DNA of 64,000 nucleotides, taken from contig JAOAEQ010000010.1 of NCBI GenBank assembly GCA_026416715.1, forward strand, positions 36,002 to 100,001. The letters are read 5' to 3'. The position numbers were made by a program, and so were the translations under genes. The stretch's first letter is position 1; each line of letters begins with the position of its first letter. Shown here piece after piece: positions 1-64,000 of the stretch. Origin of the DNA: a bacterium (GTDB lineage: Bacteria; UBP4; UBA4092; JAOAEQ01). Under the pieces are notes generated by a model, which was not told the origin of the DNA, ran no database searches, and saw only the letters and a program-made list of their open reading frames with translations.

Positions 1-216
1 CTGTATGAGTTCGATGTTTCCATCAACCGCAAATTTCTCTGCCATAATTTCGACAAACGCAGAGTGTAATGCCGTCTTAACCTGTTTCGTTTTCGCAGAA
101 TCAAGTTCTATCTTTCGAATTCGTTGATTAAATCGGTCTTCAACCATCTGCTGAAACTTCTTCAGCGGGATGCGTAACCCGACGTAAGGTAAATCGGTGC
201 TTCTCGTCCGTTTCAT
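1..216 (-). CDS. Hypothetical protein, N-terminal part only (runs off the left edge)
   Basis: An open frame of 72 codons starts at an ATG (216-214) and continues past base 1 without a stop. A clear ribosome-binding site, AGGAGAG, sits just upstream. The visible part is hydrophilic and strongly charged, begins MKRTRSTDLPYVGLRIPLKK and looks helical; there is no signal peptide or membrane segment. I do not recognise the family. A long perfect hairpin (243-287) lies about 27 bases upstream of the start, inside the likely leader. The gene is divergent from yqeC. The good start signal makes a real gene likely; the function is unknown. Confidence 0.6.
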   Translation of the reverse strand, partial: MKRTRSTDLPYVGLRIPLKKFQQMVEDRFNQRIRKIELDSAKTKQVKTALHSAFVEIMAEKFAVDGNIELIQ

Positions 217-242
217 AATCTCTCCTGGTGTCGAATATAATA

Positions 243-287
243 CGGAGAGGAACAAGAGCGGGTTAAAGCCGCTCTTGTTCCTCTCTG
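243..287. repeat. Long palindrome (17-bp perfect stem, 7-nt loop)
   Basis: Arms at 245-261 and 269-285 are perfect inverted copies with loop GTTAAAG. The stem extends by a G-T wobble and one more C-G pair to 243-287. There is no T-tract on either side, so it is not an ordinary intrinsic terminator. It lies in the divergent spacer, immediately upstream of the ribosome-binding site of the left-edge gene. It resembles other spacer palindromes of this window in architecture but not in arm sequence. Confidence 0.8.
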
Positions 288-429
288 GTATCAATTCTTC
301 AATAAAAGCATATAAATTATACCAAGGTAGGATTCAAATATGATAGCAGTCAGCATTGAAATAGTTTATGCTATAATGGAGAAAGTAACCAGATACTATT
401 GAGAATCATCGGTTGGTATGTAAGCGGAT

Positions 430-1287
430 ATGAAACTAAACCTATTAAGTACTCTCGGATTAACAAAACCCGCTGTGGTAAGCATTATCGGAACCGGGGG
501 TAAAACTACTCTGATGTATCGCTTAGCAAAAGAATTGGTTACACGCAAACATACGGTGATAACAACGACTACCACTAAAATATATCCCCCAGAACCAGAA
601 CAATCGCCTTGTTTAATCGAGGTATCGAAAATCACCGCTGATAAAATCCGGTTTATAAACGGGCTGATTAATAAAGAACGGCATATAACCCTTACTGCTG
701 GCAGAAATCAGGAAGATAAACTTGTCGGATTCAAACCTTCGGTAATAGATAAACTCGTTAATCAGTTACAGCCGGATTATCTGCTGATTGAAGCAGATGG
801 TGCCAGAGGAAAATCGCTTAAAGCGTATCGCTTGGAAAATCCGCAATCCGTAATCCAAAACTCGAAACCAAAATCTGCAATTTTAAATCTGAAATCTCAC
901 ATTGAACCCGTTATTCCTCGATCGACTACATTGTGTATTCTGGTAATTGGGTGGGATGTTTTGGGAAAGCCGTTGAATGAACGGTATGTCCATCGAGCGA
1001 AACTCCTCGCTAACCTAATTCATGCTCAATTGAATTCGAACATCTCAATTGCGCACATCATTGATGCATTATGTCTACCCGGCGGGTATATCTCTCGAGT
1101 TCCAACAAAATGCACATTAACCGTTTTTATCAATAAAGTGGAGGTAGAAAGGAATTCCAAGAACCTAGTTGATTTCTGCGCTGAACTCAATAATCAATCG
1201 CCTAGAAGAATTAATCAGATTGTTATAGGTTCATTATTAGATGAACATCATAAATTTATCGTCGTTCAATCAAAAACTAACCGCTAA
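430..1287 (+). CDS. yqeC: YqeC-like putative selenium-dependent hydroxylase accessory protein
   Basis: The protein is 285 residues long. A P-loop-like GTGGKTT stands at residues 21-27 after a short beta strand, followed by a run TTTTTK at 45-50 and an IEADGARGKSLKAY segment near 118-133. This layout is that of the YqeC family, which is tied to selenium-dependent molybdenum hydroxylases in other genomes. No hydroxylase or cofactor gene is visible here, so that role is by family only. Residues 137-157 are encoded by a 63-bp heptanucleotide tandem repeat and appear as an insert just before the conserved EPVIP segment. The start is the first ATG; a weak AAGCGG lies upstream. It is divergent from the left-edge gene and followed by an RlmI-like gene after 72 bp. 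Confidence 0.75.
   Translation: MKLNLLSTLGLTKPAVVSIIGTGGKTTLMYRLAKELVTRKHTVITTTTTKIYPPEPEQSPCLIEVSKITADKIRFINGLINKERHITLTAGRNQEDKLVGFKPSVIDKLVNQLQPDYLLIEADGARGKSLKAYRLENPQSVIQNSKPKSAILNLKSHIEPVIPRSTTLCILVIGWDVLGKPLNERYVHRAKLLANLIHAQLNSNISIAHIIDALCLPGGYISRVPTKCTLTVFINKVEVERNSKNLVDFCAELNNQSPRRINQIVIGSLLDEHHKFIVVQSKTNR
838..900. repeat. Degenerate heptanucleotide tandem repeat inside yqeC
   Basis: Nine consecutive 7-base units, AATCCGC, AATCCGT, AATCCAA, AACTCGA, AACCAAA, ATCTGCA, ATTTTAA, ATCTGAA and ATCTCAC, make exactly 63 bp, a multiple of three. They therefore add 21 residues to YqeC without breaking the frame. The same 7-base periodicity appears in spacers at 58,439, 60,557, 62,561 and 63,698. 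Confidence 0.75.
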
Positions 1288-1359
1288 GCCAAAAAGAAAT
1301 CATATTCATTAGCGAACGTTGCGATTAACTAATCGCGCTTTGCGGGTAACTATTATCGT

Positions 1360-2535
1360 ATGCTCCAATTAGTGCTCAAAAAAAACGAAGAGAAGCGCAT
1401 TCGAGCGGGTCATCCATGGATATTTAGTAATGAACTTACTAAAATCGAAAAATGCGTTCCCGGTGAACTGGTTGATGTTTATGATTACCGGCATCAGTTT
1501 ATCGGACGGGGATACTATAATCCCCATTCGTTGATAGCTGTCCGACTATTAACCCGAGTCCAAACAGAAGAAATTAACGCCGTTTTCTTCAAGAAGAAAC
1601 TACTTGCTGCAATTGAATATCGGCAACAGATTTATCCGCATGAAAACTCATATCGAGTTGTTTATAGCGAAGCGGATGGGATTCCTGGCTTGATTATTGA
1701 TAAGTATGAACATTGTCTCGTTATGCAAATCCTAACCGCTGGGATGGAAGTATGGCAGCAAACGATTATTGATCTTCTCATTGAACTATATCAACCTAAT
1801 TGCATCTATCTCCGAAACGATTCGCCATTTCGGACGCTAGAAGGACTGTCTCTTGAAAGTAAACTGATTTATGGAACGGTACCTGACCCGCTGATAATAC
1901 AACAAGATGGATTGAAGTTTAAGGTCGATATTGCGCATGGGCAGAAAACTGGGTTCTTTTTTGACCATCGAGATAATCGAAAATCAATAACTTCCTTTAT
2001 TGCAGGAAAAACTGTTCTCGATGCATTTTGTGGAACCGGTGTATGGTCTATTTATGCGGCGAAATTCGGCGCGCGATCTGTGCTTGGAATTGATAGTTCC
2101 GAATCTGCACTTGCAATAGCGCAAGAAAATGCAGCATTAAATGAAGTAACGAAACTCTGTCAATTTCAGATTGGAGAAACATTTGAAACTCTAAAGAGGT
2201 TAGAAAATGAAAAGCGACAGTTTGATTGTGTTATACTTGATCCGCCGGCTTTTGCGAAAAGTCGAACCCATATCCCAACTGCAATTAAAGGATATCGCGA
2301 ACTTAACCAGCGCGCGATACGATTACTTCCTACCGGCGGATATCTCGTAACCGCATCCTGTTCGCATCATATCAGCCGTGAACGATTCTTCGAAATGCTT
2401 AAATCGGCTGCGGAGAAAGAAAAAGTGTTTCTTCGTTTAATCCGGTTCGGACAACAGGCGCTTGACCATCCGATTCTGCTTACCATTCCGGAAACCGAAT
2501 ATCTCAAATGTGTTACCGTTCAAATCATTCGGTGA
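1360..2535 (+). CDS. rlmI: RlmI-like class I SAM-dependent rRNA methyltransferase
   Basis: The protein has 391 residues, the usual length for COG1092 enzymes. Residues 1-75 form a PUA-type RNA-binding domain with the KRIRAGHPWIFSNEL signature. The Rossmann methyltransferase domain follows, with motif I VLDAFCGTG at 219-227 and motif IV DPPAF at 294-298. A later TASCS segment contains the Cys expected of 5-methylcytosine enzymes. Family members methylate cytosine 1962 of 23S rRNA; the exact target here is inferred. The start ATG lies in a spacer without a strong ribosome-binding site but matches the conserved N-terminus. It is transcribed in the same direction as yqeC and converges on rsfS. 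Confidence 0.85.
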   Translation: MLQLVLKKNEEKRIRAGHPWIFSNELTKIEKCVPGELVDVYDYRHQFIGRGYYNPHSLIAVRLLTRVQTEEINAVFFKKKLLAAIEYRQQIYPHENSYRVVYSEADGIPGLIIDKYEHCLVMQILTAGMEVWQQTIIDLLIELYQPNCIYLRNDSPFRTLEGLSLESKLIYGTVPDPLIIQQDGLKFKVDIAHGQKTGFFFDHRDNRKSITSFIAGKTVLDAFCGTGVWSIYAAKFGARSVLGIDSSESALAIAQENAALNEVTKLCQFQIGETFETLKRLENEKRQFDCVILDPPAFAKSRTHIPTAIKGYRELNQRAIRLLPTGGYLVTASCSHHISRERFFEMLKSAAEKEKVFLRLIRFGQQALDHPILLTIPETEYLKCVTVQIIR

Positions 2536-2657
2536 ACCAACTCTGGTTACGGTATCTTGACGAGTCGTTGCTCGGCATACGCAATGCGGCGTTCGGTATA
2601 AACTTACAACAATACTTTTTCTGAAACCGAAATCCTGTTACGGTACCTATTCTCCTT

Positions 2658-3059
2658 TTAGTTCAACCGCCATTCCGGATTAGTTAAATCAGGAAGTTTG
2701 CCATATACGACCGGAGCATCACCCCAGAGTCGTTCAAGTTCATAATATTCCCGCGTTTCTGGTTCAAGAATATGAACGACAACCGAACCATAATCTAAAA
2801 TAACCCAATGACCGTATTCATATCCTTCCCGATGAAGATATTTAACCTGATAATCTTTTTTCAGTGTCTCTGCTATATATTCCGCTAGCGCGCGAACGTG
2901 GGTATCGGAATCCCCACTACACAGAACGAAAAAATCAGTGAAATCAGTCAGTTGCCGTAAATCAAGTACCGCAATGCCGAACCCTTTTTTATCCGCAGCG
3001 AGTTTTGCAACGCGGATCGATAGATGTCGTGCCAATATTGGTGACTCACCTCCCATCAA
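2658..3059 (-). CDS. rsfS: Ribosomal silencing factor RsfS
   Basis: The 133-residue protein matches the RsfS/Iojap family over its whole length. It shows DLRQLTDFTDFFVLCSGDSDTHVRALAEYI, seen as DFFVLCSG near residue 42, then the Y-H-R-E-GYEYGHWVILDYG and VVVHIL core. RsfS binds ribosomal protein uL14 and blocks 30S-50S joining when nutrients are low. It lies 24 bp downstream of yqeK on the same strand, the usual yqeK-rsfS pairing. A start slightly further in is possible because the first residues MMGGESP are not conserved. Confidence 0.9.
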   Translation of the reverse strand: MMGGESPILARHLSIRVAKLAADKKGFGIAVLDLRQLTDFTDFFVLCSGDSDTHVRALAEYIAETLKKDYQVKYLHREGYEYGHWVILDYGSVVVHILEPETREYYELERLWGDAPVVYGKLPDLTNPEWRLN

Positions 3060-3083
3060 AACCGATACAATCGGATACGAACT

Positions 3084-3677
3084 TTATCCGTTTGTATCCG
3101 CTGTTCTATCTGTTTGAACCATATGTTTTAAGTATTCAACTGCCTCTATTCCCCGCGAATGTATCCGCTGGCGTTGTTTTTTTAAAAAATCTAATTTCGC
3201 TTCTAAAACGGCTAAGGTTAATTCGGTTAAACTATGGCTCATACTTCGTTTTATAGTATCTGGTATCTCGAACGCACGATATGGCTCAATATAATCGGCA
3301 ATAAAAATGACTTTCTCCAATTCACTCATCTGAGCTCTTCCGGTAGAATGATAGCGAATCGCCGCTAATATGTCCGGGGCATGAATGTTAAATTCGGTTT
3401 GCGCTATCAGTGCAGAAATAGGTGCGTGCCAGAGTTCTGGAATCAGCTGTTCTTCAGCATCAATTACATCAGGATAGGTTTGCAGAATTGCTTTTTGTTT
3501 AGTGATAGGAAAACAACGGGCGCAATCATGTAAGAGCCCAGCAATTTGGGCTTGATGACCATCTACTGCAAACTGTTTCGCTAAACGTAATGCTGTTGTT
3601 TTCACACCGAGTGAATGGAGATATTTTGGCTGGTCAAGATATGTTGCTAGTTTATGTTCTATCTCTATAACGTCTAT
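3084..3677 (-). CDS. yqeK: YqeK-family HD-domain diadenosine tetraphosphatase, probable AUA start
   Basis: The HD-domain core has AGLLHDCAR as the metal-binding His-Asp pair and a later IRYHSTG segment, as in YqeK, which splits Ap4A symmetrically into two ADP. The first standard start in frame, GTG at 3605, has no ribosome-binding site and would remove the conserved HSLGV metal-ligand motif. The frame stays open upstream and encodes KLATYLDQPKYLHSLGV. It is closed by TAG at 3681-3683 and contains no ATG, GTG or TTG there. An ATA codon at 3677-3675 stands six bases after AGGAG, so I extend the gene to it, giving about 197 residues, close to the family length. The coding identity is sure; the start is inferred. 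It sits upstream of rsfS. Confidence 0.8.
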   Translation of the reverse strand: MDVIEIEHKLATYLDQPKYLHSLGVKTTALRLAKQFAVDGHQAQIAGLLHDCARCFPITKQKAILQTYPDVIDAEEQLIPELWHAPISALIAQTEFNIHAPDILAAIRYHSTGRAQMSELEKVIFIADYIEPYRAFEIPDTIKRSMSHSLTELTLAVLEAKLDFLKKQRQRIHSRGIEAVEYLKHMVQTDRTADTNG

Positions 3678-3782
3678 TGGCTACTCCTATACCATCAAAA
3701 CATTAAAACCAATTTCTTGTATTTCATTATATATTACAATTTTAATGTAAATCAATACAGTTAATTCCAGAGTATAGGAATG

Positions 3783-3814
3783 GGGATAATGTTATATTAA
3801 AATAACATTATCCC
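3783..3814. repeat. Palindrome downstream of ftsZ
   Basis: A 13-bp perfect stem, GGGATAATGTTAT with its complement, encloses loop ATTAAA. It lies between the stop of ftsZ (3841) and yqeK on the strand they share. It could end the dcw transcript, but no U-tract follows on the minus strand, so a structural or repeat element is as likely. Confidence 0.65.
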
Positions 3815-3840
3815 TATCCCGTATCCTCTACGCCGGAAAA

Positions 3841-5148
3841 TTAGACGGCAGGGCGCGAAGCTTGCCGTCGTCGCAAATATGCAGGAATTTCGTAATCTGT
3901 TGGGGAAAATGCCGGCGTCTGCGGTATACCGATTTCCGAGTCATGTACTCCGGACTTCTCCGATTCAGGCGGTGCAAATAACGGCGTATCGGTATAAGGA
4001 GAACTTTCGAGCTCAGCTGGTTTATCGGAATCATTTTTTGATGTCGTCACCGTGGGCTCTAGAATCGGCACCGGAGTAAACGGTTCTACTATTGATTCAG
4101 ATGATTCAGATACTTTTTCTTCAATCTGTTCCAGCGGTATCGATTTCGCTTTCGTCTCAGAAAAATCCTGGTGTATTTCACTCAATGCATCTTTCCCTTC
4201 AAACCCAGTTGCAATCATAGTGACTTTTATTGCGTCACCGAACTGCTCATCAATCACTGCGCCAAATATGATATTCGCTTGCGGATTTGCTAAAGTCGCT
4301 ACAGTACCTGCAGCTTGATATATTTCACCTATCGTCAATGAAGGACCACCGGTAATATTAAGTAAAATATTTTTCGCACCAGCGATTTTCGATTTCTCTA
4401 ACAATCCAGATTCACTTGCGGATTTAACTGCTAACGTCGCCCGGTTCTCCCCCGTTGCTGTCCCAATACCAATAACCGCTCCACCTTGATTCCCCATAAC
4501 TGATTTAATACTCGCAAAATCGACGTTGATTATCCCAGGAACATAAATCAAATCTGAAATACTGCTTACCGCCTGATAAAGCATATTATTTGCGGTAGCA
4601 AATGTTTCTGCTAATGTAGCTGTTTCACCAACTAGTGAAATCAAGTAGTCATTCGGAATAATCATCAGCGCATCGATTGTATCTTTCAACTCGGTTATTC
4701 CTTGTTCCGCAATTTTAACCCGGTTTATTTCAAACTTGAACGGTTTGGTTACTACTCCAACGGTTAGAATGCCGAGTTCTTTTGCCAGTTTCGCAATTAC
4801 CGGCAATGCTCCGGTACCGGTTCCGCCACCTAACCCTGCAGCGAGAAAAACGATATTCGCACCAAGTAATGCATCTCGAATTAGGTCGAGTGATTCTTCA
4901 GCAGCTTTTTTCCCGAGTTCGGGATCGCCACCCGCACCTAATCCACGGGTAACCGTTTCTCCGAGCTGGACTTTATATGCAGTTTTCGATTTCAGCAGAC
5001 TTTGTACATCAGTATTCATAACCATTAACTCGACTCCGCTTAATCCAAAGTCGAGCATCCCGTCAACTGCATTGCATCCAGCACCACCGATACCAATCAC
5101 TTTAATCTTACCATTACTTTGTGCTTCATTAGAAAACTCTAATATCAT
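3841..5148 (-). CDS. ftsZ: Cell division protein FtsZ
   Basis: FtsZ is the tubulin-like GTPase that polymerises into the division ring at mid-cell. The 435-residue protein shows the nucleotide-binding core with GGAGCNAVDGM at 21-31, the tubulin signature GGGTGTG at 107-113 and the T7-loop region. An acidic, proline-rich linker runs from about 320 to 415. A conserved C-terminal peptide YEIPAYLRRRQ, which binds FtsA, is present. The start has an excellent ribosome-binding site, AAAGGAGGATATC then ATG. It is the last gene of the dcw operon, 57 bp after ftsA. That spacer carries its own motif at 5161-5185. Confidence 0.98.
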   Translation of the reverse strand: MILEFSNEAQSNGKIKVIGIGGAGCNAVDGMLDFGLSGVELMVMNTDVQSLLKSKTAYKVQLGETVTRGLGAGGDPELGKKAAEESLDLIRDALLGANIVFLAAGLGGGTGTGALPVIAKLAKELGILTVGVVTKPFKFEINRVKIAEQGITELKDTIDALMIIPNDYLISLVGETATLAETFATANNMLYQAVSSISDLIYVPGIINVDFASIKSVMGNQGGAVIGIGTATGENRATLAVKSASESGLLEKSKIAGAKNILLNITGGPSLTIGEIYQAAGTVATLANPQANIIFGAVIDEQFGDAIKVTMIATGFEGKDALSEIHQDFSETKAKSIPLEQIEEKVSESSESIVEPFTPVPILEPTVTTSKNDSDKPAELESSPYTDTPLFAPPESEKSGVHDSEIGIPQTPAFSPTDYEIPAYLRRRQASRPAV

Positions 5149-5160
5149 GATATCCTCCTT

Positions 5161-5185
5161 TTACCCTGAACAAAGTCGAAGGTAA
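5161..5185. repeat. Short dispersed-type motif with TTACC/GGTAA ends in the ftsA-ftsZ spacer
   Basis: The core CCCTGAACAAAGTCGAAGG (5164-5182) is flanked by TTACC on the left and GGTAA on the right, which are inverted copies. The core closely resembles the CCTTCGAC...CTCAGGG motif that I know as a repeated spacer sequence in many unrelated bacterial genomes. Only one copy is seen in this window. Confidence 0.45.
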
Positions 5186-5205
5186 TAAATTTTTATGTTC
5201 GCTGT

Positions 5206-6423
5206 TTAAAAATTATTTAACCAACCAGAGATTTTATCCCACCACTTCCACCGTCGTAGCGGTTTCTGCAATCGTAATTCATAACCAAATAGCAATAGGC
5301 CAACTCCGGTTGAATATATCGGACTACTTACCGGTTCAGTTAATCCCCGGATACCAAAGGGAGCACCGATTCGTATCGGGAGCTGGAACACTTCTTTCGC
5401 CAACTCTTTTACCCCGGGCATTAAGGTCACCCCACCGGTCAACACCACACCCGCTGGTCGACGATATCGATGCGGAACATGGTCTAACTGCTCTTTAATC
5501 AAAGTATAAATCTCTTCCATCCGGGGTTGAATAATTTCCGCAAGTTTTTTTCGTTCAACCATTTGCGGTTCTCGGCCAACCACATCGTTAATTTCAAATT
5601 GTTCTTCATCTCCTACCAAAGCAACATACGCACAGCCATATTTCCGTTTAATATTTTCGGCATCGAATCGAGTTACCCGTAATCCTTCTGCGATATCCTT
5701 GGTAATATAATTGCCACCGAGTGGAATAATCTGGGTATGCCGAATCCCATTCTTCCCAAAAATCACTACATCGGTCGTGCCACCACCAATATCCGCCATA
5801 ATTACACCTAAATCCCGTTCATCATCATTCAGTATTGCACGGCTTGAGGCTAACGGTTGTAATACGATATCTTCTACCTCAACTCCTGCTTGATTAACTG
5901 ATTTCGCAATATTATTCGCTGAAGTTAAAGCTCCTGTGACCACGTGGATTTCAACATCTAGTCTTGTCCCTGCAAAACCGATGGGATTCTTAATTCCACT
6001 CTGTTCGTCTACAATATATTCTTGAACTAAAGTATGAATTATTTCACGACCAGCAGGAGTAACCATTGCCATTGCTTTTTCGCGAGCGCGCGCGACATCT
6101 TCTTCCGTTATTCCACGTAAGGGAGCAACCACCTCAATTCCAGCTCGCGCATTCTGACATTGAATATGATTTCCGCTAATGCCGACAATTGCTTTTTTTA
6201 CTTCAACATTCGCTATATCTTGTGCTTTCTGCACAGACCGTTGAATTGACCGGGTTGTACTCTCTAAATCTACTATCATTCCACGTTCGAGTCCTTCCGA
6301 GGGAACCGTCCCTATCCCGATAATACTCATCTCTCCATCTTCGTGTATTTCAGCAATCAATGTTCTGACTTGCGTAGTCCCGATGTCTAGCCCTACAATA
6401 AGATTTTGTTTTGTTTTAGCCAT
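5206..6423 (-). CDS. ftsA: Cell division protein FtsA
   Basis: FtsA is the actin-like ATPase that tethers FtsZ to the membrane and recruits later division proteins. The sequence starts with NLIVGLDIGTTQVRTLIAE (phosphate-1 motif DIGTTQ). It has the SHS2/1C insert and the phosphate-2 block MADIGGGTTDVVIF. It ends in a short amphipathic tail rich in W, K and L (RRWKWWDKISGWLNNF) that fits a membrane-targeting helix. I start it at ATG 6423, which has AAAGGAA eight bases upstream; the longer TTG start at 6456 has no ribosome-binding site. It is 405 residues long, between ftsQ and ftsZ in the dcw operon. Confidence 0.96.
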   Translation of the reverse strand: MAKTKQNLIVGLDIGTTQVRTLIAEIHEDGEMSIIGIGTVPSEGLERGMIVDLESTTRSIQRSVQKAQDIANVEVKKAIVGISGNHIQCQNARAGIEVVAPLRGITEEDVARAREKAMAMVTPAGREIIHTLVQEYIVDEQSGIKNPIGFAGTRLDVEIHVVTGALTSANNIAKSVNQAGVEVEDIVLQPLASSRAILNDDERDLGVIMADIGGGTTDVVIFGKNGIRHTQIIPLGGNYITKDIAEGLRVTRFDAENIKRKYGCAYVALVGDEEQFEINDVVGREPQMVERKKLAEIIQPRMEEIYTLIKEQLDHVPHRYRRPAGVVLTGGVTLMPGVKELAKEVFQLPIRIGAPFGIRGLTEPVSSPIYSTGVGLLLFGYELRLQKPLRRWKWWDKISGWLNNF

Positions 6424-6476
6424 ACTTAATGTTCCTTTAACGTTTACACGTTTCAAGTTCTAGCTATTGTTGGTAC

Positions 6477-7355
6477 TTATGTTTGTACCTTATTGGATTC
6501 CGTTCCTTTATCTCGCTTTTTATTCACAATTTTGGGCTTCGTTACAATGCCTTGTTTATCAAATCGTAAATCTATATATTCTTCTTCCAGCTGCTGCTGT
6601 TTTATTATCTGCCAGATGTGTAACAATTTGTTTAATCGTTCTTCAAAATTTTCTTTCCCAAGACGAATTTCTGTCCCTTCATGCAGCGTATACAACAAAA
6701 GGTTATCCGGTGCAGTAATATTGAATTCTGATATTTCCTTCAGAAACCATGGCGCATTTTCTTTTAAATAGGTGATAACCGTTAGAACATTCCGCATTCC
6801 GTCTGAATTGATACGGGTTGGATGTTCAACGAGTACATTCTCTGGGACTGTAACTATCGGTAATTCTTGTAACGATTCCGGATATATTCCTGGTAGCAGA
6901 TATCCTTCAGCATCAACACCATACATTTCTTTTCCGCATACTACTGCGATAGGACTACGTTCAACTACATCTATTCGTATCGTAGCTGGAAACCGTTTTT
7001 GTATCCGAACTTCTTTTACCCAGGGATGAACCATAACTCGCTTAATAATATTCCGTGTTGGTAAAGTGACTAGATTCTTTTGCAACTGTACATCGGCTAA
7101 ATTAAGTATTTCGGTTCTATTAATCTGTTTTGTTGTACTAATTTCGACTTTACGCAGCGAAAAATAATTAGACCAGAATACAAACATAGTTAATTGAATC
7201 CCTACAAGAATTACGATCAACATCAACAATCCAGTTAATACACCATGCAATACCTTTTTCCAAATATAGTGTGGTGGAATGTCTTTCTGAACTTTACGTT
7301 TCTTCTTTTTAAGATGTTCATTATTGATTTTTATATGGGTATAGATGGATTTCAT
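6477..7355 (-). CDS. ftsQ: Cell division protein FtsQ/DivIB
   Basis: This is a bitopic division protein of 292 residues. A basic cytoplasmic tail of about 35 residues with a KKKKRKVQK stretch is followed by one membrane segment (about 38-61). A POTRA domain spans about 65-138, with FSLRKVEISTTKQINRTEI and WVKEVRIQKRFPATIRIDVVER. A beta domain follows and the tail is lysine-rich. FtsQ links FtsA/FtsZ-side assembly to the FtsB-FtsL complex and to septal synthesis. Its place between murC-murB and ftsA is the standard one and supports the call despite low family conservation. Confidence 0.9.
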   Translation of the reverse strand: MKSIYTHIKINNEHLKKKKRKVQKDIPPHYIWKKVLHGVLTGLLMLIVILVGIQLTMFVFWSNYFSLRKVEISTTKQINRTEILNLADVQLQKNLVTLPTRNIIKRVMVHPWVKEVRIQKRFPATIRIDVVERSPIAVVCGKEMYGVDAEGYLLPGIYPESLQELPIVTVPENVLVEHPTRINSDGMRNVLTVITYLKENAPWFLKEISEFNITAPDNLLLYTLHEGTEIRLGKENFEERLNKLLHIWQIIKQQQLEEEYIDLRFDKQGIVTKPKIVNKKRDKGTESNKVQT

Positions 7356-7440
7356 ATGATTGTATTTCCATAAACTTCATAACCTTACGGCGTCAGATTA
7401 CTTCATTATCATCTGTGGCAATTTGGATGAAATTATACAC

Positions 7441-9738
7441 TCAGCTCGCGCCGACTATCTTAACTTCTAGCTCTAAATCAATATTAAATTCTCTTTTCAC
7501 CTTTTGCTGAACAAGGTTAATCAGTTCTAGGCAATCCTGTGCTGTCGCATTACCAACATTAACGATATAATTTGCATGTTTCTCTGAAATCATCGCTCCA
7601 CCTATTCTGGTTCCTTTCAATCCAGCACGGTCAATCCATCGTCCTGCTCCTTCACCTTTCGGATTCCGAAAAAAACAACCTGCGCTCGGATATTCTAACG
7701 GTTGTGTTGCCGCTCGCCGGTCGGTATATTGCTGCATTTTGGCTAATATTTCCTGCTTATTACCCGGCAGCAATTTCAATAAACATTCTACAATAATTAC
7801 TTTATCAAGATTGGTTTTATGTTCATCAAATGTTACTTCTTCTTTTGTTAAAACTTTAATATTTCCTTCAAAATCTACAATCGTTATCGTAGCAATACAT
7901 TCACTAATCGAATGGTTAAAAGCTCCAGCATTCATATATATCGCTCCACCAACGGTTCCAGGGATGCCAACAAGCGCTTCCAATCCGGTTAATTCCGCAG
8001 CCGCAGAAAATTTTACTAAATCCGGTAACATAACTGCGGCACCGCAACGGATTAACAGCGTATCCACTTGCTCAATGTGTTTAAATCCTTCACCGAGTTT
8101 AATCGTTATCCCAGGGATACCGTTATCTCGCACCAATATATTCGACCCAGCGCCAAGGATAAATGGCGTAATTCCTTTATGTTTCGCATAGTGGAGAATT
8201 TGAGTCAAGGATTCGATGTTTTCCGGGATAACTAATAGTTCTGCTTTTCCTCCGATTTTAAGCGTCGTATAATCTTTCATTATCGCTTGCGAAATGACTT
8301 TTCCCTGTATCGGCGGAAAAGGGTCATCGACACTCAGCCTAGTTTGCATTTTTTGTTTCAAGCGAGCCACCAAATCATCTGCCAATCGCCAAATATCTCC
8401 CGCACCTAAATAAATTACAATGTCACCAGGTTGAACGGTTTTAATAAGATAATCATTAATCTCGTCACGGTTAGGAATATAAGTGATACGTTCAAATCCA
8501 TTGATTTTAGCAGCGTCAATAATTGTCTGACTTGATATACCCGGAAGTGGCGTTTCTCCAGCAGCATAAATTTCTGTAATAATCAATTCATCGGCAGCTG
8601 TAAAACTTTGTCCAAACTGCTCTGCTAGAAATTTGGTACGAGTATATCGATGCGGCTGAAACACAGCTATAACCCGTTTTGCATCACCGGTTCTACACGC
8701 GGCAATCGCTGCTGCAACCTTACTTGGGTTATGCGCATAATCATCGACAACGGTTATACCATTCACTACACCCTTAATTTCAAACCGTCTCCCTACCCCG
8801 TTGAATCCTTCCAATCCCGGAAGAATTTGCGCAATATCGAGTTCTAAAACGATACCAACCGCAATCGCAGCTAATGCATTCTGTACATTATGTTTACCTG
8901 GCATTCGAATAGCTACTTCCGCTTTCTTTTCATTCTTATAAATTAAATCAAATCTACTCCCGAATTGGACGTATCGAATATTTTCTGCACGAACATCAGC
9001 TTCCCGATGTAAACCAAAAGTCACCACCGGCCGAATTGACTTTTCGACTAATGTTCGTGCGGTCGGATCATCATAGCCAATCAAAACAAAACCATCCGGT
9101 GGTACTAAATGCATGAATTGAATAAATGCGGTAACGATATTTTCAAATTTTCCATCGTAATGCTCTAGATGGTCTGCTTCAATATTATTAACAACCGCAA
9201 TTTTGGGGGTTAGCCGCAAGAACGATTTATCACTTTCATCGGTCTCCGCAACCAGCCATGTCCCTCGTCCGAGCATTGCAGAACTGCCAATTTCTTGAAC
9301 CTTCCCACCGATAATTGCTGTTGGTTGTAATCCCGCATGGAGCAACATTGAGAATATCATCGAACTAGTAGTAGTTTTACCATGGGTTCCTGCGACAGCG
9401 ATAACCTGTCGCGTTTTCATTAAATCAGCTAATAAATCTGCCCGATGCCAAATTGGAATATTCCGTTTTTTTGCTTCGACTAATTCTGGATTTTCTGGAT
9501 CTATTGCGCTCGAATAAACGACTAAATTTGCCCCGTTAATATTTTCGGGTGCATGACCGAAATACACTTTTGCCCCTAACTGTTGCAACCGCTGTGTCGC
9601 TTCAGAAACAGATTTATCAGAACCGGACACTTCGTACCCTAACTGGAGATATACCTGAGCTAGTCCATTCATACCTGTTCCACCGATTCCGATAAAATGA
9701 ATATGTTTTACTGCCGAGGATATCTGTTGTTGCTGCAT
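7441..9738 (-). CDS. murC-murB: MurC-MurB fusion: UDP-MurNAc:L-alanine ligase and UDP-MurNAc dehydrogenase
   Basis: One uninterrupted frame of 765 codons encodes two cell-wall enzymes. Residues 1 to about 460 are MurC, with IHFIGIGGTGM at 13-23, the ATP loop GTHGKTTT at 117-124 and the DDYAHNP block. It adds L-alanine to UDP-MurNAc. After a short linker, from about 480 to 765, comes MurB, the FAD enzyme that reduces UDP-GlcNAc-enolpyruvate. It shows LGAGSNILV, GIPGTVGGAIYMNAGA and the active-site loop SAGCFFRNP, where Cys replaces the E. coli-type catalytic Ser. The two steps are consecutive in the pathway. The gene lies 24 bp after murG and 85 bp before ftsQ. No separate murB or ddl is present in the cluster. 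Confidence 0.95.
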   Translation of the reverse strand: MQQQQISSAVKHIHFIGIGGTGMNGLAQVYLQLGYEVSGSDKSVSEATQRLQQLGAKVYFGHAPENINGANLVVYSSAIDPENPELVEAKKRNIPIWHRADLLADLMKTRQVIAVAGTHGKTTTSSMIFSMLLHAGLQPTAIIGGKVQEIGSSAMLGRGTWLVAETDESDKSFLRLTPKIAVVNNIEADHLEHYDGKFENIVTAFIQFMHLVPPDGFVLIGYDDPTARTLVEKSIRPVVTFGLHREADVRAENIRYVQFGSRFDLIYKNEKKAEVAIRMPGKHNVQNALAAIAVGIVLELDIAQILPGLEGFNGVGRRFEIKGVVNGITVVDDYAHNPSKVAAAIAACRTGDAKRVIAVFQPHRYTRTKFLAEQFGQSFTAADELIITEIYAAGETPLPGISSQTIIDAAKINGFERITYIPNRDEINDYLIKTVQPGDIVIYLGAGDIWRLADDLVARLKQKMQTRLSVDDPFPPIQGKVISQAIMKDYTTLKIGGKAELLVIPENIESLTQILHYAKHKGITPFILGAGSNILVRDNGIPGITIKLGEGFKHIEQVDTLLIRCGAAVMLPDLVKFSAAAELTGLEALVGIPGTVGGAIYMNAGAFNHSISECIATITIVDFEGNIKVLTKEEVTFDEHKTNLDKVIIVECLLKLLPGNKQEILAKMQQYTDRRAATQPLEYPSAGCFFRNPKGEGAGRWIDRAGLKGTRIGGAMISEKHANYIVNVGNATAQDCLELINLVQQKVKREFNIDLELEVKIVGAS

Positions 9739-9762
9739 ATTATTTTACAAATATTCATTCAC

Positions 9763-10914
9763 TTAATCTGCTGTAGCGGATATAAACTTATTGTTCGCTA
9801 ATTGCTGGATAAGTTTACAAAGGTCGAACGTTGCATTCGGTTTACCTAATTGCCGACTTTTTTCAGCCATTATTGACAACTTTTGTTTGTTTTGCATCAA
9901 TGCGGCAATTAATTCGACCAAGTTTGATGTAGTTAATTCACGCTCTAGAACCACTTTCGCTGCACCGTGTTGTTCAAGCATTCGTGCATTTTTTTCCTGA
10001 TGATTCGCCGTCGCATAGGGATATGGAATTAAAATTGCAGGCACCCCACAAACCGTAATTTCTGCAATAGAAATTGCTCCAGCTCGACAAATTACTAAAT
10101 CTGCTGCGGTATATGCATTCATCATTTCATGAATATACGGAAGAATAATCACCTTTATTTTTGAGGTTTTCACTTGCTCAACTATGTTAGGATAATTTTT
10201 TTGGCCGGTCTGCAAAATAATCTGCAATTTTATATTACGCTCTTCCAATATTGGTAACGCAGAAACTATCGCCCGGTTGATCGTTAATGAACCTTGACTG
10301 CCACCAAACACTAACAGAGTAAACACATCTGGTTCAAGTCCGAATAATTGTCTCGCTTCTGCTTTGGATACCGTTTGTTTCGGTAATCTCACCGGCGTTC
10401 CGGTAACGGTTACTTTCCCTATCGGAAAATATGCGCTCGTCTCAGGAAAACTAACTGCAATTGCGGTTGCTCGTTTCCCAAGGAATTTATTCGCTAATCC
10501 TGGAATCAAATTCTGTTCTAAAATCAACGTAGGGATTTTCTTCCGTTGCGCAGCATACACGGTGCTCACGGAAACATATCCACCGGTTCCGAAAACCACA
10601 TCCGGTCTAAATTGCGAAATAACTTGCGTCGCTTGTTTGTAACCGTAATAGTTTTTAAATAATGCACGAACGTTAGTTACCGATATTTTTCTGGATAACC
10701 CCTGCGCTTCGATACCAAAGAACGTTATTGGCAATCCAGAATTAGTTACTATCTGTTCTTCTAATCCATTTTTTTTACCAACATACCCGAATTGCGCATT
10801 TGGTTGTATTTGCAATAATCCCTGGATAACCGCTATTCCCGGATAGATATGACCGCCGGTTCCTCCGCCAGAAATCAATAGCTTCATCCCGTTAGATACA
10901 GTATTTTGCGCCAT
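9763..10914 (-). CDS. murG: MurG, lipid II-forming N-acetylglucosamine transferase
   Basis: MurG transfers GlcNAc from UDP-GlcNAc to lipid I at the inner face of the membrane, giving lipid II. The 383-residue sequence shows the GT-B fold markers: the first glycine-rich loop GGGTGGHIYPG near residues 15-25, then GTGGYVS, the second loop VFGGSQGS, and the donor site ICRAGAISIAEI with PYPYATANHQEKNA. Start at ATG 10914; an internal ATG at 10887, next to MKLLISGGG, is an alternative. It lies six bases after ftsW, so translation is probably coupled. Confidence 0.97.
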   Translation of the reverse strand: MAQNTVSNGMKLLISGGGTGGHIYPGIAVIQGLLQIQPNAQFGYVGKKNGLEEQIVTNSGLPITFFGIEAQGLSRKISVTNVRALFKNYYGYKQATQVISQFRPDVVFGTGGYVSVSTVYAAQRKKIPTLILEQNLIPGLANKFLGKRATAIAVSFPETSAYFPIGKVTVTGTPVRLPKQTVSKAEARQLFGLEPDVFTLLVFGGSQGSLTINRAIVSALPILEERNIKLQIILQTGQKNYPNIVEQVKTSKIKVIILPYIHEMMNAYTAADLVICRAGAISIAEITVCGVPAILIPYPYATANHQEKNARMLEQHGAAKVVLERELTTSNLVELIAALMQNKQKLSIMAEKSRQLGKPNATFDLCKLIQQLANNKFISATAD

Positions 10915-10920
10915 AGATAA

Positions 10921-12033
10921 TCAACGGATGTCTTTAACTCGTTCAGTGGTATATTTCGCAACATTAAGCAAAATTCCTATACCGAGTAACATAAATAATA
11001 ACGATGACCCACCGTAACTGATAAGCGGTAATGGCATTCCTTTAGCTGGTAATAAGCCCGAAACAACACTAGTATTAATTATTACTTGCATAGCAATAAG
11101 CGAAATTACTCCTGCAACCAAGAGCGTTCCAAATAAGTCTTTAGAGCGAATTGCTACGACAGCTCCGAGTATGATTAACAATAGGAAAGTGGAGAGAACC
11201 GCTATAGTTCCAATAAATCCTAATTGTTCGCCAATAATCGAGAAAATAAAATCTGTATGACCATCGGGGAGATATCCAAATGCCTGAAGACTTTCGCCTA
11301 ATCCTCGACCGGTTAAACCGCCGGAACCTAGCGCAATAAATGATTGGTTGACTTGATATCCCGCACCCATTGGGTCACTGCTCGGGTTTAAGAAAACTAA
11401 TATTCTTTTCCAGCGATACGGATGTTTAATCAGCTCATAAATCAATACGGGAATTGCTAGCGCAATCAATAAATATAATTTTCGCATTCCTGAAATAAAA
11501 CAGAGTGCCGATGCTATCGCAACCATCACCACCGCAGTTCCTAAATCCGGCTCCAGCAACACTAATATTGCTAATAATCCCATAACTACCGTGACAGGAA
11601 ATAATCCGGTAGAAATCTTTTTTAATTGGTCACCTTCCTGCTTTCTCGTCAAGACATCTGCCATATAGATAATCAAAGCTAACTTCGCAAATTCTGATGG
11701 TTGAAAGCTAATTGGACCGAAGTAAATCCAGCGAATTGCACCATTAACCCGTTTCCCTATTATGAGCACAACAAAGAGTAACAATAATGCAACAAGTAAA
11801 ACAAACCGACTTACTTTTCGTAATTGTTGATAGTCCAAGCGCATCATAAGCAACATAGCAAAGATACTGATTATTGCCCAGATTAATTGACGCATAAAGA
11901 AATAATATGGATTGTGATATTTCTTTTCACCTAAATAAAAACTTGAATTTAATACCATTACTAGACCAAAACACACGAGAATAATCGTTACAATAAATAT
12001 TGTCGCTTGTATTTTCGTCTTAAACTCTAACAT
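10921..12033 (-). CDS. ftsW: FtsW, SEDS-family septal peptidoglycan polymerase
   Basis: This is a polytopic membrane protein of 370 residues with about ten hydrophobic segments. It carries the SEDS signatures: FQPSEFAKLALIIYMA, a large loop with LNPSSDPMGAGYQVNQSFIALGSGG, and the C-terminal PLPLISYGGSSL. FtsW polymerises lipid II at the septum together with FtsI, whose gene is in the same operon. The position between murD and murG marks it as FtsW rather than RodA; the elongation-type PBP gene (mrdA, 45,124) is elsewhere and has no adjacent rodA. Start ATG 12033 has a strong AGGAGG upstream. Confidence 0.95.
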   Translation of the reverse strand: MLEFKTKIQATIFIVTIILVCFGLVMVLNSSFYLGEKKYHNPYYFFMRQLIWAIISIFAMLLMMRLDYQQLRKVSRFVLLVALLLLFVVLIIGKRVNGAIRWIYFGPISFQPSEFAKLALIIYMADVLTRKQEGDQLKKISTGLFPVTVVMGLLAILVLLEPDLGTAVVMVAIASALCFISGMRKLYLLIALAIPVLIYELIKHPYRWKRILVFLNPSSDPMGAGYQVNQSFIALGSGGLTGRGLGESLQAFGYLPDGHTDFIFSIIGEQLGFIGTIAVLSTFLLLIILGAVVAIRSKDLFGTLLVAGVISLIAMQVIINTSVVSGLLPAKGMPLPLISYGGSSLLFMLLGIGILLNVAKYTTERVKDIR

Positions 12034-12108
12034 ATCATTTTTCCTCCTATTTTTTTAATTGTTCTGCTAATGTATCCGTTCGAAAATAACGTTTATTCTT
12101 GGCAATTG

Positions 12109-13473
12109 CTATAGTTCCATTACTATTTGTTTGAATATGCGTCCACGTTCTTCAAAATCGGTAAACATATCATAGCTTGCGCACGCCGGAGATAATAACA
12201 CTGTATCTCCATTCACAGCTTTTTCATACGCAAGTTTGACCGCTTCTTGCATCGAATCAGCTTCAAGTATTGGACAGCTACTCTCTAACGCAGTTCGCAT
12301 TTTCTGCCGCGCTTGACCAATCAGAATCAACTGTTTAACTTTTTTTTGCAATAACGGACGTAACGGAGTATAATCGCTTCCCTTGTCTTTCCCACCAGCA
12401 ATGAGAATGATTGGTCCTGAAAGGCTTTTAAGTGCGGTTATCACCGCAACCACTGTTGTTGCTTTAGAATCATTGTAATATTTGACGCCGTTTAATTCGC
12501 GAACAAACTCCAACCGGTGTTCTACTCCTTTAAATGCTTTTAGCGGCTCGACCAGTTTGGAAGGAGCAATACCACAACATACCGCAATAGCGACTGCAGC
12601 GAGTGCATTTTCAACATTATGTTCGCCAGGAATATTTAATTCTTTCAGCGGGATAACCGCTTCGTCCCAATTGCCAAACTTGACCCAAACATTATGCTGG
12701 TTAACAAAAACTCCTTCCTTCAAGTTTGTTAATCGGGAAAAAAAGATTTTTTTCGCTTTAACTGCAGATACATACTTCTGCGTTTCAATATCATCCGCAT
12801 TCAATACTGCAAAATCGTTTCCGGATTGATATTCAAATATTCTGATTTTTGCTCGGGCATAACTTTCAAAATCCGGATATCGGTCAAGATGATTCGGCGT
12901 TAAATTTAACAGGGCACCGATATAGGGTTTAAATGTCGTTATCGTTTCCAATTGGAAACTGCTGATTTCGGAAACGATTAAACCTTCCTTCGGAACTTGT
13001 TCAGCTACATTGCATAATGCAAATCCGATATTGCCAGCAACTTCGACTGGAGCTGACCATGCTGATTTCAACAATTCACCGGTTAACGTTGTCGTCGTGG
13101 TTTTTCCGTTCGACCCGGTAATAGCTATCCAGTTCGCTTGCGAAAATTGATATGCTAACTCGATTTCGCTAAGCACCGGAATGTTTCGGTTTTTCGCTTC
13201 TTGCACCGCTGGAATATCCGTTGGAATACCAGGACTTAATATAACCAGTTCTGCGGATTTAATGTCTTCGACCTGATTGGCTGACGTTGAGATTTCAATT
13301 TCCGGACTCACTAATTGCTGAATGAATTTTTCTAAACTCTCACGGGGTTTAATATCGCTGATTTTAACTTTTGCCCCGTGTTTAGCCAATAAATTTGCTG
13401 CAGCAACTCCGCTTCTTGCCATTCCTAAAACTGTAATGTTCTTGTTCGTAACCGATAAACCTAACCTTTGCAT
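12109..13473 (-). CDS. murD: MurD, UDP-MurNAc-L-alanine:D-glutamate ligase
   Basis: MurD adds D-glutamate to UDP-MurNAc-L-alanine in the cytoplasm. The 454-residue protein shows the N-terminal Rossmann-like domain (ITVLGMARSGVAAA), the central ATP loop GSNGKTTTT near 120-128, NLTPNHLDRYPDFESYARAK with the carbamylated-lysine region, and the C-terminal domain with YNDSKATT and ILIAGGKDKGSDY. Start ATG 13473 lacks an evident ribosome-binding site. A spacer of 129 bp containing a palindrome (13536-13564) separates it from mraY, the longest spacer inside this operon apart from those around ftsL. Confidence 0.97.
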   Translation of the reverse strand: MQRLGLSVTNKNITVLGMARSGVAAANLLAKHGAKVKISDIKPRESLEKFIQQLVSPEIEISTSANQVEDIKSAELVILSPGIPTDIPAVQEAKNRNIPVLSEIELAYQFSQANWIAITGSNGKTTTTTLTGELLKSAWSAPVEVAGNIGFALCNVAEQVPKEGLIVSEISSFQLETITTFKPYIGALLNLTPNHLDRYPDFESYARAKIRIFEYQSGNDFAVLNADDIETQKYVSAVKAKKIFFSRLTNLKEGVFVNQHNVWVKFGNWDEAVIPLKELNIPGEHNVENALAAVAIAVCCGIAPSKLVEPLKAFKGVEHRLEFVRELNGVKYYNDSKATTVVAVITALKSLSGPIILIAGGKDKGSDYTPLRPLLQKKVKQLILIGQARQKMRTALESSCPILEADSMQEAVKLAYEKAVNGDTVLLSPACASYDMFTDFEERGRIFKQIVMEL

Positions 13474-13535
13474 TATTTCTTATGAAAAATCAGTCTTCTC
13501 CGTGATTATTTCTTCTCGATTTTTGAATGGAGCGG

Positions 13536-13564
13536 AGTGGGTATTGCTCTGAGCAATTCCCACT
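13536..13564. repeat. Spacer palindrome, shared core with the one at 32,905
   Basis: A 29-base palindrome is centred on 13550, with 13 of 14 arm positions paired (T13542/T13558 is the mismatch). It reads GAGTGGGTATTGCTC on the left arm. The same sequence, with the mismatch repaired and the stem longer, occurs at 32905-32949. It sits between mraY and murD inside the dcw operon, so it probably does not terminate transcription. Confidence 0.75.
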
Positions 13565-13602
13565 ATTCACCTGTTCGAAATAAGGTAAAATCCTACCTAT
13601 TT

Positions 13603-14718
13603 TTACCGTAATTTTAGCGTGCTTAACCCAATCATCGCTAAGATTGCCGCAACAATCCAAAATCGAACAATGATTGTCGATTCATGAACACCGGCTCGTT
13701 CAAAATGATGATGTAATGGTGACATTAAAAATACCCGTTTGCCGCGCAGTTTATACGAAGCAACCTGAATGATTACCGAAAGAGCTTCAATCACAAAAAC
13801 TCCACCAATGATAACCAGAGTCAATTCCTGTTTAATCAGAATGGCGATGATCCCGAGTGCTCCTCCTAATGCTAATGAACCGGTATCACCCATAAACACT
13901 TTAGCGGGATGTGCATTAAACCATAAAAATCCTAATCCGGCACCGACGAGCGCTGCTACGAAAACAGTTAGCTCACTTGCTTCTTTAACATACGCAATTT
14001 GTAAATATGCGCTATAATCTGCTCGACCAACAATATATGTCATCACGACATACGCCAACGCGCTAATCGTTACACAACCGATAGCTAATCCATCAAGTCC
14101 ATCGGTCAAATTCACGGCGTTCGAAGCTCCAACTATGACTAACACCACAAAAGGAATATACCACCAGCCTAGCGTCGGATGGAAGTTTTTGAGGAACGGA
14201 AAATAAAGTTGGGTGGCTTTATCTGGAATAATAGGATAATAATAAAGATACAGGCCAACGGCGATGCCTAAGCATATCTGCCAGAATAATTTATTCGCAG
14301 CGGTTAATCCTAGCGACCGACGCATAACCAATTTGATATAATCATCTAGAAATCCAACCGCACCAAACCAACAGGTTACAATCAACATCAAAATGACTAG
14401 TCGATTCGTCAAATCGCCTAATAGTATCACTGGTACTAAAATCGAAATTAGGATTAATATCCCGCCCATGGTTGGCGTTCCGGCTTTGCCTTTATGCATC
14501 TCGCTAAGATCAGGTCCTTTTTCTTGGTCAATTTTGCGGATATATTGACCGATTTTCATCTGCCGCAATCGTGCTATAACTTTTGGTCCGAGAAGTAAAC
14601 TGATTAATAACGCTAAAAATGCGGCTGTCGCTGACCGGAACGTAATATACCGGAAAACATTAATTCCAGGAATATCATAAAGCTTATTGAGATAATGGAT
14701 GAGAAAAAGATAGAGCAT
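13603..14718 (-). CDS. mraY: MraY, phospho-MurNAc-pentapeptide translocase
   Basis: MraY attaches phospho-MurNAc-pentapeptide to undecaprenyl phosphate, making lipid I in the inner membrane. The 371-residue protein has about ten membrane segments and the family motifs: GKAGTPTMGGILIL, the Asp pair FLDDYIKL, NAVNLTDGLDGLA, FMGDTGSLALGG and the histidine triad SPLHHHFE. It starts seven bases after murF, which fits co-translation. Confidence 0.98.
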   Translation of the reverse strand: MLYLFLIHYLNKLYDIPGINVFRYITFRSATAAFLALLISLLLGPKVIARLRQMKIGQYIRKIDQEKGPDLSEMHKGKAGTPTMGGILILISILVPVILLGDLTNRLVILMLIVTCWFGAVGFLDDYIKLVMRRSLGLTAANKLFWQICLGIAVGLYLYYYPIIPDKATQLYFPFLKNFHPTLGWWYIPFVVLVIVGASNAVNLTDGLDGLAIGCVTISALAYVVMTYIVGRADYSAYLQIAYVKEASELTVFVAALVGAGLGFLWFNAHPAKVFMGDTGSLALGGALGIIAILIKQELTLVIIGGVFVIEALSVIIQVASYKLRGKRVFLMSPLHHHFERAGVHESTIIVRFWIVAAILAMIGLSTLKLR

Positions 14719-14725
14719 AATTGTG

Positions 14726-16138
14726 TCAATTTATACACAATTGGCTATACAGTTTTTGCAAATCGAATACAATCTCTTCGAATTTAAGTTTCCGTGAAGC
14801 TTTGACCAAAACTAAGTCGCCAGAATGAATTAATCCGCTTAATACCTCAACTGCTTGCTGATTGGAATCTAATTCAAATATCCGTTCCGGAGCCATACCT
14901 GCTTGTTTTGCGCCATCCGCTATCTGGCGGGCTAATTCGCCGACCGTAATTAAATAGTCCAAGTTCAGGTTTGCAACCTTTATGCCGACTTGCTGATGCG
15001 CTGAAACTTCAATCTGACCTAGTTCTCGCATCGTTCCTAGCACCGCTATTTTTCGACCGGTTACCTTCAAATTAGCAATGGTTTCCAAAGCGGAATGCAT
15101 TGACTTCGGATTCGCATTATACGCATCGTTGATGATGATTATCCCATTAAGTTCAATCAATTCCATTCGCATTTTCGCCGGTTTAATGGTAGCTAATCCG
15201 GCAGCAATTAATTCAATATCTGGCATTAAACTCCACACTGCTGCCGTGGATGCTAGTGCGTTATATACATTGTGTTGGCCAAGAATGGGCATGCATACCT
15301 GGTGGTATCCTTGGGGACTAAGTAACTGAAATTCTATCCGCATTTTTTCCTGGTTGAACCTTATTTCTGTCGCTCGAAAATCTGCTCGATTTTGAATCCC
15401 AAAGGTTAAAATTTTCGCTTTGGTCAATTCTTTAAACCGCGCTACCCGTTCGTCATCAATGTTCAGCACAGCGGTGTGATTTTCGTTCAACGAGGTGACT
15501 AATTCCGACTTCGCCATAGCAATTTCATCAACTGATTTAAAAAATTCTAAATGCGCTTCCGCTACATTAGTTACAACTCCAATAGACGGCTGGCTGATTT
15601 CGGCTAACCGCTTAATTTCTCCAAGGGCACTCATTCCAAGTTCAATTACTGCAACTCGATGCTTCGTTCCCAACTGAAATAAAGTGAGCGGTAATCCGAT
15701 TTCATTATTTAAATTCCCTTCGTTTTTCAGGACACTAAATCGCTGATTTAATATCTGCGCAACCATTTCTTTAACCGTAGTTTTTCCGTTACTACCGGTT
15801 ATCGCAATCACTGGAATGTCAAATTGCGCTCGATAATGTTTCGCTAAATCGCCTAAGGCTCGTTTCGTATCTTTAACTTGAATCACGAAATGATTTTGCC
15901 ATTGGATATGTGGTAATGGATTTCCTTCGGCAATTAGAATTCCGGCAGCACCTTTTCGAATCGCTTCTTCGAGAAAATTGTGTCCGTCGAAATGCTCGCC
16001 TTTAATGGGTACAAATAAATCACCGATGGTAAGGGTTCGCGTATCCGTGCTAATGTTCGTTACCGGTAATCCCCATGTGTCATGGATGAGTTTCCCTTGT
16101 GTCCATTGTACAATTTGCGTTACGGTAATTGATTCCAA
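14726..16138 (-). CDS. murF: MurF, UDP-MurNAc-tripeptide:D-Ala-D-Ala ligase
   Basis: MurF adds the D-alanyl-D-alanine dipeptide, completing the cytoplasmic pentapeptide precursor. The 470-residue protein shows the N-terminal substrate domain (STDTRTLTIGDLFVPIKGE), the ATP loop GSNGKTTVKEM near 112-122, GMSALGEI, and INDAYNANPKSM in the C-terminal part. The start is a TTG at 16138, with GAGGTA placed just before it. It begins four bases after murE ends. No ddl gene for the dipeptide is present in this window. Confidence 0.97.
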   Translation of the reverse strand: MESITVTQIVQWTQGKLIHDTWGLPVTNISTDTRTLTIGDLFVPIKGEHFDGHNFLEEAIRKGAAGILIAEGNPLPHIQWQNHFVIQVKDTKRALGDLAKHYRAQFDIPVIAITGSNGKTTVKEMVAQILNQRFSVLKNEGNLNNEIGLPLTLFQLGTKHRVAVIELGMSALGEIKRLAEISQPSIGVVTNVAEAHLEFFKSVDEIAMAKSELVTSLNENHTAVLNIDDERVARFKELTKAKILTFGIQNRADFRATEIRFNQEKMRIEFQLLSPQGYHQVCMPILGQHNVYNALASTAAVWSLMPDIELIAAGLATIKPAKMRMELIELNGIIIINDAYNANPKSMHSALETIANLKVTGRKIAVLGTMRELGQIEVSAHQQVGIKVANLNLDYLITVGELARQIADGAKQAGMAPERIFELDSNQQAVEVLSGLIHSGDLVLVKASRKLKFEEIVFDLQKLYSQLCIN

Positions 16139-16142
16139 AGGT

Positions 16143-17639
16143 CTACCTCAATATTTTTTGGGTTAATATTTCTCTAGCTACTTCAGCATCATCAAAATGA
16201 ATCGTTCGATCGGCAAATATTTGGTAGGTTTCGTGTCCTTTTCCAGCAATAACCACAATATCTCCTTTTTTTGCTAATTCAATTGCGGTTGCAATTGCCG
16301 TTTTTCGATCCAGAACCACTTGATATTTATCGGCTCCATTACTAACCCGTTTAATCCCGATTTCGATATCTAATGCGATTCGGGCTGGGTCTTCAGACCG
16401 GGGATTATCTGAAGTTATGATAACTAGATCAGCTAACTTTGCTGCTATTTCTCCCATCTTAGGTCGTTTACCTCGGTCTCGGTCTCCACCACAGCCGAAA
16501 ACGACAATTAGTTTCTGTTTAGTTAACTGTCGAGCCGAACGGAGTAAATTGAACAATGCATCTTCCGTATGAGCATAATCGACAATTACCATAAAATCTT
16601 GACCAGCATCAACCAACTGAAATCGACCTGGAACGATGGAGACTGATTCTAATCCCGATTTAATCTGCTCTAATGAAATATTGGCTTTCAATACTGCAGC
16701 TGCTGCCGCAAGTGCATTATAAACGTTAAACATACCGGCAAGCTGTAACTGGATTTCGGTTTTCCCGAGCGGAGTTATTAAATCGAACACTAATCCTGTT
16801 TGACGTGGTACGATATTTGCAGCTCGAACTTCCGCATCATTCGCTACACCATATTTCACTACCGGAACGGCACTAGCGGCAATAACCTCAGCTGCGTATT
16901 GGTCATCAATATTAACTACTGCAAATTTAGGATATTTTTTATCATATCCCTGTCCGAGTTTAACGAATAGAATACATTTTGCTTTAAGATATTCTTCTAA
17001 CGTATTATGAAAATCGAGATGGTCTCGGGTTAGGTTGGTAAATATTCCGACATCGAAATCTATTCCATCGACCCGTCCTTGCGATAACGCATGCGATGAA
17101 ACTTCCATAACTAGATAATCACAGCCGATTTCAACCATTTGCGCCATGATTTGATTTAGCTCTAGCGCTGACGGTGTCGTATTTTTCGCAGGTATAATGT
17201 TCCCACCAAACCGATATGCAATCGTTCCAATGACACCAGGACGATATCCGGCACTTCGTAAAATTGATTCAATTAAATAGGTGGTCGTCGTTTTCCCATT
17301 GGTGCCAGTTATTCCAATAACCGGCATTTTCTGGCTCGGGTAACCATAGAATTTTGCTGCTAAGCTAGCTTCTGCAGAACGAGTGTTTGGCACTTTAATA
17401 AGCGCAATCTGCTCCGGAATTCCAGCGAGTTCTTTATTAATTACAAGCGCAACCGCTCCGTTTTCAATAGCTTGTGCTGCATATCGATGTCCATCGGTTT
17501 TATATCCTTCAATACAAATAAACAACGAACCGGGGGTAACTTCCTTCGAGCTATGCGCAAGCCCGAGAATTTCAAGTTCAGGATTACCTTGAATAAACTC
17601 TTTTTGTGGCAAAACTGAAATTAATTCACCTAATCGCAT
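16143..17639 (-). CDS. murE: MurE, UDP-MurNAc-dipeptide:meso-diaminopimelate ligase
   Basis: MurE adds the third stem residue. The 498-residue protein has the N-terminal uridine-binding domain (LAHSSKEVTPGSLFICIEGYKTDGH), the ATP loop GTNGKTTTTYL near 111-121, and the C-terminal domain. There the substrate motif DNPR occurs in TSDNPRSEDP, the signature of enzymes that take meso-diaminopimelate rather than lysine. GKGHE near the end is also conserved. This is the basis for inferring a diaminopimelate-type wall. It lies nine bases after ftsI, with GCAGGAG upstream of the ATG. Confidence 0.97.
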   Translation of the reverse strand: MRLGELISVLPQKEFIQGNPELEILGLAHSSKEVTPGSLFICIEGYKTDGHRYAAQAIENGAVALVINKELAGIPEQIALIKVPNTRSAEASLAAKFYGYPSQKMPVIGITGTNGKTTTTYLIESILRSAGYRPGVIGTIAYRFGGNIIPAKNTTPSALELNQIMAQMVEIGCDYLVMEVSSHALSQGRVDGIDFDVGIFTNLTRDHLDFHNTLEEYLKAKCILFVKLGQGYDKKYPKFAVVNIDDQYAAEVIAASAVPVVKYGVANDAEVRAANIVPRQTGLVFDLITPLGKTEIQLQLAGMFNVYNALAAAAAVLKANISLEQIKSGLESVSIVPGRFQLVDAGQDFMVIVDYAHTEDALFNLLRSARQLTKQKLIVVFGCGGDRDRGKRPKMGEIAAKLADLVIITSDNPRSEDPARIALDIEIGIKRVSNGADKYQVVLDRKTAIATAIELAKKGDIVVIAGKGHETYQIFADRTIHFDDAEVAREILTQKILR

Positions 17640-17648
17640 AATCAGATA

Positions 17649-19874
17649 TTATCGCTCCTGCAAATTTGAAAAATAAATTACACAATTCGTACCAGGTTTG
17701 AGCGCTTCACCAGCAGGGGGATTTTGAAATACTGCAATCCCACTACCGACATACCGAACTGGTATTTTGTATTGTGCGAAGAGATAGGCAACCTTCCGTT
17801 TAGTCATTCCTTTAACATCAGGCATCAATACTAACGATGACGTTGGCACGGAATTAGGTATCTTTCCATCTAAATTTACCAACTGAATATTTCCATCTAT
17901 AATACGTTGCCCTTCTGGGCTATCTGATGGATATGGAACATCGGAAACTATCGGTTTATCAACATTGTTTTTATCGTTTCCTATGGATTCTGGAAGTTTT
18001 TGCGCTATCGTTAGATCACTATTACCCTTCGTACTATCAGTATCAATTACCGGTAACGGTAAATTTACCCCTAACTGGGTTAATACTTCACATGCGATTT
18101 TTTTAAATGCTGGAGCGGCTACTGTTCCGCCATAATACCCATTACAACTCGGTTCATTAATAATTACACTAATGACTATTCGGGGAGATTCTGCGGGCAC
18201 GAATCCAATAAACGACGAATTATATTTACCACTTTTATATCCGCGACCATCATCTGATACTACCTGAGCGGTTCCGGTCTTACCAGCAACTCGATATCCG
18301 TCAAGTTTCGCTAATGTACCGGTTCCTCGTTCAACTACCCCCTCCATTATTCGAGCGAGTGTCTTTGCAGTTAATTCACTTATCACTCGCCGCACCGGTT
18401 CAGGTTTTGATTCTTTAATTTTATTTCCTTTAGCATCGTAGATTCCTTTCACAATTCTCGGTTTCATAAGCATTCCGCCGTTTGCTATCGCAGCTAATGC
18501 ACAGGTTATCTGAATGGGACTCATCGAAATACTTTGTCCAAATGCGATCCGTGACATGGTTAACGGTGTCCATTGGTTCAATGCAGGAACTACACCATAG
18601 GTTTCTCCGGGTAATTCGATGCCGGTTCGATTCCCAAAACCAAAATTTATTAGATATTGGCGAAATGTTGCGGGAGGTATTCGCTGCGCTACTTGATGTA
18701 TTCCAATATTACTACTCACTTCTATTATCTCCGGAAATGTTAACCATGCATACGGATGGGTATCGCGTAATACTCGATTGCAAAATACTATTTTTCCATT
18801 ATATCCATAAAATTTATCAGTTAGGCTAACTACGTTTTCTTCTAAAGCTGCAGCAGCTGTGAATATTTTAGCTATTGAACCAGGCTCGATTACATCTTCA
18901 ACGGCACGATTTCGTGAAATGTTTTTCCAAAGTTCTGGCTTTTTTGCGTATTCGCAAAACCGATTTAAATCATATTTTGGTTCATTCGCTAATGCTAATA
19001 TCTCGCCCGTATTTGGTTCCATAACAATTACACTCCCGCCAGCAGCTTTATGCTTCTTGATAGTCTCTGCTAAAACTCGTTCCGCAACATATTGAATCGT
19101 CTCATCAATGGTTAGATATAACTGTTCCCCTTGAACGCTTAGTAGTGAGGAATCATCTACCGGCGTAATCGGTTTCCCTAAGGCATCAACTACGGTTTGT
19201 ATTACTGCAAATGATCCGCAAATATTTTTTTGTTGTTTTTGTTCTATCCCTGTTAATCCGCGATTTGCATGTCGGACTTTATAGCGTTCATCACTATATC
19301 CTATCCCAACTGAACCAATGATATGACAGGCTAGTTCTTTTTTGGGATAGTATCGTTTTGAGACGGGTTCAAATCCTATTTCATTACGAATCCGATATTT
19401 AGCGATGATGTTTTGTAGTTGCTGATATTGAGCAAGGTCTATTTCACGGGCAATAATTCTTCGCTGGGAAGTGGTATCTGTTGTAAATAATTTAAGCAAT
19501 TCGGGTTCGGGTTGATGGAGTATACTCGCTAACTCTTTTGCTAATTTTACATCAATATTCTTTTTTAATTTATCTGAACCTTTTTTAACCTGAGCAATTG
19601 CTTCCGGACTACAAATCACATCATAAGATTCAATACTAATCGCTAATTCTTTTCCATTACGGTCGTAAATTGCACCACGTTTTGCTGGCAACTGCGATTT
19701 AACAATATGCTGGTTATCAGCGAGTACGCGATACTTTTTATATTGTATACATTGGAGATGATAAAGTCTTAGACCTATTGAAGCAAAAATGATGATAAAT
19801 CCAAGTAGAATGAATAGAATTCGGATTTGATGTGCTCGTGATGTTACATGAACTGATGGTTTCGTTCGCCGCAT
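17649..19874 (-). CDS. ftsI: FtsI/PBP3-type septal transpeptidase with C-terminal PASTA domain
   Basis: This is a class B penicillin-binding protein of 741 residues. One membrane anchor lies near 18-38, then a PBP dimerisation domain containing RGAIYDRNGKELA. The transpeptidase domain has all three active-site motifs: SIAK (S333, K336), SSN (387-389) and KTG (532-534). A single PASTA repeat lies at about 680-741, with a Ser/Asp/Pro-rich linker before it. A PASTA tail is common in Gram-positive SpoVD/PBP2x and in some Gram-negative phyla. The enzyme cross-links septal peptidoglycan with FtsW. The neighbours, ftsL upstream and murE downstream, are standard. Confidence 0.95.
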   Translation of the reverse strand: MRRTKPSVHVTSRAHQIRILFILLGFIIIFASIGLRLYHLQCIQYKKYRVLADNQHIVKSQLPAKRGAIYDRNGKELAISIESYDVICSPEAIAQVKKGSDKLKKNIDVKLAKELASILHQPEPELLKLFTTDTTSQRRIIAREIDLAQYQQLQNIIAKYRIRNEIGFEPVSKRYYPKKELACHIIGSVGIGYSDERYKVRHANRGLTGIEQKQQKNICGSFAVIQTVVDALGKPITPVDDSSLLSVQGEQLYLTIDETIQYVAERVLAETIKKHKAAGGSVIVMEPNTGEILALANEPKYDLNRFCEYAKKPELWKNISRNRAVEDVIEPGSIAKIFTAAAALEENVVSLTDKFYGYNGKIVFCNRVLRDTHPYAWLTFPEIIEVSSNIGIHQVAQRIPPATFRQYLINFGFGNRTGIELPGETYGVVPALNQWTPLTMSRIAFGQSISMSPIQITCALAAIANGGMLMKPRIVKGIYDAKGNKIKESKPEPVRRVISELTAKTLARIMEGVVERGTGTLAKLDGYRVAGKTGTAQVVSDDGRGYKSGKYNSSFIGFVPAESPRIVISVIINEPSCNGYYGGTVAAPAFKKIACEVLTQLGVNLPLPVIDTDSTKGNSDLTIAQKLPESIGNDKNNVDKPIVSDVPYPSDSPEGQRIIDGNIQLVNLDGKIPNSVPTSSLVLMPDVKGMTKRKVAYLFAQYKIPVRYVGSGIAVFQNPPAGEALKPGTNCVIYFSNLQER

Positions 19875-19961
19875 ATATCCTGAAAAGATAATGTTTCTCT
19901 TTTGTTGATGGAAAACAAATTGACTGATACGTTTATGTACACCGGCTTTCCCCTAAACAAT

Positions 19962-20444
19962 CTATGGTTTTGCTTCCGCCCTCTGGTAGTAAATAGCAAA
20001 TTTGGCTAAAATTGCTCCCAGACGATTTCTTTTTTTCTGAACCTCTTGTTCTCCACTATTAGACAATTCTTTCACTGACTGATTACTTGCAGCATAGAGC
20101 ACATTATACATTTTTTCTGTTTTCTGTGCGCTTGGCGGAAACATCCCCATAGCATTGGCTAATAGTTCAATTCGTTGCGGATGTTTTAATGTTTCAATTT
20201 CTTGGGTTAAGTATAGTGCTTGATTTTTTAAACTAAGATTTACTTTTTTTATTTCAGCAATTTGACTTTTTGTTATGTCTATTTGGATCCGGAGAAATTG
20301 ATGAATTAAAACCGTGATCAGAAAAACAATCACTATGAATAAACATCTTTTTATTAACCGAGAAAACACTGTCGATTGACGTTGAACGCACCGACTTCGA
20401 CTGATGGTATAGTAGTCATTATGGCGAGCTATGGAATAATTCAT
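19962..20444 (-). CDS. ftsL: FtsL-like bitopic division protein
   Basis: The small membrane protein has a basic N-terminal tail of about 30 residues and one hydrophobic segment (LFIVIVFLITVLIHQFL). A leucine/isoleucine-spaced coiled coil follows (IQIDITKSQIAEIKKVNLSLKNQ) and then the short ALYLTQEIETL...RIELLANAMGM segment typical of FtsL. FtsL pairs with FtsB and FtsQ at the septum. Sequence conservation is low, so the call rests on topology and on its place between rsmH and ftsI. I start at ATG 20444, eight bases after a perfect AGGAGG; the GTG at 20453 lies inside that ribosome-binding site. Confidence 0.85.
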   Translation of the reverse strand: MNYSIARHNDYYTISRSRCVQRQSTVFSRLIKRCLFIVIVFLITVLIHQFLRIQIDITKSQIAEIKKVNLSLKNQALYLTQEIETLKHPQRIELLANAMGMFPPSAQKTEKMYNVLYAASNQSVKELSNSGEQEVQKKRNRLGAILAKFAIYYQRAEAKP

Positions 20445-20555
20445 TAGATTCACCTCCTTTTGTATTTATTTGCGCGTATCGAAAGTTTTACCTAAAGCAT
20501 ACATTAATATAAAATCAGGAAAAAAATAACCCATCATTTCTTTTCAACAGTATAG

Positions 20556-21515
20556 TTAAGCGATTCGTTCAACCGCACGTAATCTTGCGCTGCGTGCTCG
20601 CGGATTAAACGCGAGTTCTTGCGCACTTGCTCGGACAGGTTTTTTAGTTAACACTCTAACCCGATTCACGCGCGGGCAAGAACATCCTTCCAGCCCTTGC
20701 CCGCCACAAACACACTCCCCCTTCAACAATTTAAACTGAATCTTTACTCTTCGGTCTTCTAACGAATGAAACGAAATAAATACTGCTCTTCCATGGAGTG
20801 ATAAACAATCTATAAACTGCGCTAATGCTGCTTCCAGATTCGCTAACTCTTGATTTACATAGATTCTGATAGCTTGAAAGGTTCTCGTTGCCGGATGGAT
20901 TTTATTCCGCCGATACCTCGAGCTACGCGAAACCGCAGCACTAATAATTTTAGATAGTTGGTCAGTAGTTCGTATCGGTTTAATAGAACGACTCTGTACA
21001 ATAGCTCGAGCAATTCGTCCCGCATATCGCTCTTCGCCATATTCTTGGATTATTTTTTCTAGGGCAGATTCTGTTACGCTATTCAACCAATCTGCAGCTG
21101 TCATTCGGTTAGAGGTATCAAACCGCATATCTAACGGTCCCGATTGTTGAAAACTAAATCCACGCTTAGGATCATTGAGTTGTAAACTTGACATACCCAA
21201 ATCAAATAACATTCCATCCACGTGCGAAAATCCTTGCTGGCTTAAAATTTGAGTTAAATTCCGAAAATTGCCGTGCACGAAAATTACTTTCGAAGATACT
21301 GCTTGTAATCTTTTTTTTGCAATTTCCAGTGCAGTGGGATCGCAATCAATCCCAATGATGGTTCCCCCACTTCCAATTCGTTTACTTATTTCAAGCGCAT
21401 GCCCGCCAAGTCCAAGTGTTGCATCCAGATAAACCCCATTCGGTTTCGGGTCCAAATACTTCAATACTTCATCAACCAAAACCGGAAAATGAATTTGCGG
21501 CTTATCATGTATCAT
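20556..21515 (-). CDS. rsmH: RsmH, 16S rRNA m4C1402 methyltransferase
   Basis: The protein has 319 residues, the usual RsmH length. It shows VLVDEVLKYLDPKPNG, the SAM loop DATLGLGGHALEI, FDLGMSSLQLN, and the family block RGFSFQQSGPLDMRFD. The C-terminal part contains FISFHSLEDRRVK. RsmH N4-methylates C1402 in the ribosomal P site. The start codon overlaps the mraZ stop as ATGA, so the two are translationally coupled. A segment CVCGGQGLEGCSCPRVNRV near residue 272 contains four cysteines, common in this family. Confidence 0.97.
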   Translation of the reverse strand: MIHDKPQIHFPVLVDEVLKYLDPKPNGVYLDATLGLGGHALEISKRIGSGGTIIGIDCDPTALEIAKKRLQAVSSKVIFVHGNFRNLTQILSQQGFSHVDGMLFDLGMSSLQLNDPKRGFSFQQSGPLDMRFDTSNRMTAADWLNSVTESALEKIIQEYGEERYAGRIARAIVQSRSIKPIRTTDQLSKIISAAVSRSSRYRRNKIHPATRTFQAIRIYVNQELANLEAALAQFIDCLSLHGRAVFISFHSLEDRRVKIQFKLLKGECVCGGQGLEGCSCPRVNRVRVLTKKPVRASAQELAFNPRARSARLRAVERIA

Positions 21516-22024
21516 GCATTTAGTAAGTTATCCGCCGTATCTTCAAATAACGGTTGATTACTAACAGACTGTTGTTCAAATAATGCGGACATTTTTTCTG
21601 CGATGACATCAGTATTAGTATTAATTCGTTCAAGGAAATGCTGCCAATTCGATGCACTCCATAATTGCAAGCGAAACGATTCACCAACGAGAACAATTTC
21701 TTGTTCTATGCCTGCATACTGTATTAAGTGTTTAGGAAGCACTATCCTGCCTTGTTTATCTAATTCAGTTTCTGTTATACTTCCAACATATAATGAACGT
21801 AACTCCATGACGTCTTTTTTAAATTGCGGTAAAATTGATAAACGCTGGATAATAATTTCATATATTGTTGCTGGATATAACCAAAGACAATGTTCAAATC
21901 CGCGTGATATTACAATTTTTCCTTGCGATGTTTCACGAAAGATATCAGCAAATTCACGCGGCATACTTATACGGAAATTACTATCAATCCGATGATATTT
22001 TTCACCTCGAAATTTTGTTAACAT
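21512..22024 (-). CDS. mraZ: MraZ, transcriptional regulator of the dcw operon
   Basis: MraZ is a ring-forming DNA-binding protein with two AbrB-like halves, and it controls its own operon. Both DxxxR signatures are visible: DSNFR at 14-18 and DKQGR at 89-93. The length, 170 residues, is a little above the usual 140-150 because of a C-terminal tail after about residue 140. It is the first gene of the dcw operon. Three TGGAA boxes with 10-bp spacing lie 17-41 bp upstream and are its probable binding site. Confidence 0.96.
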   Translation of the reverse strand: MLTKFRGEKYHRIDSNFRISMPREFADIFRETSQGKIVISRGFEHCLWLYPATIYEIIIQRLSILPQFKKDVMELRSLYVGSITETELDKQGRIVLPKHLIQYAGIEQEIVLVGESFRLQLWSASNWQHFLERINTNTDVIAEKMSALFEQQSVSNQPLFEDTADNLLNA

Positions 22025-22040
22025 ATCTGTAAAATTCTTA

Positions 22041-22065
22041 TTCCATTTTTTTCCATTTATTTCCA
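22041..22065 (-). promoter_or_regulatory. Probable MraZ operator: three TGGAA boxes at 10-bp spacing
   Basis: On the minus strand TGGAA is repeated three times (22065-22061, 22055-22051, 22045-22041) with five-base A/T spacers, so every box falls on the same DNA face. The characterised E. coli MraZ site is TGGGN repeated with five-base spacers, and this array has the same geometry with a TGGAA box. It lies just downstream of the predicted transcription start and upstream of the mraZ start codon. Confidence 0.7.
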
Positions 22066-22075
22066 GCGCAATAAG

Positions 22076-22103
22076 TGTATACCTATTTAATCTATTTTGT
22101 CAA
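22076..22103 (-). promoter_or_regulatory. Promoter of the dcw operon (sigma-70/A type)
   Basis: On the minus strand a consensus -35 TTGACA (22103-22098) is followed by a 16-base spacer and a -10 TATACA (22081-22076). The start would fall near 22069-22067, directly before the MraZ boxes. It is the only good promoter seen ahead of mraZ and could drive the whole cluster to ftsZ. Confidence 0.7.
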
Positions 22104-22314
22104 GTAAAAAAAACTAAATTATCATTTTTTTGTTAACAATTGATTTTATTATTGTTATGTATGTAACTGTTATACCGATGGTTTTAATTGGAAAAAATTG
22201 TTTTTTTACAGGTTATTAGCGAATTTATAAAATGATGAATTTAATTTCATTGGGTGTAAACTTAAATCCAATTAACTAGATTAAAAATTTCAAATCTATA
22301 GTTGGCGCTTTTTC

Positions 22315-22344
22315 TTGACAGCAAATCCCTTATTTCTTTAAAAT
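22315..22344 (+). promoter_or_regulatory. Promoter upstream of metG
   Basis: TTGACA at 22315-22320, an 18-base spacer and TAAAAT at 22339-22344 give a sigma-70/A-type promoter with a leader of about 48 bases before metG. The leader is AT-rich and shows no S-box or T-box structure. The rest of the 374-bp divergent spacer holds the dcw promoter and no further gene. Confidence 0.6.
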
Positions 22345-22398
22345 GATTATCACTTTAAACTATTTCAAAAAACAAAAATAATAGAAAAACACACGATA

Positions 22399-23940
22399 AT
22401 GAATAGAAAAACTTTTTATGTAACAACACCGATTTATTATATTAATGATGTTCCGCATCTAGGACATGCTTATACTACTATTGCGTCAGATGTTGTGGCG
22501 CGGCATAAACGTCTGCAAGGTTATGAGGTATACTTCTTAACTGGGGTAGATGAACATGGTCAAAAAGTTCAGGATGCAGCGGACGCAAAAGGAATAGACC
22601 CGCAATCGTTCGTTAACCAAACTGTAGTGCGATTTACTGACTTATGGAAACGATTAAATATTTCCTATACTGATTTTATTCGAACTACGGAACCCCGACA
22701 TCGACGATGTGTCCAGAAATTTTTTAACGATTTATTAGCTAAAGGTCATATATATAAAGGTATGTATGAAGGGTGGTACTGTATTCCCTGCGAAACGTTC
22801 TTTCCTGAAAGCCAGTTAAAACCGGGAAACATTTGTCCTGATTGCGGCCGAACCACACAACGCTTGCGAGAAGAAAGCTATTTTTTTGCATTATCCAAAT
22901 GGCAAAACCACTGGTTACAATACATTGATTCTCATCCGGACTGTTTGGTTCCAGAAAGCCGAAGAAACGAAATAGTTAATTTCGTAAAAACTGAATTGCG
23001 TGATTTATCAATTAGTCGGACAACGCTCAAATGGGGAATTCCGGTTCCAAACGATCCAGGTCACGTTTTTTATGTTTGGTTTGATGCATTAATCAATTAT
23101 ATTTCTGCAATCGGTTATGAAAATAACGAAACGAAATTTAAAAAATATTGGCCTGCAGATGTGCATTTTATCGGAAAAGAAATATTGCGTTTTCATTCGA
23201 TAATCTGGTTTAGCATGTTGTTTGCCGCAGGACTCGAACCCCCGAAGAAAGTTTTTGCCCATGGTTGGTGGACAGTTGATGGTGAAAAAATGAGTAAATC
23301 GAAAGGAAATGTCGTGGATCCCCATGTAATGATTGATCGTTATGGAGTGGATGCATTCAGGTACTTCTTGTTGCGAGAAGTACCATTTGGTGCGGACGGT
23401 GATTTTTCAGAGACATCGCTGCGATTACGGTTCGATAGCGATTTAGCAAATGATCTTGGTAATCTCCTATATCGAAGTTTGGTAATGTTTGAAAAATATT
23501 TTAATGGGAAAATTCCGACTCCAGGAATAAAACATGAACTTGATACCCAGATTGGTATCCTTCGCAACAAAACAATTCAATCCGCAATCACTCACTACGA
23601 TAACTTTGCGTTCAGTCATGCTTTATCAGACATTTGGGAATTAATTCGACGGACTAATAAGTATATTGATGAAACAGCACCATGGTCTTATTTTAAAGAT
23701 AGGAATATTGACCGCGTTGCGACCATTCTTTATGAAATTGCGGAAACAATACGGATTATTGCGTTATTATTATATCCGGTTATGCCGACAACCGCACAAC
23801 AAATATGGTCTGAACTGGGACTCGAAGTAAAAATCGAAAACGAAACGTATGTAACCCTCACTTCAGAAAATATAATGAAACCAGGATTACAAACTCGACG
23901 TGGTAATCCATTATTTCCCCGGTTACAGTCAAAAGGGTAA
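22399..23940 (+). CDS. metG: Methionyl-tRNA synthetase
   Basis: This class I synthetase charges tRNA-Met. The ATP site HLGH is at 20-23 and KMSKS at 297-301. Between them lies a zinc knuckle with CIPC and CPDCG (about 129-152). With 513 residues it has the catalytic and anticodon-binding domains but lacks the C-terminal EMAP-like tRNA-binding domain of longer forms. The ATG has no strong ribosome-binding site. The M20 amidohydrolase gene follows after four bases, so the two are probably co-transcribed. Confidence 0.97.
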   Translation: MNRKTFYVTTPIYYINDVPHLGHAYTTIASDVVARHKRLQGYEVYFLTGVDEHGQKVQDAADAKGIDPQSFVNQTVVRFTDLWKRLNISYTDFIRTTEPRHRRCVQKFFNDLLAKGHIYKGMYEGWYCIPCETFFPESQLKPGNICPDCGRTTQRLREESYFFALSKWQNHWLQYIDSHPDCLVPESRRNEIVNFVKTELRDLSISRTTLKWGIPVPNDPGHVFYVWFDALINYISAIGYENNETKFKKYWPADVHFIGKEILRFHSIIWFSMLFAAGLEPPKKVFAHGWWTVDGEKMSKSKGNVVDPHVMIDRYGVDAFRYFLLREVPFGADGDFSETSLRLRFDSDLANDLGNLLYRSLVMFEKYFNGKIPTPGIKHELDTQIGILRNKTIQSAITHYDNFAFSHALSDIWELIRRTNKYIDETAPWSYFKDRNIDRVATILYEIAETIRIIALLLYPVMPTTAQQIWSELGLEVKIENETYVTLTSENIMKPGLQTRRGNPLFPRLQSKG

Positions 23941-23944
23941 TCCT

Positions 23945-25132
23945 ATGGAAACTATTGAACGACTCAAACAGCAAGTTATTGCCGAAATAGATAAAAATGC
24001 ACAAGAATTAATTGCATTAAGCATCCAACTCCATGATAATCCGGAGTTATCATTTCAGGAATTCAACGCTGTAGAATGGTTGACTACATATTTATTTAAA
24101 AATGGATTCCAAATTGAAAAAGGCATTGCAGAGTTACCAACCGCATTTCGTGCAACTTATAAAGGCACTGAAGACCAGCCAATTATTGGGTTACTAGCAG
24201 AATATGATGCGCTACCGAAAATCGGGCATGGTTGCGGGCATAATATTATGGGTGTGGCTGGACCAGGCGCGGCAGTTGCGGTGAAAAATGTTGTACCAGA
24301 TTTGCCTGGTATCATTCAGGTTATTGGAACCCCTGCAGAAGAAAATGGTGGCGGAAAAATTCTTTTAGCAAAGAAAGGAATTTTTGACCCGTTATCCGTA
24401 GCTATGATGGTTCATCCCGGAACAAGAACTGAGGTGGATTATAAAAATATTGCATGTCAATCATTGAAAGTCGAATTTTTCGGTAAATCATCACATGCAT
24501 CTGCTGCTCCGGAAAAAGGGATTAATGCGTTAGATGCCATCATTCTTTCATACAATATGATCAATGCTTTACGTCAGCATATTCGACAAGATTCGCGAAT
24601 TCACGGGATTATAACCCATGGGGGAGAAGCTGCAAATATTGTTCCTGCATATGCGTCGGCATCATTTACAGTTCGTTCACCTGATGATAACTATTTAGAT
24701 GAATTGTTAGAAAAAGTTTTGAATTGCTTTCGTGCAGCTAGCTTGGCGACAGGCGCAAAATTCGAATATCAATTATCGGCAACTCGGTATGCGAGTATGC
24801 GAACGAATAAAACATTAGCATTGGCTTTTGAAAAAAATTATCGGAAACTTGGAGTCGAAGTTCAGGAACGAAATCCTGATGCAGGAATGGGCAGTAGCGA
24901 TATGGGCAATGTTAGTCAAATTGTACCGGCAATACATCCCTCAATAGCTATCGCTCCAGAAACCGTGCAAGAACATTCAATAGATTTTGCTAACGCAGCA
25001 ATTTCACAAGCCGGACATCAAGGACTGCTAAATGCAGCTAAAGCACTGGCTATGACGACAATAGACTTACTTTTTGATCCTTACCTTCTAATCAATGTGA
25101 GAAATGAATTCCAAGAAACAGTTTTACACTAA
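23945..25132 (+). CDS. M20 (M20D) family amidohydrolase
   Basis: The metallopeptidase-fold protein has 395 residues. It shows HDNPELSFQE near the N-terminus, the metal site EYDALPKIGHGCGHNIMG, GTPAEENGGGK and the dimerisation-domain segment FFGKSSHASAAPEKGINALDAI. The pattern is that of the M20D group (AbgB-like aminobenzoyl-glutamate hydrolases, aminoacylases), which remove acyl or aromatic groups from amino acids. The precise substrate cannot be told. I start at ATG 23945, four bases after metG, with GGGTAA upstream; a longer frame overlapping metG exists but looks untranslated. It ends five bases from the stop of the convergent pilin gene. Confidence 0.85.
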   Translation: METIERLKQQVIAEIDKNAQELIALSIQLHDNPELSFQEFNAVEWLTTYLFKNGFQIEKGIAELPTAFRATYKGTEDQPIIGLLAEYDALPKIGHGCGHNIMGVAGPGAAVAVKNVVPDLPGIIQVIGTPAEENGGGKILLAKKGIFDPLSVAMMVHPGTRTEVDYKNIACQSLKVEFFGKSSHASAAPEKGINALDAIILSYNMINALRQHIRQDSRIHGIITHGGEAANIVPAYASASFTVRSPDDNYLDELLEKVLNCFRAASLATGAKFEYQLSATRYASMRTNKTLALAFEKNYRKLGVEVQERNPDAGMGSSDMGNVSQIVPAIHPSIAIAPETVQEHSIDFANAAISQAGHQGLLNAAKALAMTTIDLLFDPYLLINVRNEFQETVLH

Positions 25133-25137
25133 TAATA

Positions 25138-25788
25138 CTAAGGTCCGTGTCGAGTTACAAATCCTTTACTAATAATTCCATTGGTCGGGTCATATTCATA
25201 TTCTGGTAAACCGATTTCTCGTTCTACAAAAAATGGTATACCAGCTTCTTTAACCCGAGTCCGTTGAGGACCATAACTTGCCAGCCGCCATTTAGCATGC
25301 TCATACACTTTGGTCCAAGAATTTGCAAACGGGTCTAGATAGGGTATAATTTGTTCTCGCGTATAATAAATATAGGTGTTATACTGGTCTGTTCGGCTAT
25401 ACCCACTCGGTCCTGCTGTCCACGAATCGCTTCCCGGATTCAGCATATCTTTTGGTATCGAAGAGATATAGGCAATCGGGGTACTTAAGCTTACCAATCG
25501 CGGTAAATAATATGGATTGAAATCAGGTGTTCCCCATCCTGGCGGACCACTGCCCCCAATGTTTGCCCAGTAACATAATGGATATGCAGTATTATCTACG
25601 TAATAGGACTCTAACGCAGTAGCTAAGGTCTGCATTTCTTTATTAACGCGCGCCACTTTCGTTCGTGTCTGTGCTGCAAGAAAATTGACTATTGCAATAG
25701 CTGCAAGAATTGCAATTATTGCGACAACAATCAGTAATTCGATTAATGTAAATCCATAGCTGGCTTTTCTTACGGTCATTTGGGTCAT
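25138..25788 (-). CDS. Type II secretion / type IV pilus pseudopilin
   Basis: The 216-residue protein begins with a short leader MTQMTVRKASYG followed by the prepilin peptidase site and FTLIELLIVVAIIAILAA, with Glu at mature position 5. The C-terminal part has YYVDNTAYPLCYW and a globular region rich in Tyr, Trp, Gly and Pro. Proteins of this shape are frequent and numerous in Planctomycetes-Lentisphaerae-like and candidate-phylum genomes. Whether it belongs to a pilus or a secretion pseudopilus cannot be told; no assembly genes are nearby except the MshEN protein at 44,313. AAAGGA precedes the ATG. It may share an operon with the PTS genes. Confidence 0.88.
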   Translation of the reverse strand: MTQMTVRKASYGFTLIELLIVVAIIAILAAIAIVNFLAAQTRTKVARVNKEMQTLATALESYYVDNTAYPLCYWANIGGSGPPGWGTPDFNPYYLPRLVSLSTPIAYISSIPKDMLNPGSDSWTAGPSGYSRTDQYNTYIYYTREQIIPYLDPFANSWTKVYEHAKWRLASYGPQRTRVKEAGIPFFVEREIGLPEYEYDPTNGIISKGFVTRHGP

Positions 25789-25840
25789 ATATTTTTTCCT
25801 TTTACCACGTTCTCTTTTGTATAATATGTTTAATTTTCTT

Positions 25841-26335
25841 TTAAGTTATGTTCACGGCTTGTTTGCATGCTTGTATGATATCTGTTTTTTCATCAGTTGG
25901 TACAGCCCGTCCTTCAATTTCAATCCCTTTGGCGACTAACTCATTAAATATTGCACAATCTTCATCGTTAACTGAAACAGATTTTGTAATTTGCCGTTTG
26001 CCAGGCTCAAATCGCATTCCGCCAACATTAATACTCTTTACAGCCACACCTCTATTGACTAATTCAAGAACATCTTTAGGACGGGATAGTAATAATATGA
26101 TATTATCTTTTGCGAAAATATTTTGTTTAATTTTTTCTGCTGCTTCTGCAACAGGAAGAATCGTTACTTTTAATTCCCGGGGAACTACCATCTCGTATAA
26201 CGCTTTTTGCATTGCATCTTTTGCTACGACATCATCCGCTACAATGATATGGTTTGCATTTAGATACCGGACCCAGCCTACTACCACTTGACCGTGAATT
26301 AGTCGATCATCAATTCGAATTAATTTAAGTCCCAT
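25841..26335 (-). CDS. PTS mannose/fructose/sorbose-family EIIB component
   Basis: The first residues MGLKLIRIDDRLIHGQV contain the phosphorylated histidine (H14) of mannose-family EIIB domains, followed by RYLNANHIIVADD and a Rossmann-like core. The total is 164 residues, normal for a free EIIB. I start at ATG 26335; a longer frame from 26398 overlaps the EIIA gene and lacks homology. EIIB takes phosphate from EIIA. No EIIC, EIID, EI or HPr gene is in the window. It follows the EIIA gene after 26 bp and precedes the pseudopilin. Confidence 0.88.
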   Translation of the reverse strand: MGLKLIRIDDRLIHGQVVVGWVRYLNANHIIVADDVVAKDAMQKALYEMVVPRELKVTILPVAEAAEKIKQNIFAKDNIILLLSRPKDVLELVNRGVAVKSINVGGMRFEPGKRQITKSVSVNDEDCAIFNELVAKGIEIEGRAVPTDEKTDIIQACKQAVNIT

Positions 26336-26361
26336 AATAAAACAGAATGAAATATTTTGAT

Positions 26362-26787
26362 TTATGACTGTTTTTGTTCTTTCAATTTGATACGACAAAG
26401 TTCTGTCGCATTAACCACACCTTCTTTTCCCTTTTCTACAACGCGTTTCGCCAATTCTGATAACGAATATTTATCGCAATTATATATTGCTTCTAATAGC
26501 ATCGAAAGATTAACACCACAAATTACTTCGATAGGGATATTTTTTCCATACATCCCCAAACAAATATTCGCGGTGCTGCCTCCGAAGATATCTACGAGAA
26601 CCAGCACGCCATCTCCACGCTCAGCGCTGCGAATTGTTTTTTCAACCTTTTCACAAAGTTGTTGTCTAGATTCATTTGCAGAAAAGGTTATAATAGATAC
26701 CGCATTACATTCTCCGGCTATTCCGCGACAAACTTGCATCATTTCAGTTGCTAAATTACCGTGAGTAATTAAAACGATACCAACCAT
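26362..26787 (-). CDS. PTS mannose-family EIIA component
   Basis: The 141-residue protein begins MVGIVLITHG with the phosphorylated H9, and continues with the family blocks VDIFGGSTAN and VNLSMLLEA. EIIA-Man accepts phosphate from HPr and passes it to EIIB. With no permease genes next to it, the EIIA-EIIB pair may have a regulatory role or work with a membrane component elsewhere. It is divergent from the secreted-repeat gene at 27,179, across a 391-bp AT-rich spacer. Confidence 0.88.
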   Translation of the reverse strand: MVGIVLITHGNLATEMMQVCRGIAGECNAVSIITFSANESRQQLCEKVEKTIRSAERGDGVLVLVDIFGGSTANICLGMYGKNIPIEVICGVNLSMLLEAIYNCDKYSLSELAKRVVEKGKEGVVNATELCRIKLKEQKQS

Positions 26788-26986
26788 AATTCGATATTAT
26801 AGGATATTATAAAAAGAGAAATTAAACAATACTTTTCCCCCAGGAAGGCTAATTTTATTTTTTCGCAATGATTTTGAAGTAATTAACTGTTGATGAAAGT
26901 TTACAAAATCAACAAGACTATGCTATATTATGTACAATGTTATGTTATGTTCCTTCGGTTTTTTGCCATAAACTTCATAAAAAGAC

Positions 26987-27016
26987 TTGACAGAACCTAG
27001 CCTATTGGTATATAAG
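26987..27016 (+). promoter_or_regulatory. Upstream promoter of the secreted-repeat gene
   Basis: TTGACA at 26987-26992, an 18-base spacer and TATAAG at 27011-27016 fit a sigma-70/A promoter. It lies about 105 bp upstream of a second, similar promoter in the same 391-bp spacer (26788-27178). That spacer is very AT-rich and holds no other gene that I can support. Confidence 0.5.
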
Positions 27017-27092
27017 TATATATGTAAACATTATCAATAATTTAACATATTTATTATTTTTCATTTTTTAAATAAAAATTCGCATTTTTTAC

Positions 27093-27121
27093 TTGACAAA
27101 CTTCTCAAGTAGAGATAAACT
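27093..27121 (+). promoter_or_regulatory. Proximal promoter of the secreted-repeat gene with overlapping inverted repeat
   Basis: TTGACA at 27093-27098, a 17-base spacer and TAAACT at 27116-27121 form a good promoter. The -35 element is part of an inverted repeat, ACTTGA (27091-27096) with TCAAGT (27105-27110), a possible operator. A strong AAAGGAAAGGAGG follows before the start codon, so high expression is plausible. Confidence 0.6.
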
Positions 27122-27178
27122 TATTTTTGTAAACATAATTTTGTTACTTTATTTTTTGAAAGGAAAGGAGGGAAGAAT

Positions 27179-28864
27179 ATGAAGAAAAGTTTATCGCTGT
27201 TAGCGATAATCGCCTTAATGGCTACCTATGCGATAGCACAGGCCCCGGTTTATATAGGTGTTCCGGATGTAAAACTCTACGCCGGAAAAAGTCTTTCATC
27301 TGCATTTGACTTGGAAGTATATAATACCAAGGACGCCGCTACCACTTGGAGCGTAGTAACCGGGACTGATGTTGCTTCAATAAGTGGCAGTAGTCCGAAC
27401 TATTATGGTCTTGTGGAAGCTTCATCCACTTGGCGTGCTGTTGCATTTAAAGGCGTCAACGAAGGTGGCGAAGGGATAGCCAATCAAGTAGTGAAATATT
27501 CTACTTACTTGGTGAAAAAACTCGGGAGAGTAGCGCTTGGTAGTCCAAGTGATTCAGCGACCGTAGATTTATCTGCTATGGTTAATGCTGCAGGAACACC
27601 GAGTTATCCTGGCAATGCGGTTTGGCCAGAATCATTTGCGGATGCGAACGCAGTAGTTGCTGAATCTGGAATCACCGCGAGTATTGATACTGGAACAAAA
27701 CTGCTCACCGTTAGTAACTCTGCTGCTCTATCAGGAAAGAAACTTGTTCGGATTGAAGCTGGTCCCTCTGCAACTATAAATCCTGCGGATTATGATAAGG
27801 GTATTCTTCAAGTATATCCGAATCTCGTGGTTAATGGAAAGTTCAATTCAGGATTATCTGATTGGACTACTCAAGTCTACGGTGACGGTACTGGTATTGG
27901 TACAGTGACGGTTGAAGCCAACTACTTAGGCAAGACCAATGTATTTAAAGTTGCCCAGACACCCGGACAAAAAGCGAAAACCACCCAGGTAATTTCGGTT
28001 ACTCCAAATCAATGGTATACAGCACGCGCGAAAGTTGCCACTGACGCAACTAATATCTAAGCTTCGAAACAGAAAATGTATCTCTACCTGATGGATTTTG
28101 CAGGTGGTTCAATTACCCGAAGCGCACATGATATCATCCAGCCAGGACAGGCTGATACAGGTTGGAACGATATGGAAATTTCGTTCTATGCGCGAACCAG
28201 TTCACTTGCAGTGCAATTTGTTAGCATTATGGCTGCTGCGTCATCAGCTGGTGCTGCATTGTATTGGGATGATATCGAAGTATTCGCCGCTCCTCCATCA
28301 GTTGACGATGCTGAGTTGACGTACGGTAATACAAAAGTTGCGGTTAACAATGGTAGTTTCGATTCTAATACGAGTGGATGGATCTACCAAATTTACGGAG
28401 ATGGTACAGGAACTGGTACTATCACTTGGGCAGCAAGCCAGAGTGGACGTTCTGGTGTACTCTCCATCAGCCAAGTTGCTGGTGAAAAGATAAAAATATC
28501 CCAGTATGGCACCGGAATGGCACAAGAATTTACGCCAGGCAAAAGTGTAAAGCTTTCTGCGTATGTTCTAACCAATGCAGCTGCTGGACAGGGTGGAAAA
28601 TACTATCTCTATGGATACTCACAATTAGCGGGTTATACTTCTACCAAGAAAAGCTTTGCCGCCATCATTCAACCTGGTGCAATTGGTTCCAGCACGTGGG
28701 AAGAAATTAAGGTCGGTGGAATACCAGTAACGCCATATAGTACTCTGCAAGTCGTAGCTATTACGCCGACTGGTAAAGCTGCTCAGACGCATTACGTAGA
28801 TGATATCACCGTAGCCATGGATAAAGACCCAATCTACTTCTGGGATAGCGCTTTATTCCCATAA
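27179..28864 (+). pseudogene. Secreted protein with two beta-sandwich repeats, interrupted by an in-frame TAA
   Basis: A signal peptide (MKKSLSLLAIIALMATYAIA) opens a secreted protein. TAA at 28058-28060 stops it at 293 residues, but the same frame continues and encodes ASKQKMYLYLMDFAGG and 270 more residues to 28864. Two repeats are recognisable. The first starts VVNGKFNSGLSDWTTQVYGDG and the second VNNGSFDSNTSGWIYQIYGDG; each ends near an IIQPG...W block. The second copy reads without a break through the position where the first is stopped. The fold resembles carbohydrate-binding modules of the CBM4/9 type; this is inference. The stop is either a recent nonsense mutation, a sequence error or read-through. 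The coding pattern on both sides is intact. A strong terminator follows. Confidence 0.7.
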
Positions 28865-28916
28865 TAGATTGGTGCAACTTTATCGAGGAACAGTCTAGAA
28901 TTTACTAGACATTGTA

Positions 28917-28946
28917 GGGGGAAACAAAATGTTTCCCCCTTTTTTA
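28917..28946 (+). terminator. Rho-independent terminator after the secreted-repeat gene
   Basis: GGGGGAAAC (28917-28925) pairs with GTTTCCCCC (28931-28939) around an AAAAT loop and is followed directly by a run of T. This is the clearest intrinsic terminator of the window. It separates the secreted-repeat gene from the YfhO-like gene 26 bp further on. Confidence 0.9.
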
Positions 28947-28971
28947 TTTTCAGAAAGTTTAGCGCAAATGT

Positions 28972-31371
28972 ATGTGGTCACGCCTTGAACGAATTAAATT
29001 GAAATTTAACCTACCCTTAATCGTAGTAATTCTTTTCTTTTTTTTCTATTTTTTTGATATTCTATTTTTGCGCGGCATGTTTTTCTCATCAGATTTACGG
29101 TCGAATGAATTTCAACTCCGTGTCTATCTTGGGCGAACGTTACACCAAGGAAAATTTCCGTTATGGGCGCCAGAATTATTTTGCGGATATCCTCTCCTCG
29201 GCGATTATATGGCAGGATTATATTATCCGATAAGTTTAATCTTTTTTTATCTTTTACCAGACATTGCGGCGTTTAATTATTTTATCCTTGTCCATTATCT
29301 TCTCATCATGATTTTCGTCTACTATTATGCTCGATTGATTGGTATTTCAAATTGGGGTGCGATGCTCAGTTCGCTCGTATTTACTTTCGGTGGACATACG
29401 ATTGTTCGTACGGCACAATCTACTCATCTGGTTGCGTTAACCGCATTTCCGATGGTGTTAACCTTGCTAGAATTATATTATCAAAAGAAAAAGCGTCTGT
29501 TTTTTATTCTGGCTGCGGTAATCAATGCGATAAGCATATTTAACGGTCATCCAAAAATAATCGGGTTTACGACCATTTTTGCCCTGATTTACCTTGTTAT
29601 ACGAGAGGGAAGCGTTAAACATATTCGAACGATATCGTATTGGAAACAAGCGGGGCTCAATATTTTAATTTTTCTCAGTATAACGATGGGGATTAGTGCA
29701 ATTCAAATGATTCCTTTCTTTGAACAACAGCAATTCTCGTATCGTGCTGGTGGAGATACCTATGAAAATGCAACCTCTGGTTCTTTCCCTTGGTCTAGAT
29801 TAATCACACTAATTTACCCCTACTATTTTGGCGGACCCTATGCCTCTCCGGAACTATCATCTATTTTTGTTGAAACCAGCATCTATATGGGAATTGTCAG
29901 TTTATTTTTAATCTTGATTGCATTGATACTGCGAAAGCAAGAATTCTATACTAAAATTTATATTTATACCCTCATCATTTCATTCATTTTAGCGCTGGGT
30001 AATAATACTCCACTTTATCGTCTTGTATATCCTATACCATTTTTTAGCCATAGCCGAGTCCCGTCGAAAATATTATTTATTACGTCATTTGCCGGCGCGA
30101 TACTTGCAGGTATTGGATTTGACAGTATTTCTACTTTTTTAACGAAACTTCGAAATACAAACCTTGCTCGGACTATCTTCCGAGAAAGCATCATCATCGG
30201 AATTCCTATGCTTATTATCTTCGGTTTAGCTATAACACATACCTATCGTTTAGAACAATTCTCATCCGGAATTTTAGGAACCGATTTTCTTTACGCGCAT
30301 ATCATTTGGCAAACCGGATTGGTTTTCATTACTATCATCCTGATTCTTGTGTGGATTACACAGAGGAAATTATCTCTCAACCTATTAAAAAGCCTTTTTA
30401 TTGGACTACTATTTATTGACCTGTTCTGGTTTAGCTCTATTCTTAAACAGGACTTAAACAAAGCAATACCTCGTGAATTGAGTCTGCAACCTCCGGCTGT
30501 GGTTGCAATTATTAAACAAGATAAATCGGAACTTTATCGCGTGTATAGTTTTTCTAATCAGCTTTATGAAGGATACGATGATATTCATGATAGTATCAGT
30601 TTATTAACACGGTTCTCAGGATTATATTATGGTATTCCAACGTTTCATCTGTATGGTCCAGCGAAAATACTCCGCTACTATGAATACCTTGGTGAAATTG
30701 AAGCACCGTGGATTAAAATGGCTGAATCGCAACGGACCGAAATGTTGTATAAGAAACTTCCGCTATTATCCGCTGCTAATGTTAAATATATTATTACGAA
30801 AATTCCTCTATCACATCCGAATTTGGAATTAGTGAACAAGGGTGGAATTAAAGTATATCGGTTAAAATCGTTCTTACCGCAAACCTATTTTGTTCCTAAC
30901 GGAGTTGCCTTGAACGATAAGCAGGATATTTTAACCTATTTAAATCGGCCTGAATTCAATCCTGCAGAAGTGGTCATATTAGAGAAATATCCGAACTCGA
31001 CCTATTTGCAACGGATAAACAATCAATCTGTGAACAATGCTACCATTCGGATTATTGATCAATCGCACCATAAAATCATTTTGGAAACGACCTCAACCGA
31101 TTCCGGTTTTCTTGTTTTAAGTCAATATTATTATCCCGGCTGGCAAGCGAAACTTGATAATGCCAAAGTACCAATTTATCAAGCGAATTATCTATTTCGT
31201 GCGATTGAACTTCCATCTGGAACACATAGGGTAACGTTTCTTTTCCGTCCAAAATCATTCCTTATAGGATGTGGTATATCTGTTGTTACTGTAATTGTTC
31301 TTATCGTTTATTTCTTCTTCTTGTTTTATAGACAGCGGAATATCTCATCAACTACTCCTTTCTTGCATTAA
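28972..31371 (+). CDS. YfhO-family multi-pass membrane protein
   Basis: The 799-residue protein has a first membrane segment at about 14-34, then the loop MFFSSDLRSNEFQLRVYLGRTLHQGKFPLWAPELFCGYPLLGD, which is characteristic of YfhO and related GT-C-like membrane proteins. Some eleven further hydrophobic segments follow, then a soluble C-terminal part with YYYPGWQAKLDN and a final membrane anchor. Family members are tied to glycosylation of wall or lipid polymers; the activity of this one is not known. No strong ribosome-binding site precedes the ATG. It heads a same-strand run with the sulfatase-like gene 38 bp downstream. Confidence 0.8.
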   Translation: MWSRLERIKLKFNLPLIVVILFFFFYFFDILFLRGMFFSSDLRSNEFQLRVYLGRTLHQGKFPLWAPELFCGYPLLGDYMAGLYYPISLIFFYLLPDIAAFNYFILVHYLLIMIFVYYYARLIGISNWGAMLSSLVFTFGGHTIVRTAQSTHLVALTAFPMVLTLLELYYQKKKRLFFILAAVINAISIFNGHPKIIGFTTIFALIYLVIREGSVKHIRTISYWKQAGLNILIFLSITMGISAIQMIPFFEQQQFSYRAGGDTYENATSGSFPWSRLITLIYPYYFGGPYASPELSSIFVETSIYMGIVSLFLILIALILRKQEFYTKIYIYTLIISFILALGNNTPLYRLVYPIPFFSHSRVPSKILFITSFAGAILAGIGFDSISTFLTKLRNTNLARTIFRESIIIGIPMLIIFGLAITHTYRLEQFSSGILGTDFLYAHIIWQTGLVFITIILILVWITQRKLSLNLLKSLFIGLLFIDLFWFSSILKQDLNKAIPRELSLQPPAVVAIIKQDKSELYRVYSFSNQLYEGYDDIHDSISLLTRFSGLYYGIPTFHLYGPAKILRYYEYLGEIEAPWIKMAESQRTEMLYKKLPLLSAANVKYIITKIPLSHPNLELVNKGGIKVYRLKSFLPQTYFVPNGVALNDKQDILTYLNRPEFNPAEVVILEKYPNSTYLQRINNQSVNNATIRIIDQSHHKIILETTSTDSGFLVLSQYYYPGWQAKLDNAKVPIYQANYLFRAIELPSGTHRVTFLFRPKSFLIGCGISVVTVIVLIVYFFFLFYRQRNISSTTPFLH

Positions 31372-31409
31372 ACTCGATAATTCGATACAATGGTAAATGA
31401 TTTTTCATA

Positions 31410-32801
31410 ATGCGTATGACCAAGAAAAGAAAATTAGTTTTTGAATTTGGTTGGGTACTAGTGCTAATTATTTTCTGCGGATGGCTTTTTTTCTTTTACC
31501 ATCGCTCCCCGCAATATAATATTCTCTTAATCACTTTGGATACTGTTCGTCCAGATTTTTTGGGATGTTACGGTAATCCGCAGGTTAAAACGCCTAATAT
31601 AGATACCTTAGCCAAACAAGGTGTATTATTTTCTACTGCAGTCTGCGAAATGCCGACAACGACACCATCGCATGCGTCTATTTTAACTTCATTATATCCG
31701 CGCGTACACGGAATTTTAACGAACGCATGGAAATTAAACGATAACATTACGACACTGCCGGAAATTCTTAAAGTAAACGGGTATACGACTGGTGGATTTG
31801 TCAGTGTTCGGCATCTTGAAAAAAAACTTGGGTTCGCCCAAGGATTTGATACCTTTGATGATAATTTTTCCGGTCTACACCGGAATGCAACCCAAGTAAC
31901 TGATGTTTCGTTACAGTGGCTCAATTCAGTTAAGAAAAAGAAATGGTTTGCTTGGATTCATTATTTTGATGCGCATAGTCCTTATGAACCGCCGGAACAG
32001 TTTGCGCAACTTTATCCTGCGGTAAATAATGGTAGTCAGATGTATGGGAGTTTCAGTCAAATTAGTGCGTTTGAAGAGAAAAAATATATCCCAACGCAAA
32101 AAGATATTGAACGAATGCAAGCGTTATACGCGGCTGAAATATCGTATGTTGATAACGAACTAGGGCGTTTATTCAATTCGTTAGATAAAATGGGGCTGCG
32201 AAAGAACACAATTATTATAGTTCTCGCTGACCATGGAGAAAGTTTTGACCACGACATATATGCCGCACACGGTCAATCGCTATACGATAGTTCAATTCGA
32301 ATTCCGTTAATCATTTCCGCACCGCAACTCTTACCAAAAGGAAAACGAATTGACTCACTCGTTCGAACCATTGATGTTATGCCAACGATTTTGGATTTCC
32401 TGCGCATAAAATCTGAAACCTTAATGCAAGGGAAAAGTCTTGTTCCAATGATTCGAAATCAACAAACACCTGGAGAACCTTATGTGGTTATCGAACGGCG
32501 ACATTTTGAAAGTAAAAAGGATTGTTTGCGACGCCATATTCCGTTCGGGGCTCGATACGCTGTCCGTTCAGCAAACTGGAAATATATCTGGAGTGAAACT
32601 GCGCCTGAAGAATTATACCATTTACAACGGGACAACCTTGAATTAATAAATATTGCCGAACAGAATCAAAACATAAAAACTGAATATTATAATTACCTGC
32701 AGAAATGGTTGCAAGAAAATAGCCGACTCCGGCAATGGGCGTATCAAAAAATTGATGCAGAAACCGCTGAACAACTTCGTAGTCTTGGGTATATACAATA
32801 G
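31410..32801 (+). CDS. Sulfatase-like alkaline-phosphatase-fold protein without the formylglycine cysteine
   Basis: The 463-residue protein has one N-terminal membrane segment (about 8-28). It then shows the sulfatase-superfamily core: LITLDTVRPDFLGCYG with a metal-binding Asp, PNIDTLAKQGVLF, and LADHGESFDHD with the second metal set. The nucleophile region reads TTTPSHASILTSLYPRVHG, where sulfatases have C/S-x-P-x-R. Cys is absent and Thr occupies that place, as in phosphoethanolamine/phosphoglycerol transferases and phosphodiesterases. A membrane-anchored phospho-transferase or hydrolase is thus as likely as a sulfatase. The tail ends LRSLGYIQ, shared with the next gene's product. It converges on the gene at 33,007. 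Confidence 0.8.
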   Translation: MRMTKKRKLVFEFGWVLVLIIFCGWLFFFYHRSPQYNILLITLDTVRPDFLGCYGNPQVKTPNIDTLAKQGVLFSTAVCEMPTTTPSHASILTSLYPRVHGILTNAWKLNDNITTLPEILKVNGYTTGGFVSVRHLEKKLGFAQGFDTFDDNFSGLHRNATQVTDVSLQWLNSVKKKKWFAWIHYFDAHSPYEPPEQFAQLYPAVNNGSQMYGSFSQISAFEEKKYIPTQKDIERMQALYAAEISYVDNELGRLFNSLDKMGLRKNTIIIVLADHGESFDHDIYAAHGQSLYDSSIRIPLIISAPQLLPKGKRIDSLVRTIDVMPTILDFLRIKSETLMQGKSLVPMIRNQQTPGEPYVVIERRHFESKKDCLRRHIPFGARYAVRSANWKYIWSETAPEELYHLQRDNLELINIAEQNQNIKTEYYNYLQKWLQENSRLRQWAYQKIDAETAEQLRSLGYIQ

Positions 32802-32904
32802 TTAAACTTCCATATAAAAATCTTTCCCTCCCAATTCAAAATTAACTCAAATTTACATTGTATCCTTAATTGCAATGATTTGAATTGTTCTTTCTAAGTT
32901 TATA

Positions 32905-32949
32905 TGGAGTTGAGTGGGTATTGCTTTGAGCAATACCCACTCAACTCCA
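32905..32949. repeat. Perfect 21-bp-stem palindrome between convergent genes
   Basis: Bases 32905-32925 and 32929-32949 are perfect inverted copies around a TTG loop. The inner core GAGTGGGTATTGCT...AGCAAT.CCCACT matches the palindrome at 13536-13564, including GGAG bases just outside it. It lies in the 205-bp space between two convergent genes. It could stop transcription from both sides, but no T-tract follows on either strand. Confidence 0.85.
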
Positions 32950-33006
32950 CTATCAGAAACCACGAAAGGAATAGATGGAGTGAGAAAAAGTGGTAAGTTT
33001 TAGGAG

Positions 33007-34893
33007 TTATTGTATATACCCGAGAGACCGGAGCCGTTCTTTAATTTCATCGTCATATTGAGTTTGGGCAGAACTAACCTGTTTTATCTTGAGCCCATCA
33101 TACGACGGTATTGTCTTCGATAAGTTGAATTGAGCTAGATATTCCGAAATAAAAGCTTCCTTTAATACTTTCCCATCCATATCATCTGCTATGGGTAATC
33201 CGGCAGCCGCCAATATGGTAGGAGTAATATCTAAAACGGTAGCAGAATAAATTCGTTCATTCTTTTTAAATTGCGGGCCGGATACAATGATAATACCCGG
33301 CGGAGCGTGGAGGTGTGTTCCAGCAAAAGGCAACGTTCCACTTGCTTCCATTCCATGGTCAGAGACGATAATAACGATCGTATGCGAATCGGTTGGTTTG
33401 AGCAATTCAGCGAGTAACTCATCCATATATTGATAATAATGCTCAATGATTTTGCTAAATTTAGCTCTATCAGATTTTAAAACATCTGGTGAAATATGAG
33501 GAAATTTTTCCGGTTCATAGGTATGCCAATACATATGCTGGATTCCGTCGAGTCCGCGAAGATATATAGCAAAAAAATCAGGTTGATATTTCTGATATAA
33601 GTATTTGCCGGCATTGAAATAGAAATCGTCTTCGATAAAATATCGTTTAAGTGGCGCTAATAAACTTGGAGCATAGGGTGCAACATTCCGTAATTGTTCA
33701 AAGGTTGCTGTATCCAACATAATGAATCGCTGAAAATCCTGAATGGTTAACTGTTCCGGCTTTCTTTCAAACCGACGAATTGTATCTTCTAAAAATGCTG
33801 GATGGATTGATTGCGGACGAAATGTATTCGTCATTTTTTCAACCAACATAAATCCATTTAAGTTGGTATCGACGGGCCATGATGGCCACCAACCAACAAT
33901 CCCTACTCGATACTTATTCTCATTTAAAATCTCCCAGATTGTTGCGGCACGAATGTCGCGAGCAGAAACTATTCTGGTTTGAACTATTTTTAATCGCGAA
34001 AAAAAGTTCCGTAGCCATCTATATCCAAGACTATCTAAATAATCATCTTGAACTAGATGTTGACTCGTATCTTCATGATAATAAATCGGGGTTCGGATGC
34101 CAGGTATGGTTAAACTCAAAAAAGAAAATATTCCGTGTTTCTGTGGTAATTTTCCCGTAGCAATTGAAGTCCAGATTAAAGGCGATATTGACGGTTTGAG
34201 CGTGGTTAGTGGTCCAGAAACACCGGACTGCATCAATTTGGCAACTTGGGGTAATTTATGTTGCTGAACCAGCGAATGTAATACTTTCCAATCCATAGCA
34301 TCAATTCCAATAAGCATAATTTTCTGTCTTTTGTTCATTCCACTTGCGGTAAAAGATACAGGGCTAGCAAATGATTGGTGGTGAGCTTTGGCTTGGAATA
34401 ATGCAGAAACACTTACGGTTACTGTTACACCAGCCAAGATAATATACAGTGTATAGATAATGATTCGTTTGAATTTTCTAGCTAATCCATTATATCGACG
34501 AATACTAACCCAACTTAAGCTCGCAATTATGCTTAACAGAAAAAGATTATAGAATAGCTTATTGAATCCATTGGGATTCCCTAAAAGATGTTCAAAAAAG
34601 GTTCGACTTGGTAGGTAAAACAATCCGGTTACGTAAATTATCTGGTGATAAAAATAATTTTTTTCTGCGGATAATTTTATCCGAAATAAATGCTGTGCAT
34701 CATATAAAATAAACTGGATAACGAATCCCAATAACACTGCTATCGCTGTATAAATCAAAATTAAATATACTGTTAATAATCCTGCATCAACTGGATGAAA
34801 CCACAAATGATTCAACCAAATTAACCAAAAACTCACATACCAACCAAAAATAATGCCGGTGGGCAACCAAATGTGCACTAGATAATTTTTCAT
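33007..34893 (-). CDS. Membrane-anchored alkaline-phosphatase-superfamily phosphodiesterase
   Basis: The protein has about 628 residues from ATG 34893 (a TTG at 34950 would add 19). Residues 1-190 hold four or five membrane segments. The catalytic domain follows, with LIGIDAMDWKVL (metal Asp), the nucleophile region SPLIWTSIATGKLPQKHGI, IVSDHGMEA and AGTHLHAPPGIIIVSG. This is the type I phosphodiesterase/nucleotide pyrophosphatase family (PF01663-like). An extracytoplasmic phosphodiesterase acting on a surface polymer or lipid is a reasonable inference. It ends in LRSLGYIQ, like the convergent sulfatase-like protein. Its own promoter would lie in the spacer after 34,893. Confidence 0.8.
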   Translation of the reverse strand: MKNYLVHIWLPTGIIFGWYVSFWLIWLNHLWFHPVDAGLLTVYLILIYTAIAVLLGFVIQFILYDAQHLFRIKLSAEKNYFYHQIIYVTGLFYLPSRTFFEHLLGNPNGFNKLFYNLFLLSIIASLSWVSIRRYNGLARKFKRIIIYTLYIILAGVTVTVSVSALFQAKAHHQSFASPVSFTASGMNKRQKIMLIGIDAMDWKVLHSLVQQHKLPQVAKLMQSGVSGPLTTLKPSISPLIWTSIATGKLPQKHGIFSFLSLTIPGIRTPIYYHEDTSQHLVQDDYLDSLGYRWLRNFFSRLKIVQTRIVSARDIRAATIWEILNENKYRVGIVGWWPSWPVDTNLNGFMLVEKMTNTFRPQSIHPAFLEDTIRRFERKPEQLTIQDFQRFIMLDTATFEQLRNVAPYAPSLLAPLKRYFIEDDFYFNAGKYLYQKYQPDFFAIYLRGLDGIQHMYWHTYEPEKFPHISPDVLKSDRAKFSKIIEHYYQYMDELLAELLKPTDSHTIVIIVSDHGMEASGTLPFAGTHLHAPPGIIIVSGPQFKKNERIYSATVLDITPTILAAAGLPIADDMDGKVLKEAFISEYLAQFNLSKTIPSYDGLKIKQVSSAQTQYDDEIKERLRSLGYIQ

Positions 34894-35469
34894 AATTAGT
34901 CGGAATTCACGATGGTTCTGACAGCCATAATCAATCAAAATTATTAACAACCTGTTTTCTATTATATATTATATCATTAGATGACTAAATGACTGGCTGA
35001 TAAATGCAAGTTTGGTATTTATGATAAAATATATGTTATAAAGATTCTCGATATTGAATTTAGTGGTTCTATATAGTCGCGGAGATTATGACTTTTGTAA
35101 TGGCGGAAACTTTCATTGCGCAGAAAAAACGAAAAATCCCTTTTAAATTCTCATACCCTGCCGTGGGTATTTTTTGATTTTTCTTAATTGCTCAACAGAA
35201 TATTACTCCGATTATCGGGATTTTAACAAGTTATTGGCACCAAAACGGAATTGAACACAGGTTGGTATAACCAAGCGAAAATTATATTCATTTTTGTATT
35301 AAATTAAACAAATGAAACGATTTCTACTGTTGCAGTACTAGTTTTACCGCTTAGTAACCTCAATAGCATAGGTTAGTATTAGAATCTTATCAAATACGCT
35401 AGATATGGATGTATGTTTGCGGCATTATAATGCCGGAGTATTGAATACATCTCTAAATAGATAACTCCA
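34894..35469. other. Spacer of about 575 bp between divergent genes
   Basis: No recognised gene is seen here. A 29-codon frame at 35088-35177 has GGAG four bases before its ATG but no other support. A 6-bp hairpin with T-tract lies at 35153-35176. The rest is AT-rich and would hold promoters for the phosphodiesterase gene (minus) and the radical SAM gene (plus). Confidence 0.5.
35153..35176 (+). terminator. Weak terminator-like hairpin
   Basis: ATACCC (35153-35158) pairs with GGGTAT (35165-35170), and TTTTTG follows. It overlaps the end of a 29-codon frame. A short leader or small RNA ending here is possible; nothing else supports it. Confidence 0.35.
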
Positions 35470-36747
35470 ATGCTCTCGCAGATTATTTTAGTCACGATTG
35501 CAATCCGTTTATTTTGCCTACGGATATTTCGGTATCTTTTGCCGCCAGGAAAATATATTTCTTTTACTGAACAGGTAGTTGAACATTTACAGATATTGTC
35601 TAAAAAACTTAACGCCACTTTCCTTACTCGGTGGGTAATTAGAGAGCTACAACTCTGTTATCGGTTTCACATTACTCGAGCGAATCAATGGTCTGAAAAA
35701 AAACGATATAACCAAAAGTTAAATGAAATCGAAAGCCAACAGCAAGTACTGCAAGTATATTCTTATCCGACACGGATGTCTATTGAAATAACGCGAAATT
35801 GTAATTTGCGATGTCAGATATGTCCCCAGAGCTTTCTTGAAGTTGATGGACAAGAAATCTCATCCGATACCATTGATGCTGTAAAATCGCTTATTCCATA
35901 TCAAGACTACATCGCAGTATTTGGATTCGGTGAATCGTTAACTGCACCACATTTTTTTGATTATCTTGCACGATTACCTTTTACGAACGAACAAACGGTT
36001 GCGCTGATTACAAACGGTATTTTGATGACTAAAGAAATATCTCGGCAAATTATCACTAGCCCGATTAATGTTCTGTTGATTTCTCTGGATACGGTAAATC
36101 CACAAACGTATCACTTTATTCGCGGAGTGAATTTTTTGCCTCGTCTCATTGAACATATCGAACAATTGAACGAATTAAAATCACAACTGCACACCAATAA
36201 ACCACAGTTACGGTTAGGGTTTGTAGCTATGAAACGAAATATTGCTGAATTACCTGATTTTATCCGATTCGCCCATCGTGTTGGTGCAGAAGATGTTGAT
36301 GTCGGGTACCTGAATGTTTTCCGAGAAGAATTGCGTGAAGAATCATTGTATTATGAACCGGAGCTAACGCTTCGATACTTGCTAGAAGCAAAGCAAATCG
36401 CGCAAGAACTTAATGTTCGGTTGAATATTCCCGAGTTAGAACGATTTGAGGTAACCAAACAAGGATTTATACTCCGTGAGAAAACTAAGAAACCTTGTGT
36501 CGAACCATGGCAGTTTGTTTATATCAATAGTAATGGAACAGTTACTCCCTGCTGTATAAATACGTCTATCCTTGGCGATATTTCTAAAACTCCGTTTTCA
36601 TTAATCTGGAATAATGAGCTATATCGGCGATTTCGAAAACAAGTCAATACAGCCACCGCACCATATCGTTGCCGATATTGTTTCGATTGTCGCTATAAAG
36701 ATATTCAAAATATTAATCAGCATATGATTGTGTTACATTCTGCTTAA
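35470..36747 (+). CDS. Radical SAM protein with C-terminal SPASM domain (first of two tandem paralogues)
   Basis: The 425-residue protein has a hydrophobic, basic N-terminal stretch of about 90 residues. The radical SAM domain follows, with CNLRCQIC (C111, C115, C118) ligating the 4Fe-4S cluster. A SPASM-type Cys set closes it: CVEPW, PCC and CRYCFDC near 344-413. Such enzymes modify peptides, sugars or small molecules by radical chemistry. Several lie in polysaccharide and lipid loci, but the substrate is unknown. It shares FVAM(K/R).NI.ELPD.I and the SPASM layout with the next gene. It ends 19 bases before that gene's likely start. Confidence 0.85.
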   Translation: MLSQIILVTIAIRLFCLRIFRYLLPPGKYISFTEQVVEHLQILSKKLNATFLTRWVIRELQLCYRFHITRANQWSEKKRYNQKLNEIESQQQVLQVYSYPTRMSIEITRNCNLRCQICPQSFLEVDGQEISSDTIDAVKSLIPYQDYIAVFGFGESLTAPHFFDYLARLPFTNEQTVALITNGILMTKEISRQIITSPINVLLISLDTVNPQTYHFIRGVNFLPRLIEHIEQLNELKSQLHTNKPQLRLGFVAMKRNIAELPDFIRFAHRVGAEDVDVGYLNVFREELREESLYYEPELTLRYLLEAKQIAQELNVRLNIPELERFEVTKQGFILREKTKKPCVEPWQFVYINSNGTVTPCCINTSILGDISKTPFSLIWNNELYRRFRKQVNTATAPYRCRYCFDCRYKDIQNINQHMIVLHSA

Positions 36748-36766
36748 TCAAAATTATCGAATATGT

Positions 36767-37828
36767 ATGAACCATTGGCTATATACTAAGCTCCAACATC
36801 TTGAACGGAAACAATTGCGCTCCCGACTTTGGTCATATCCCAGCACACTGTTGGTTGAACCAACGAACCGATGTAATATAGATTGTGTAATGTGTTTTCG
36901 TCATTTCAGTCATAATTATTCCATTGGGGATATGCTCCCAATCACTTGGGAAAAATTAGTTCCCATTCTACCTTATGTGCAGGAAGTGAATCTGCAGGCA
37001 CGAGGAGAACCGCTGTTACATAAACAACTATTATCCTGGGTTAAACAAGCTAAATCCGCTGGAACGAAAGTCAGCTTTTTTACGCATGGTATGCTATTAA
37101 CTGATGAGATAAACCAACAATTAGTTTCAATTCCCCTAGATTTACTGACGATTTCGCTTGATGCCGCTACTAAAACTCGATTTGAAAATATTCGGCTTCG
37201 TGCAGATTTTGATACGATTATTTCCAATATGAAGAATCTCGTTGCATATAAACGGAAAAGAAAAAGCTCGGTTCCGGAATTGAATTTTCATTTTGTTGCA
37301 ATGCGACAGAATATAGAAGAGTTGCCGGATTTAATTAAACTTGCGAAAGAATTTGATGTAACCAAAGTTATCGTTGAACATCTATGGGTATTTGATATAT
37401 CAATCATTCATGAAACTTTGTTTTTAGAACCGGAACGAATGCGGCAATATTTCGAGTTAGCGCGAAAAACCGCTCAAGCATTGAACGTAAATTTGGTTTT
37501 ACCTTCTGAAGAACCGATAAAATTCTGTGAACCTGCAATATTACAACAATCTGGATTAACCCAATTTGAATTTTTAATGCAGAATGAACTTACTCCGACT
37601 ACACCTAGTAATTTCTACTGTTTAGAACCATGGCAAATTGCCATAATTTATTGGAACGGCGATATTAGTCCTTGTTGTTATACAGACCGCATTATGGGCA
37701 ATCTGCAGTTGCAAAGTTTCCGCGAAATCTGGAATAACGAACAGTATCGCATGTTTCGGGATCATATCAGAAGTGGCCGATTGCCTAAGGAATGTATCCA
37801 TTGTCGTCGATTGCAAAAAAGATTGTAG
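36767..37828 (+). CDS. Radical SAM protein with C-terminal SPASM domain (second paralogue)
   Basis: From ATG 36767 the protein is 353 residues; a longer start at 36728 would overlap the previous gene and adds no homology. CNIDCVMC (C36, C40, C43) is the radical SAM cluster motif, and a SPASM-like Cys set (CLEPW, PCC, ECIHC) closes the protein. It is a paralogue of the preceding gene, most similar in the middle (NFHFVAMRQNIEELPDLI) and in the SPASM part (EIWNNEQYRMFR). The ABC ATPase gene begins 16 bp downstream, so this trio is probably one operon. Confidence 0.85.
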   Translation: MNHWLYTKLQHLERKQLRSRLWSYPSTLLVEPTNRCNIDCVMCFRHFSHNYSIGDMLPITWEKLVPILPYVQEVNLQARGEPLLHKQLLSWVKQAKSAGTKVSFFTHGMLLTDEINQQLVSIPLDLLTISLDAATKTRFENIRLRADFDTIISNMKNLVAYKRKRKSSVPELNFHFVAMRQNIEELPDLIKLAKEFDVTKVIVEHLWVFDISIIHETLFLEPERMRQYFELARKTAQALNVNLVLPSEEPIKFCEPAILQQSGLTQFEFLMQNELTPTTPSNFYCLEPWQIAIIYWNGDISPCCYTDRIMGNLQLQSFREIWNNEQYRMFRDHIRSGRLPKECIHCRRLQKRL

Positions 37829-37844
37829 CAGACAATAAATATGT

Positions 37845-39089
37845 ATGAAACCTGCAGTTATTGTTAAAAATGTTTGGAAACAATTTATTTTATATCACCA
37901 ATTACATGGTACACTTCGCGAAACGATATTGCGATTAAGCTCGGTTCGAAACTTAAGCCATGAAAAATTCTGGGCTTTGAAAGATATAAGTTTCGAGGTT
38001 CAACCTGGCGAGACGCTCGGGATCATTGGAGAAAATGGCTCCGGTAAAACCACCTTACTGCGGATTATTCTTGGCATTACTCCCCCTACCCGAGGAAGTG
38101 TTGAAATTAACGGACAACTTTCTGCTTTGCTAGAGTTAGCTGCCGGATTTCATCCAGACCTAACTGGGAAAGAAAATATCTATTTAAACGGTGCTATTCT
38201 CGGATTATCGAGATCAGAAATTTCACGGAAAATAGACGCTATAATCGAGTTTGCGGAATTAGAAAAATTTATTGATGTCCCTATCAAACATTATTCGGCG
38301 GGCATGTATCTACGACTCGGGTTCTCAATTGCTGTCAATATCAATCCGGATATTCTGTTAATTGACGAAGTCCTAGCTGTAGGTGATCAATCGTTTGCTC
38401 AAAAGTGTTATGAGAAAATCAACGAATTTAAACGAAACAATAAAACCATCATATTAGTTTCGCATGATTATGGTGCAGTTGAGCGACTCTGTAATCGAGT
38501 CATCTACCTCGAGAAGGGAATAATTAAAGAAATTGGTAATGCTAAGTATATTGTGCAAAAACATTTACGTGAGATTGTCGAACGTGAATTGAAATATAAA
38601 ATACAACAACAGAGCATCCAAAAAATTAGTACGGTCAGTACCCCGCTCCGCTGGGGTACAAATGAAATTCAATATACTCGCATTCGCCTATTGGATGAAC
38701 ACCGAAACGAAAAATATGTTTTCCAACCGGGCGAATATTTAGAAATTGAATTAGAGTATATGGCGCACCAGCCGATTATTGAACCATACTTTGGCATTGG
38801 AATTGAAACAGAAGATAAGATTTATATTACCGGTACAAACACTAAACTTCAAGAAATACGCGTCGGTACTGTTTTGGGAAAAGGCAGGATTCGAATCATT
38901 TTCCCTCAGTTTAATGTTACCGGCGGAAAATTCTTATTAACTGCGGGAATATTTCGAGACCCAACTAATGAATATACCGCTTATGATTATTATTGTAGTT
39001 GCGCATCATTTTATGTGGATAGAACATATGTCAAAGAGGAAGGAATTGTATTATCTCCCCACAAATGGATACATGAAAAAATAGATTAA
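37845..39089 (+). CDS. Wzt-like ABC ATPase of polysaccharide/teichoic-acid export type
   Basis: The ATPase domain (about 1-245) has Walker A GENGSGKTT at 62-70, the signature YSAGMYLRLGFSIA, Walker B ILLIDEVLAVGD, and the H-loop VSHD. These are the marks of the Wzt/TagH/RfbE group, which includes LHGTLRE and FWALKDISFEV at the start. A C-terminal beta-sandwich of about 140 residues fits the Wzt carbohydrate-recognition domain. With a Wzm-type permease it would export a lipid-linked glycan across the inner membrane. No permease gene is next to it or elsewhere in the window. Confidence 0.9.
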   Translation: MKPAVIVKNVWKQFILYHQLHGTLRETILRLSSVRNLSHEKFWALKDISFEVQPGETLGIIGENGSGKTTLLRIILGITPPTRGSVEINGQLSALLELAAGFHPDLTGKENIYLNGAILGLSRSEISRKIDAIIEFAELEKFIDVPIKHYSAGMYLRLGFSIAVNINPDILLIDEVLAVGDQSFAQKCYEKINEFKRNNKTIILVSHDYGAVERLCNRVIYLEKGIIKEIGNAKYIVQKHLREIVERELKYKIQQQSIQKISTVSTPLRWGTNEIQYTRIRLLDEHRNEKYVFQPGEYLEIELEYMAHQPIIEPYFGIGIETEDKIYITGTNTKLQEIRVGTVLGKGRIRIIFPQFNVTGGKFLLTAGIFRDPTNEYTAYDYYCSCASFYVDRTYVKEEGIVLSPHKWIHEKID

Positions 39090-39137
39090 CCTAATAATCT
39101 ACCTAAAGAAGCATTATTCAAGTATATTCGTTATTAT

Positions 39138-40583
39138 ATGAACATCACTTTAATTGCACCACCTTGGTATTTTCTCGATGAGGTTATTTGGTTATCTCAA
39201 AATCTGGGACTTGGTTATATTGCAAGTACCTTAGAAAATCAAGGACACCAAGTAACAATCATTGATGCTCTTACTGAGGGAATTGAAATTGTTACCCCTG
39301 TCCAGACTAAATATCTTAAGGTTAACAGAATTGGACTCCCTTACAATACTATTGCAGAAAAAATATCACCCAAGACCGATTTAATTGGAATAACCGCTCC
39401 GTTTACCGACCATGCTACCATTGTTAAAGAACTCAGTAAGGTGATTAAACAAAATTTCCCGAACATTCCGATTGTGCTGGGAGGAGTATATCCTTCTACC
39501 CTTCCAGAACAAGCGCTAACAGATTCGATAGATTTTGTTGTTCGAGGTGAAGGAGAAAACCCTATATCACAATTAGCTGCTGGGACGCCAGTCAAATCAA
39601 TTCGGGGATTAGTATTCAAAGAAAATGATACCATAATTAATACCGGACAAGCGGAACCTATCATCAATCTTGATGATATTCCATATCCAGCTCGGCATCT
39701 CCTACCCATCGAACGCTATATTACCTGTTCACCTCGCAAACGACGTAATCGAAGAACAATAAGTATGATTACCTCTCGCGGGTGTCCCTATCACTGCACC
39801 TTCTGTTCAATTCATAAGGTTAATGGATATCGTTGGCGATATCGTTCTCCAGAAAATGTATTGAACGAAATCAAAGAGGTGGTTAAACAGTACCAGATTC
39901 AGCATATTGAATTTGAAGATGATAATATTACCATGGATCCCAAACGGGCAGAGAGATTATTTGAACAACTTGCGGTATATAATGGAACGCTAAACGGTGC
40001 ACTTACTTGGTCTACACCAAATGGAGTTCGTATCGATACATTAAATCGAGATTTATTAAAACTTATGCGTGATTCAGGTTGTGAATCCCTGTATTTTGGT
40101 ATTGAAAGTGGCGATCCCAAAATATTAATGGCAATGAAAAAACAACTCGATTTAACAAAAGTAGAACAAGTAACTGAATGGTGTGGAGAACTTGGAATAC
40201 CAGCATATGGATTTTTAATTCTTGGATATCCTGGAGAAGACCATACTAGTTTTAAACGAACGATTAAATATTGTAAGCGATTATTGAAAAAAGGATTACG
40301 CGGATTTTGGTGTTTTTTTGTTAGCGCATATCCCGAAACCGAACTATATACGATTGCTAAACAAAAAGGGTATCTTATGTATGACGATACTGAAAACGTC
40401 CTGCGTTTATTTGATTATTCTACAGGACGACGAGATGTAATTGACCTTATCACCCCAGATTTTACTCCCGAAGAACTAAAGTGGCGACTAACCTATGCAT
40501 ATTCACAATTAGCTCCGCAAGGGTTCCGACCCAAACTGACCATAACTACACGTATAAAAAATGCTATAAGAATGGCTTTTTAA
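39138..40583 (+). CDS. B12-binding-domain radical SAM protein
   Basis: The 481-residue protein has an N-terminal Rossmann-like domain (LGLGYIASTLENQGHQVTIIDAL, later PIVLGGVYPS and VVRGEGE). This is the cobalamin-binding fold, although a DxHxxG cobalamin motif is not seen. The radical SAM domain follows, with CPYHCTFC (C216, C220, C223). The family (BchE-like, COG1032) carries out methylations, cyclisations or hopanoid/lipid changes. The substrate is not known. It is the last gene of the cluster starting at 35,470 and lies 48 bp after the ABC ATPase gene. Confidence 0.85.
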   Translation: MNITLIAPPWYFLDEVIWLSQNLGLGYIASTLENQGHQVTIIDALTEGIEIVTPVQTKYLKVNRIGLPYNTIAEKISPKTDLIGITAPFTDHATIVKELSKVIKQNFPNIPIVLGGVYPSTLPEQALTDSIDFVVRGEGENPISQLAAGTPVKSIRGLVFKENDTIINTGQAEPIINLDDIPYPARHLLPIERYITCSPRKRRNRRTISMITSRGCPYHCTFCSIHKVNGYRWRYRSPENVLNEIKEVVKQYQIQHIEFEDDNITMDPKRAERLFEQLAVYNGTLNGALTWSTPNGVRIDTLNRDLLKLMRDSGCESLYFGIESGDPKILMAMKKQLDLTKVEQVTEWCGELGIPAYGFLILGYPGEDHTSFKRTIKYCKRLLKKGLRGFWCFFVSAYPETELYTIAKQKGYLMYDDTENVLRLFDYSTGRRDVIDLITPDFTPEELKWRLTYAYSQLAPQGFRPKLTITTRIKNAIRMAF

Positions 40584-40772
40584 ATTAAGGTATTGTTTGA
40601 CGTTAACGAATGTAAACTATTTTTAAACCAACCACAATTCTGTACTCTAGATTACAATAATGAACTCACCGTTTTAAAACCTACTCTATCCGTTTTCAGT
40701 TTCATATTTACAAATCATTGTAATTTTTGTAGTTATAGGTGGCGCCTTATAAATTAAGGAAATTGCTTTTTT

Positions 40773-40788
40773 TGGCATAACCTGTGCT
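40773..40788 (+). promoter_or_regulatory. Sigma-54-like -24/-12 promoter before the HTH gene
   Basis: TGGCAT at 40773-40778 and TGC at 40785-40787 place GG and GC exactly ten bases apart, the invariant spacing of sigma-54 promoters. It departs from the extended consensus at three positions. The start would be near 40799, leaving a 38-base leader with AAGGAG before the HTH gene. No enhancer-binding activator gene is in the window. Confidence 0.45.
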
Positions 40789-40836
40789 TTTTTATCTTAT
40801 GTAATTTATAACCGAACATACGAAGGAGAAATTGTT

Positions 40837-41013
40837 ATGGAAAAATTATTAACGACAAAAGAAGCAGCAGAATATTTGCGGTTTAATCCACGATATTTAA
40901 CTCGATTGGTTCGTGAAGGTAAAATTCCGGCTCGTAAAATTGGACATGAATGGCGGTTCCGGATGGATTTATTAGAAAAATGGGCGTGGAGCGACCGACC
41001 ATCTAACAATTGA
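40837..41013 (+). CDS. Excisionase/MerR-type helix-turn-helix DNA-binding protein (58 aa)
   Basis: The 58-residue protein begins MEKLLTTKEAAEYLRFNPRY and continues RLVREGKIPARKIGHEWRF. This is the winged-helix excisionase-type HTH (helix_turn_helix 17 family), with the usual KxGxxWRF wing. AAGGAG precedes the ATG by eight bases. Proteins of this family are either small regulators or recombination directionality factors. No integrase or phage gene is near, so a regulatory role is more likely. It stands alone behind a sigma-54-like promoter and points toward the minus-strand lysine-peptide unit. Confidence 0.88.
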   Translation: MEKLLTTKEAAEYLRFNPRYLTRLVREGKIPARKIGHEWRFRMDLLEKWAWSDRPSNN

Positions 41014-41068
41014 GATGGGGTTTTTAGCAAAAATAATTTAATAATAGATACGCAACAGTTAATTTACC

Positions 41069-41100
41069 AAAAAAAAACCGCGCAAAATTGCAGCGGTTTA
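41069..41100 (-). terminator. Terminator of the lysine-peptide unit
   Basis: On the minus strand AAACCGC pairs with GCGGTTT, with a small inner GCAA/TTGC stem, and the right arm runs into a tract of nine T. It ends a transcript of about 145 nt that begins at the promoter at 41222-41250. Confidence 0.8.
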
Positions 41101-41149
41101 CTTTCACTAAAAAATACTCACAAATAAGTTCATTTAGTTCTTTTCGAAC

Positions 41150-41188
41150 TTATTTCTTTTTTTTCTTTGCTTTCTTTTTCGCTGCCAA
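41150..41188 (-). CDS. 12-residue lysine-rich microprotein, TTG start
   Basis: The frame TTG...TAA encodes MAAKKKAKKKKK. A 15-base AAAGGAGGTTGATCC, almost the full complement of the 16S rRNA 3' end, lies three bases upstream of the TTG. The ATG upstream (ATGAAAGGAGG) is stopped after three codons, and an in-frame TGA lies two codons before the TTG, so no longer reading is possible. A consensus promoter (41222-41250) and a terminator (41069-41100) frame it. The product resembles the lysine-alanine tails of histone H1-like proteins, so nucleic-acid binding is an inference. The transcript may also act as RNA by pairing with 16S rRNA. Confidence 0.65.
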   Translation of the reverse strand: MAAKKKAKKKKK

Positions 41189-41221
41189 GGCGGATCAACC
41201 TCCTTTCATTTAACTACAATT

Positions 41222-41250
41222 ATATTAGACGTAAAAAAATGTTTTGTCAA
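41222..41250 (-). promoter_or_regulatory. Consensus promoter of the lysine-peptide unit
   Basis: On the minus strand TTGACA (41250-41245), a 17-base spacer and TAATAT (41227-41222) make a near-perfect sigma-70/A promoter, among the best in the window. Transcription would start near 41215, giving a leader of about 27 bases that contains the long Shine-Dalgarno sequence. Confidence 0.8.
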
Positions 41251-41651
41251 GAGAAAAATGCTTTTATTGAACAATTTTTTTTATTATTTCAAATAAAAAT
41301 TTTTGCTCATTTTTTACTTATTTAGCTTAAAACCCTTACCGAATAAGGAAATGCGGGCATTCACATTTCTAAAAAAACTTTCAATAAAATAATTTATAAA
41401 ATATTTTTTTGATTTTTTTTATTTGTTACGTTTTTCATGTATATTTTAATTTAATTTTCAAAATGTTATTATAAGCTGGGATGATAGAGAATATTTGTAT
41501 AGAAATGTTTATGGAAGAATCGGATACATAACAAATAGAGCGCGCGATTTGAAGTGCAAAATATCGCGTTAAAATTTGTTTAGTTCGCGCAATTGTACAC
41601 TATTCTCAATATAGGAAATACCGAACTTAAATTAATATGCTTTAATTTTAA
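41251..41651. other. AT-rich spacer of about 400 bp
   Basis: No gene is seen. Bases 41260-41480 are almost pure A and T runs. Near 41543-41568 an inverted repeat CGCGAT...ATCGCG lies downstream of yggT and might end that minus-strand transcript, though there is no T-tract. Confidence 0.5.
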
Positions 41652-41930
41652 CTATACCATGAGCGCAGCTAATATTCCAACGAGAACCCAGCGAACTATT
41701 GATAGAAAAAGAAAGGCAAGAACAGGTGAAAAATCGAACATATAAATTTGTAAAGGAACTATTCGTCGGATGAATTGAAGAAAAGGGTCGGTCAGTTTAT
41801 ATATCCATTGTATCAATGGATTCCACAGATTTGGGTTTGTCCATGATAAAATTATCCGTGCGAATAAAATTACTACATAAATATCATACGCGAGATTAAT
41901 TACCCAAATGAGGATTGGGACTAGATTCAT
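41652..41930 (-). CDS. YggT-family integral membrane protein
   Basis: The 92-residue protein has two hydrophobic segments (about 8-25 and 65-90). Between them is the family segment RIILSWTNPNLWNPLIQWIYKLTDPFLQFIRRIVP. YggT proteins are linked to membrane homeostasis and division-site placement in other bacteria (YlmG); the role is poorly defined. The start overlaps the stop of the oxidoreductase gene by four bases, so the two are translated together. It is more often next to proC or yggS than next to an oxidoreductase. Confidence 0.88.
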   Translation of the reverse strand: MNLVPILIWVINLAYDIYVVILFARIILSWTNPNLWNPLIQWIYKLTDPFLQFIRRIVPLQIYMFDFSPVLAFLFLSIVRWVLVGILAALMV

Positions 41931-42925
41931 AATCTAATCTCTCTTCTTTCCCTAACGGACCGATGAACCGCTTCAATGATTTTAGTAACATATACTGCTT
42001 CTTCTAATTTAACGAGCGGTTCCGTTCCTAAGCGGATATTATCAATAAACGAATCAAGCATTTCGCGACCGGAGCCAAACGGTTTTCGATGTATTGGGCG
42101 AGCAACAATGCCTGGATGGGTATATGTATCCGTCATTTTATGTATCATCTGGTCTCGCAAATCAATTGAAATTGCGCCTTTGGTTCCCACCAATTCATAG
42201 CGAAAATCATATAGTAACGGCATACTTTCCGGATAAATCCAACAGGAACGAAATGTTCCTGCTGTTCCATCAGTAAATTTCAGTGTTGCGATTAACCAGT
42301 CGAAGGTATCAATTCCTAATTGTTTTAAAACATTTTTTTGTCCCACAGCATATACTGAAGAAACTTTTTTCTCGGTTAACCATATTGCCATATCTACACA
42401 ATGCGATAATAGAAACCAACCAGGTGTAGTGAATTTCGCCCAGCTCAACATTTTCGTTGGGACCCAAATGGTATCATTAAGACAACAATCAATATTGGTT
42501 ATGGTACCCAGTTCACCTCGTTCGATGCTTTCCTTGGTTTCGACATACGGAGCGTTCCAACGATTTCCAAACAATACTAAACATTTGAGGTTCGCTCGTG
42601 TAACCGTATTCGCAATTAATTCTGCTTCACGTACCGAAGTAGCTAATGGCTTTTCAATGGCTAAATGTAATCCTTTTCTTACGACTGCTAGTGATGGAGC
42701 GTAATGCAGATGGTCTGGAGTAGCAACGATTACCATATCGAGTTTTTCTTTTTTTAACATCTCGGTATAATCTGCATAAGTAGCAATATTCAATTTCTTT
42801 GCAAGCATTCTCGTTTTATTATTTATTTCTGCTACTGCAATTAATTCCGCATATGCATTATGTTGAATAATATCAGCAAATGTTTTCCCGCGAAAACCGT
42901 ATCCGATAATCGCTACACGAACCAT
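41927..42925 (-). CDS. Gfo/Idh/MocA-family NAD(P)-dependent oxidoreductase
   Basis: The 332-residue protein begins VRVAIIGYGFRGKTFAD, the dinucleotide loop GYGFRG. It has ATPDHLHY and the catalytic-lysine motif EKPLATS, and a C-terminal alpha/beta domain that ends near LEEAVYVTKIIEAVHRSVRE. Members oxidise or reduce sugars and cyclitols; the substrate is not evident. AAGGAG precedes the ATG. It is upstream of, and overlaps, yggT, and lies downstream of tRNA-Leu on the same strand. Confidence 0.88.
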   Translation of the reverse strand: MVRVAIIGYGFRGKTFADIIQHNAYAELIAVAEINNKTRMLAKKLNIATYADYTEMLKKEKLDMVIVATPDHLHYAPSLAVVRKGLHLAIEKPLATSVREAELIANTVTRANLKCLVLFGNRWNAPYVETKESIERGELGTITNIDCCLNDTIWVPTKMLSWAKFTTPGWFLLSHCVDMAIWLTEKKVSSVYAVGQKNVLKQLGIDTFDWLIATLKFTDGTAGTFRSCWIYPESMPLLYDFRYELVGTKGAISIDLRDQMIHKMTDTYTHPGIVARPIHRKPFGSGREMLDSFIDNIRLGTEPLVKLEEAVYVTKIIEAVHRSVRERREIRL

Positions 42926-43012
42926 AAATAATTCTCCTTGTATATTTTAATATCTTATTGATATCTTTGTAATGCTAATATCAATGGAGGACAACTATTA
43001 TTATCATTATGC

Positions 43013-43099
43013 TGGTGCCGAAGCGGGGAGTTGAACCCCGACGAGGTTGCCCTCACTAGAACCTGAATCTAGCGCGTCTGCCATTTCCGCCACTCCGGC
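43013..43099 (-). tRNA. tRNA-Leu (anticodon CAG)
   Basis: The minus-strand sequence folds as a class II tRNA of 87 nt with encoded CCA (43015-43013). The acceptor stem GCCGGAG pairs with CTTCGGC, including one G-U. The anticodon stem CTAGA/TCTAG carries loop TTCAGGT with CAG in the middle. The variable arm (TGAGGGCAACCTCG) is long, as expected for leucine, and the T arm has GGTTCAA. It reads CUG leucine codons. Confidence 0.97.
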
Positions 43100-43159
43100 A
43101 CATAATTACTTGGAAAAGGTTACCTTGTGGCAAGATACTTTATCTTAATTATATCTATT

Positions 43160-43189
43160 AAAATACCAGACAGACAACCTTAATGTCAA
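43160..43189 (-). promoter_or_regulatory. Candidate promoter of tRNA-Leu
   Basis: On the minus strand TTGACA (43189-43184), an 18-base spacer and TATTTT (43165-43160) lie about 60 bases before the tRNA 5' end. The leader would be removed by RNase P. The oxidoreductase and yggT genes downstream could share this transcript. Confidence 0.45.
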
Positions 43190-43354
43190 GCCTAGTGTGG
43201 AGATTTTATATAAACATCCTATTCTACGTTATATTCTGAAATTCGGACTTTGCGCATACTCAGTAAGGAACTAGGTTAACTGTCTATAAATAATCTATCA
43301 ACTCAGTAATCACCACATAAAAATTAATTGGGTTATATTTTATTTCTTTTATAT

Positions 43355-43384
43355 TGACAAGTTCTGCAATTTTAACGTATTGTA
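43355..43384 (+). promoter_or_regulatory. Candidate promoter of smpB-ssrA
   Basis: TTGACA at 43355-43360 with an 18-base spacer to TATGTA (43379-43384) lies 16 bases before the smpB GTG. A TACAAT at 43388-43393 is an alternative -10. Either way the leader is very short or absent, since no ribosome-binding site stands before the GTG. Confidence 0.45.
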
Positions 43385-43399
43385 TGATACAATAGCTTT

Positions 43400-43867
43400 G
43401 TGAGTGAAGGGGTAAAATTTGAACGGATAATCACTGAAAATCGACGTGCGCGATACGAATATCAAATCCTTGAAACAATAGAATGTGGTATCGCTTTATT
43501 CGGTAGCGAAGTGAAATCTATTCGGAATGGAGCGGTTAGTTTAAACGACGGCTATGTAATGATAAAAAATAACGAAGCGTTTTTATTTAATGTCCATATT
43601 GCTCCATATAATGCAGCGAGCCGATTTAATCCGGATCCGCGCCGAACAAGAAAATTGCTATTGCATAAAAAAGAGATTCATCGTCTTTTGGGAAAGCAAA
43701 CAGCAGGGAAATTAACCATTATCCCCTTGCGCATTTATCTCAAATCAGGTAAAATAAAAATAGAAATAGCTTTGGTTAAAGGAAAAAAGTTATACGATAA
43801 ACGAGCGGCAATTAAACAGCGTGAATTAAACCGCGAAAAACAAAACATACTTCGGTTAATACGATAG
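43400..43867 (+). CDS. smpB: SmpB, tmRNA-binding protein of trans-translation
   Basis: The 155-residue protein matches SmpB throughout, with ITENRRARYEYQILETIECGIALFGSEVKSIR, GYVMIKNNEAFLFNVHIAPY, a LLLHKKEI block and the basic tail KKLYDKRAAIKQRELNREKQ that enters the mRNA channel. SmpB carries tmRNA into stalled ribosomes. The start is GTG at 43400 with no ribosome-binding site in front, possibly a leaderless or near-leaderless transcript. Its partner RNA, ssrA, begins 28 bases after its stop. Confidence 0.97.
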   Translation: MSEGVKFERIITENRRARYEYQILETIECGIALFGSEVKSIRNGAVSLNDGYVMIKNNEAFLFNVHIAPYNAASRFNPDPRRTRKLLLHKKEIHRLLGKQTAGKLTIIPLRIYLKSGKIKIEIALVKGKKLYDKRAAIKQRELNREKQNILRLIR

Positions 43868-43894
43868 CCATTATTTAACCCATACCATTAAGAC

Positions 43895-44246
43895 GGGGGT
43901 GAACTGGGTTCGACAGTAATCGAGGGCGGATAAATGGCGTGTCGAGTTTTCTCCCAGCTCGATAAAACGGGAGAAACAAATAGTCGCAAATCAAGAACTC
44001 GCATTAGCTGCCTAATTGCGTAGCTACGTCTGACAAAGTTTCCCTATCAGCTTTGTTAAGGCGTCATCAAGATAGGGGTAGCAATTAATCTTTGCTAGAT
44101 GGATTAATTGCGAATTGATAATCTAGCTAGCAACAATCACACCCGTCTGAGGTAACGATTGTTGTGAATTTAAAAATCAGACTACACACGTAGACATTTA
44201 CCGTACTGATTATTGGACGCGGGTTCAATTCCCGCCACCTCCACCA
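43895..44246 (+). ncRNA. ssrA: Transfer-messenger RNA (tmRNA)
   Basis: The 352-nt RNA begins GGGGGTGAACTGGGTTCGACAG and ends in a tRNA-like T arm (GGTTCAATTCC) with CCACCTCCACCA. The 5' GGGGGTG pairs with 3' CACCTCC to form the acceptor stem with one G-U. The internal reading frame follows AGTC. The molecule rescues stalled ribosomes and tags the unfinished protein for proteolysis. It lies just after smpB, so the partners are probably co-expressed. No clear terminator follows. Confidence 0.97.
43986..44015 (+). other. tmRNA proteolysis-tag reading frame (ANQELALAA)
   Basis: The resume codon GCA (43986-43988) follows TAGTC, as in E. coli. The frame reads Ala-Asn-Gln-Glu-Leu-Ala-Leu-Ala-Ala and ends at TAA (44013-44015). 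With the alanine brought by tmRNA the tag is AANQELALAA, one residue shorter than that of E. coli and ending in the LAA degron read by ClpXP-type proteases. Confidence 0.9.
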
Positions 44247-44312
44247 AAATTAAATGGAATTACAACCATAAAGCTGCATTTAATAAATTGATATAAAAAT
44301 AATGGAGTGTAA

Positions 44313-45026
44313 ATGGCAAATAATATTGACCAAAATAAATTAGTCCAATTATTGCTCGAGCAAAAACTGCTTAATAAACGACAATTGAAAAATGCGCTGA
44401 CAGAACAGCAAAAAACTGGGAAAAGTTTATCCCAAATACTATTGGACGCGAAATTGGTTACAAGAGGTATATTAGCTGACCTTGAAGCACAAGCTATGGG
44501 CGTCGAACAGATTCATTTAACTGAACAACCACTTGACCCAGCAATTCTAACCTTAATTTCCCGCAGAATTGCTGAGCAATATCGTGCTGTTCCGGTTCGT
44601 TTATCCGGAGATGAATTAGTTGTCGCGATGGAAAATCCGTATGATGTTTTGGCAATTGATGATATCAAACTACATACCAATAAAATTATCAAACCAGTGT
44701 TATGTTCGAGTAAAGATATCGAATATGCCTTAAAACAATATCCTGATGATGGAACAGCGGTTCCTTTAATTGTAACTCGTCATTCGAAAATAACGCAGGT
44801 TATTGCGAATCTGATTTTTCTATTGTTGATGTTTACCCCATTATTATTATTAATCTGGTTAATATACGCTTCTACCGATATTGCTAAATGGATATCAAAT
44901 TATGAACATCTATTTATCGTATTACTCTGGTGGGGTTTCTATAGTATCATTTTATATTGGGGCTATGGAATTTTCTTTGAGGAACAAACCAAAACATCGA
45001 AAACAACAAAATCAAACGAGACGTAA
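44313..45026 (+). CDS. MshEN-domain (GspE/PilB N-terminal-like) protein with two membrane segments
   Basis: Residues 5-150 match the N-terminal domain of type II secretion and type IV pilus ATPases: LLEQKLLNKRQLKNALTEQQ, YRAVPVRLSGDELVVAMENPYDVLAIDDI. The ATPase domain that normally follows is absent. Instead there are two membrane segments (about 160-188 and 197-220) and a short lysine/threonine-rich tail, 237 residues in all. MshEN domains bind cyclic di-GMP in some proteins, but the KSLS here departs from the usual RLG in the binding motif. The role is unknown. GGAGTG precedes the ATG. It stands between tmRNA and mrdA. Confidence 0.75.
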   Translation: MANNIDQNKLVQLLLEQKLLNKRQLKNALTEQQKTGKSLSQILLDAKLVTRGILADLEAQAMGVEQIHLTEQPLDPAILTLISRRIAEQYRAVPVRLSGDELVVAMENPYDVLAIDDIKLHTNKIIKPVLCSSKDIEYALKQYPDDGTAVPLIVTRHSKITQVIANLIFLLLMFTPLLLLIWLIYASTDIAKWISNYEHLFIVLLWWGFYSIILYWGYGIFFEEQTKTSKTTKSNET

Positions 45027-45123
45027 ACTAATAATATAGTATACCGAATATTTAGCTATATCCATAGGAAAGAAACCAGATCTACTCTCTCCTTGCCTCT
45101 TCACACTAAATCAATTTTTATGT

Positions 45124-46923
45124 ATGTTACCACAACGTTTTTTTAAACAAGATTGGTTTATTATTCGATATCGGCTCATCCTGACCCTTGGTTTACTATT
45201 TATTCTTCTATTAGTCTTTCGTTTGTTTCAATTACAAATTTGGTTAGGAAAAGAATATCAGGCTCGTTCAGAAAACAATCGTGTCAAGTTAATTAAAACT
45301 GGAGCAGCGCGTGGGATAATTTTTGACCAGCATGGAAAACCATTAGCGACAAATCGTCGTGTGTTCTCAGTATTTGTTGATACCTCAGGAGTTGATGTAA
45401 AACTAATTCAAAACTCTATCTTTCGCTTAGCAAAAATTCTCAAAATTCATCCAGATGCGATTTTCTCCCAAATACTTACGAGTAAACATCAATTAACTCG
45501 AAAACCACAAAAAGTAGCTGAAGATGTGGATTTCCCAACAATTACGGCGATACGCGAACAAGCGATTGATTTGCCCGGCGTATATGTCAAAGATGAATTT
45601 CGTCGATTTTATGTTGAGCATAATGTAGCCGCACATGTACTCGGATATCTCGGCAAAATGAGCGATGAAGAATTATCTGCACTAGAATATGAAACCTATG
45701 AAGGAGACGAATATGTCGGCAAAATGGGGCTTGAAAAAGTTTATGAACCGATTCTCCATGGTACCAGCGGTGGCTGGGCAATCGAGGTTGATGTTTATGG
45801 GAACAAACGCCGTGAATTAGGAAACGTTGAATCAATTGCTGGAAATAGTTTAGTATTAAATCTCGATTTAAACTTGCAGAAAAAAGCAAACGAATTATTA
45901 ACAGATAAAAAGGGAACAATTATTGCTATGGACCCGAATACCGGCGCTATTTTGGCTATGGTTAGCAAACCTGACTTTGATCCCAATCAGTTGTCGGGTA
46001 TCGTTCCTGAGCATGTATGGAATAAGATTAGATTTGATCCAGATAGTCCACTACAAAATCGAGGAATTAAAGGTCTCTATCCGCCCGGTTCTATATTTAA
46101 AATTATTACAGCATTAGCCGCATTAGAAAAAAAAGTTATTGAACCAACAACGGTTATCAATTGTCCAGGAAAGATGTACTTAGGAAATTGGGAGTTTAAA
46201 TGCTGGAAAAAAGAAGGACATCATGCTATCAACCTTTTATCCGCAATAACTTATTCCTGTAATGTATATTTCTACCAAATAGCATTGCGAACCGATATCG
46301 AACCACTGGAACAGCTTGCCTATGCTTTTGGATTGGGAATGCCAACCGGAATTGATTTGCCCGGTGAACAAAAAGGATTGGTTCCTTCCCGTGCAGTTAA
46401 GAAAAAAATGTTAAAACAAGGCTGGTATCCCGGAGATACCGCGCAAACCGGAATTGGACAAGGACTGCTTTGGGTAACGCCTCTGCAGATGTTAAATGTT
46501 GTTTGTTGTGTCGCTAATGGTGGAACCGTTTATAAACCATATATTGTTCGCACCATTGAGACAAACGATGGAAAAGTTATTCGCCAATTTAGCCCGCAAA
46601 AAATCCGACAATTAGAAGTATCACCGGAACATATTAAAGTGATCCAAAAGGGCATGTGGGGTGTAGTCAATGCTCCGGGAGGGACCGGTGCACTAGCTCG
46701 ATTACCGAAAATCGAACTCGCTGGGAAAACGGGCACAGCACAAAATCCACATGGAAAAACACATGCCTGGTTTTGTGGTTATGGTCCGTTTGAAAAACCA
46801 GAAATAGCTATCATTGTTTTGGTTGAGGAAGGCGGATTTGGAGGGACAACAGCTGCCCCGTTAGCAAAACAATTATTTGAAGCGTATTTTAATACCGAAT
46901 TAGAATCAAAAACCAGAACATAA
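45124..46923 (+). CDS. mrdA: Penicillin-binding protein 2 (elongation-type transpeptidase)
   Basis: The 599-residue class B PBP has one membrane anchor (about 16-38) and a dimerisation domain with ARGIIFDQHGKPLATN. All three active-site motifs are present: SIFK (S323, K326), SCN (378-380) and KTG (535-537). The length, the PGVYVKDEFRRFY segment and VGKMGLEKVYE fit MrdA/PBP2 of rod-type elongation rather than FtsI, which is already present at 17,649. The usual partner rodA and mreBCD are not next to it. It is followed by a CsgG-like secreted protein gene. Confidence 0.93.
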   Translation: MLPQRFFKQDWFIIRYRLILTLGLLFILLLVFRLFQLQIWLGKEYQARSENNRVKLIKTGAARGIIFDQHGKPLATNRRVFSVFVDTSGVDVKLIQNSIFRLAKILKIHPDAIFSQILTSKHQLTRKPQKVAEDVDFPTITAIREQAIDLPGVYVKDEFRRFYVEHNVAAHVLGYLGKMSDEELSALEYETYEGDEYVGKMGLEKVYEPILHGTSGGWAIEVDVYGNKRRELGNVESIAGNSLVLNLDLNLQKKANELLTDKKGTIIAMDPNTGAILAMVSKPDFDPNQLSGIVPEHVWNKIRFDPDSPLQNRGIKGLYPPGSIFKIITALAALEKKVIEPTTVINCPGKMYLGNWEFKCWKKEGHHAINLLSAITYSCNVYFYQIALRTDIEPLEQLAYAFGLGMPTGIDLPGEQKGLVPSRAVKKKMLKQGWYPGDTAQTGIGQGLLWVTPLQMLNVVCCVANGGTVYKPYIVRTIETNDGKVIRQFSPQKIRQLEVSPEHIKVIQKGMWGVVNAPGGTGALARLPKIELAGKTGTAQNPHGKTHAWFCGYGPFEKPEIAIIVLVEEGGFGGTTAAPLAKQLFEAYFNTELESKTRT

Positions 46924-47037
46924 TCCCGCCTATAACTATGTTTATCTCCACAAGTGCTACATAAAATAATTATACAAGTTTAAAGAACGAAGTTTGAGAC
47001 GACCTTCAACCAGAGAACCAATTTGTTCTGCTATTTT

Positions 47038-47067
47038 TTGACAAAATATAGCGGTTTTCTGTATACT
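47038..47067 (+). promoter_or_regulatory. Promoter of the CsgG-like gene
   Basis: TTGACA at 47038-47043, an 18-base spacer and TATACT at 47062-47067 lie 32 bases before the ATG, with AAGGAGG between. A weak hairpin AGAAC...GTTCT with T-tract just upstream (47013-47039) may end the mrdA transcript. Confidence 0.65.
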
Positions 47068-47098
47068 TATTTTTAATTTAATCAAGGAGGATGGTTAC

Positions 47099-47674
47099 AT
47101 GAAACCACAGGTATGGCTTATGAAAATTTTCGTAGCAGCAATTATTGCGAGCTTAGCATTAATGGGTTTCGTTTATTCGCAAGAGAAATCCAGTGATAGT
47201 GCAGCGGTGAAAAAGAAATTAGCGGTGATTGATTTTGCCGCAATCGGCAGCGGAATTGATAAAGAACTAGGCAAAGCCATTGCTGAATTAATGCGTAGTT
47301 GTTTTATTGATACTGGAAAATACATCGTTATAGATAAAAACAGCATTGATAAAACCATACAGGAAAAGAAAATCACCGCTTCTGAACAAACTGGATTAGA
47401 CATGGGAAAGTTGCTCAATTCTGATTATGTAGTTGATGGAAGCATCGTAAAAATAGGCACTTCATATATTCTCACTGCAAAACTAGCTGACGTAAAATCT
47501 GGTGAGGTACTTCGCGGGAAAAACCTAGTGGGAAAAAGCGATGACCAATTACCGGATATGGCAAAACAAATGGTTGGTTTGTTAATTGCCTCAGGTGAAC
47601 CATATGCTACAAATACTACGGTAACTGTTATCACTACCGTTTCAACCACAACTACTATCACTGTATTGAAGTGA
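47099..47674 (+). CDS. Secreted CsgG/TolB-N-like protein with threonine-valine tail
   Basis: A signal peptide (MKPQVWLMKIFVAAIIASLALMGFVYSQ) leads a 191-residue protein. Its core, KKLAVIDFAAIG...IAELMRSCFIDTGKYIVIDKNSID...LGKLLNSDYVVDGSI, matches the CsgG/LpoB-like fold, in which short proteins sense or bind periplasmic partners. The last 21 residues are almost only Thr, Val and Ile, unlike family members I know. No lipobox cysteine is seen. It has its own strong promoter and AAGGAGG. Its position after mrdA recalls LpoB, the activator of a cell-wall synthase, but that link is speculative. Confidence 0.7.
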   Translation: MKPQVWLMKIFVAAIIASLALMGFVYSQEKSSDSAAVKKKLAVIDFAAIGSGIDKELGKAIAELMRSCFIDTGKYIVIDKNSIDKTIQEKKITASEQTGLDMGKLLNSDYVVDGSIVKIGTSYILTAKLADVKSGEVLRGKNLVGKSDDQLPDMAKQMVGLLIASGEPYATNTTVTVITTVSTTTTITVLK

Positions 47675-47836
47675 GATAAACAATTAAACAAACTGCTAAC
47701 AAACAACAACACGATACCGAAATAAAAATTCATGAGACCATTATTAGTGAAAAGGAAATATCAAATATACCCTGAAACCGAACAATAATGTTAAGAATAA
47801 CCTTATAATTGTCTCAAGGTGAAATTTAATTCCAAT

Positions 47837-49030
47837 ATGAATACCTTCCAAATTAAAGAGTTGGCTACCAAGTATATTATGAATACTTATGGGGAGCGTG
47901 ACTTGGCTATAGTCAAAGGACAGGGAGCTATATGTTGGGATGCCGATGGAAAGGAATATCTTGATTTCGTTGGTGGAATAGCAGTTAACATCCTGGGACA
48001 TTGCCATCCAGCGGTAACCCAAGCGGTTAAATCGCAACTCGATACTCTTATCCACGTATCCAACCTTTATTATATCGAACCACAGGTTAAACTTGCTGAA
48101 CTCCTGTGCAATCTTTCATTTGGAGAAAAATGCTTCTTTTGCAATAGTGGTGCGGAAGCAAATGAAACCGCAATCAAATTAGCCCGTAAATATGCAAAAT
48201 TAACGTTTGGCTCCAATAAGTTTGAAATTATTACGATGCTCGGTTCATTTCATGGAAGAACCTTAGCGGCCATTACGGCTACAGGCCAACCAAAATATCA
48301 ACAGGGATTTGAACCACTAGTACCCGGGTTTGTGTATGCAACTTTTAACGATTTAGATAGCGTAAAACAGAAAATTAACGAATATACCTGCGCGATTATG
48401 GTTGAACCGATTCAAGGTGAAAGTGGAATACATCCTGCAACTTCTGAATTTCTTGCAGGATTACGAGAGCTGTGTAACCGATATAATTTACTGTTGATCT
48501 ACGATGAAGTCCAATGTGGATTAGCACGAACTGGAAAATTGTTTGCGTATGAACTCTATAATATCCCGCCGGATATAATGACACTTGCAAAAGGTCTTGG
48601 CGGCGGTGTCCCGATTGGCGCAACTATTACTACGAACAAAATCGCCAATGCTTTTTCTCCTGGAAATCATGCATCAACTTTCGGCGGAAATCCATTATCT
48701 ACTGCTGCAGCTTTGGCTACGCTCCAAACCATTCAAACAGAACGATTATGGGAAAATGCAGCACAATTCGGTGCATATTTCTATTCAAAACTAGAAGACT
48801 TACAAAAGAAATATTCTTTTATAACCGCAGTCCGGGGAAAAGGATTGATGCTCGGCATTCAGCTTGACCGTGCAGGAAAACCGTTTGTAGCTAAATGCGC
48901 AGAAAAAGGATTGTTGATTAATTGTGTAGCAGATAACGTGCTTCGTTTTTTACCACCACTAATTATTCAAAAGAATCATATCGATTCAGCAATCCAGATT
49001 CTTGAACAAGTATTTGCGGAGGTAAAATAA
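47837..49030 (+). CDS. argD: Acetylornithine/succinyldiaminopimelate-type aminotransferase
   Basis: The class III PLP aminotransferase has 397 residues from ATG 47837; a GTG at 47819 would add six. It shows NSGAEANETAIKLARKY, GSFHGRT, the Asp of LLIYDEVQCG, and the PLP lysine in TLAKGLGGGVPIGA. ArgD makes N-acetylornithine in arginine synthesis and often also acts in diaminopimelate synthesis. AAGGTGA lies upstream. It is 14 bp before argF, so the two form an arginine operon. Confidence 0.92.
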   Translation: MNTFQIKELATKYIMNTYGERDLAIVKGQGAICWDADGKEYLDFVGGIAVNILGHCHPAVTQAVKSQLDTLIHVSNLYYIEPQVKLAELLCNLSFGEKCFFCNSGAEANETAIKLARKYAKLTFGSNKFEIITMLGSFHGRTLAAITATGQPKYQQGFEPLVPGFVYATFNDLDSVKQKINEYTCAIMVEPIQGESGIHPATSEFLAGLRELCNRYNLLLIYDEVQCGLARTGKLFAYELYNIPPDIMTLAKGLGGGVPIGATITTNKIANAFSPGNHASTFGGNPLSTAAALATLQTIQTERLWENAAQFGAYFYSKLEDLQKKYSFITAVRGKGLMLGIQLDRAGKPFVAKCAEKGLLINCVADNVLRFLPPLIIQKNHIDSAIQILEQVFAEVK

Positions 49031-49044
49031 AAAACAATTATTTT

Positions 49045-49974
49045 ATGAAACGAGACTTAATTTCAATCAATGATCTATCGGCATCGGAAATTGAACAAAT
49101 TATTTCAACAACGACAGAGTTAAAAAAACAGTATAAATCAGGTAAAACTATCCAACCATTAATTGGAAAAACATTGGGGATGATTTTTCATAAACCTAGT
49201 GCGCGAACTCGGATTTCATTTGAGGTTGGAATGTATCAACTCGGTGGACATTGCGTGGTTCTATCCGAAAAAGAAATCGGAATGGGTACAAGGGAGGCGG
49301 TCGAAGACTTAGCGAAATTATTCTCACGATACCTTGATGCAGTCATGATTCGAACGTTCAGTCATGAATTGGTTGTAAAACTTGCCCAGCAGTCAACGAT
49401 TCCCATTATCAATGGATTAACTGATTTTAGTCATCCTTGTCAAATTCTATCTGACCTCGTGAGTATTGTTGAAAAAAAGGGAACGATTAAAGGATTAAAA
49501 ATTGCCTATATTGGCGATGGAAATAATGTTTGTAATTCCTGGTTATTTGCTGCGGGAAAACTCGGATTAGAACTAGCGGTTGCTTCGCCGGAAGGATATT
49601 TGCCGCATCCAGATGTAGTCAAAATCGCGCAGGGATATCCCACGGGAAATAAAATCAGTATATATACTAACCCAGAAGAAGCTATTAAAAACGCTGACAT
49701 CGTTTACACTGATGTCTGGGCAAGTATGGGACAGGAAAAGGAGCACCATCATCGTTTAGAAATATTTAAACCTTTCCAAATTAATGAAGCATTAATGAAA
49801 CATGCTAAACCGGATGCATTGATTATGCATTGTTTACCAGCGCATCGCGGTGAAGAAATAACCGATGCTGTGATTGATGGCCCAAATTCAATCGTTTTTG
49901 ATCAAGCAGAAAATAGATTGCATACGCAAAAAGCTATTCTCTGCTGGCTTATAAAACCTAATGACTTTAGGTAG
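49045..49974 (+). CDS. argF: Ornithine carbamoyltransferase
   Basis: The 309-residue enzyme makes citrulline from ornithine and carbamoyl phosphate. It shows the phosphate-binding loop as SARTR (52-56; STRTR is more usual, so Thr53 is Ala), DFSHPCQILSDL, GDGNNVCNSW and the ornithine motif HCLPAHRGEEI. Those markers set it apart from aspartate and transcarbamylases of other specificity. It follows argD; argG and argH are not in the window. Confidence 0.95.
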   Translation: MKRDLISINDLSASEIEQIISTTTELKKQYKSGKTIQPLIGKTLGMIFHKPSARTRISFEVGMYQLGGHCVVLSEKEIGMGTREAVEDLAKLFSRYLDAVMIRTFSHELVVKLAQQSTIPIINGLTDFSHPCQILSDLVSIVEKKGTIKGLKIAYIGDGNNVCNSWLFAAGKLGLELAVASPEGYLPHPDVVKIAQGYPTGNKISIYTNPEEAIKNADIVYTDVWASMGQEKEHHHRLEIFKPFQINEALMKHAKPDALIMHCLPAHRGEEITDAVIDGPNSIVFDQAENRLHTQKAILCWLIKPNDFR

Positions 49975-50040
49975 AATGTTAATTAATCGTTATGGATAGC
50001 AGAACCGCATCACTTGATTTTTATTGAATGAAACGTTTTT

Positions 50041-50757
50041 ATGTCAGAAAAAAAACCTAAATCTCCAACCGTTGAAATAGACGGAATTACTTATTTACGT
50101 ATACCAATTAAAACGCATATTATTACCTCTCAAGATGAGATGACTGATGTTGTCGCTAAATATACTGCGGGTCTAATCCAGCCGGGAGATATTGTAGTGA
50201 TGAGTGAAAGTGTGGTAGCGATATCGCAAGGACGAGCAATTCCAGTTGATCAAATTCATCCAGGATTGATTGCACGAATCTTATGGCGGTTTGTGCGGAA
50301 AGTATCGTATGGCATAGGATTACGAAGTCCTGAAAGTATGCAATGTGCCGTTGATGAAGTCGGACGAGTTCGGATACTTTTTGCCGCGGTTATCGGTGCG
50401 CTCGGTAAATTGATTGGACGTCGTGGTGATTTCTATCGGATTGCAGGAATGCAAGCTGCAACAATTGATGCAGCGTTTACCACGCCGATTGAACCATATC
50501 ATCGCTGTGTGATTAAAGGACCAAAAGACCCGGAAAGTGTTTGTCGTAAAATAAAAGATAAACTGGGCGTCGATGCAGCAATAGTTGATGTAAACGATAT
50601 CGGCGGCTCTTGGGTACTCGGCGCAACCGAAGGAGTGAATAGACCATTATTAGAAAAAATTATGAAGGATAATCCTCTGGGACAGTCCGACGAACAAACA
50701 CCAATCGGAATCATTAGAAAAATTCAAAATAACTTGCCAGATGAGATAAACAGTTAA
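50041..50757 (+). CDS. CofE-like F420-0:gamma-glutamyl ligase-domain protein
   Basis: The 238-residue protein matches the CofE fold (PF01996): TGLIQPGD-type segment AGLIQPGDIVVMSESVVAISQGR, GIGLRSPESMQCAVDEVGR, IDAAFTTPIEPY and DVNDIGGSWVLGAT. CofE adds glutamate to coenzyme F420-0, but many bacteria without F420 carry this family, and its role there is not established. No other F420 gene is visible. The start has no strong ribosome-binding site. It lies between argF and the histidine kinase. Confidence 0.8.
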   Translation: MSEKKPKSPTVEIDGITYLRIPIKTHIITSQDEMTDVVAKYTAGLIQPGDIVVMSESVVAISQGRAIPVDQIHPGLIARILWRFVRKVSYGIGLRSPESMQCAVDEVGRVRILFAAVIGALGKLIGRRGDFYRIAGMQAATIDAAFTTPIEPYHRCVIKGPKDPESVCRKIKDKLGVDAAIVDVNDIGGSWVLGATEGVNRPLLEKIMKDNPLGQSDEQTPIGIIRKIQNNLPDEINS

Positions 50758-50886
50758 AGATCCCTTATATTCGTATATTAGGTCAATTCAGTGGTAATTA
50801 GTGTTTAGGTTTAATATCTATCCATATTTTGGGTTAACATTATAGCGTTTTCGGAATAAACTGGTATTTACAAAGGTGGACTTGTT

Positions 50887-52164
50887 ATGCCGAAGAAAAA
50901 ATCTGATATTATTTTATCTACAGAAATCCAAGCTACTCTAGAAAAACTGTATGCGGCAAAACAAGAGCTTGAACGAAAAGTTCAGACGCTATATCGAGTT
51001 AATGATTTTATGGCGTCAGTGACCGATCTCAAGAAGCTTTTAACATTAATTATGGAAGAAAGCAAAGATATTGTTGAGGCAGAAGCGAGTTCTTTACTTC
51101 TCTATGACGCCAAGACTGATGAACTATATTTCGATGTTGCTAAAGGTGGAAAAGAAGAGGAAATAAAACAAATTCGGTTACGTATGGGCGAAGGGATTGC
51201 TGGTACGGTTGCAAAAACAAGAAAAGAATTAGTGGTCAATGATGTCAAAAAAGATAAACGATTTGCCCAGCGAGTTGATAAAGCTACTAAATTTGAGACG
51301 CGCAATATCCTTGCAGTACCGATGATTCGTAAAGATCGGCTTATTGGTGTCGTTGAAGCGATTAATAAAAAGAACCAGGGACAGTTTACCGATAAAGATA
51401 CAGCGATTTTGCGGGTTCTCGCCGATTTAGCTGCTATTGCTATCGAAAATGCGCAACTCTACGCTGCAAAAGTACATGCAGAACGGCTTGCGGCAATGGG
51501 TGAAGCGGTTGCGGGGTTAGCTCACTACATTAAAAACGTTCTTTCCGGAGTAAAAGGTGGAATGGAATTGGTGGAAACCGCGATTAAAAATCACAATCAG
51601 CAATTATTAGAAGAGAGCTGGACTATTCTCAAAAACAGTAATATGAAAATCGCGAAACTTATTGCTGATATGCTTAACTATTCTAAAGACCGTAAACCGG
51701 AATATAAACTTTGCTCTCTAAATAAAATTATTGAAGATACGTTAATGACCACACAGAAGAAAGCAAAAGAACGAAATGTTATACTTCAAACGCAGTTAGA
51801 CCCGAATATGCCGGCGCAAGTCTGTGTTGACCCAACTGGTATAAATGATATTCTTTTAAATCTTATTTTTAATGCGGTTGATGCTATCGATCACGGTCAT
51901 GGTAAAATAACTATCAGTTCTAAATATGACACTACAACGGACCAAATTCAATTATCGGTTACTGATAACGGAACTGGAATACCGCCTCATATTGTCTCGC
52001 GGATTTTCGACCCTTTTTTTAGCACCAAAGGGTCTGGAGGAACTGGACTCGGACTTGCGGTAACCCAGAAAATCGTTAACGAACATAACGGAACTATTTC
52101 TGTAAAGTCAGTACTAAATAAGGGGACAACATTCACCATTACGATACCAGCAAAACGAACTTAA
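50887..52164 (+). CDS. GAF-domain sensor histidine kinase
   Basis: The 425-residue cytoplasmic kinase has an N-terminal coiled coil (about 12-40), a GAF domain (about 45-190) and a dimerisation helix whose phosphorylated His is H213 in GLAHYIKNVLSG. The ATPase domain follows, with N box LIFNAVDAID, G1 VTDNGTGIPP, F box FDPFFSTK and G2 GGTGLGLAV. A response regulator is not next to it; this looks like an orphan kinase. There is no membrane segment, so the signal is intracellular. GGTGGA precedes the ATG. A shared terminator separates it from the convergent trpB2. Confidence 0.92.
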   Translation: MPKKKSDIILSTEIQATLEKLYAAKQELERKVQTLYRVNDFMASVTDLKKLLTLIMEESKDIVEAEASSLLLYDAKTDELYFDVAKGGKEEEIKQIRLRMGEGIAGTVAKTRKELVVNDVKKDKRFAQRVDKATKFETRNILAVPMIRKDRLIGVVEAINKKNQGQFTDKDTAILRVLADLAAIAIENAQLYAAKVHAERLAAMGEAVAGLAHYIKNVLSGVKGGMELVETAIKNHNQQLLEESWTILKNSNMKIAKLIADMLNYSKDRKPEYKLCSLNKIIEDTLMTTQKKAKERNVILQTQLDPNMPAQVCVDPTGINDILLNLIFNAVDAIDHGHGKITISSKYDTTTDQIQLSVTDNGTGIPPHIVSRIFDPFFSTKGSGGTGLGLAVTQKIVNEHNGTISVKSVLNKGTTFTITIPAKRT

Positions 52165-52219
52165 ATTTATACCTATTCCATTGTTTATAACTATTCTATA
52201 GAGGAAATAAGGTAAAAAA

Positions 52220-52256
52220 AAAAGCGATGAAATTAACGAATAATCCCATCGCTTTT
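52220..52256. terminator. Bidirectional terminator between the kinase gene and trpB2
   Basis: AAAAGCGATG (52220-52229) pairs with CATCGCTTTT (52247-52256) around a 17-base loop. T-tracts are available on both strands, since the left arm is preceded by a run of A. It serves two convergent genes. Confidence 0.75.
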
Positions 52257-52274
52257 ATAAATCCTACCCGAGCA

Positions 52275-53642
52275 TTAAAATTTATTAATCACCGGTAATT
52301 CAGCTAGCGCTTTATCTACCATTTCTTTTGAATATTCAAAATCTTCAAGTTGACCAGCAAGGAATTTATCATATGCACCTAAATCGAAATGACCATGCCC
52401 ACTGAAATTGAATACGATAACCTTCTTTTCACCAGTTTCACGACATTTAATTGCTTCATCAATTGCTACACGAATAGCGTGCGATGTTTCAGGCGCCGGT
52501 AGGATTCCTTCAGTTTGTGCGAATAATTTTGCTGCTTCGAAAACCGGAATTTGTTTCACCGCCACTGCTTCAATAACCCTCTCTTTAACCAACGCGCAGA
52601 GTAACGGTGCATCGCCATGATACCGCAATCCGCCTGCATGGATACCTGGCGGAACAAAACTATGCCCGAGCGTATACATCTTGAGTAGCGGAGTCATCAT
52701 TGCTGTATCTCCAAAATCATATCGATATTGCCCTTTGGTTAATGAAGGACATGCGGTAGGTTCAACAGCAATAAATCGGATATCTGATTTCCCATCAAGT
52801 TTGTCTTTCACAAACGGAAAAACAAATCCTGCAAAATTACTTCCTCCGCCAACACATCCGATTAGAATATCCGGCTTTTCATTAACGAGCGCAAGTTGTT
52901 TTTTCGTTTCCAAACCGATAATAGTCTGATGCAGGAGAACGTGGTTTAATACGCTACCGAGCGAATATTTTGTATCTTCATGGGTCGCAGCATCTTCAAC
53001 CGCTTCAGAAATTGCTATCCCTAAACTACCAGGACTATCCGGATTTTTTGCTAAGATACTTCGTCCAGCATTAGTCAAATTTGTGGGTGAAGCAAATACT
53101 TCTGCACCCCAAGTATGCATTAATGACCGACGATATGGTTTCTGTTCATAACTCACTTTAACCATATACACCGTACATTTCAAACCAAATAAACAACAGG
53201 CAAACGCTAAAGCACTGCCCCACTGTCCTGCACCGGTTTCGGTAGCAATTCGCTTAACGCCCTCTTGTTTATTATAATACGCTTGTGCAACAGCAGTATT
53301 CGGTTTATGACTTCCTGGTGGACTAAGACTTTCATTTTTATAGTATATTCGAGCAGGGGTTTTTAACGCTTCTTCCAAACGAAACGCACGATGGAGTGGA
53401 GTCGGTCGCCATAGTTTTAATACATCGAGAATATCATCTGGGATTTCTATCCATCGTTCCTGGCTAACCTCTTGTTTAATCAATTCCATCGGAAAGATGG
53501 GCGCTAGTGCTTCTGGTCCGATAGGTTCACCGGTAGCAGGATTCAATGGTGGGGGTAGCGGATTCGGTAAATCCGCTTGCATATTATACCACTGTTGTGG
53601 CAATTCTTTTTGACTCAATAGAATCCGATATTCATGTATCAT
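52275..53642 (-). CDS. trpB2: TrpB2-type tryptophan synthase beta-like protein
   Basis: The 455-residue PLP enzyme has the TrpB2 hallmarks: a longer N-terminal extension (about 70 residues), [13 protein letters not shown], the PLP-lysine segment [26 protein letters not shown] and [11 protein letters not shown]. TrpB2 enzymes make tryptophan from serine and indole, often without the alpha subunit. No other trp gene is near; it may salvage indole. It is convergent with the kinase gene and transcribed in the direction of ccdA and ald. GGAGGAA precedes the ATG. Confidence 0.93.
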
Positions 53643-53770
53643 TCAAAAAATTCCTCCTAAATTGAGATTACACAGATTCTAACGTTCTGTGAAATGTTTC
53701 TGATTATTTCCGCATAATTTTAATTTGACTAAATTTTATACCATATCTGCCGTTTTCCTGCAACAAAAAT

Positions 53771-54502
53771 TTATAAATTGAACTTTTCAAAAAATGTTAT
53801 TTTCGCTGCTAGCACTTGTAATTGATTTGTGAATATTAATATACCTAGTACAATTAGGAATACTCCTGCTATAATTTCAATGGCGTGCAAATATTTTTTC
53901 ATCCAGTTGAATACCCCAAAAAATACATTTACCGCGAGTCCTGCGATAAAAAATGGAATCCCTAACCCCAGAGAATAACTAGCAAGCAGTCCGATACCCT
54001 GATACACTGTTTCCTGGGTACTCGCATAGACCAAAATTGCGGCTAGAATTGGACCAATGCATGGACTCCAGCCAAACGCAAACGCCATTCCAATTAGCAG
54101 TGACCCGATTAGAGTTAACGGTTTTCCTCTGGTTTGAAATCGTTTTTCATATTGAAGAAACTTGATATTAAACAGCCCAGCGGTATGCAATCCAAAAATG
54201 ATAACAACTACACCAGCAATTTTACTTAAAACATTCATTTTTGACTGTAAAAATCCACCGATATACGTTGCGGTCGCACCAAGGAGAATGAAAACGATTG
54301 AAAAGCCGAGAATAAACAATACTGAATTAATCGCAACTTTTTTGAGAATTCTACTTCGATTAGACACATCGTTAGTTCTTTTCATTTCCTCAAGAGAAAC
54401 GCCAGAGATAAACGAAATATATCCCGGTACTAACGGTAAAACGCACGGGGAAATAAACGATAATAAACCAGCAATAAACGCGGTTATCAACGATACTTGC
54501 AT
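53771..54502 (-). CDS. ccdA: CcdA-type thiol:disulfide interchange membrane protein
   Basis: A membrane protein of about 243 residues with six hydrophobic segments. The redox-active cysteines occur in LLSFISPCVLPLVPGYISF and in FGWSPCIGPILAAIL, the two marker motifs of CcdA/DsbD-beta. It passes electrons from cytoplasmic thioredoxin to the outside for cytochrome c maturation or for disulfide reduction. Start at ATG 54502 is chosen over a TTG at 54517; neither has a clear ribosome-binding site. It lies between ald and trpB2 on the same strand. Confidence 0.9.
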   Translation of the reverse strand: MQVSLITAFIAGLLSFISPCVLPLVPGYISFISGVSLEEMKRTNDVSNRSRILKKVAINSVLFILGFSIVFILLGATATYIGGFLQSKMNVLSKIAGVVVIIFGLHTAGLFNIKFLQYEKRFQTRGKPLTLIGSLLIGMAFAFGWSPCIGPILAAILVYASTQETVYQGIGLLASYSLGLGIPFFIAGLAVNVFFGVFNWMKKYLHAIEIIAGVFLIVLGILIFTNQLQVLAAKITFFEKFNL

Positions 54503-54583
54503 AGTTTTTAATACCAAGGCAACACAGGAGGTTCGTGGAAGTAATTATATAATCTCTCTTAACAGTATCGGCATTCTCTATGG

Positions 54584-55705
54584 TTAATTTTCTTTCAATG
54601 CTTTTTCCCGAGGCACATATTCAAGTTTGAACGTATCCGCAACCTGTTTAATCGTCAGTTTCCCATTCATCATATTTAATCCTTTAAGTAACGCAGGGTC
54701 ATCGAACATCGCTTGTTTATATCCTTTATTTGCCAACGCTAACGCATAGGGAATCGTCGAATTTGATAACGCAAATGTTGACGTTCGTGGCACTGCACCG
54801 GGCATATTCGCTACACAATAATGAATAACTCCGTTAACAATATATGTCGGATTACTATGCGTTGTCGGGTGACAGGTTTCGATACAGCCACCTTGGTCAA
54901 CCGAAACATCAACAATTACCGCACCTTTTTTCATCGTTGCAACCATCTGTTTGGTAACCAAAACAGGAGCACGAGCGCCAGGGATTAGCACAGCACCAAT
55001 TAAGATATCCGCATGTTTCACTGCAGTACGGAGATTATGCACATTCGAATGCAAGGTTACAACATTTTTCGGCATAATATCCTCTAAATATCTAAGTCGG
55101 TCTATATTGATATCGAGAATGGTTACGTTTGCCCCTAACCCTGCAGCAATTTTCGCCGCACTTTTGCCAACCACACCGCCACCGATGATAACTACTTCTG
55201 CGGGTGCCACTCCGGGAACGCCACCTAATAAAATTCCACGACCGCTAAAGGGTTTTTCCAGATATTTAGCTCCTTCGACCACCGCTAAACGTCCTGCAAC
55301 TTCACTCATTGGAGTCAATAACGGTAACGTGCCATCAGGAAGTTGGATGGTCTCATACGCAACTGCGATAATCTTACGTTCAAGCATCGATTCAGTTAAT
55401 TCTCTACTTGATGCAAAATGGAAATAAGTAAATACTATTTGTCCGGGTTGTAACATCGGGTATTCTGCTGGCTGTGGTTCTTTCACTTTAATAATCATAT
55501 CTGCTTTTTCATAAATTGATTTTGCGGTAACAACTATTTTAGCGCCGGCTTTCTCATATTCAGAATCCGGAATCGCGCTAGCTAATCCCGCATCTTTTTG
55601 TACATACACTTTATGTCCGGCTTCGACTAAATATTCAACTCCAGCAGGAATCATCCCACAACGATATTCGTTTTCTTTAATTTCTTTCGGAATACCAATA
55701 ATCAT
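54584..55705 (-). CDS. ald: Alanine dehydrogenase
   Basis: The 373-residue enzyme, NAD-dependent, converts alanine to pyruvate and ammonia and back. It starts MIIGIPKEIKENEYRCGMIP, has KVKEPQPAEYPML (substrate-binding lysine region), GGVVGKSAAKIAAGLGA as the dinucleotide loop, and a C-terminal AMPGAVPRTSTFAL block. I start at ATG 55705, with a strong AAAGGAGGG nine bases upstream, rather than 69 bases further out. It precedes ccdA with an 81-bp spacer. Confidence 0.95.
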   Translation of the reverse strand: MIIGIPKEIKENEYRCGMIPAGVEYLVEAGHKVYVQKDAGLASAIPDSEYEKAGAKIVVTAKSIYEKADMIIKVKEPQPAEYPMLQPGQIVFTYFHFASSRELTESMLERKIIAVAYETIQLPDGTLPLLTPMSEVAGRLAVVEGAKYLEKPFSGRGILLGGVPGVAPAEVVIIGGGVVGKSAAKIAAGLGANVTILDINIDRLRYLEDIMPKNVVTLHSNVHNLRTAVKHADILIGAVLIPGARAPVLVTKQMVATMKKGAVIVDVSVDQGGCIETCHPTTHSNPTYIVNGVIHYCVANMPGAVPRTSTFALSNSTIPYALALANKGYKQAMFDDPALLKGLNMMNGKLTIKQVADTFKLEYVPREKALKEN

Positions 55706-56150
55706 AAAATCCCTCCTTTTATAGCGACTAATTACAGCGACACAAATCCGGTTAAAGGATTTTAATAACGGCAATCATCGTAAATCCAATTATTATTATC
55801 GCAGGTATTCGCTTTTTTCTGCTAATAGACTAACCGAAAATGAACGAAACCGTCAATAGAAATCTCATTTATGACTACTATGTATACTATACGTTTAGCC
55901 ACTTTGAACCATCAAGACCTTTTGTACCCATCTACCGACCTTATATTTTCCTTAAATACATTTTGCATAGTTCGGTATCTCTGGCGGAAAACTCAATATT
56001 GCCCAACCAGGCGCGCTAATTTATAGATGCTTCGCTTGCTGTTGCGTTCTTATTTCATCTTGCGTTAAGATATTTAACGAAATATTTTCAAAACCATGTT
56101 TTGGTATGTTGCTTCATTTCACTATCTCGCCAATATAAAAGGAATCAAAT
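55706..56150. other. Divergent spacer of 445 bp
   Basis: It separates ald (minus) from the 756-residue gene (plus). It holds a 59-codon frame at 55840-56019 without a ribosome-binding site or any recognised motif, which I do not accept. I see no RNA gene or strong promoter. Confidence 0.5.
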
Positions 56151-58421
56151 ATGAACGTTCTGCCAACCGGACCGTTACCTAATAAGCGCAGCATTAAAAC
56201 CTACTATAAAGATATGGCGCGATGGAATTTCGATATTGCCTATGCAGGATACTATGCATTTCCTTGGAAAGAAACTGTTGGGAAACTGAAATCGTTCTAT
56301 TTAGAGTTCACAAAAGAAGCACATCATCGAAATATGCCAGCAATCATTCAAATTCAGTCAACAGTTGCGTTCCTCGATGATATTCCACTGACAGAAGCAC
56401 AGTTTTATCTGGATAATACTCCGCATATGTATGCCCATTTTTCTGAATGGGGTTTAAAAAACTTTTTTGCTTCGTTTGCTTCCGAGATATGGTTAACCTA
56501 CCTTCAGAAGCTTACCAAATTATTTATTCAGGAATATAAATTTGATTGGATAGTTTTCGAGGAACCGATGTATATTGTTGATATTCCAGGAACGAAAGAC
56601 CGGTTCTACTCGGTATTCAAACAAAAATATCCAAACCTGCCCTATCCAACCAAACATTTAGAAACAGTAGGGTATGTTAAAGTTCAAGAATTGAAACAGG
56701 AAATCCAATTGCAGTTTTATAGCCGGTTAACGAAATACGCTAAGAAAATTGGCGCAAAAAAAGTTGGAATCATGCCTTGGTTCTTTTCGCCAACGCACGA
56801 AAATACCCCGACCGAAACATTTCATACCGCATGTAGTACTGGACGAATGGTAATGCTTCCGAGTCTTGATTTTGTTGTTGTCCGCATGCAACCGGATAAT
56901 ATTTATGCGGACGCAATGTTGAATACTTCTGGTGAAGCACTTCCGCGATTATATTATTTAGAAAGCCTTGCCCATTCATTGGGCAAACCGGTTATCGTTG
57001 TTAATAACCCAACAAACGAACATCCTACTCCCCAATATCCATCAGAACGACTCATTCCGGTAGATTATTTCAAACGATGCACATTAGCGATCGCTGCTTC
57101 AGCACCAAATGGGATAACCCGACATTGGTATGGCAAACATTATGAGCAGGAAAAGAACCAGATGGAACTATATACCTCGGTAAACGAAATTTTACCTCGG
57201 CTGGGATACCCGCAGTCAGCGTTTGCTTTTGTTTATAGCCATCGCGCACATTGGCATACACTTCCCTTAAAACCGTTTGAAGTTTGGAAAAACTATTGGC
57301 ATATTGCACGTGCTTTACTATTTGACTATAAATTCCCAATTCATACATTCTATGCAGAAACAATTGCAGAATGTTTAAAACTGAATCCGCAGGTGCAGGT
57401 GCTAATATTCGACGAATATTTCCCATTGACTAAAGAAGAAGTGCTTATCGTAGAACAATGGTGGAATGCGCAACCGAATCGTATGCTGATATACTTCGGT
57501 TCGGGTAACGGTTACTCCCCTCACAGTAACCGTATCGGGTTACATCCCGATATTCTCGAAGCACCATATATCTTAGGATTATTTGGGATAACTCCACCGG
57601 TTACGATAAAAACGAAACAAGGTATTTCTCGATTTATCGAACCAGAAATAACTGATTTTGGAATTGATTTAACCTTTACTGGAACAAGTTTCACCCAAGA
57701 TGGATTCTGGGGAAAAGAATTAAATATTGCTGCTCCACAAGTTGCGAAAGTCGAACTTGCTGATACAATGAATACCGAAATTTTCTATACTGGAACCGGA
57801 AATCTGCCAGTCGTAACAATGCGAACAAATGAGATTAAGAATAAAGCGATGTTTGTTGGATTAAGTCTTTTGTGGGAACGGGGTTTACCGCCGTTACGTG
57901 AACTAATCCGGTATGTCAATAATCGGTTAAATTTACATCGGTGGGTAACAAATATGTCTGAAGGTATCCTCTGGTCTCGAAATAAGTGGAATTACCTCAT
58001 CCTATCAAATATCGAGAATGAACCCGGCATGGCTACGGTTCAACTGCCAAACTACGGCAAGCTATGGGATGTTAGAACGCGACGATTTATGGTAGAAGAA
58101 ACTCAGCGGAGTGAAAATATCCAGAAAACGCATGTTGATATACCGGGGTATGACTTCCGTGTGTTCCGCTATGTAGATTATTATGACCAAGTGATTGATA
58201 TTTATGGAATGACTTCCGTAACCGAATTTGTTTCGGAAAATAAACAGACTTCGATTCAATTATTCACAAAACAACCGGTAACTTTGATTCTGAAATCTAA
58301 ACCAAAATCGGTTACTATAGACCATAAGTCTACCCGCCCAAAAATTATACCTTTCGCTACCTTCCTTGAATGCACAATTCCCTGTAAACCCGGTGAGCAT
58401 AATATCATACTTAAGTGGTAA
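56151..58421 (+). CDS. Unrecognised 756-residue protein, possibly a glycoside-hydrolase-like TIM barrel
   Basis: I do not recognise a family. Residues 15-310 alternate strands and helices in the way of a TIM barrel and include FDWIVFEEPMYIVD, with paired acidic residues at a strand end, and later VGIMPWFFSP and FVVVRMQPDNIY. The middle (about 400-500) has VLIFDEYFPLTKEEVLIVEQWW...LIYFGSG, like the class I amidotransferase-fold domain of beta-galactosidases. The C-terminal 150 residues look beta-rich. No signal peptide is seen, so it is probably cytoplasmic. AAAGGA precedes the ATG. A sugar-active hydrolase is the most likely reading, by architecture only. Confidence 0.6.
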   Translation: MNVLPTGPLPNKRSIKTYYKDMARWNFDIAYAGYYAFPWKETVGKLKSFYLEFTKEAHHRNMPAIIQIQSTVAFLDDIPLTEAQFYLDNTPHMYAHFSEWGLKNFFASFASEIWLTYLQKLTKLFIQEYKFDWIVFEEPMYIVDIPGTKDRFYSVFKQKYPNLPYPTKHLETVGYVKVQELKQEIQLQFYSRLTKYAKKIGAKKVGIMPWFFSPTHENTPTETFHTACSTGRMVMLPSLDFVVVRMQPDNIYADAMLNTSGEALPRLYYLESLAHSLGKPVIVVNNPTNEHPTPQYPSERLIPVDYFKRCTLAIAASAPNGITRHWYGKHYEQEKNQMELYTSVNEILPRLGYPQSAFAFVYSHRAHWHTLPLKPFEVWKNYWHIARALLFDYKFPIHTFYAETIAECLKLNPQVQVLIFDEYFPLTKEEVLIVEQWWNAQPNRMLIYFGSGNGYSPHSNRIGLHPDILEAPYILGLFGITPPVTIKTKQGISRFIEPEITDFGIDLTFTGTSFTQDGFWGKELNIAAPQVAKVELADTMNTEIFYTGTGNLPVVTMRTNEIKNKAMFVGLSLLWERGLPPLRELIRYVNNRLNLHRWVTNMSEGILWSRNKWNYLILSNIENEPGMATVQLPNYGKLWDVRTRRFMVEETQRSENIQKTHVDIPGYDFRVFRYVDYYDQVIDIYGMTSVTEFVSENKQTSIQLFTKQPVTLILKSKPKSVTIDHKSTRPKIIPFATFLECTIPCKPGEHNIILKW

Positions 58422-58438
58422 TAGCCAAAATATATCTG

Positions 58439-58473
58439 AAATTAAAATTCTACAATCAATTTTCTACAATCGG
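58439..58473. repeat. Short heptanucleotide repeat after the 756-residue gene
   Basis: Five 7-base units AAATTAA, AATTCTA, CAATCAA, TTTTCTA and CAATCGG follow each other, close to two copies of a 14-base unit. It is the weakest of the heptad tracts. Confidence 0.45.
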
Positions 58474-58580
58474 GACTAGTCATCACGAAGAATGCAGGAA
58501 TAAGCCCCTAGTGTTAGTTCGAGTGAACAATGACTCAGTAATTGTTCGATTTTAATCCAAATCAATTATAAAACGGTCTC

Positions 58581-59297
58581 TTATTTTTTCACAAATGAAC
58601 TTTCAGTAATGGTTTGGTTTCCGCTGGCATCGATAGCTAAAACTTCAAACATGTGTTTTCCATGTTTTAGCGTCCTGAAGTATTCTTCCGGAACTTTTAT
58701 ACTTCTACACGATGCTGGTAAAGTAACTTGGAACGATCCGACGATAACCTGATACCCAACAATTTCAATTCGTTCTTCCGGAAAACCTTTCGCTGGGGCA
58801 GTAACCGGTTCCCAACTAATCGTCAGTGAGTTTACCCCATTTTGTACCGCTGAAACTTTCGGACCTGCGGGAACAGCATGCGATAATTGCACCATACTTT
58901 CCAGTCGGGTTCCACTTATTGTCGTCCCTATAAACTTGTATTTGCCTTTCGGAAACTGTGCTAGGAGTTCTTGAAGTGGAACTTCTGTCAGTGGCGGTTC
59001 TGCACCTTCGAAAGACATCTCGGTTAAACCATATTTTTTGAATCCTTCTTTAGTGGCAACCTCAAAAATTTTTTGTCCGTTCGGATGGATTATACTGAGT
59101 GTATTCCAGTCCTCCGCATCAAGGAAGACGTGAACACCCAAATCGTTGTCGGTTGAGTTATATTCGAAAAAAATTCTGGCTTCAGCAAATTGCGCTGCGT
59201 AAACAGGAACAACAGTAACAGTAGCACTGACCATAATCACCATAACTCCTATGACTATGGTTAACCAAGACACAATATTACTCGATTTTGTTTTCAT
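58581..59297 (-). CDS. Secreted protein with C-terminal fibronectin-III-like domain
   Basis: The 238-residue protein starts at ATG 59297, eight bases after AAAGG; a GTG at 59306 lies inside that ribosome-binding site. A signal peptide or membrane anchor covers about 10-35 (IVSWLTIVIGVMVIMVSATVTVVPVYAA). The first half has no match I know. Residues about 145-235 show GPKVSAVQNGVNSLTISWEPVTAP and MFEVLAIDASGNQTITES, the strand pattern of a fibronectin type III domain, so a binding or adhesion role outside the cytoplasm is inferred. It is convergent with the 756-residue gene. Confidence 0.65.
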   Translation of the reverse strand: MKTKSSNIVSWLTIVIGVMVIMVSATVTVVPVYAAQFAEARIFFEYNSTDNDLGVHVFLDAEDWNTLSIIHPNGQKIFEVATKEGFKKYGLTEMSFEGAEPPLTEVPLQELLAQFPKGKYKFIGTTISGTRLESMVQLSHAVPAGPKVSAVQNGVNSLTISWEPVTAPAKGFPEERIEIVGYQVIVGSFQVTLPASCRSIKVPEEYFRTLKHGKHMFEVLAIDASGNQTITESSFVKK

Positions 59298-59812
59298 TAC
59301 ATTCACCTTTTTTAAAATTGAAGTTGCTAGTTAAAATTAATTTTGTTATTTTATATTATAGTATGAATAATTTGATTTTGAATACAAAAAAGTTGATTTT
59401 TATTTAAAAATTCATCAACTACCCTACACTCCGTTAAATCGGTAGTTTTGACTTTAAGCACGGGGAAGTAGTGGAGAGAGATGAGAATTGAACGGTTCAA
59501 TTCTCATCTCACACCGTTCTAAGAACAATTTTGAACTCGGAATCATCAATCCGTTCAAAAATGAATAATTCAAGAAAGTTTCTGAATTCTTTTCTCTTTT
59601 ATTCTTATATTGGTTAAAGAATCAGTTGGTGAAATTCGCTATTTCATTATGATTAGTAAAATGAAGAGTTTATACGTATGGGAGAAGTTAGCCCATGGTA
59701 TACTAAATTCAAGACTGATGGATGGAATTCATCGAATAGGATAAAAACAAATTGCTAGTTCTTTTTTTTTTTGTCCAATATTAGTATCTCTAATATCTGG
59801 GTATAAACATCA
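59298..59812. other. Spacer of about 515 bp containing a palindrome
   Basis: No gene is accepted here. A 31-codon frame at 59649-59744 lacks a ribosome-binding site. The main structure is the palindrome at 59478-59510. A run of 13 T near 59761-59773 lies before ubiE's stop and could be part of a plus-strand end or of the minus-strand downstream region. Confidence 0.5.
59478..59510. repeat. 33-bp perfect palindrome
   Basis: GAGATGAGAATTGAAC (59478-59493) and its complement (59495-59510) flank a single G. It lies in the spacer upstream of the secreted FnIII-like gene and downstream of ubiE. It carries GGAG outside the left arm, as do the palindromes at 13,536 and 32,905, but the arms differ. 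Confidence 0.75.
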
Positions 59813-60526
59813 TTATTTAACACCTAGGTAAATAGTCGTTATCCCCGCTGTAACTGAACGATACCTGACCTTATTCCAACCGGAATCAATAAGTATCTGG
59901 CTAACCTGTTTGTGGTCGTAGAATTCTTGAATTGTTTTCGCTAAATACGAATAAGCGGTTTTATCTTTCGAAATTACTCTACCAAGAGTAGGAAGATACC
60001 AATGTAAATAAACGTAATAAAAAAGATAAATAACCCGGTTTTTCGGGCGGGTTAATTCTAATGCAACTATTTTCCCACCAGGTTTAGTTACCCGCCGAAT
60101 TTCGTTAAATAATTTCGCTAAATCTGATATATTCCTTAATCCAAAAGCGATCGTGACACAATCGAACGTATTATCCTGAAACGGAATTTCGAGTGCATCC
60201 GCCTGAATAAAACTAACCCTATTTCGGGGTTCGGAGTTTGGAATTTGTTGGCATTGTGTTGCTTTTTTAGCGATGGCTAACATCTCGTAACAAAAATCGA
60301 GTCCGATAATTAACTTCGCTGGGGATTGCGTTGAAAAAGCATACGCCAGTTTCCCGGTTCCCGTGCATACATCAAGGACATAACTTGCTGGCTGAATATC
60401 AGCTTCGCGAACGACTCGTTTCCGCCATCGTTTATCCTGATTGAAACTCAAAATAGTATTCAGTAAATCATAGGTAGGCGCAATCGATGAAAATAAACTG
60501 CGAACATATTTCTCTTTATCATTCAT
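59813..60526 (-). CDS. ubiE: Demethylmenaquinone methyltransferase UbiE/MenG
   Basis: The 237-residue enzyme makes the last methylation of menaquinone. It begins with KYVRSLFSSIAPTYDLLN, then the SAM loop VLDVCTGTGKLAYAF, QADALEIPFQDNTFDCVTIAFGLRN, and KPGGKIVALELTRP. Its place next to mqnC-mqnA-mqnE supports menaquinone over ubiquinone as the product. It is the most downstream of the minus-strand menaquinone genes seen here, separated from mqnC by a 106-bp spacer filled with heptad repeats. Confidence 0.95.
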   Translation of the reverse strand: MNDKEKYVRSLFSSIAPTYDLLNTILSFNQDKRWRKRVVREADIQPASYVLDVCTGTGKLAYAFSTQSPAKLIIGLDFCYEMLAIAKKATQCQQIPNSEPRNRVSFIQADALEIPFQDNTFDCVTIAFGLRNISDLAKLFNEIRRVTKPGGKIVALELTRPKNRVIYLFYYVYLHWYLPTLGRVISKDKTAYSYLAKTIQEFYDHKQVSQILIDSGWNKVRYRSVTAGITTIYLGVK

Positions 60527-60556
60527 AGGTTAACTACTGAAACTGCTGAATTGCGT

Positions 60557-60626
60557 AATTTAAAATTTAGCATTTAGCATTTTAAATTTGCAATTTACAT
60601 TGCTAATTTTTACAATTTAAAATGCG
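60557..60626. repeat. Degenerate heptanucleotide tandem repeat, ten units
   Basis: Seventy bases divide into ten 7-base units, among them AATTTAA, AATTTAG, CATTTAG, CATTTTA, AATTTGC and AATTTAC. The period is exact across the whole spacer between mqnC and ubiE. Confidence 0.75.
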
Positions 60627-60632
60627 TTTCCC

Positions 60633-61697
60633 TTAGAAGTATCTCAGTATCTCGTATTTGCTATTTCGTTGCGCTGGGATTTTCCCAGCATTTCTGATTA
60701 AGTGAACCAACTCATCGACAGAAGTTTTATATCGCACGCCGGTTGCATCTACCACTTTCTCTTCCATCAGGATACCGCCGAAATCATTCGCTCCGAAAGA
60801 TAACGTTACCTGCGCAAGTTTCGTTCCTTCAGTCACCCACCCTGCATGAATGTTTTTAACGTTATCCAACATAATCCGAGCAATAGCAACGGTTTTAAGA
60901 TAATCGATACCTCCTGCCATCGCTATATGCGACAATTTCGTCCGATGCGGAGAAAATGTCCAAGGGATAAATGCGCGGAATCCACCGGTTTTATCCTGCA
61001 ATTCGCGAATGCGGAGCATATGTTCAATCCGTTCTTCTAATGTTTCAATGATACCGAATGTCATCGTTGCAGTCGTCTCCATACCAATACTATGCGCTGT
61101 TTCCATACATTCCAGCCATTGTTGGGTAGATATTTTATGCGGACTGATAATCTGGCGAACTCGGTCAACTAAAATTTCCGCTGCTCCGGGTAACGAATCT
61201 AATCCTGCGGATTGAAGTTCGAGTAGCACCTGTTTTATAGACAATCCAGTTTTTTTAGCTAGATGATATATTTCCGGAACGGATAACGAATGTAAATATA
61301 TCTGCGGATAATGCGATTTGATATCGTGTAATAGTCTCGTATAATAATCGAGAGATAATTCCGGATGGAGTCCTCCCTGCAGCATCACTTGCGTTCCACC
61401 AAGTTGAACTAATTCTTCAATTTTCGCTAGCACTTCTTCGTTGCTTAAAACAAACGCTTCGTCACTATTCGGAGTTACATAGAACGCACAGAAATTACAT
61501 TGGCAATAGCAGACGTTAGTAAACGTTATATTCCGGTCGATAATAAAGGTGACAATATCTTTCGGATGAAACTGTTTACGTCGGATATCAGCGATTTTAC
61601 CAAGCGAAATTAAATCTGCTGTATATAATAAGCAACCCTCTTCTTGATTCAACCGTTCACCTTGATACGCTTTTTCTAAAATAGAATCAACATTCAT
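60633..61697 (-). CDS. mqnC: MqnC, dehypoxanthine futalosine cyclase
   Basis: The 354-residue radical SAM enzyme closes the ring of dehypoxanthine futalosine in the futalosine route. It has IIDRNITFTNVCYCQCNFCAFY with cluster cysteines C63, C67 and C70 and an extra Cys at 65. VMLQGGLHPELSLDYY and the segment LDSLPGAAEILVDRVRQ also fit MqnC. The IDRNI opening separates it from MqnE, whose gene is at 62,611. It ends before a heptad-repeat spacer and follows mqnA by 24 bp. Confidence 0.93.
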   Translation of the reverse strand: MNVDSILEKAYQGERLNQEEGCLLYTADLISLGKIADIRRKQFHPKDIVTFIIDRNITFTNVCYCQCNFCAFYVTPNSDEAFVLSNEEVLAKIEELVQLGGTQVMLQGGLHPELSLDYYTRLLHDIKSHYPQIYLHSLSVPEIYHLAKKTGLSIKQVLLELQSAGLDSLPGAAEILVDRVRQIISPHKISTQQWLECMETAHSIGMETTATMTFGIIETLEERIEHMLRIRELQDKTGGFRAFIPWTFSPHRTKLSHIAMAGGIDYLKTVAIARIMLDNVKNIHAGWVTEGTKLAQVTLSFGANDFGGILMEEKVVDATGVRYKTSVDELVHLIRNAGKIPAQRNSKYEILRYF

Positions 61698-61721
61698 TAT
61701 ATATATCTAACTATACTTATA

Positions 61722-62543
61722 TCAATTATCGATAAACTTCAGTTCTTTGCATTCAGGACAAAGATTTAACTTCGCTGCTTGTTCATAATAGAACAACAAT
61801 GCCTTGATCATCTGTTCATTCAAATCATATCCTAGTCGAGTATAATAGTCATGCATATCAGTAGCAGAATTCGGTATAGTTCGTTCTGCAACTTCTGCTA
61901 CTTGCACCAGATGCGATAAACCATATCCTAGTGATTCTTTTAAAGCGCGCGTTATTTCATTTACCTGCTGCATATTTCGTTCTGCAAATTCTTTTCTAAC
62001 CGCCCAGACGACGAATACTACCGGATACCCACAGTATTCCTGCCAGAGTTTACCTAAATCATATTGATAAAGACTATCGGGAAAAGGTTCAGCTAACGTA
62101 TCGTCTCCGATTAATAACGCAGCATCGGAGTTAGACAACATATCTTTGAGATTCGGTTGCATCACCAGATATTCTGGTTGCAGATTGAAATCCAGCGATA
62201 AAATGATTTTTAATAAAACTTGTGAAGTTGCACTCGCACTGCTTAATGCGATTTTTCTTCTATCGAGTTGTTCAATCGGTATTTTACTAATTAACATCAC
62301 GCTTTTAACCAATTCAACTGAATTAAGGCATAAATGCGGAATTAAGAGATAATCCTCCTGATGCCAAGCATATTCAATCGCTGATATCGGACTTAGATCA
62401 AGCTTACCCTCCGCTAACCATTGATTCAATTCTGCCGGAATGCCGGTAACCAAATCCGCATTGAATGGAATTATCCCCGACTCAATACCATAATATACGG
62501 GCAACGAATTTACATAAACCAATCTACCTACTTTTGGTTTCAT
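61722..62543 (-). CDS. mqnA: MqnA, chorismate dehydratase
   Basis: The 273-residue protein makes 3-enolpyruvylbenzoate from chorismate, the first step of the futalosine pathway. It begins RLVYVNSLPVYYGIESG and has DLSPISAIEYAWH, a periplasmic-binding-protein-like fold, and LLIGDDTLAEPF. The last residues CPECKELKFIDN end in a small Cys pair. It lies between mqnE and mqnC on the same strand. Confidence 0.93.
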   Translation of the reverse strand: MKPKVGRLVYVNSLPVYYGIESGIIPFNADLVTGIPAELNQWLAEGKLDLSPISAIEYAWHQEDYLLIPHLCLNSVELVKSVMLISKIPIEQLDRRKIALSSASATSQVLLKIILSLDFNLQPEYLVMQPNLKDMLSNSDAALLIGDDTLAEPFPDSLYQYDLGKLWQEYCGYPVVFVVWAVRKEFAERNMQQVNEITRALKESLGYGLSHLVQVAEVAERTIPNSATDMHDYYTRLGYDLNEQMIKALLFYYEQAAKLNLCPECKELKFIDN

Positions 62544-62560
62544 AAGACTGCTTGAATATC

Positions 62561-62610
62561 GGATTTCGGATATAGGAATTTATTTAACATGTGGATTTTG
62601 GATTTGGAAT
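62561..62610. repeat. Heptanucleotide repeats in the mqnE-mqnA spacer
   Basis: Units GGATTTC, GGATATA and GGAATTT (62561-62581), and GGATTTT and GGATTTG (62593-62606), keep a 7-base period within each block, with a phase shift between the blocks. The tract runs up to the mqnE stop codon. Confidence 0.6.
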
Positions 62611-63693
62611 TTAATTTAGATATCGGCTATCCGTTTCGACTGCTACCCTACCCGCTTCGTGAATTAATTTAATTAATGCCGGTTTATCCAGATATTCCTG
62701 CACTTCCGCACCAGCTGCATGAACGATTTTCTCTTCAACCGAAGTCCCGCCCAAATCATCCGCACCGAAACATAACGCAGTTTGAGCCATTTTCGGTCCC
62801 AGATACATCCATAACGCTTTAATATGGTTAAAATTATCTAGCAGGATTCGACTAACGGCGATAACTTTCAAATCATCATATCCCGTCGTTCCGGTTACTC
62901 CAGACAATCGGGTATATTTTGGATGGAAAGCAAGTGGAACGAAACATTGGAATCCGCCGGTTTTATCTTGTAACTCACGTAATGCTAGGAGATGGTCAAC
63001 CCGTTCTTCCAACGTTTCCATATGACCATAGAGCATGGTTGCATTGGTTTTGATTCCGAGCTGATGCGCAATCTGATGGATTTCAAGCCATCGAGAGCCG
63101 GAGATTTTTTTCGGGCAGATTTGCTGACGCACCCGCGGACTGAATATTTCAGCGCCACCGCCGGGGATAGTATCTAATCCCGCCTGTTTAAGTCGAATTA
63201 GCACTTCACTCACTTCAATGTTCGCTAATTCCGCAAAATGGTCAAGTTCAACGGCGGTAAACGCTTGAATACAAAATTGCGGATTGATTTGTTTAATCCG
63301 TTGCAGCATCTCTTCATAAAACGAGAGTGGTAACGATGGATGCATTCCGCCGACGATATGAATCTCAACCAAACCTAATTCCGCTACAGCTCGAATTTTC
63401 TTTTCAATTTCATCTAAGGTTAAGGTATATGCATCCGAGTCTGTTGTGTCGCGGGAAAAAGCGCATAACGGACAACGCGCACCGCAGATATTCGTCGGAT
63501 TAATATTGATATTTGAACTGAAATAAGCATAATCCCCTACTGTTCTTTTCCGAACGATATCGGCTAGATACCCGAGAGTTAAGATATCCGAACTTTGCAT
63601 CAACCGAATACCATCTTCCCGAGTTAACCGTTGTTCCGATTCAACTTTCTGGATTAGGTCGTTTAACGGATTATTCTGCGAAATAAAATTCAT
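62611..63693 (-). CDS. mqnE: MqnE, aminofutalosine synthase
   Basis: The 360-residue radical SAM enzyme joins 3-enolpyruvylbenzoate to S-adenosylmethionine-derived adenosine, giving 6-amino-6-deoxyfutalosine. It has NININPTNICGARCPLCAFSR, with cluster cysteines C70, C74 and C77. HIVGGMHPSLPLSFYEEML and LDTIPGGGAEIFSPRVRQQIC also mark MqnE. It is a paralogue of MqnC. It is the first of three mqn genes after ubiX. MqnB and MqnD are not in the window. Confidence 0.94.
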   Translation of the reverse strand: MNFISQNNPLNDLIQKVESEQRLTREDGIRLMQSSDILTLGYLADIVRKRTVGDYAYFSSNININPTNICGARCPLCAFSRDTTDSDAYTLTLDEIEKKIRAVAELGLVEIHIVGGMHPSLPLSFYEEMLQRIKQINPQFCIQAFTAVELDHFAELANIEVSEVLIRLKQAGLDTIPGGGAEIFSPRVRQQICPKKISGSRWLEIHQIAHQLGIKTNATMLYGHMETLEERVDHLLALRELQDKTGGFQCFVPLAFHPKYTRLSGVTGTTGYDDLKVIAVSRILLDNFNHIKALWMYLGPKMAQTALCFGADDLGGTSVEEKIVHAAGAEVQEYLDKPALIKLIHEAGRVAVETDSRYLN

Positions 63694-63697
63694 CGTG

Positions 63698-63732
63698 AAA
63701 TATAAAATGCTAAATTTGAATTGATAAATGCG
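63698..63732. repeat. Heptanucleotide repeats between ubiX and mqnE
   Basis: Five 7-base units, AAATATA, AAATGCT, AAATTTG, AATTGAT and AAATGCG, fill the short spacer between the ubiX stop and the mqnE start codon. Confidence 0.65.
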
Positions 63733-63734
63733 AT

Positions 63735-64000
63735 TTATTTCGGTTCCCAGCGCTGATATAAATCATGGTCAATATCTAATAAATCTAATACTTTCCCGAC
63801 AACAAAATCGACTATATCTCTAACTGTTTTCGGCTGATGGTAGAATCCCGGCATCGGTGGAACGATATCAACGCCGATTCTCGCTAACTTCAGCATGTTT
63901 TCTAAATGGACTATTGAATAAGGAGCCTCACGTACAAGAAGAAGAAGAGGGACGCGTTCTTTTAGGGCTACTTCACAAACTCTATGTATCAGGTTTTGGT
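63735..64000 (-). CDS. ubiX: UbiX-family flavin prenyltransferase, C-terminal part (runs off the right edge)
   Basis: The last 88 codons of a gene are open from the window edge to TAA at 63737-63735. They read LIHRVCEVALKERVPLLLLV, REAPYSIVHLENMLKLARIG, VDIVPPMPGFYHQPKTV and RDIVDFVVGKVLDLL, the C-terminal half of UbiX/Pad1. UbiX makes prenylated FMN for UbiD-type decarboxylases. UbiX and UbiD members are often found with futalosine genes, where a decarboxylation is needed. It is the most upstream visible gene of the mqn operon; its N-terminus lies outside the window. Confidence 0.92.
   Translation of the reverse strand, partial: QNLIHRVCEVALKERVPLLLLVREAPYSIVHLENMLKLARIGVDIVPPMPGFYHQPKTVRDIVDFVVGKVLDLLDIDHDLYQRWEPK

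Follow-up and report, generated by a model that had tools for sequence, protein, structure and literature searches.

A probable stand-alone micropeptide gene for a 12-residue lysine-rich product, its paralogue and look-alike genes in other bacterial families

The window, a 64,000-nucleotide stretch of one contig of the bacterial genome G000, harbours, within about 180 bases of its minus strand, a gene with strong signals whose product is a lysine-rich peptide of 12 residues and which is almost certainly genuine. The reading preferred here, with a probability of roughly 0.55, is that of a stand-alone micropeptide gene, one of two paralogues, whose product would be a disordered polycation binding nucleic acid, ribosomes or polyphosphate. 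The elements of the unit, together with the neighbouring gene, are the following:

41222-41250, minus strand: promoter with -35 box TTGACA (41250-41245), 17-base spacer and -10 box TAATAT (41227-41222)
41192-41206, minus strand: very strong ribosome-binding site, AAAGGAGGTTGATCC, beginning about 9 bases past the predicted transcription start
41150-41188, minus strand: TTG-started micropeptide gene of 12 codons, product MAAKKKAKKKKK (TTG at 41188-41186, TAA at 41152-41150)
41069-41094, minus strand: intrinsic terminator, a GC-rich hairpin (41094-41077) followed by nine T
40837-41013, plus strand: convergent neighbour, context outside the unit, encoding a 58-aa HTH_17 / excisionase-type DNA-binding protein (PF12728, E 1.6e-15; TIGR01764, E 4e-13)

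The promoter, the lysine frame of 12 codons with its TTG start and the terminator with nine T had been proposed in an earlier note on this DNA and were all recovered at these positions. The reading frame (TTG GCA GCG AAA AAG AAA GCA AAG AAA AAA AAG AAA TAA) translates into M-A-A-K-K-K-A-K-K-K-K-K, in which 8 of the 12 residues are lysine, none is acidic and the end is formed by a lysine run. Promoter-like sites around the unit are unremarkable when taken alone (5 in 1.1 kb against 5.1 in shuffled sequences) and terminator-like sites in the region number 2 against 0.7 in shuffles; a promoter, AGGAGG and a short closed frame are found together a single time in the window and never in 12 Mb of matched third-order Markov sequence. 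With these signals RNA polymerase would start about 26 bases ahead of the TTG, ribosomes would load at the strong site and produce the peptide, and the short mRNA would stop at the terminator. A scan of the window against Rfam at gathering score gave matches to tRNA and tmRNA only and to no family at the unit; the tRNA-Leu(CAG) (43013-43099) and the tmRNA (tag ANQELALAA, 43895-44246) are situated 2-3 kb from it.

The near-full complement of the 16S rRNA 3' end described in the earlier note stands as regards its strength but not its continuity. The pairing is exceptional, -22.2 kcal/mol compared with -15.4 for the strongest site among 89 ORFs of at least 200 codons in the vicinity, energies calculated with an assumed canonical 16S tail, the 16S gene being missing from the G000 assembly (nor was it found in G001, a genome of the same class). 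The complement is discontinuous, consisting of 9 pairs, one bulged T and 5 more pairs, and the site stands at normal spacing ahead of the micropeptide frame. When inspecting other long Shine-Dalgarno sites in G000 the best matches were found 8-14 bases ahead of ordinary genes, and all four remaining combinations of a promoter with AAAGGAGG precede long reading frames; the long ribosome-binding site is therefore the strong end of an ordinary initiation signal. Long pairing with the 16S tail is likewise used for initiation by the extended Shine-Dalgarno genes of Staphylococcus aureus, which differ in belonging to another organism, where many ordinary genes and small ORFs use such sites (PMC13009471). 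In E. coli a six-base ribosome-binding site outperforms longer ones, so that extension is not always better (PMC2176067).

Genome G000 (2.96 Mb) carries one further copy of the gene, on another contig (G000:C4:66801-66930), with the product MAGKCCGAKKAPKKKKK. This paralogue has the promoter TTGACA-16-TATGAT, the ribosome-binding site AAAGGAGGTGACCCGCC, a TTG start, a K5 tail and a terminator with an 11-pair hairpin and T6, and its frame reads TTG GCA GGA AAG TGT TGT GGT GCT AAA AAA GCT CCA AAG AAA AAA AAG AAA TAA. The two copies align at the promoter, ribosome-binding site, start, tail and terminator, and an in-frame 15-base indel separates their frames. The cysteines of the paralogue could, speculatively, add a metal- or redox-dependent partner. 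Its ribosome-binding site pairs with the assumed canonical 16S tail at -21.1 kcal/mol, and each copy breaks the 16S complement at a point of its own (a bulged T; mismatches) while the frame and the K5 tail are kept.

These breaks bear on the RNA reading of the earlier note, taken here to mean that a short transcript is itself the product, capturing or parking 30S subunits through its long 16S complement, and that the peptide is incidental. Such a role agrees with the exceptional pairing in both copies and with a ribosome-binding site near the 5' end of the minimal transcript, but it predicts a conserved continuous complement, which neither copy has. Moreover, the sites of the look-alike genes described below are ordinary to strong with a shorter complement, long sites in G000 mostly precede normal genes, and it is the peptide that is indicated by the in-frame indels and the broken A-runs. 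Capture of 30S subunits is very unlikely.

The paralogue precedes rpmH and is co-oriented with it, having rpmH-rnpA on one side and a divergent gene for a PAP2-type membrane protein on the other (PAP2 and rnpA named by sequence inspection). This position, and a short lysine-rich frame followed by a terminator, would suit the leader peptide of a lysine-sensing attenuator; however, rpmH has a promoter-like site of its own, the other members found are mostly monocistronic and lie in unrelated genomic places, and for the window unit the idea is contradicted by the convergent HTH_17 gene standing where a co-oriented downstream gene would be needed. An attenuator is thus extremely improbable. A mobile-element reading was rejected as well, since the genome has only two copies and the surroundings of the unit showed no convincing terminal inverted repeats.

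Pattern searches and inspection of the site upstream of rpmH revealed neither the unit nor its paralogue in G001, the sole same-class genome compared, which belongs to a different family. This absence, and the AT-richness of a region in which A-runs give lysine codons, would be expected of an A-rich intergenic stretch that resembles a gene by chance or of a decaying duplicate. Against this stand the failure of the architecture to appear in the simulated sequence, its two copies in one genome and the members in G086, G267 and G402, which are of the same kind and written mainly in AAG codons, and an origin by chance or decay is highly improbable.

The earlier note had proposed to search related genomes for the arrangement of promoter, Shine-Dalgarno sequence, lysine frame and terminator; genes resembling it were found in genomes of other families. 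A peptide pattern in which TGGC had to follow the start returned the own copies and three chance-like matches only, a scan for the 18-base ribosome-binding site over genome contigs gave four matches, all unrelated, and a DNA similarity search of 60 genomes found the own paralogue alone, the remainder being A/T-rich noise. When the TGGC form was relaxed to GGAGG, a start, a lysine run and a stop, accepting only in-frame tiny ORFs, other look-alikes were found. The relaxed patterns, two of which also catch many unrelated gene ends, revealed 18 more genes of 11-27 codons with a terminal lysine run in 12 other genomes from eight families, giving, with the window unit and its paralogue, 20 genes in 13 genomes and nine families. 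A reversed-pattern control of the first relaxed search gave 0 matches in 386 genomes.

Two types of product can be distinguished. The plain type comprises MPAKKKAAKKKKK in G267, G428 and G429, MATKKKAVKKKAAKKKKK in G206 and MATKKKAKKKKKK in G402 (both with a TTG start), MKKKATKKKKKK together with MKKKAAKKKKK in G086, MATKKKAKKATKKKK in G021, MATKKKKAKKKK in G424 and MAKKKKAKKKK in G422. The Cys type is represented by MACKKKAKKKKK in G423, MACKKKVKKKKK in G427, MSCGKCGKKKAKKKKK in G285, MCKNCGCGVNKKKKKK in G424, MCKTCGCGLKKKKKK in G422 and the 27-residue MACAKKPAKKVVKKAVKKVVKKTAKKK in G267, which has relatives of 27 residues in G429 and of 16 residues in G428. In G428, G429 and G267 (loci L267, L268 and L269) two tiny lysine-rich genes follow one another behind a single TTGACA promoter, and in G428 the leading gene is 36 bases shorter, in frame. 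Most look-alikes have a terminator hairpin directly behind the frame and several have a TTGACA promoter. Their ribosome-binding sites pair with the 16S tail at -11.8 to -19.6 kcal/mol, a range biased upward by patterns that require GGAGG and a lysine tail; with such patterns the eight other families are a minimum.

Sequences this short and simple do not prove common ancestry across the families; lysine-rich tiny frames are of low complexity and could arise repeatedly. We propose tentatively, at slightly less than even odds, that these genes form a common and so far undescribed bacterial class of stand-alone, strongly translated genes for peptides of 11-27 residues with a lysine tail, often paired (plain and N-terminal-Cys), whose products would act as genetically encoded polyamine-like or metal-carrying peptides. 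Searches of Pfam, NCBIfam and PHROGs gave no family match, the Pfam and NCBIfam profile searches being made with the longest chromosomal member, and short strings from such peptides had no match in the literature searched. A simple DNA pattern suffices to find the proposed class.

Synonymous changes that keep the peptide, which the earlier note had named as support for a coding role, were seen between same-genus members of other genera (GCC/GCT, TGC/TGT, GGT/GGA and GTG/GTC, together with a TAG/TAA stop swap), as were deletions that leave the frame intact, one of 3 bases (G422/G424) and one of 36 bases (G428 compared with G267/G429). In G000, G422, G424, G423 and G427 the longest A-runs measure 5-8, even though 84-91% of the lysine codons are AAA (P 0.002-0.105 each; 0.04 for the window unit), and in G021, with 69% AAA, the same test gave P 0.19; it assumes local codon usage, and the P values per gene were kept separate, as neither paralogues nor members of one genus count as independent. 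Robust ribosome sliding is reported at 11 A in a row and little of it at 9 or 10 (Koutmou et al., PMC4363877); the AAG codons hold the A-runs of the AT-rich members at 8 or less, under the sliding length. Constraint at the protein level is thus direct in other genera, and for the window unit it comes through the paralogue and the A-run test. Together, the synonymous and in-frame changes and the AAG-broken A-runs support selection for a faithfully translated peptide, and with the frame-keeping paralogue and the look-alikes they give good support to the tiny, strongly expressed basic peptide that had been the other reading of the earlier note.

Short A-runs also fit poorly with the idea that translation itself is what matters, the lysine run slowing or stalling ribosomes and serving as a Lys-tRNA sensor or a ribosome sink with the peptide as a by-product, as the placement of AAG reduces sliding. 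Consecutive lysines are translated slowly (PMC4363877) and the window unit is only ~2.7 kb from the tmRNA gene, which may be chance, but there is no gene downstream to regulate and the terminator of the window unit faces a convergent gene. Such a role is unlikely.

As for the preferred reading, a made and functional peptide, eight lysines and no acidic residue lead one to expect a disordered product with affinity for polyanions (RNA, DNA, ribosomes, polyphosphate), in the manner of a minimal histone-H1-type tail; this is judged from composition. The histone-H1-like proteins AlgP, PhaF (in its tail) and chlamydial Hc2 share the Lys/Ala-rich disordered tail, which the 27-residue MACAKKPAKKVVKKAVKKVVKKTAKKK resembles, although AlgP and Hc2 are far longer, repeat-bearing proteins, unlike the micropeptides. 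For AlgP, the comparison studied best, DNA binding was seen with Lys/Ala-rich peptides from its tail, and the protein is associated with granules of polyphosphate (PMC9239181). The longest chromosomal member matched no model of an H1-like or nucleoid protein in Pfam or NCBIfam. The high net positive charge would also suit a cationic peptide that is secreted or acts on membranes, as an antimicrobial or a signal, instead of an intracellular binder, but the peptide has neither a signal peptide nor a hydrophobic face and no export or modification gene was recognised directly adjoining the unit; this alternative is very unlikely.

In being intergenic, tiny and unannotated and in having its own signals, the gene resembles the intergenic microproteins surveyed in Enterobacteriaceae, some of which also have TTG starts (PMC11188072). 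That survey covered genes of 15-70 codons, whose products were mainly hydrophobic or unstructured, whereas the window peptide is encoded by 12 codons and basic throughout. Genes of 11-18 codons are below the usual annotation cut-offs, many of them also under the 15-codon limit of that survey. If the peptides are made, many lineages encode a tiny polycation with a possible action on nucleic acids, ribosomes or polyphosphate.

The Cys-type members of G424 (L130, 2672-3091, minus strand) and G422 (L131, 2654-3070, minus strand) are located between a tRNA-like sequence and hypA-hypB. Directly before these genes the micropeptides (MCKxCGCG...KKKKKK) carry CxxCGC, the same motif as the N-terminal nickel motif of HypB, whereas HypB at these two loci begins MSEI(D/E)IFENI and has no CxxCGC; the motif therefore seems to have a small gene of its own there. 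It differs from the motif of HypB in sitting on a detached, lysine-tailed peptide, and the window unit has neither cysteine nor adjoining hyp genes. These members suggest that some of the peptides carry a detached metal site.

The strict pattern of the window unit found no match in viral contigs. Relaxing the pattern brought up many lysine-rich phage frames of 18-25 residues, for example MAKKKKAKKKKKKAKAKKKKKR (L163, L196, L199, L141, L148, L206, L157 and others), several of them just ahead of a similar gene (MKKxDRYNYV...VPSVTTIL...). They were left out of the class because they are embedded in runs of phage genes. A glutamate control pattern gave 10 tiny frames compared with 36 for the lysine pattern (80 viral contigs each). 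On one viral contig (L155, 731-775) a Cys-type micropeptide, MGCGAKKTKKKKKK, follows GGAGGTGATTTCA.
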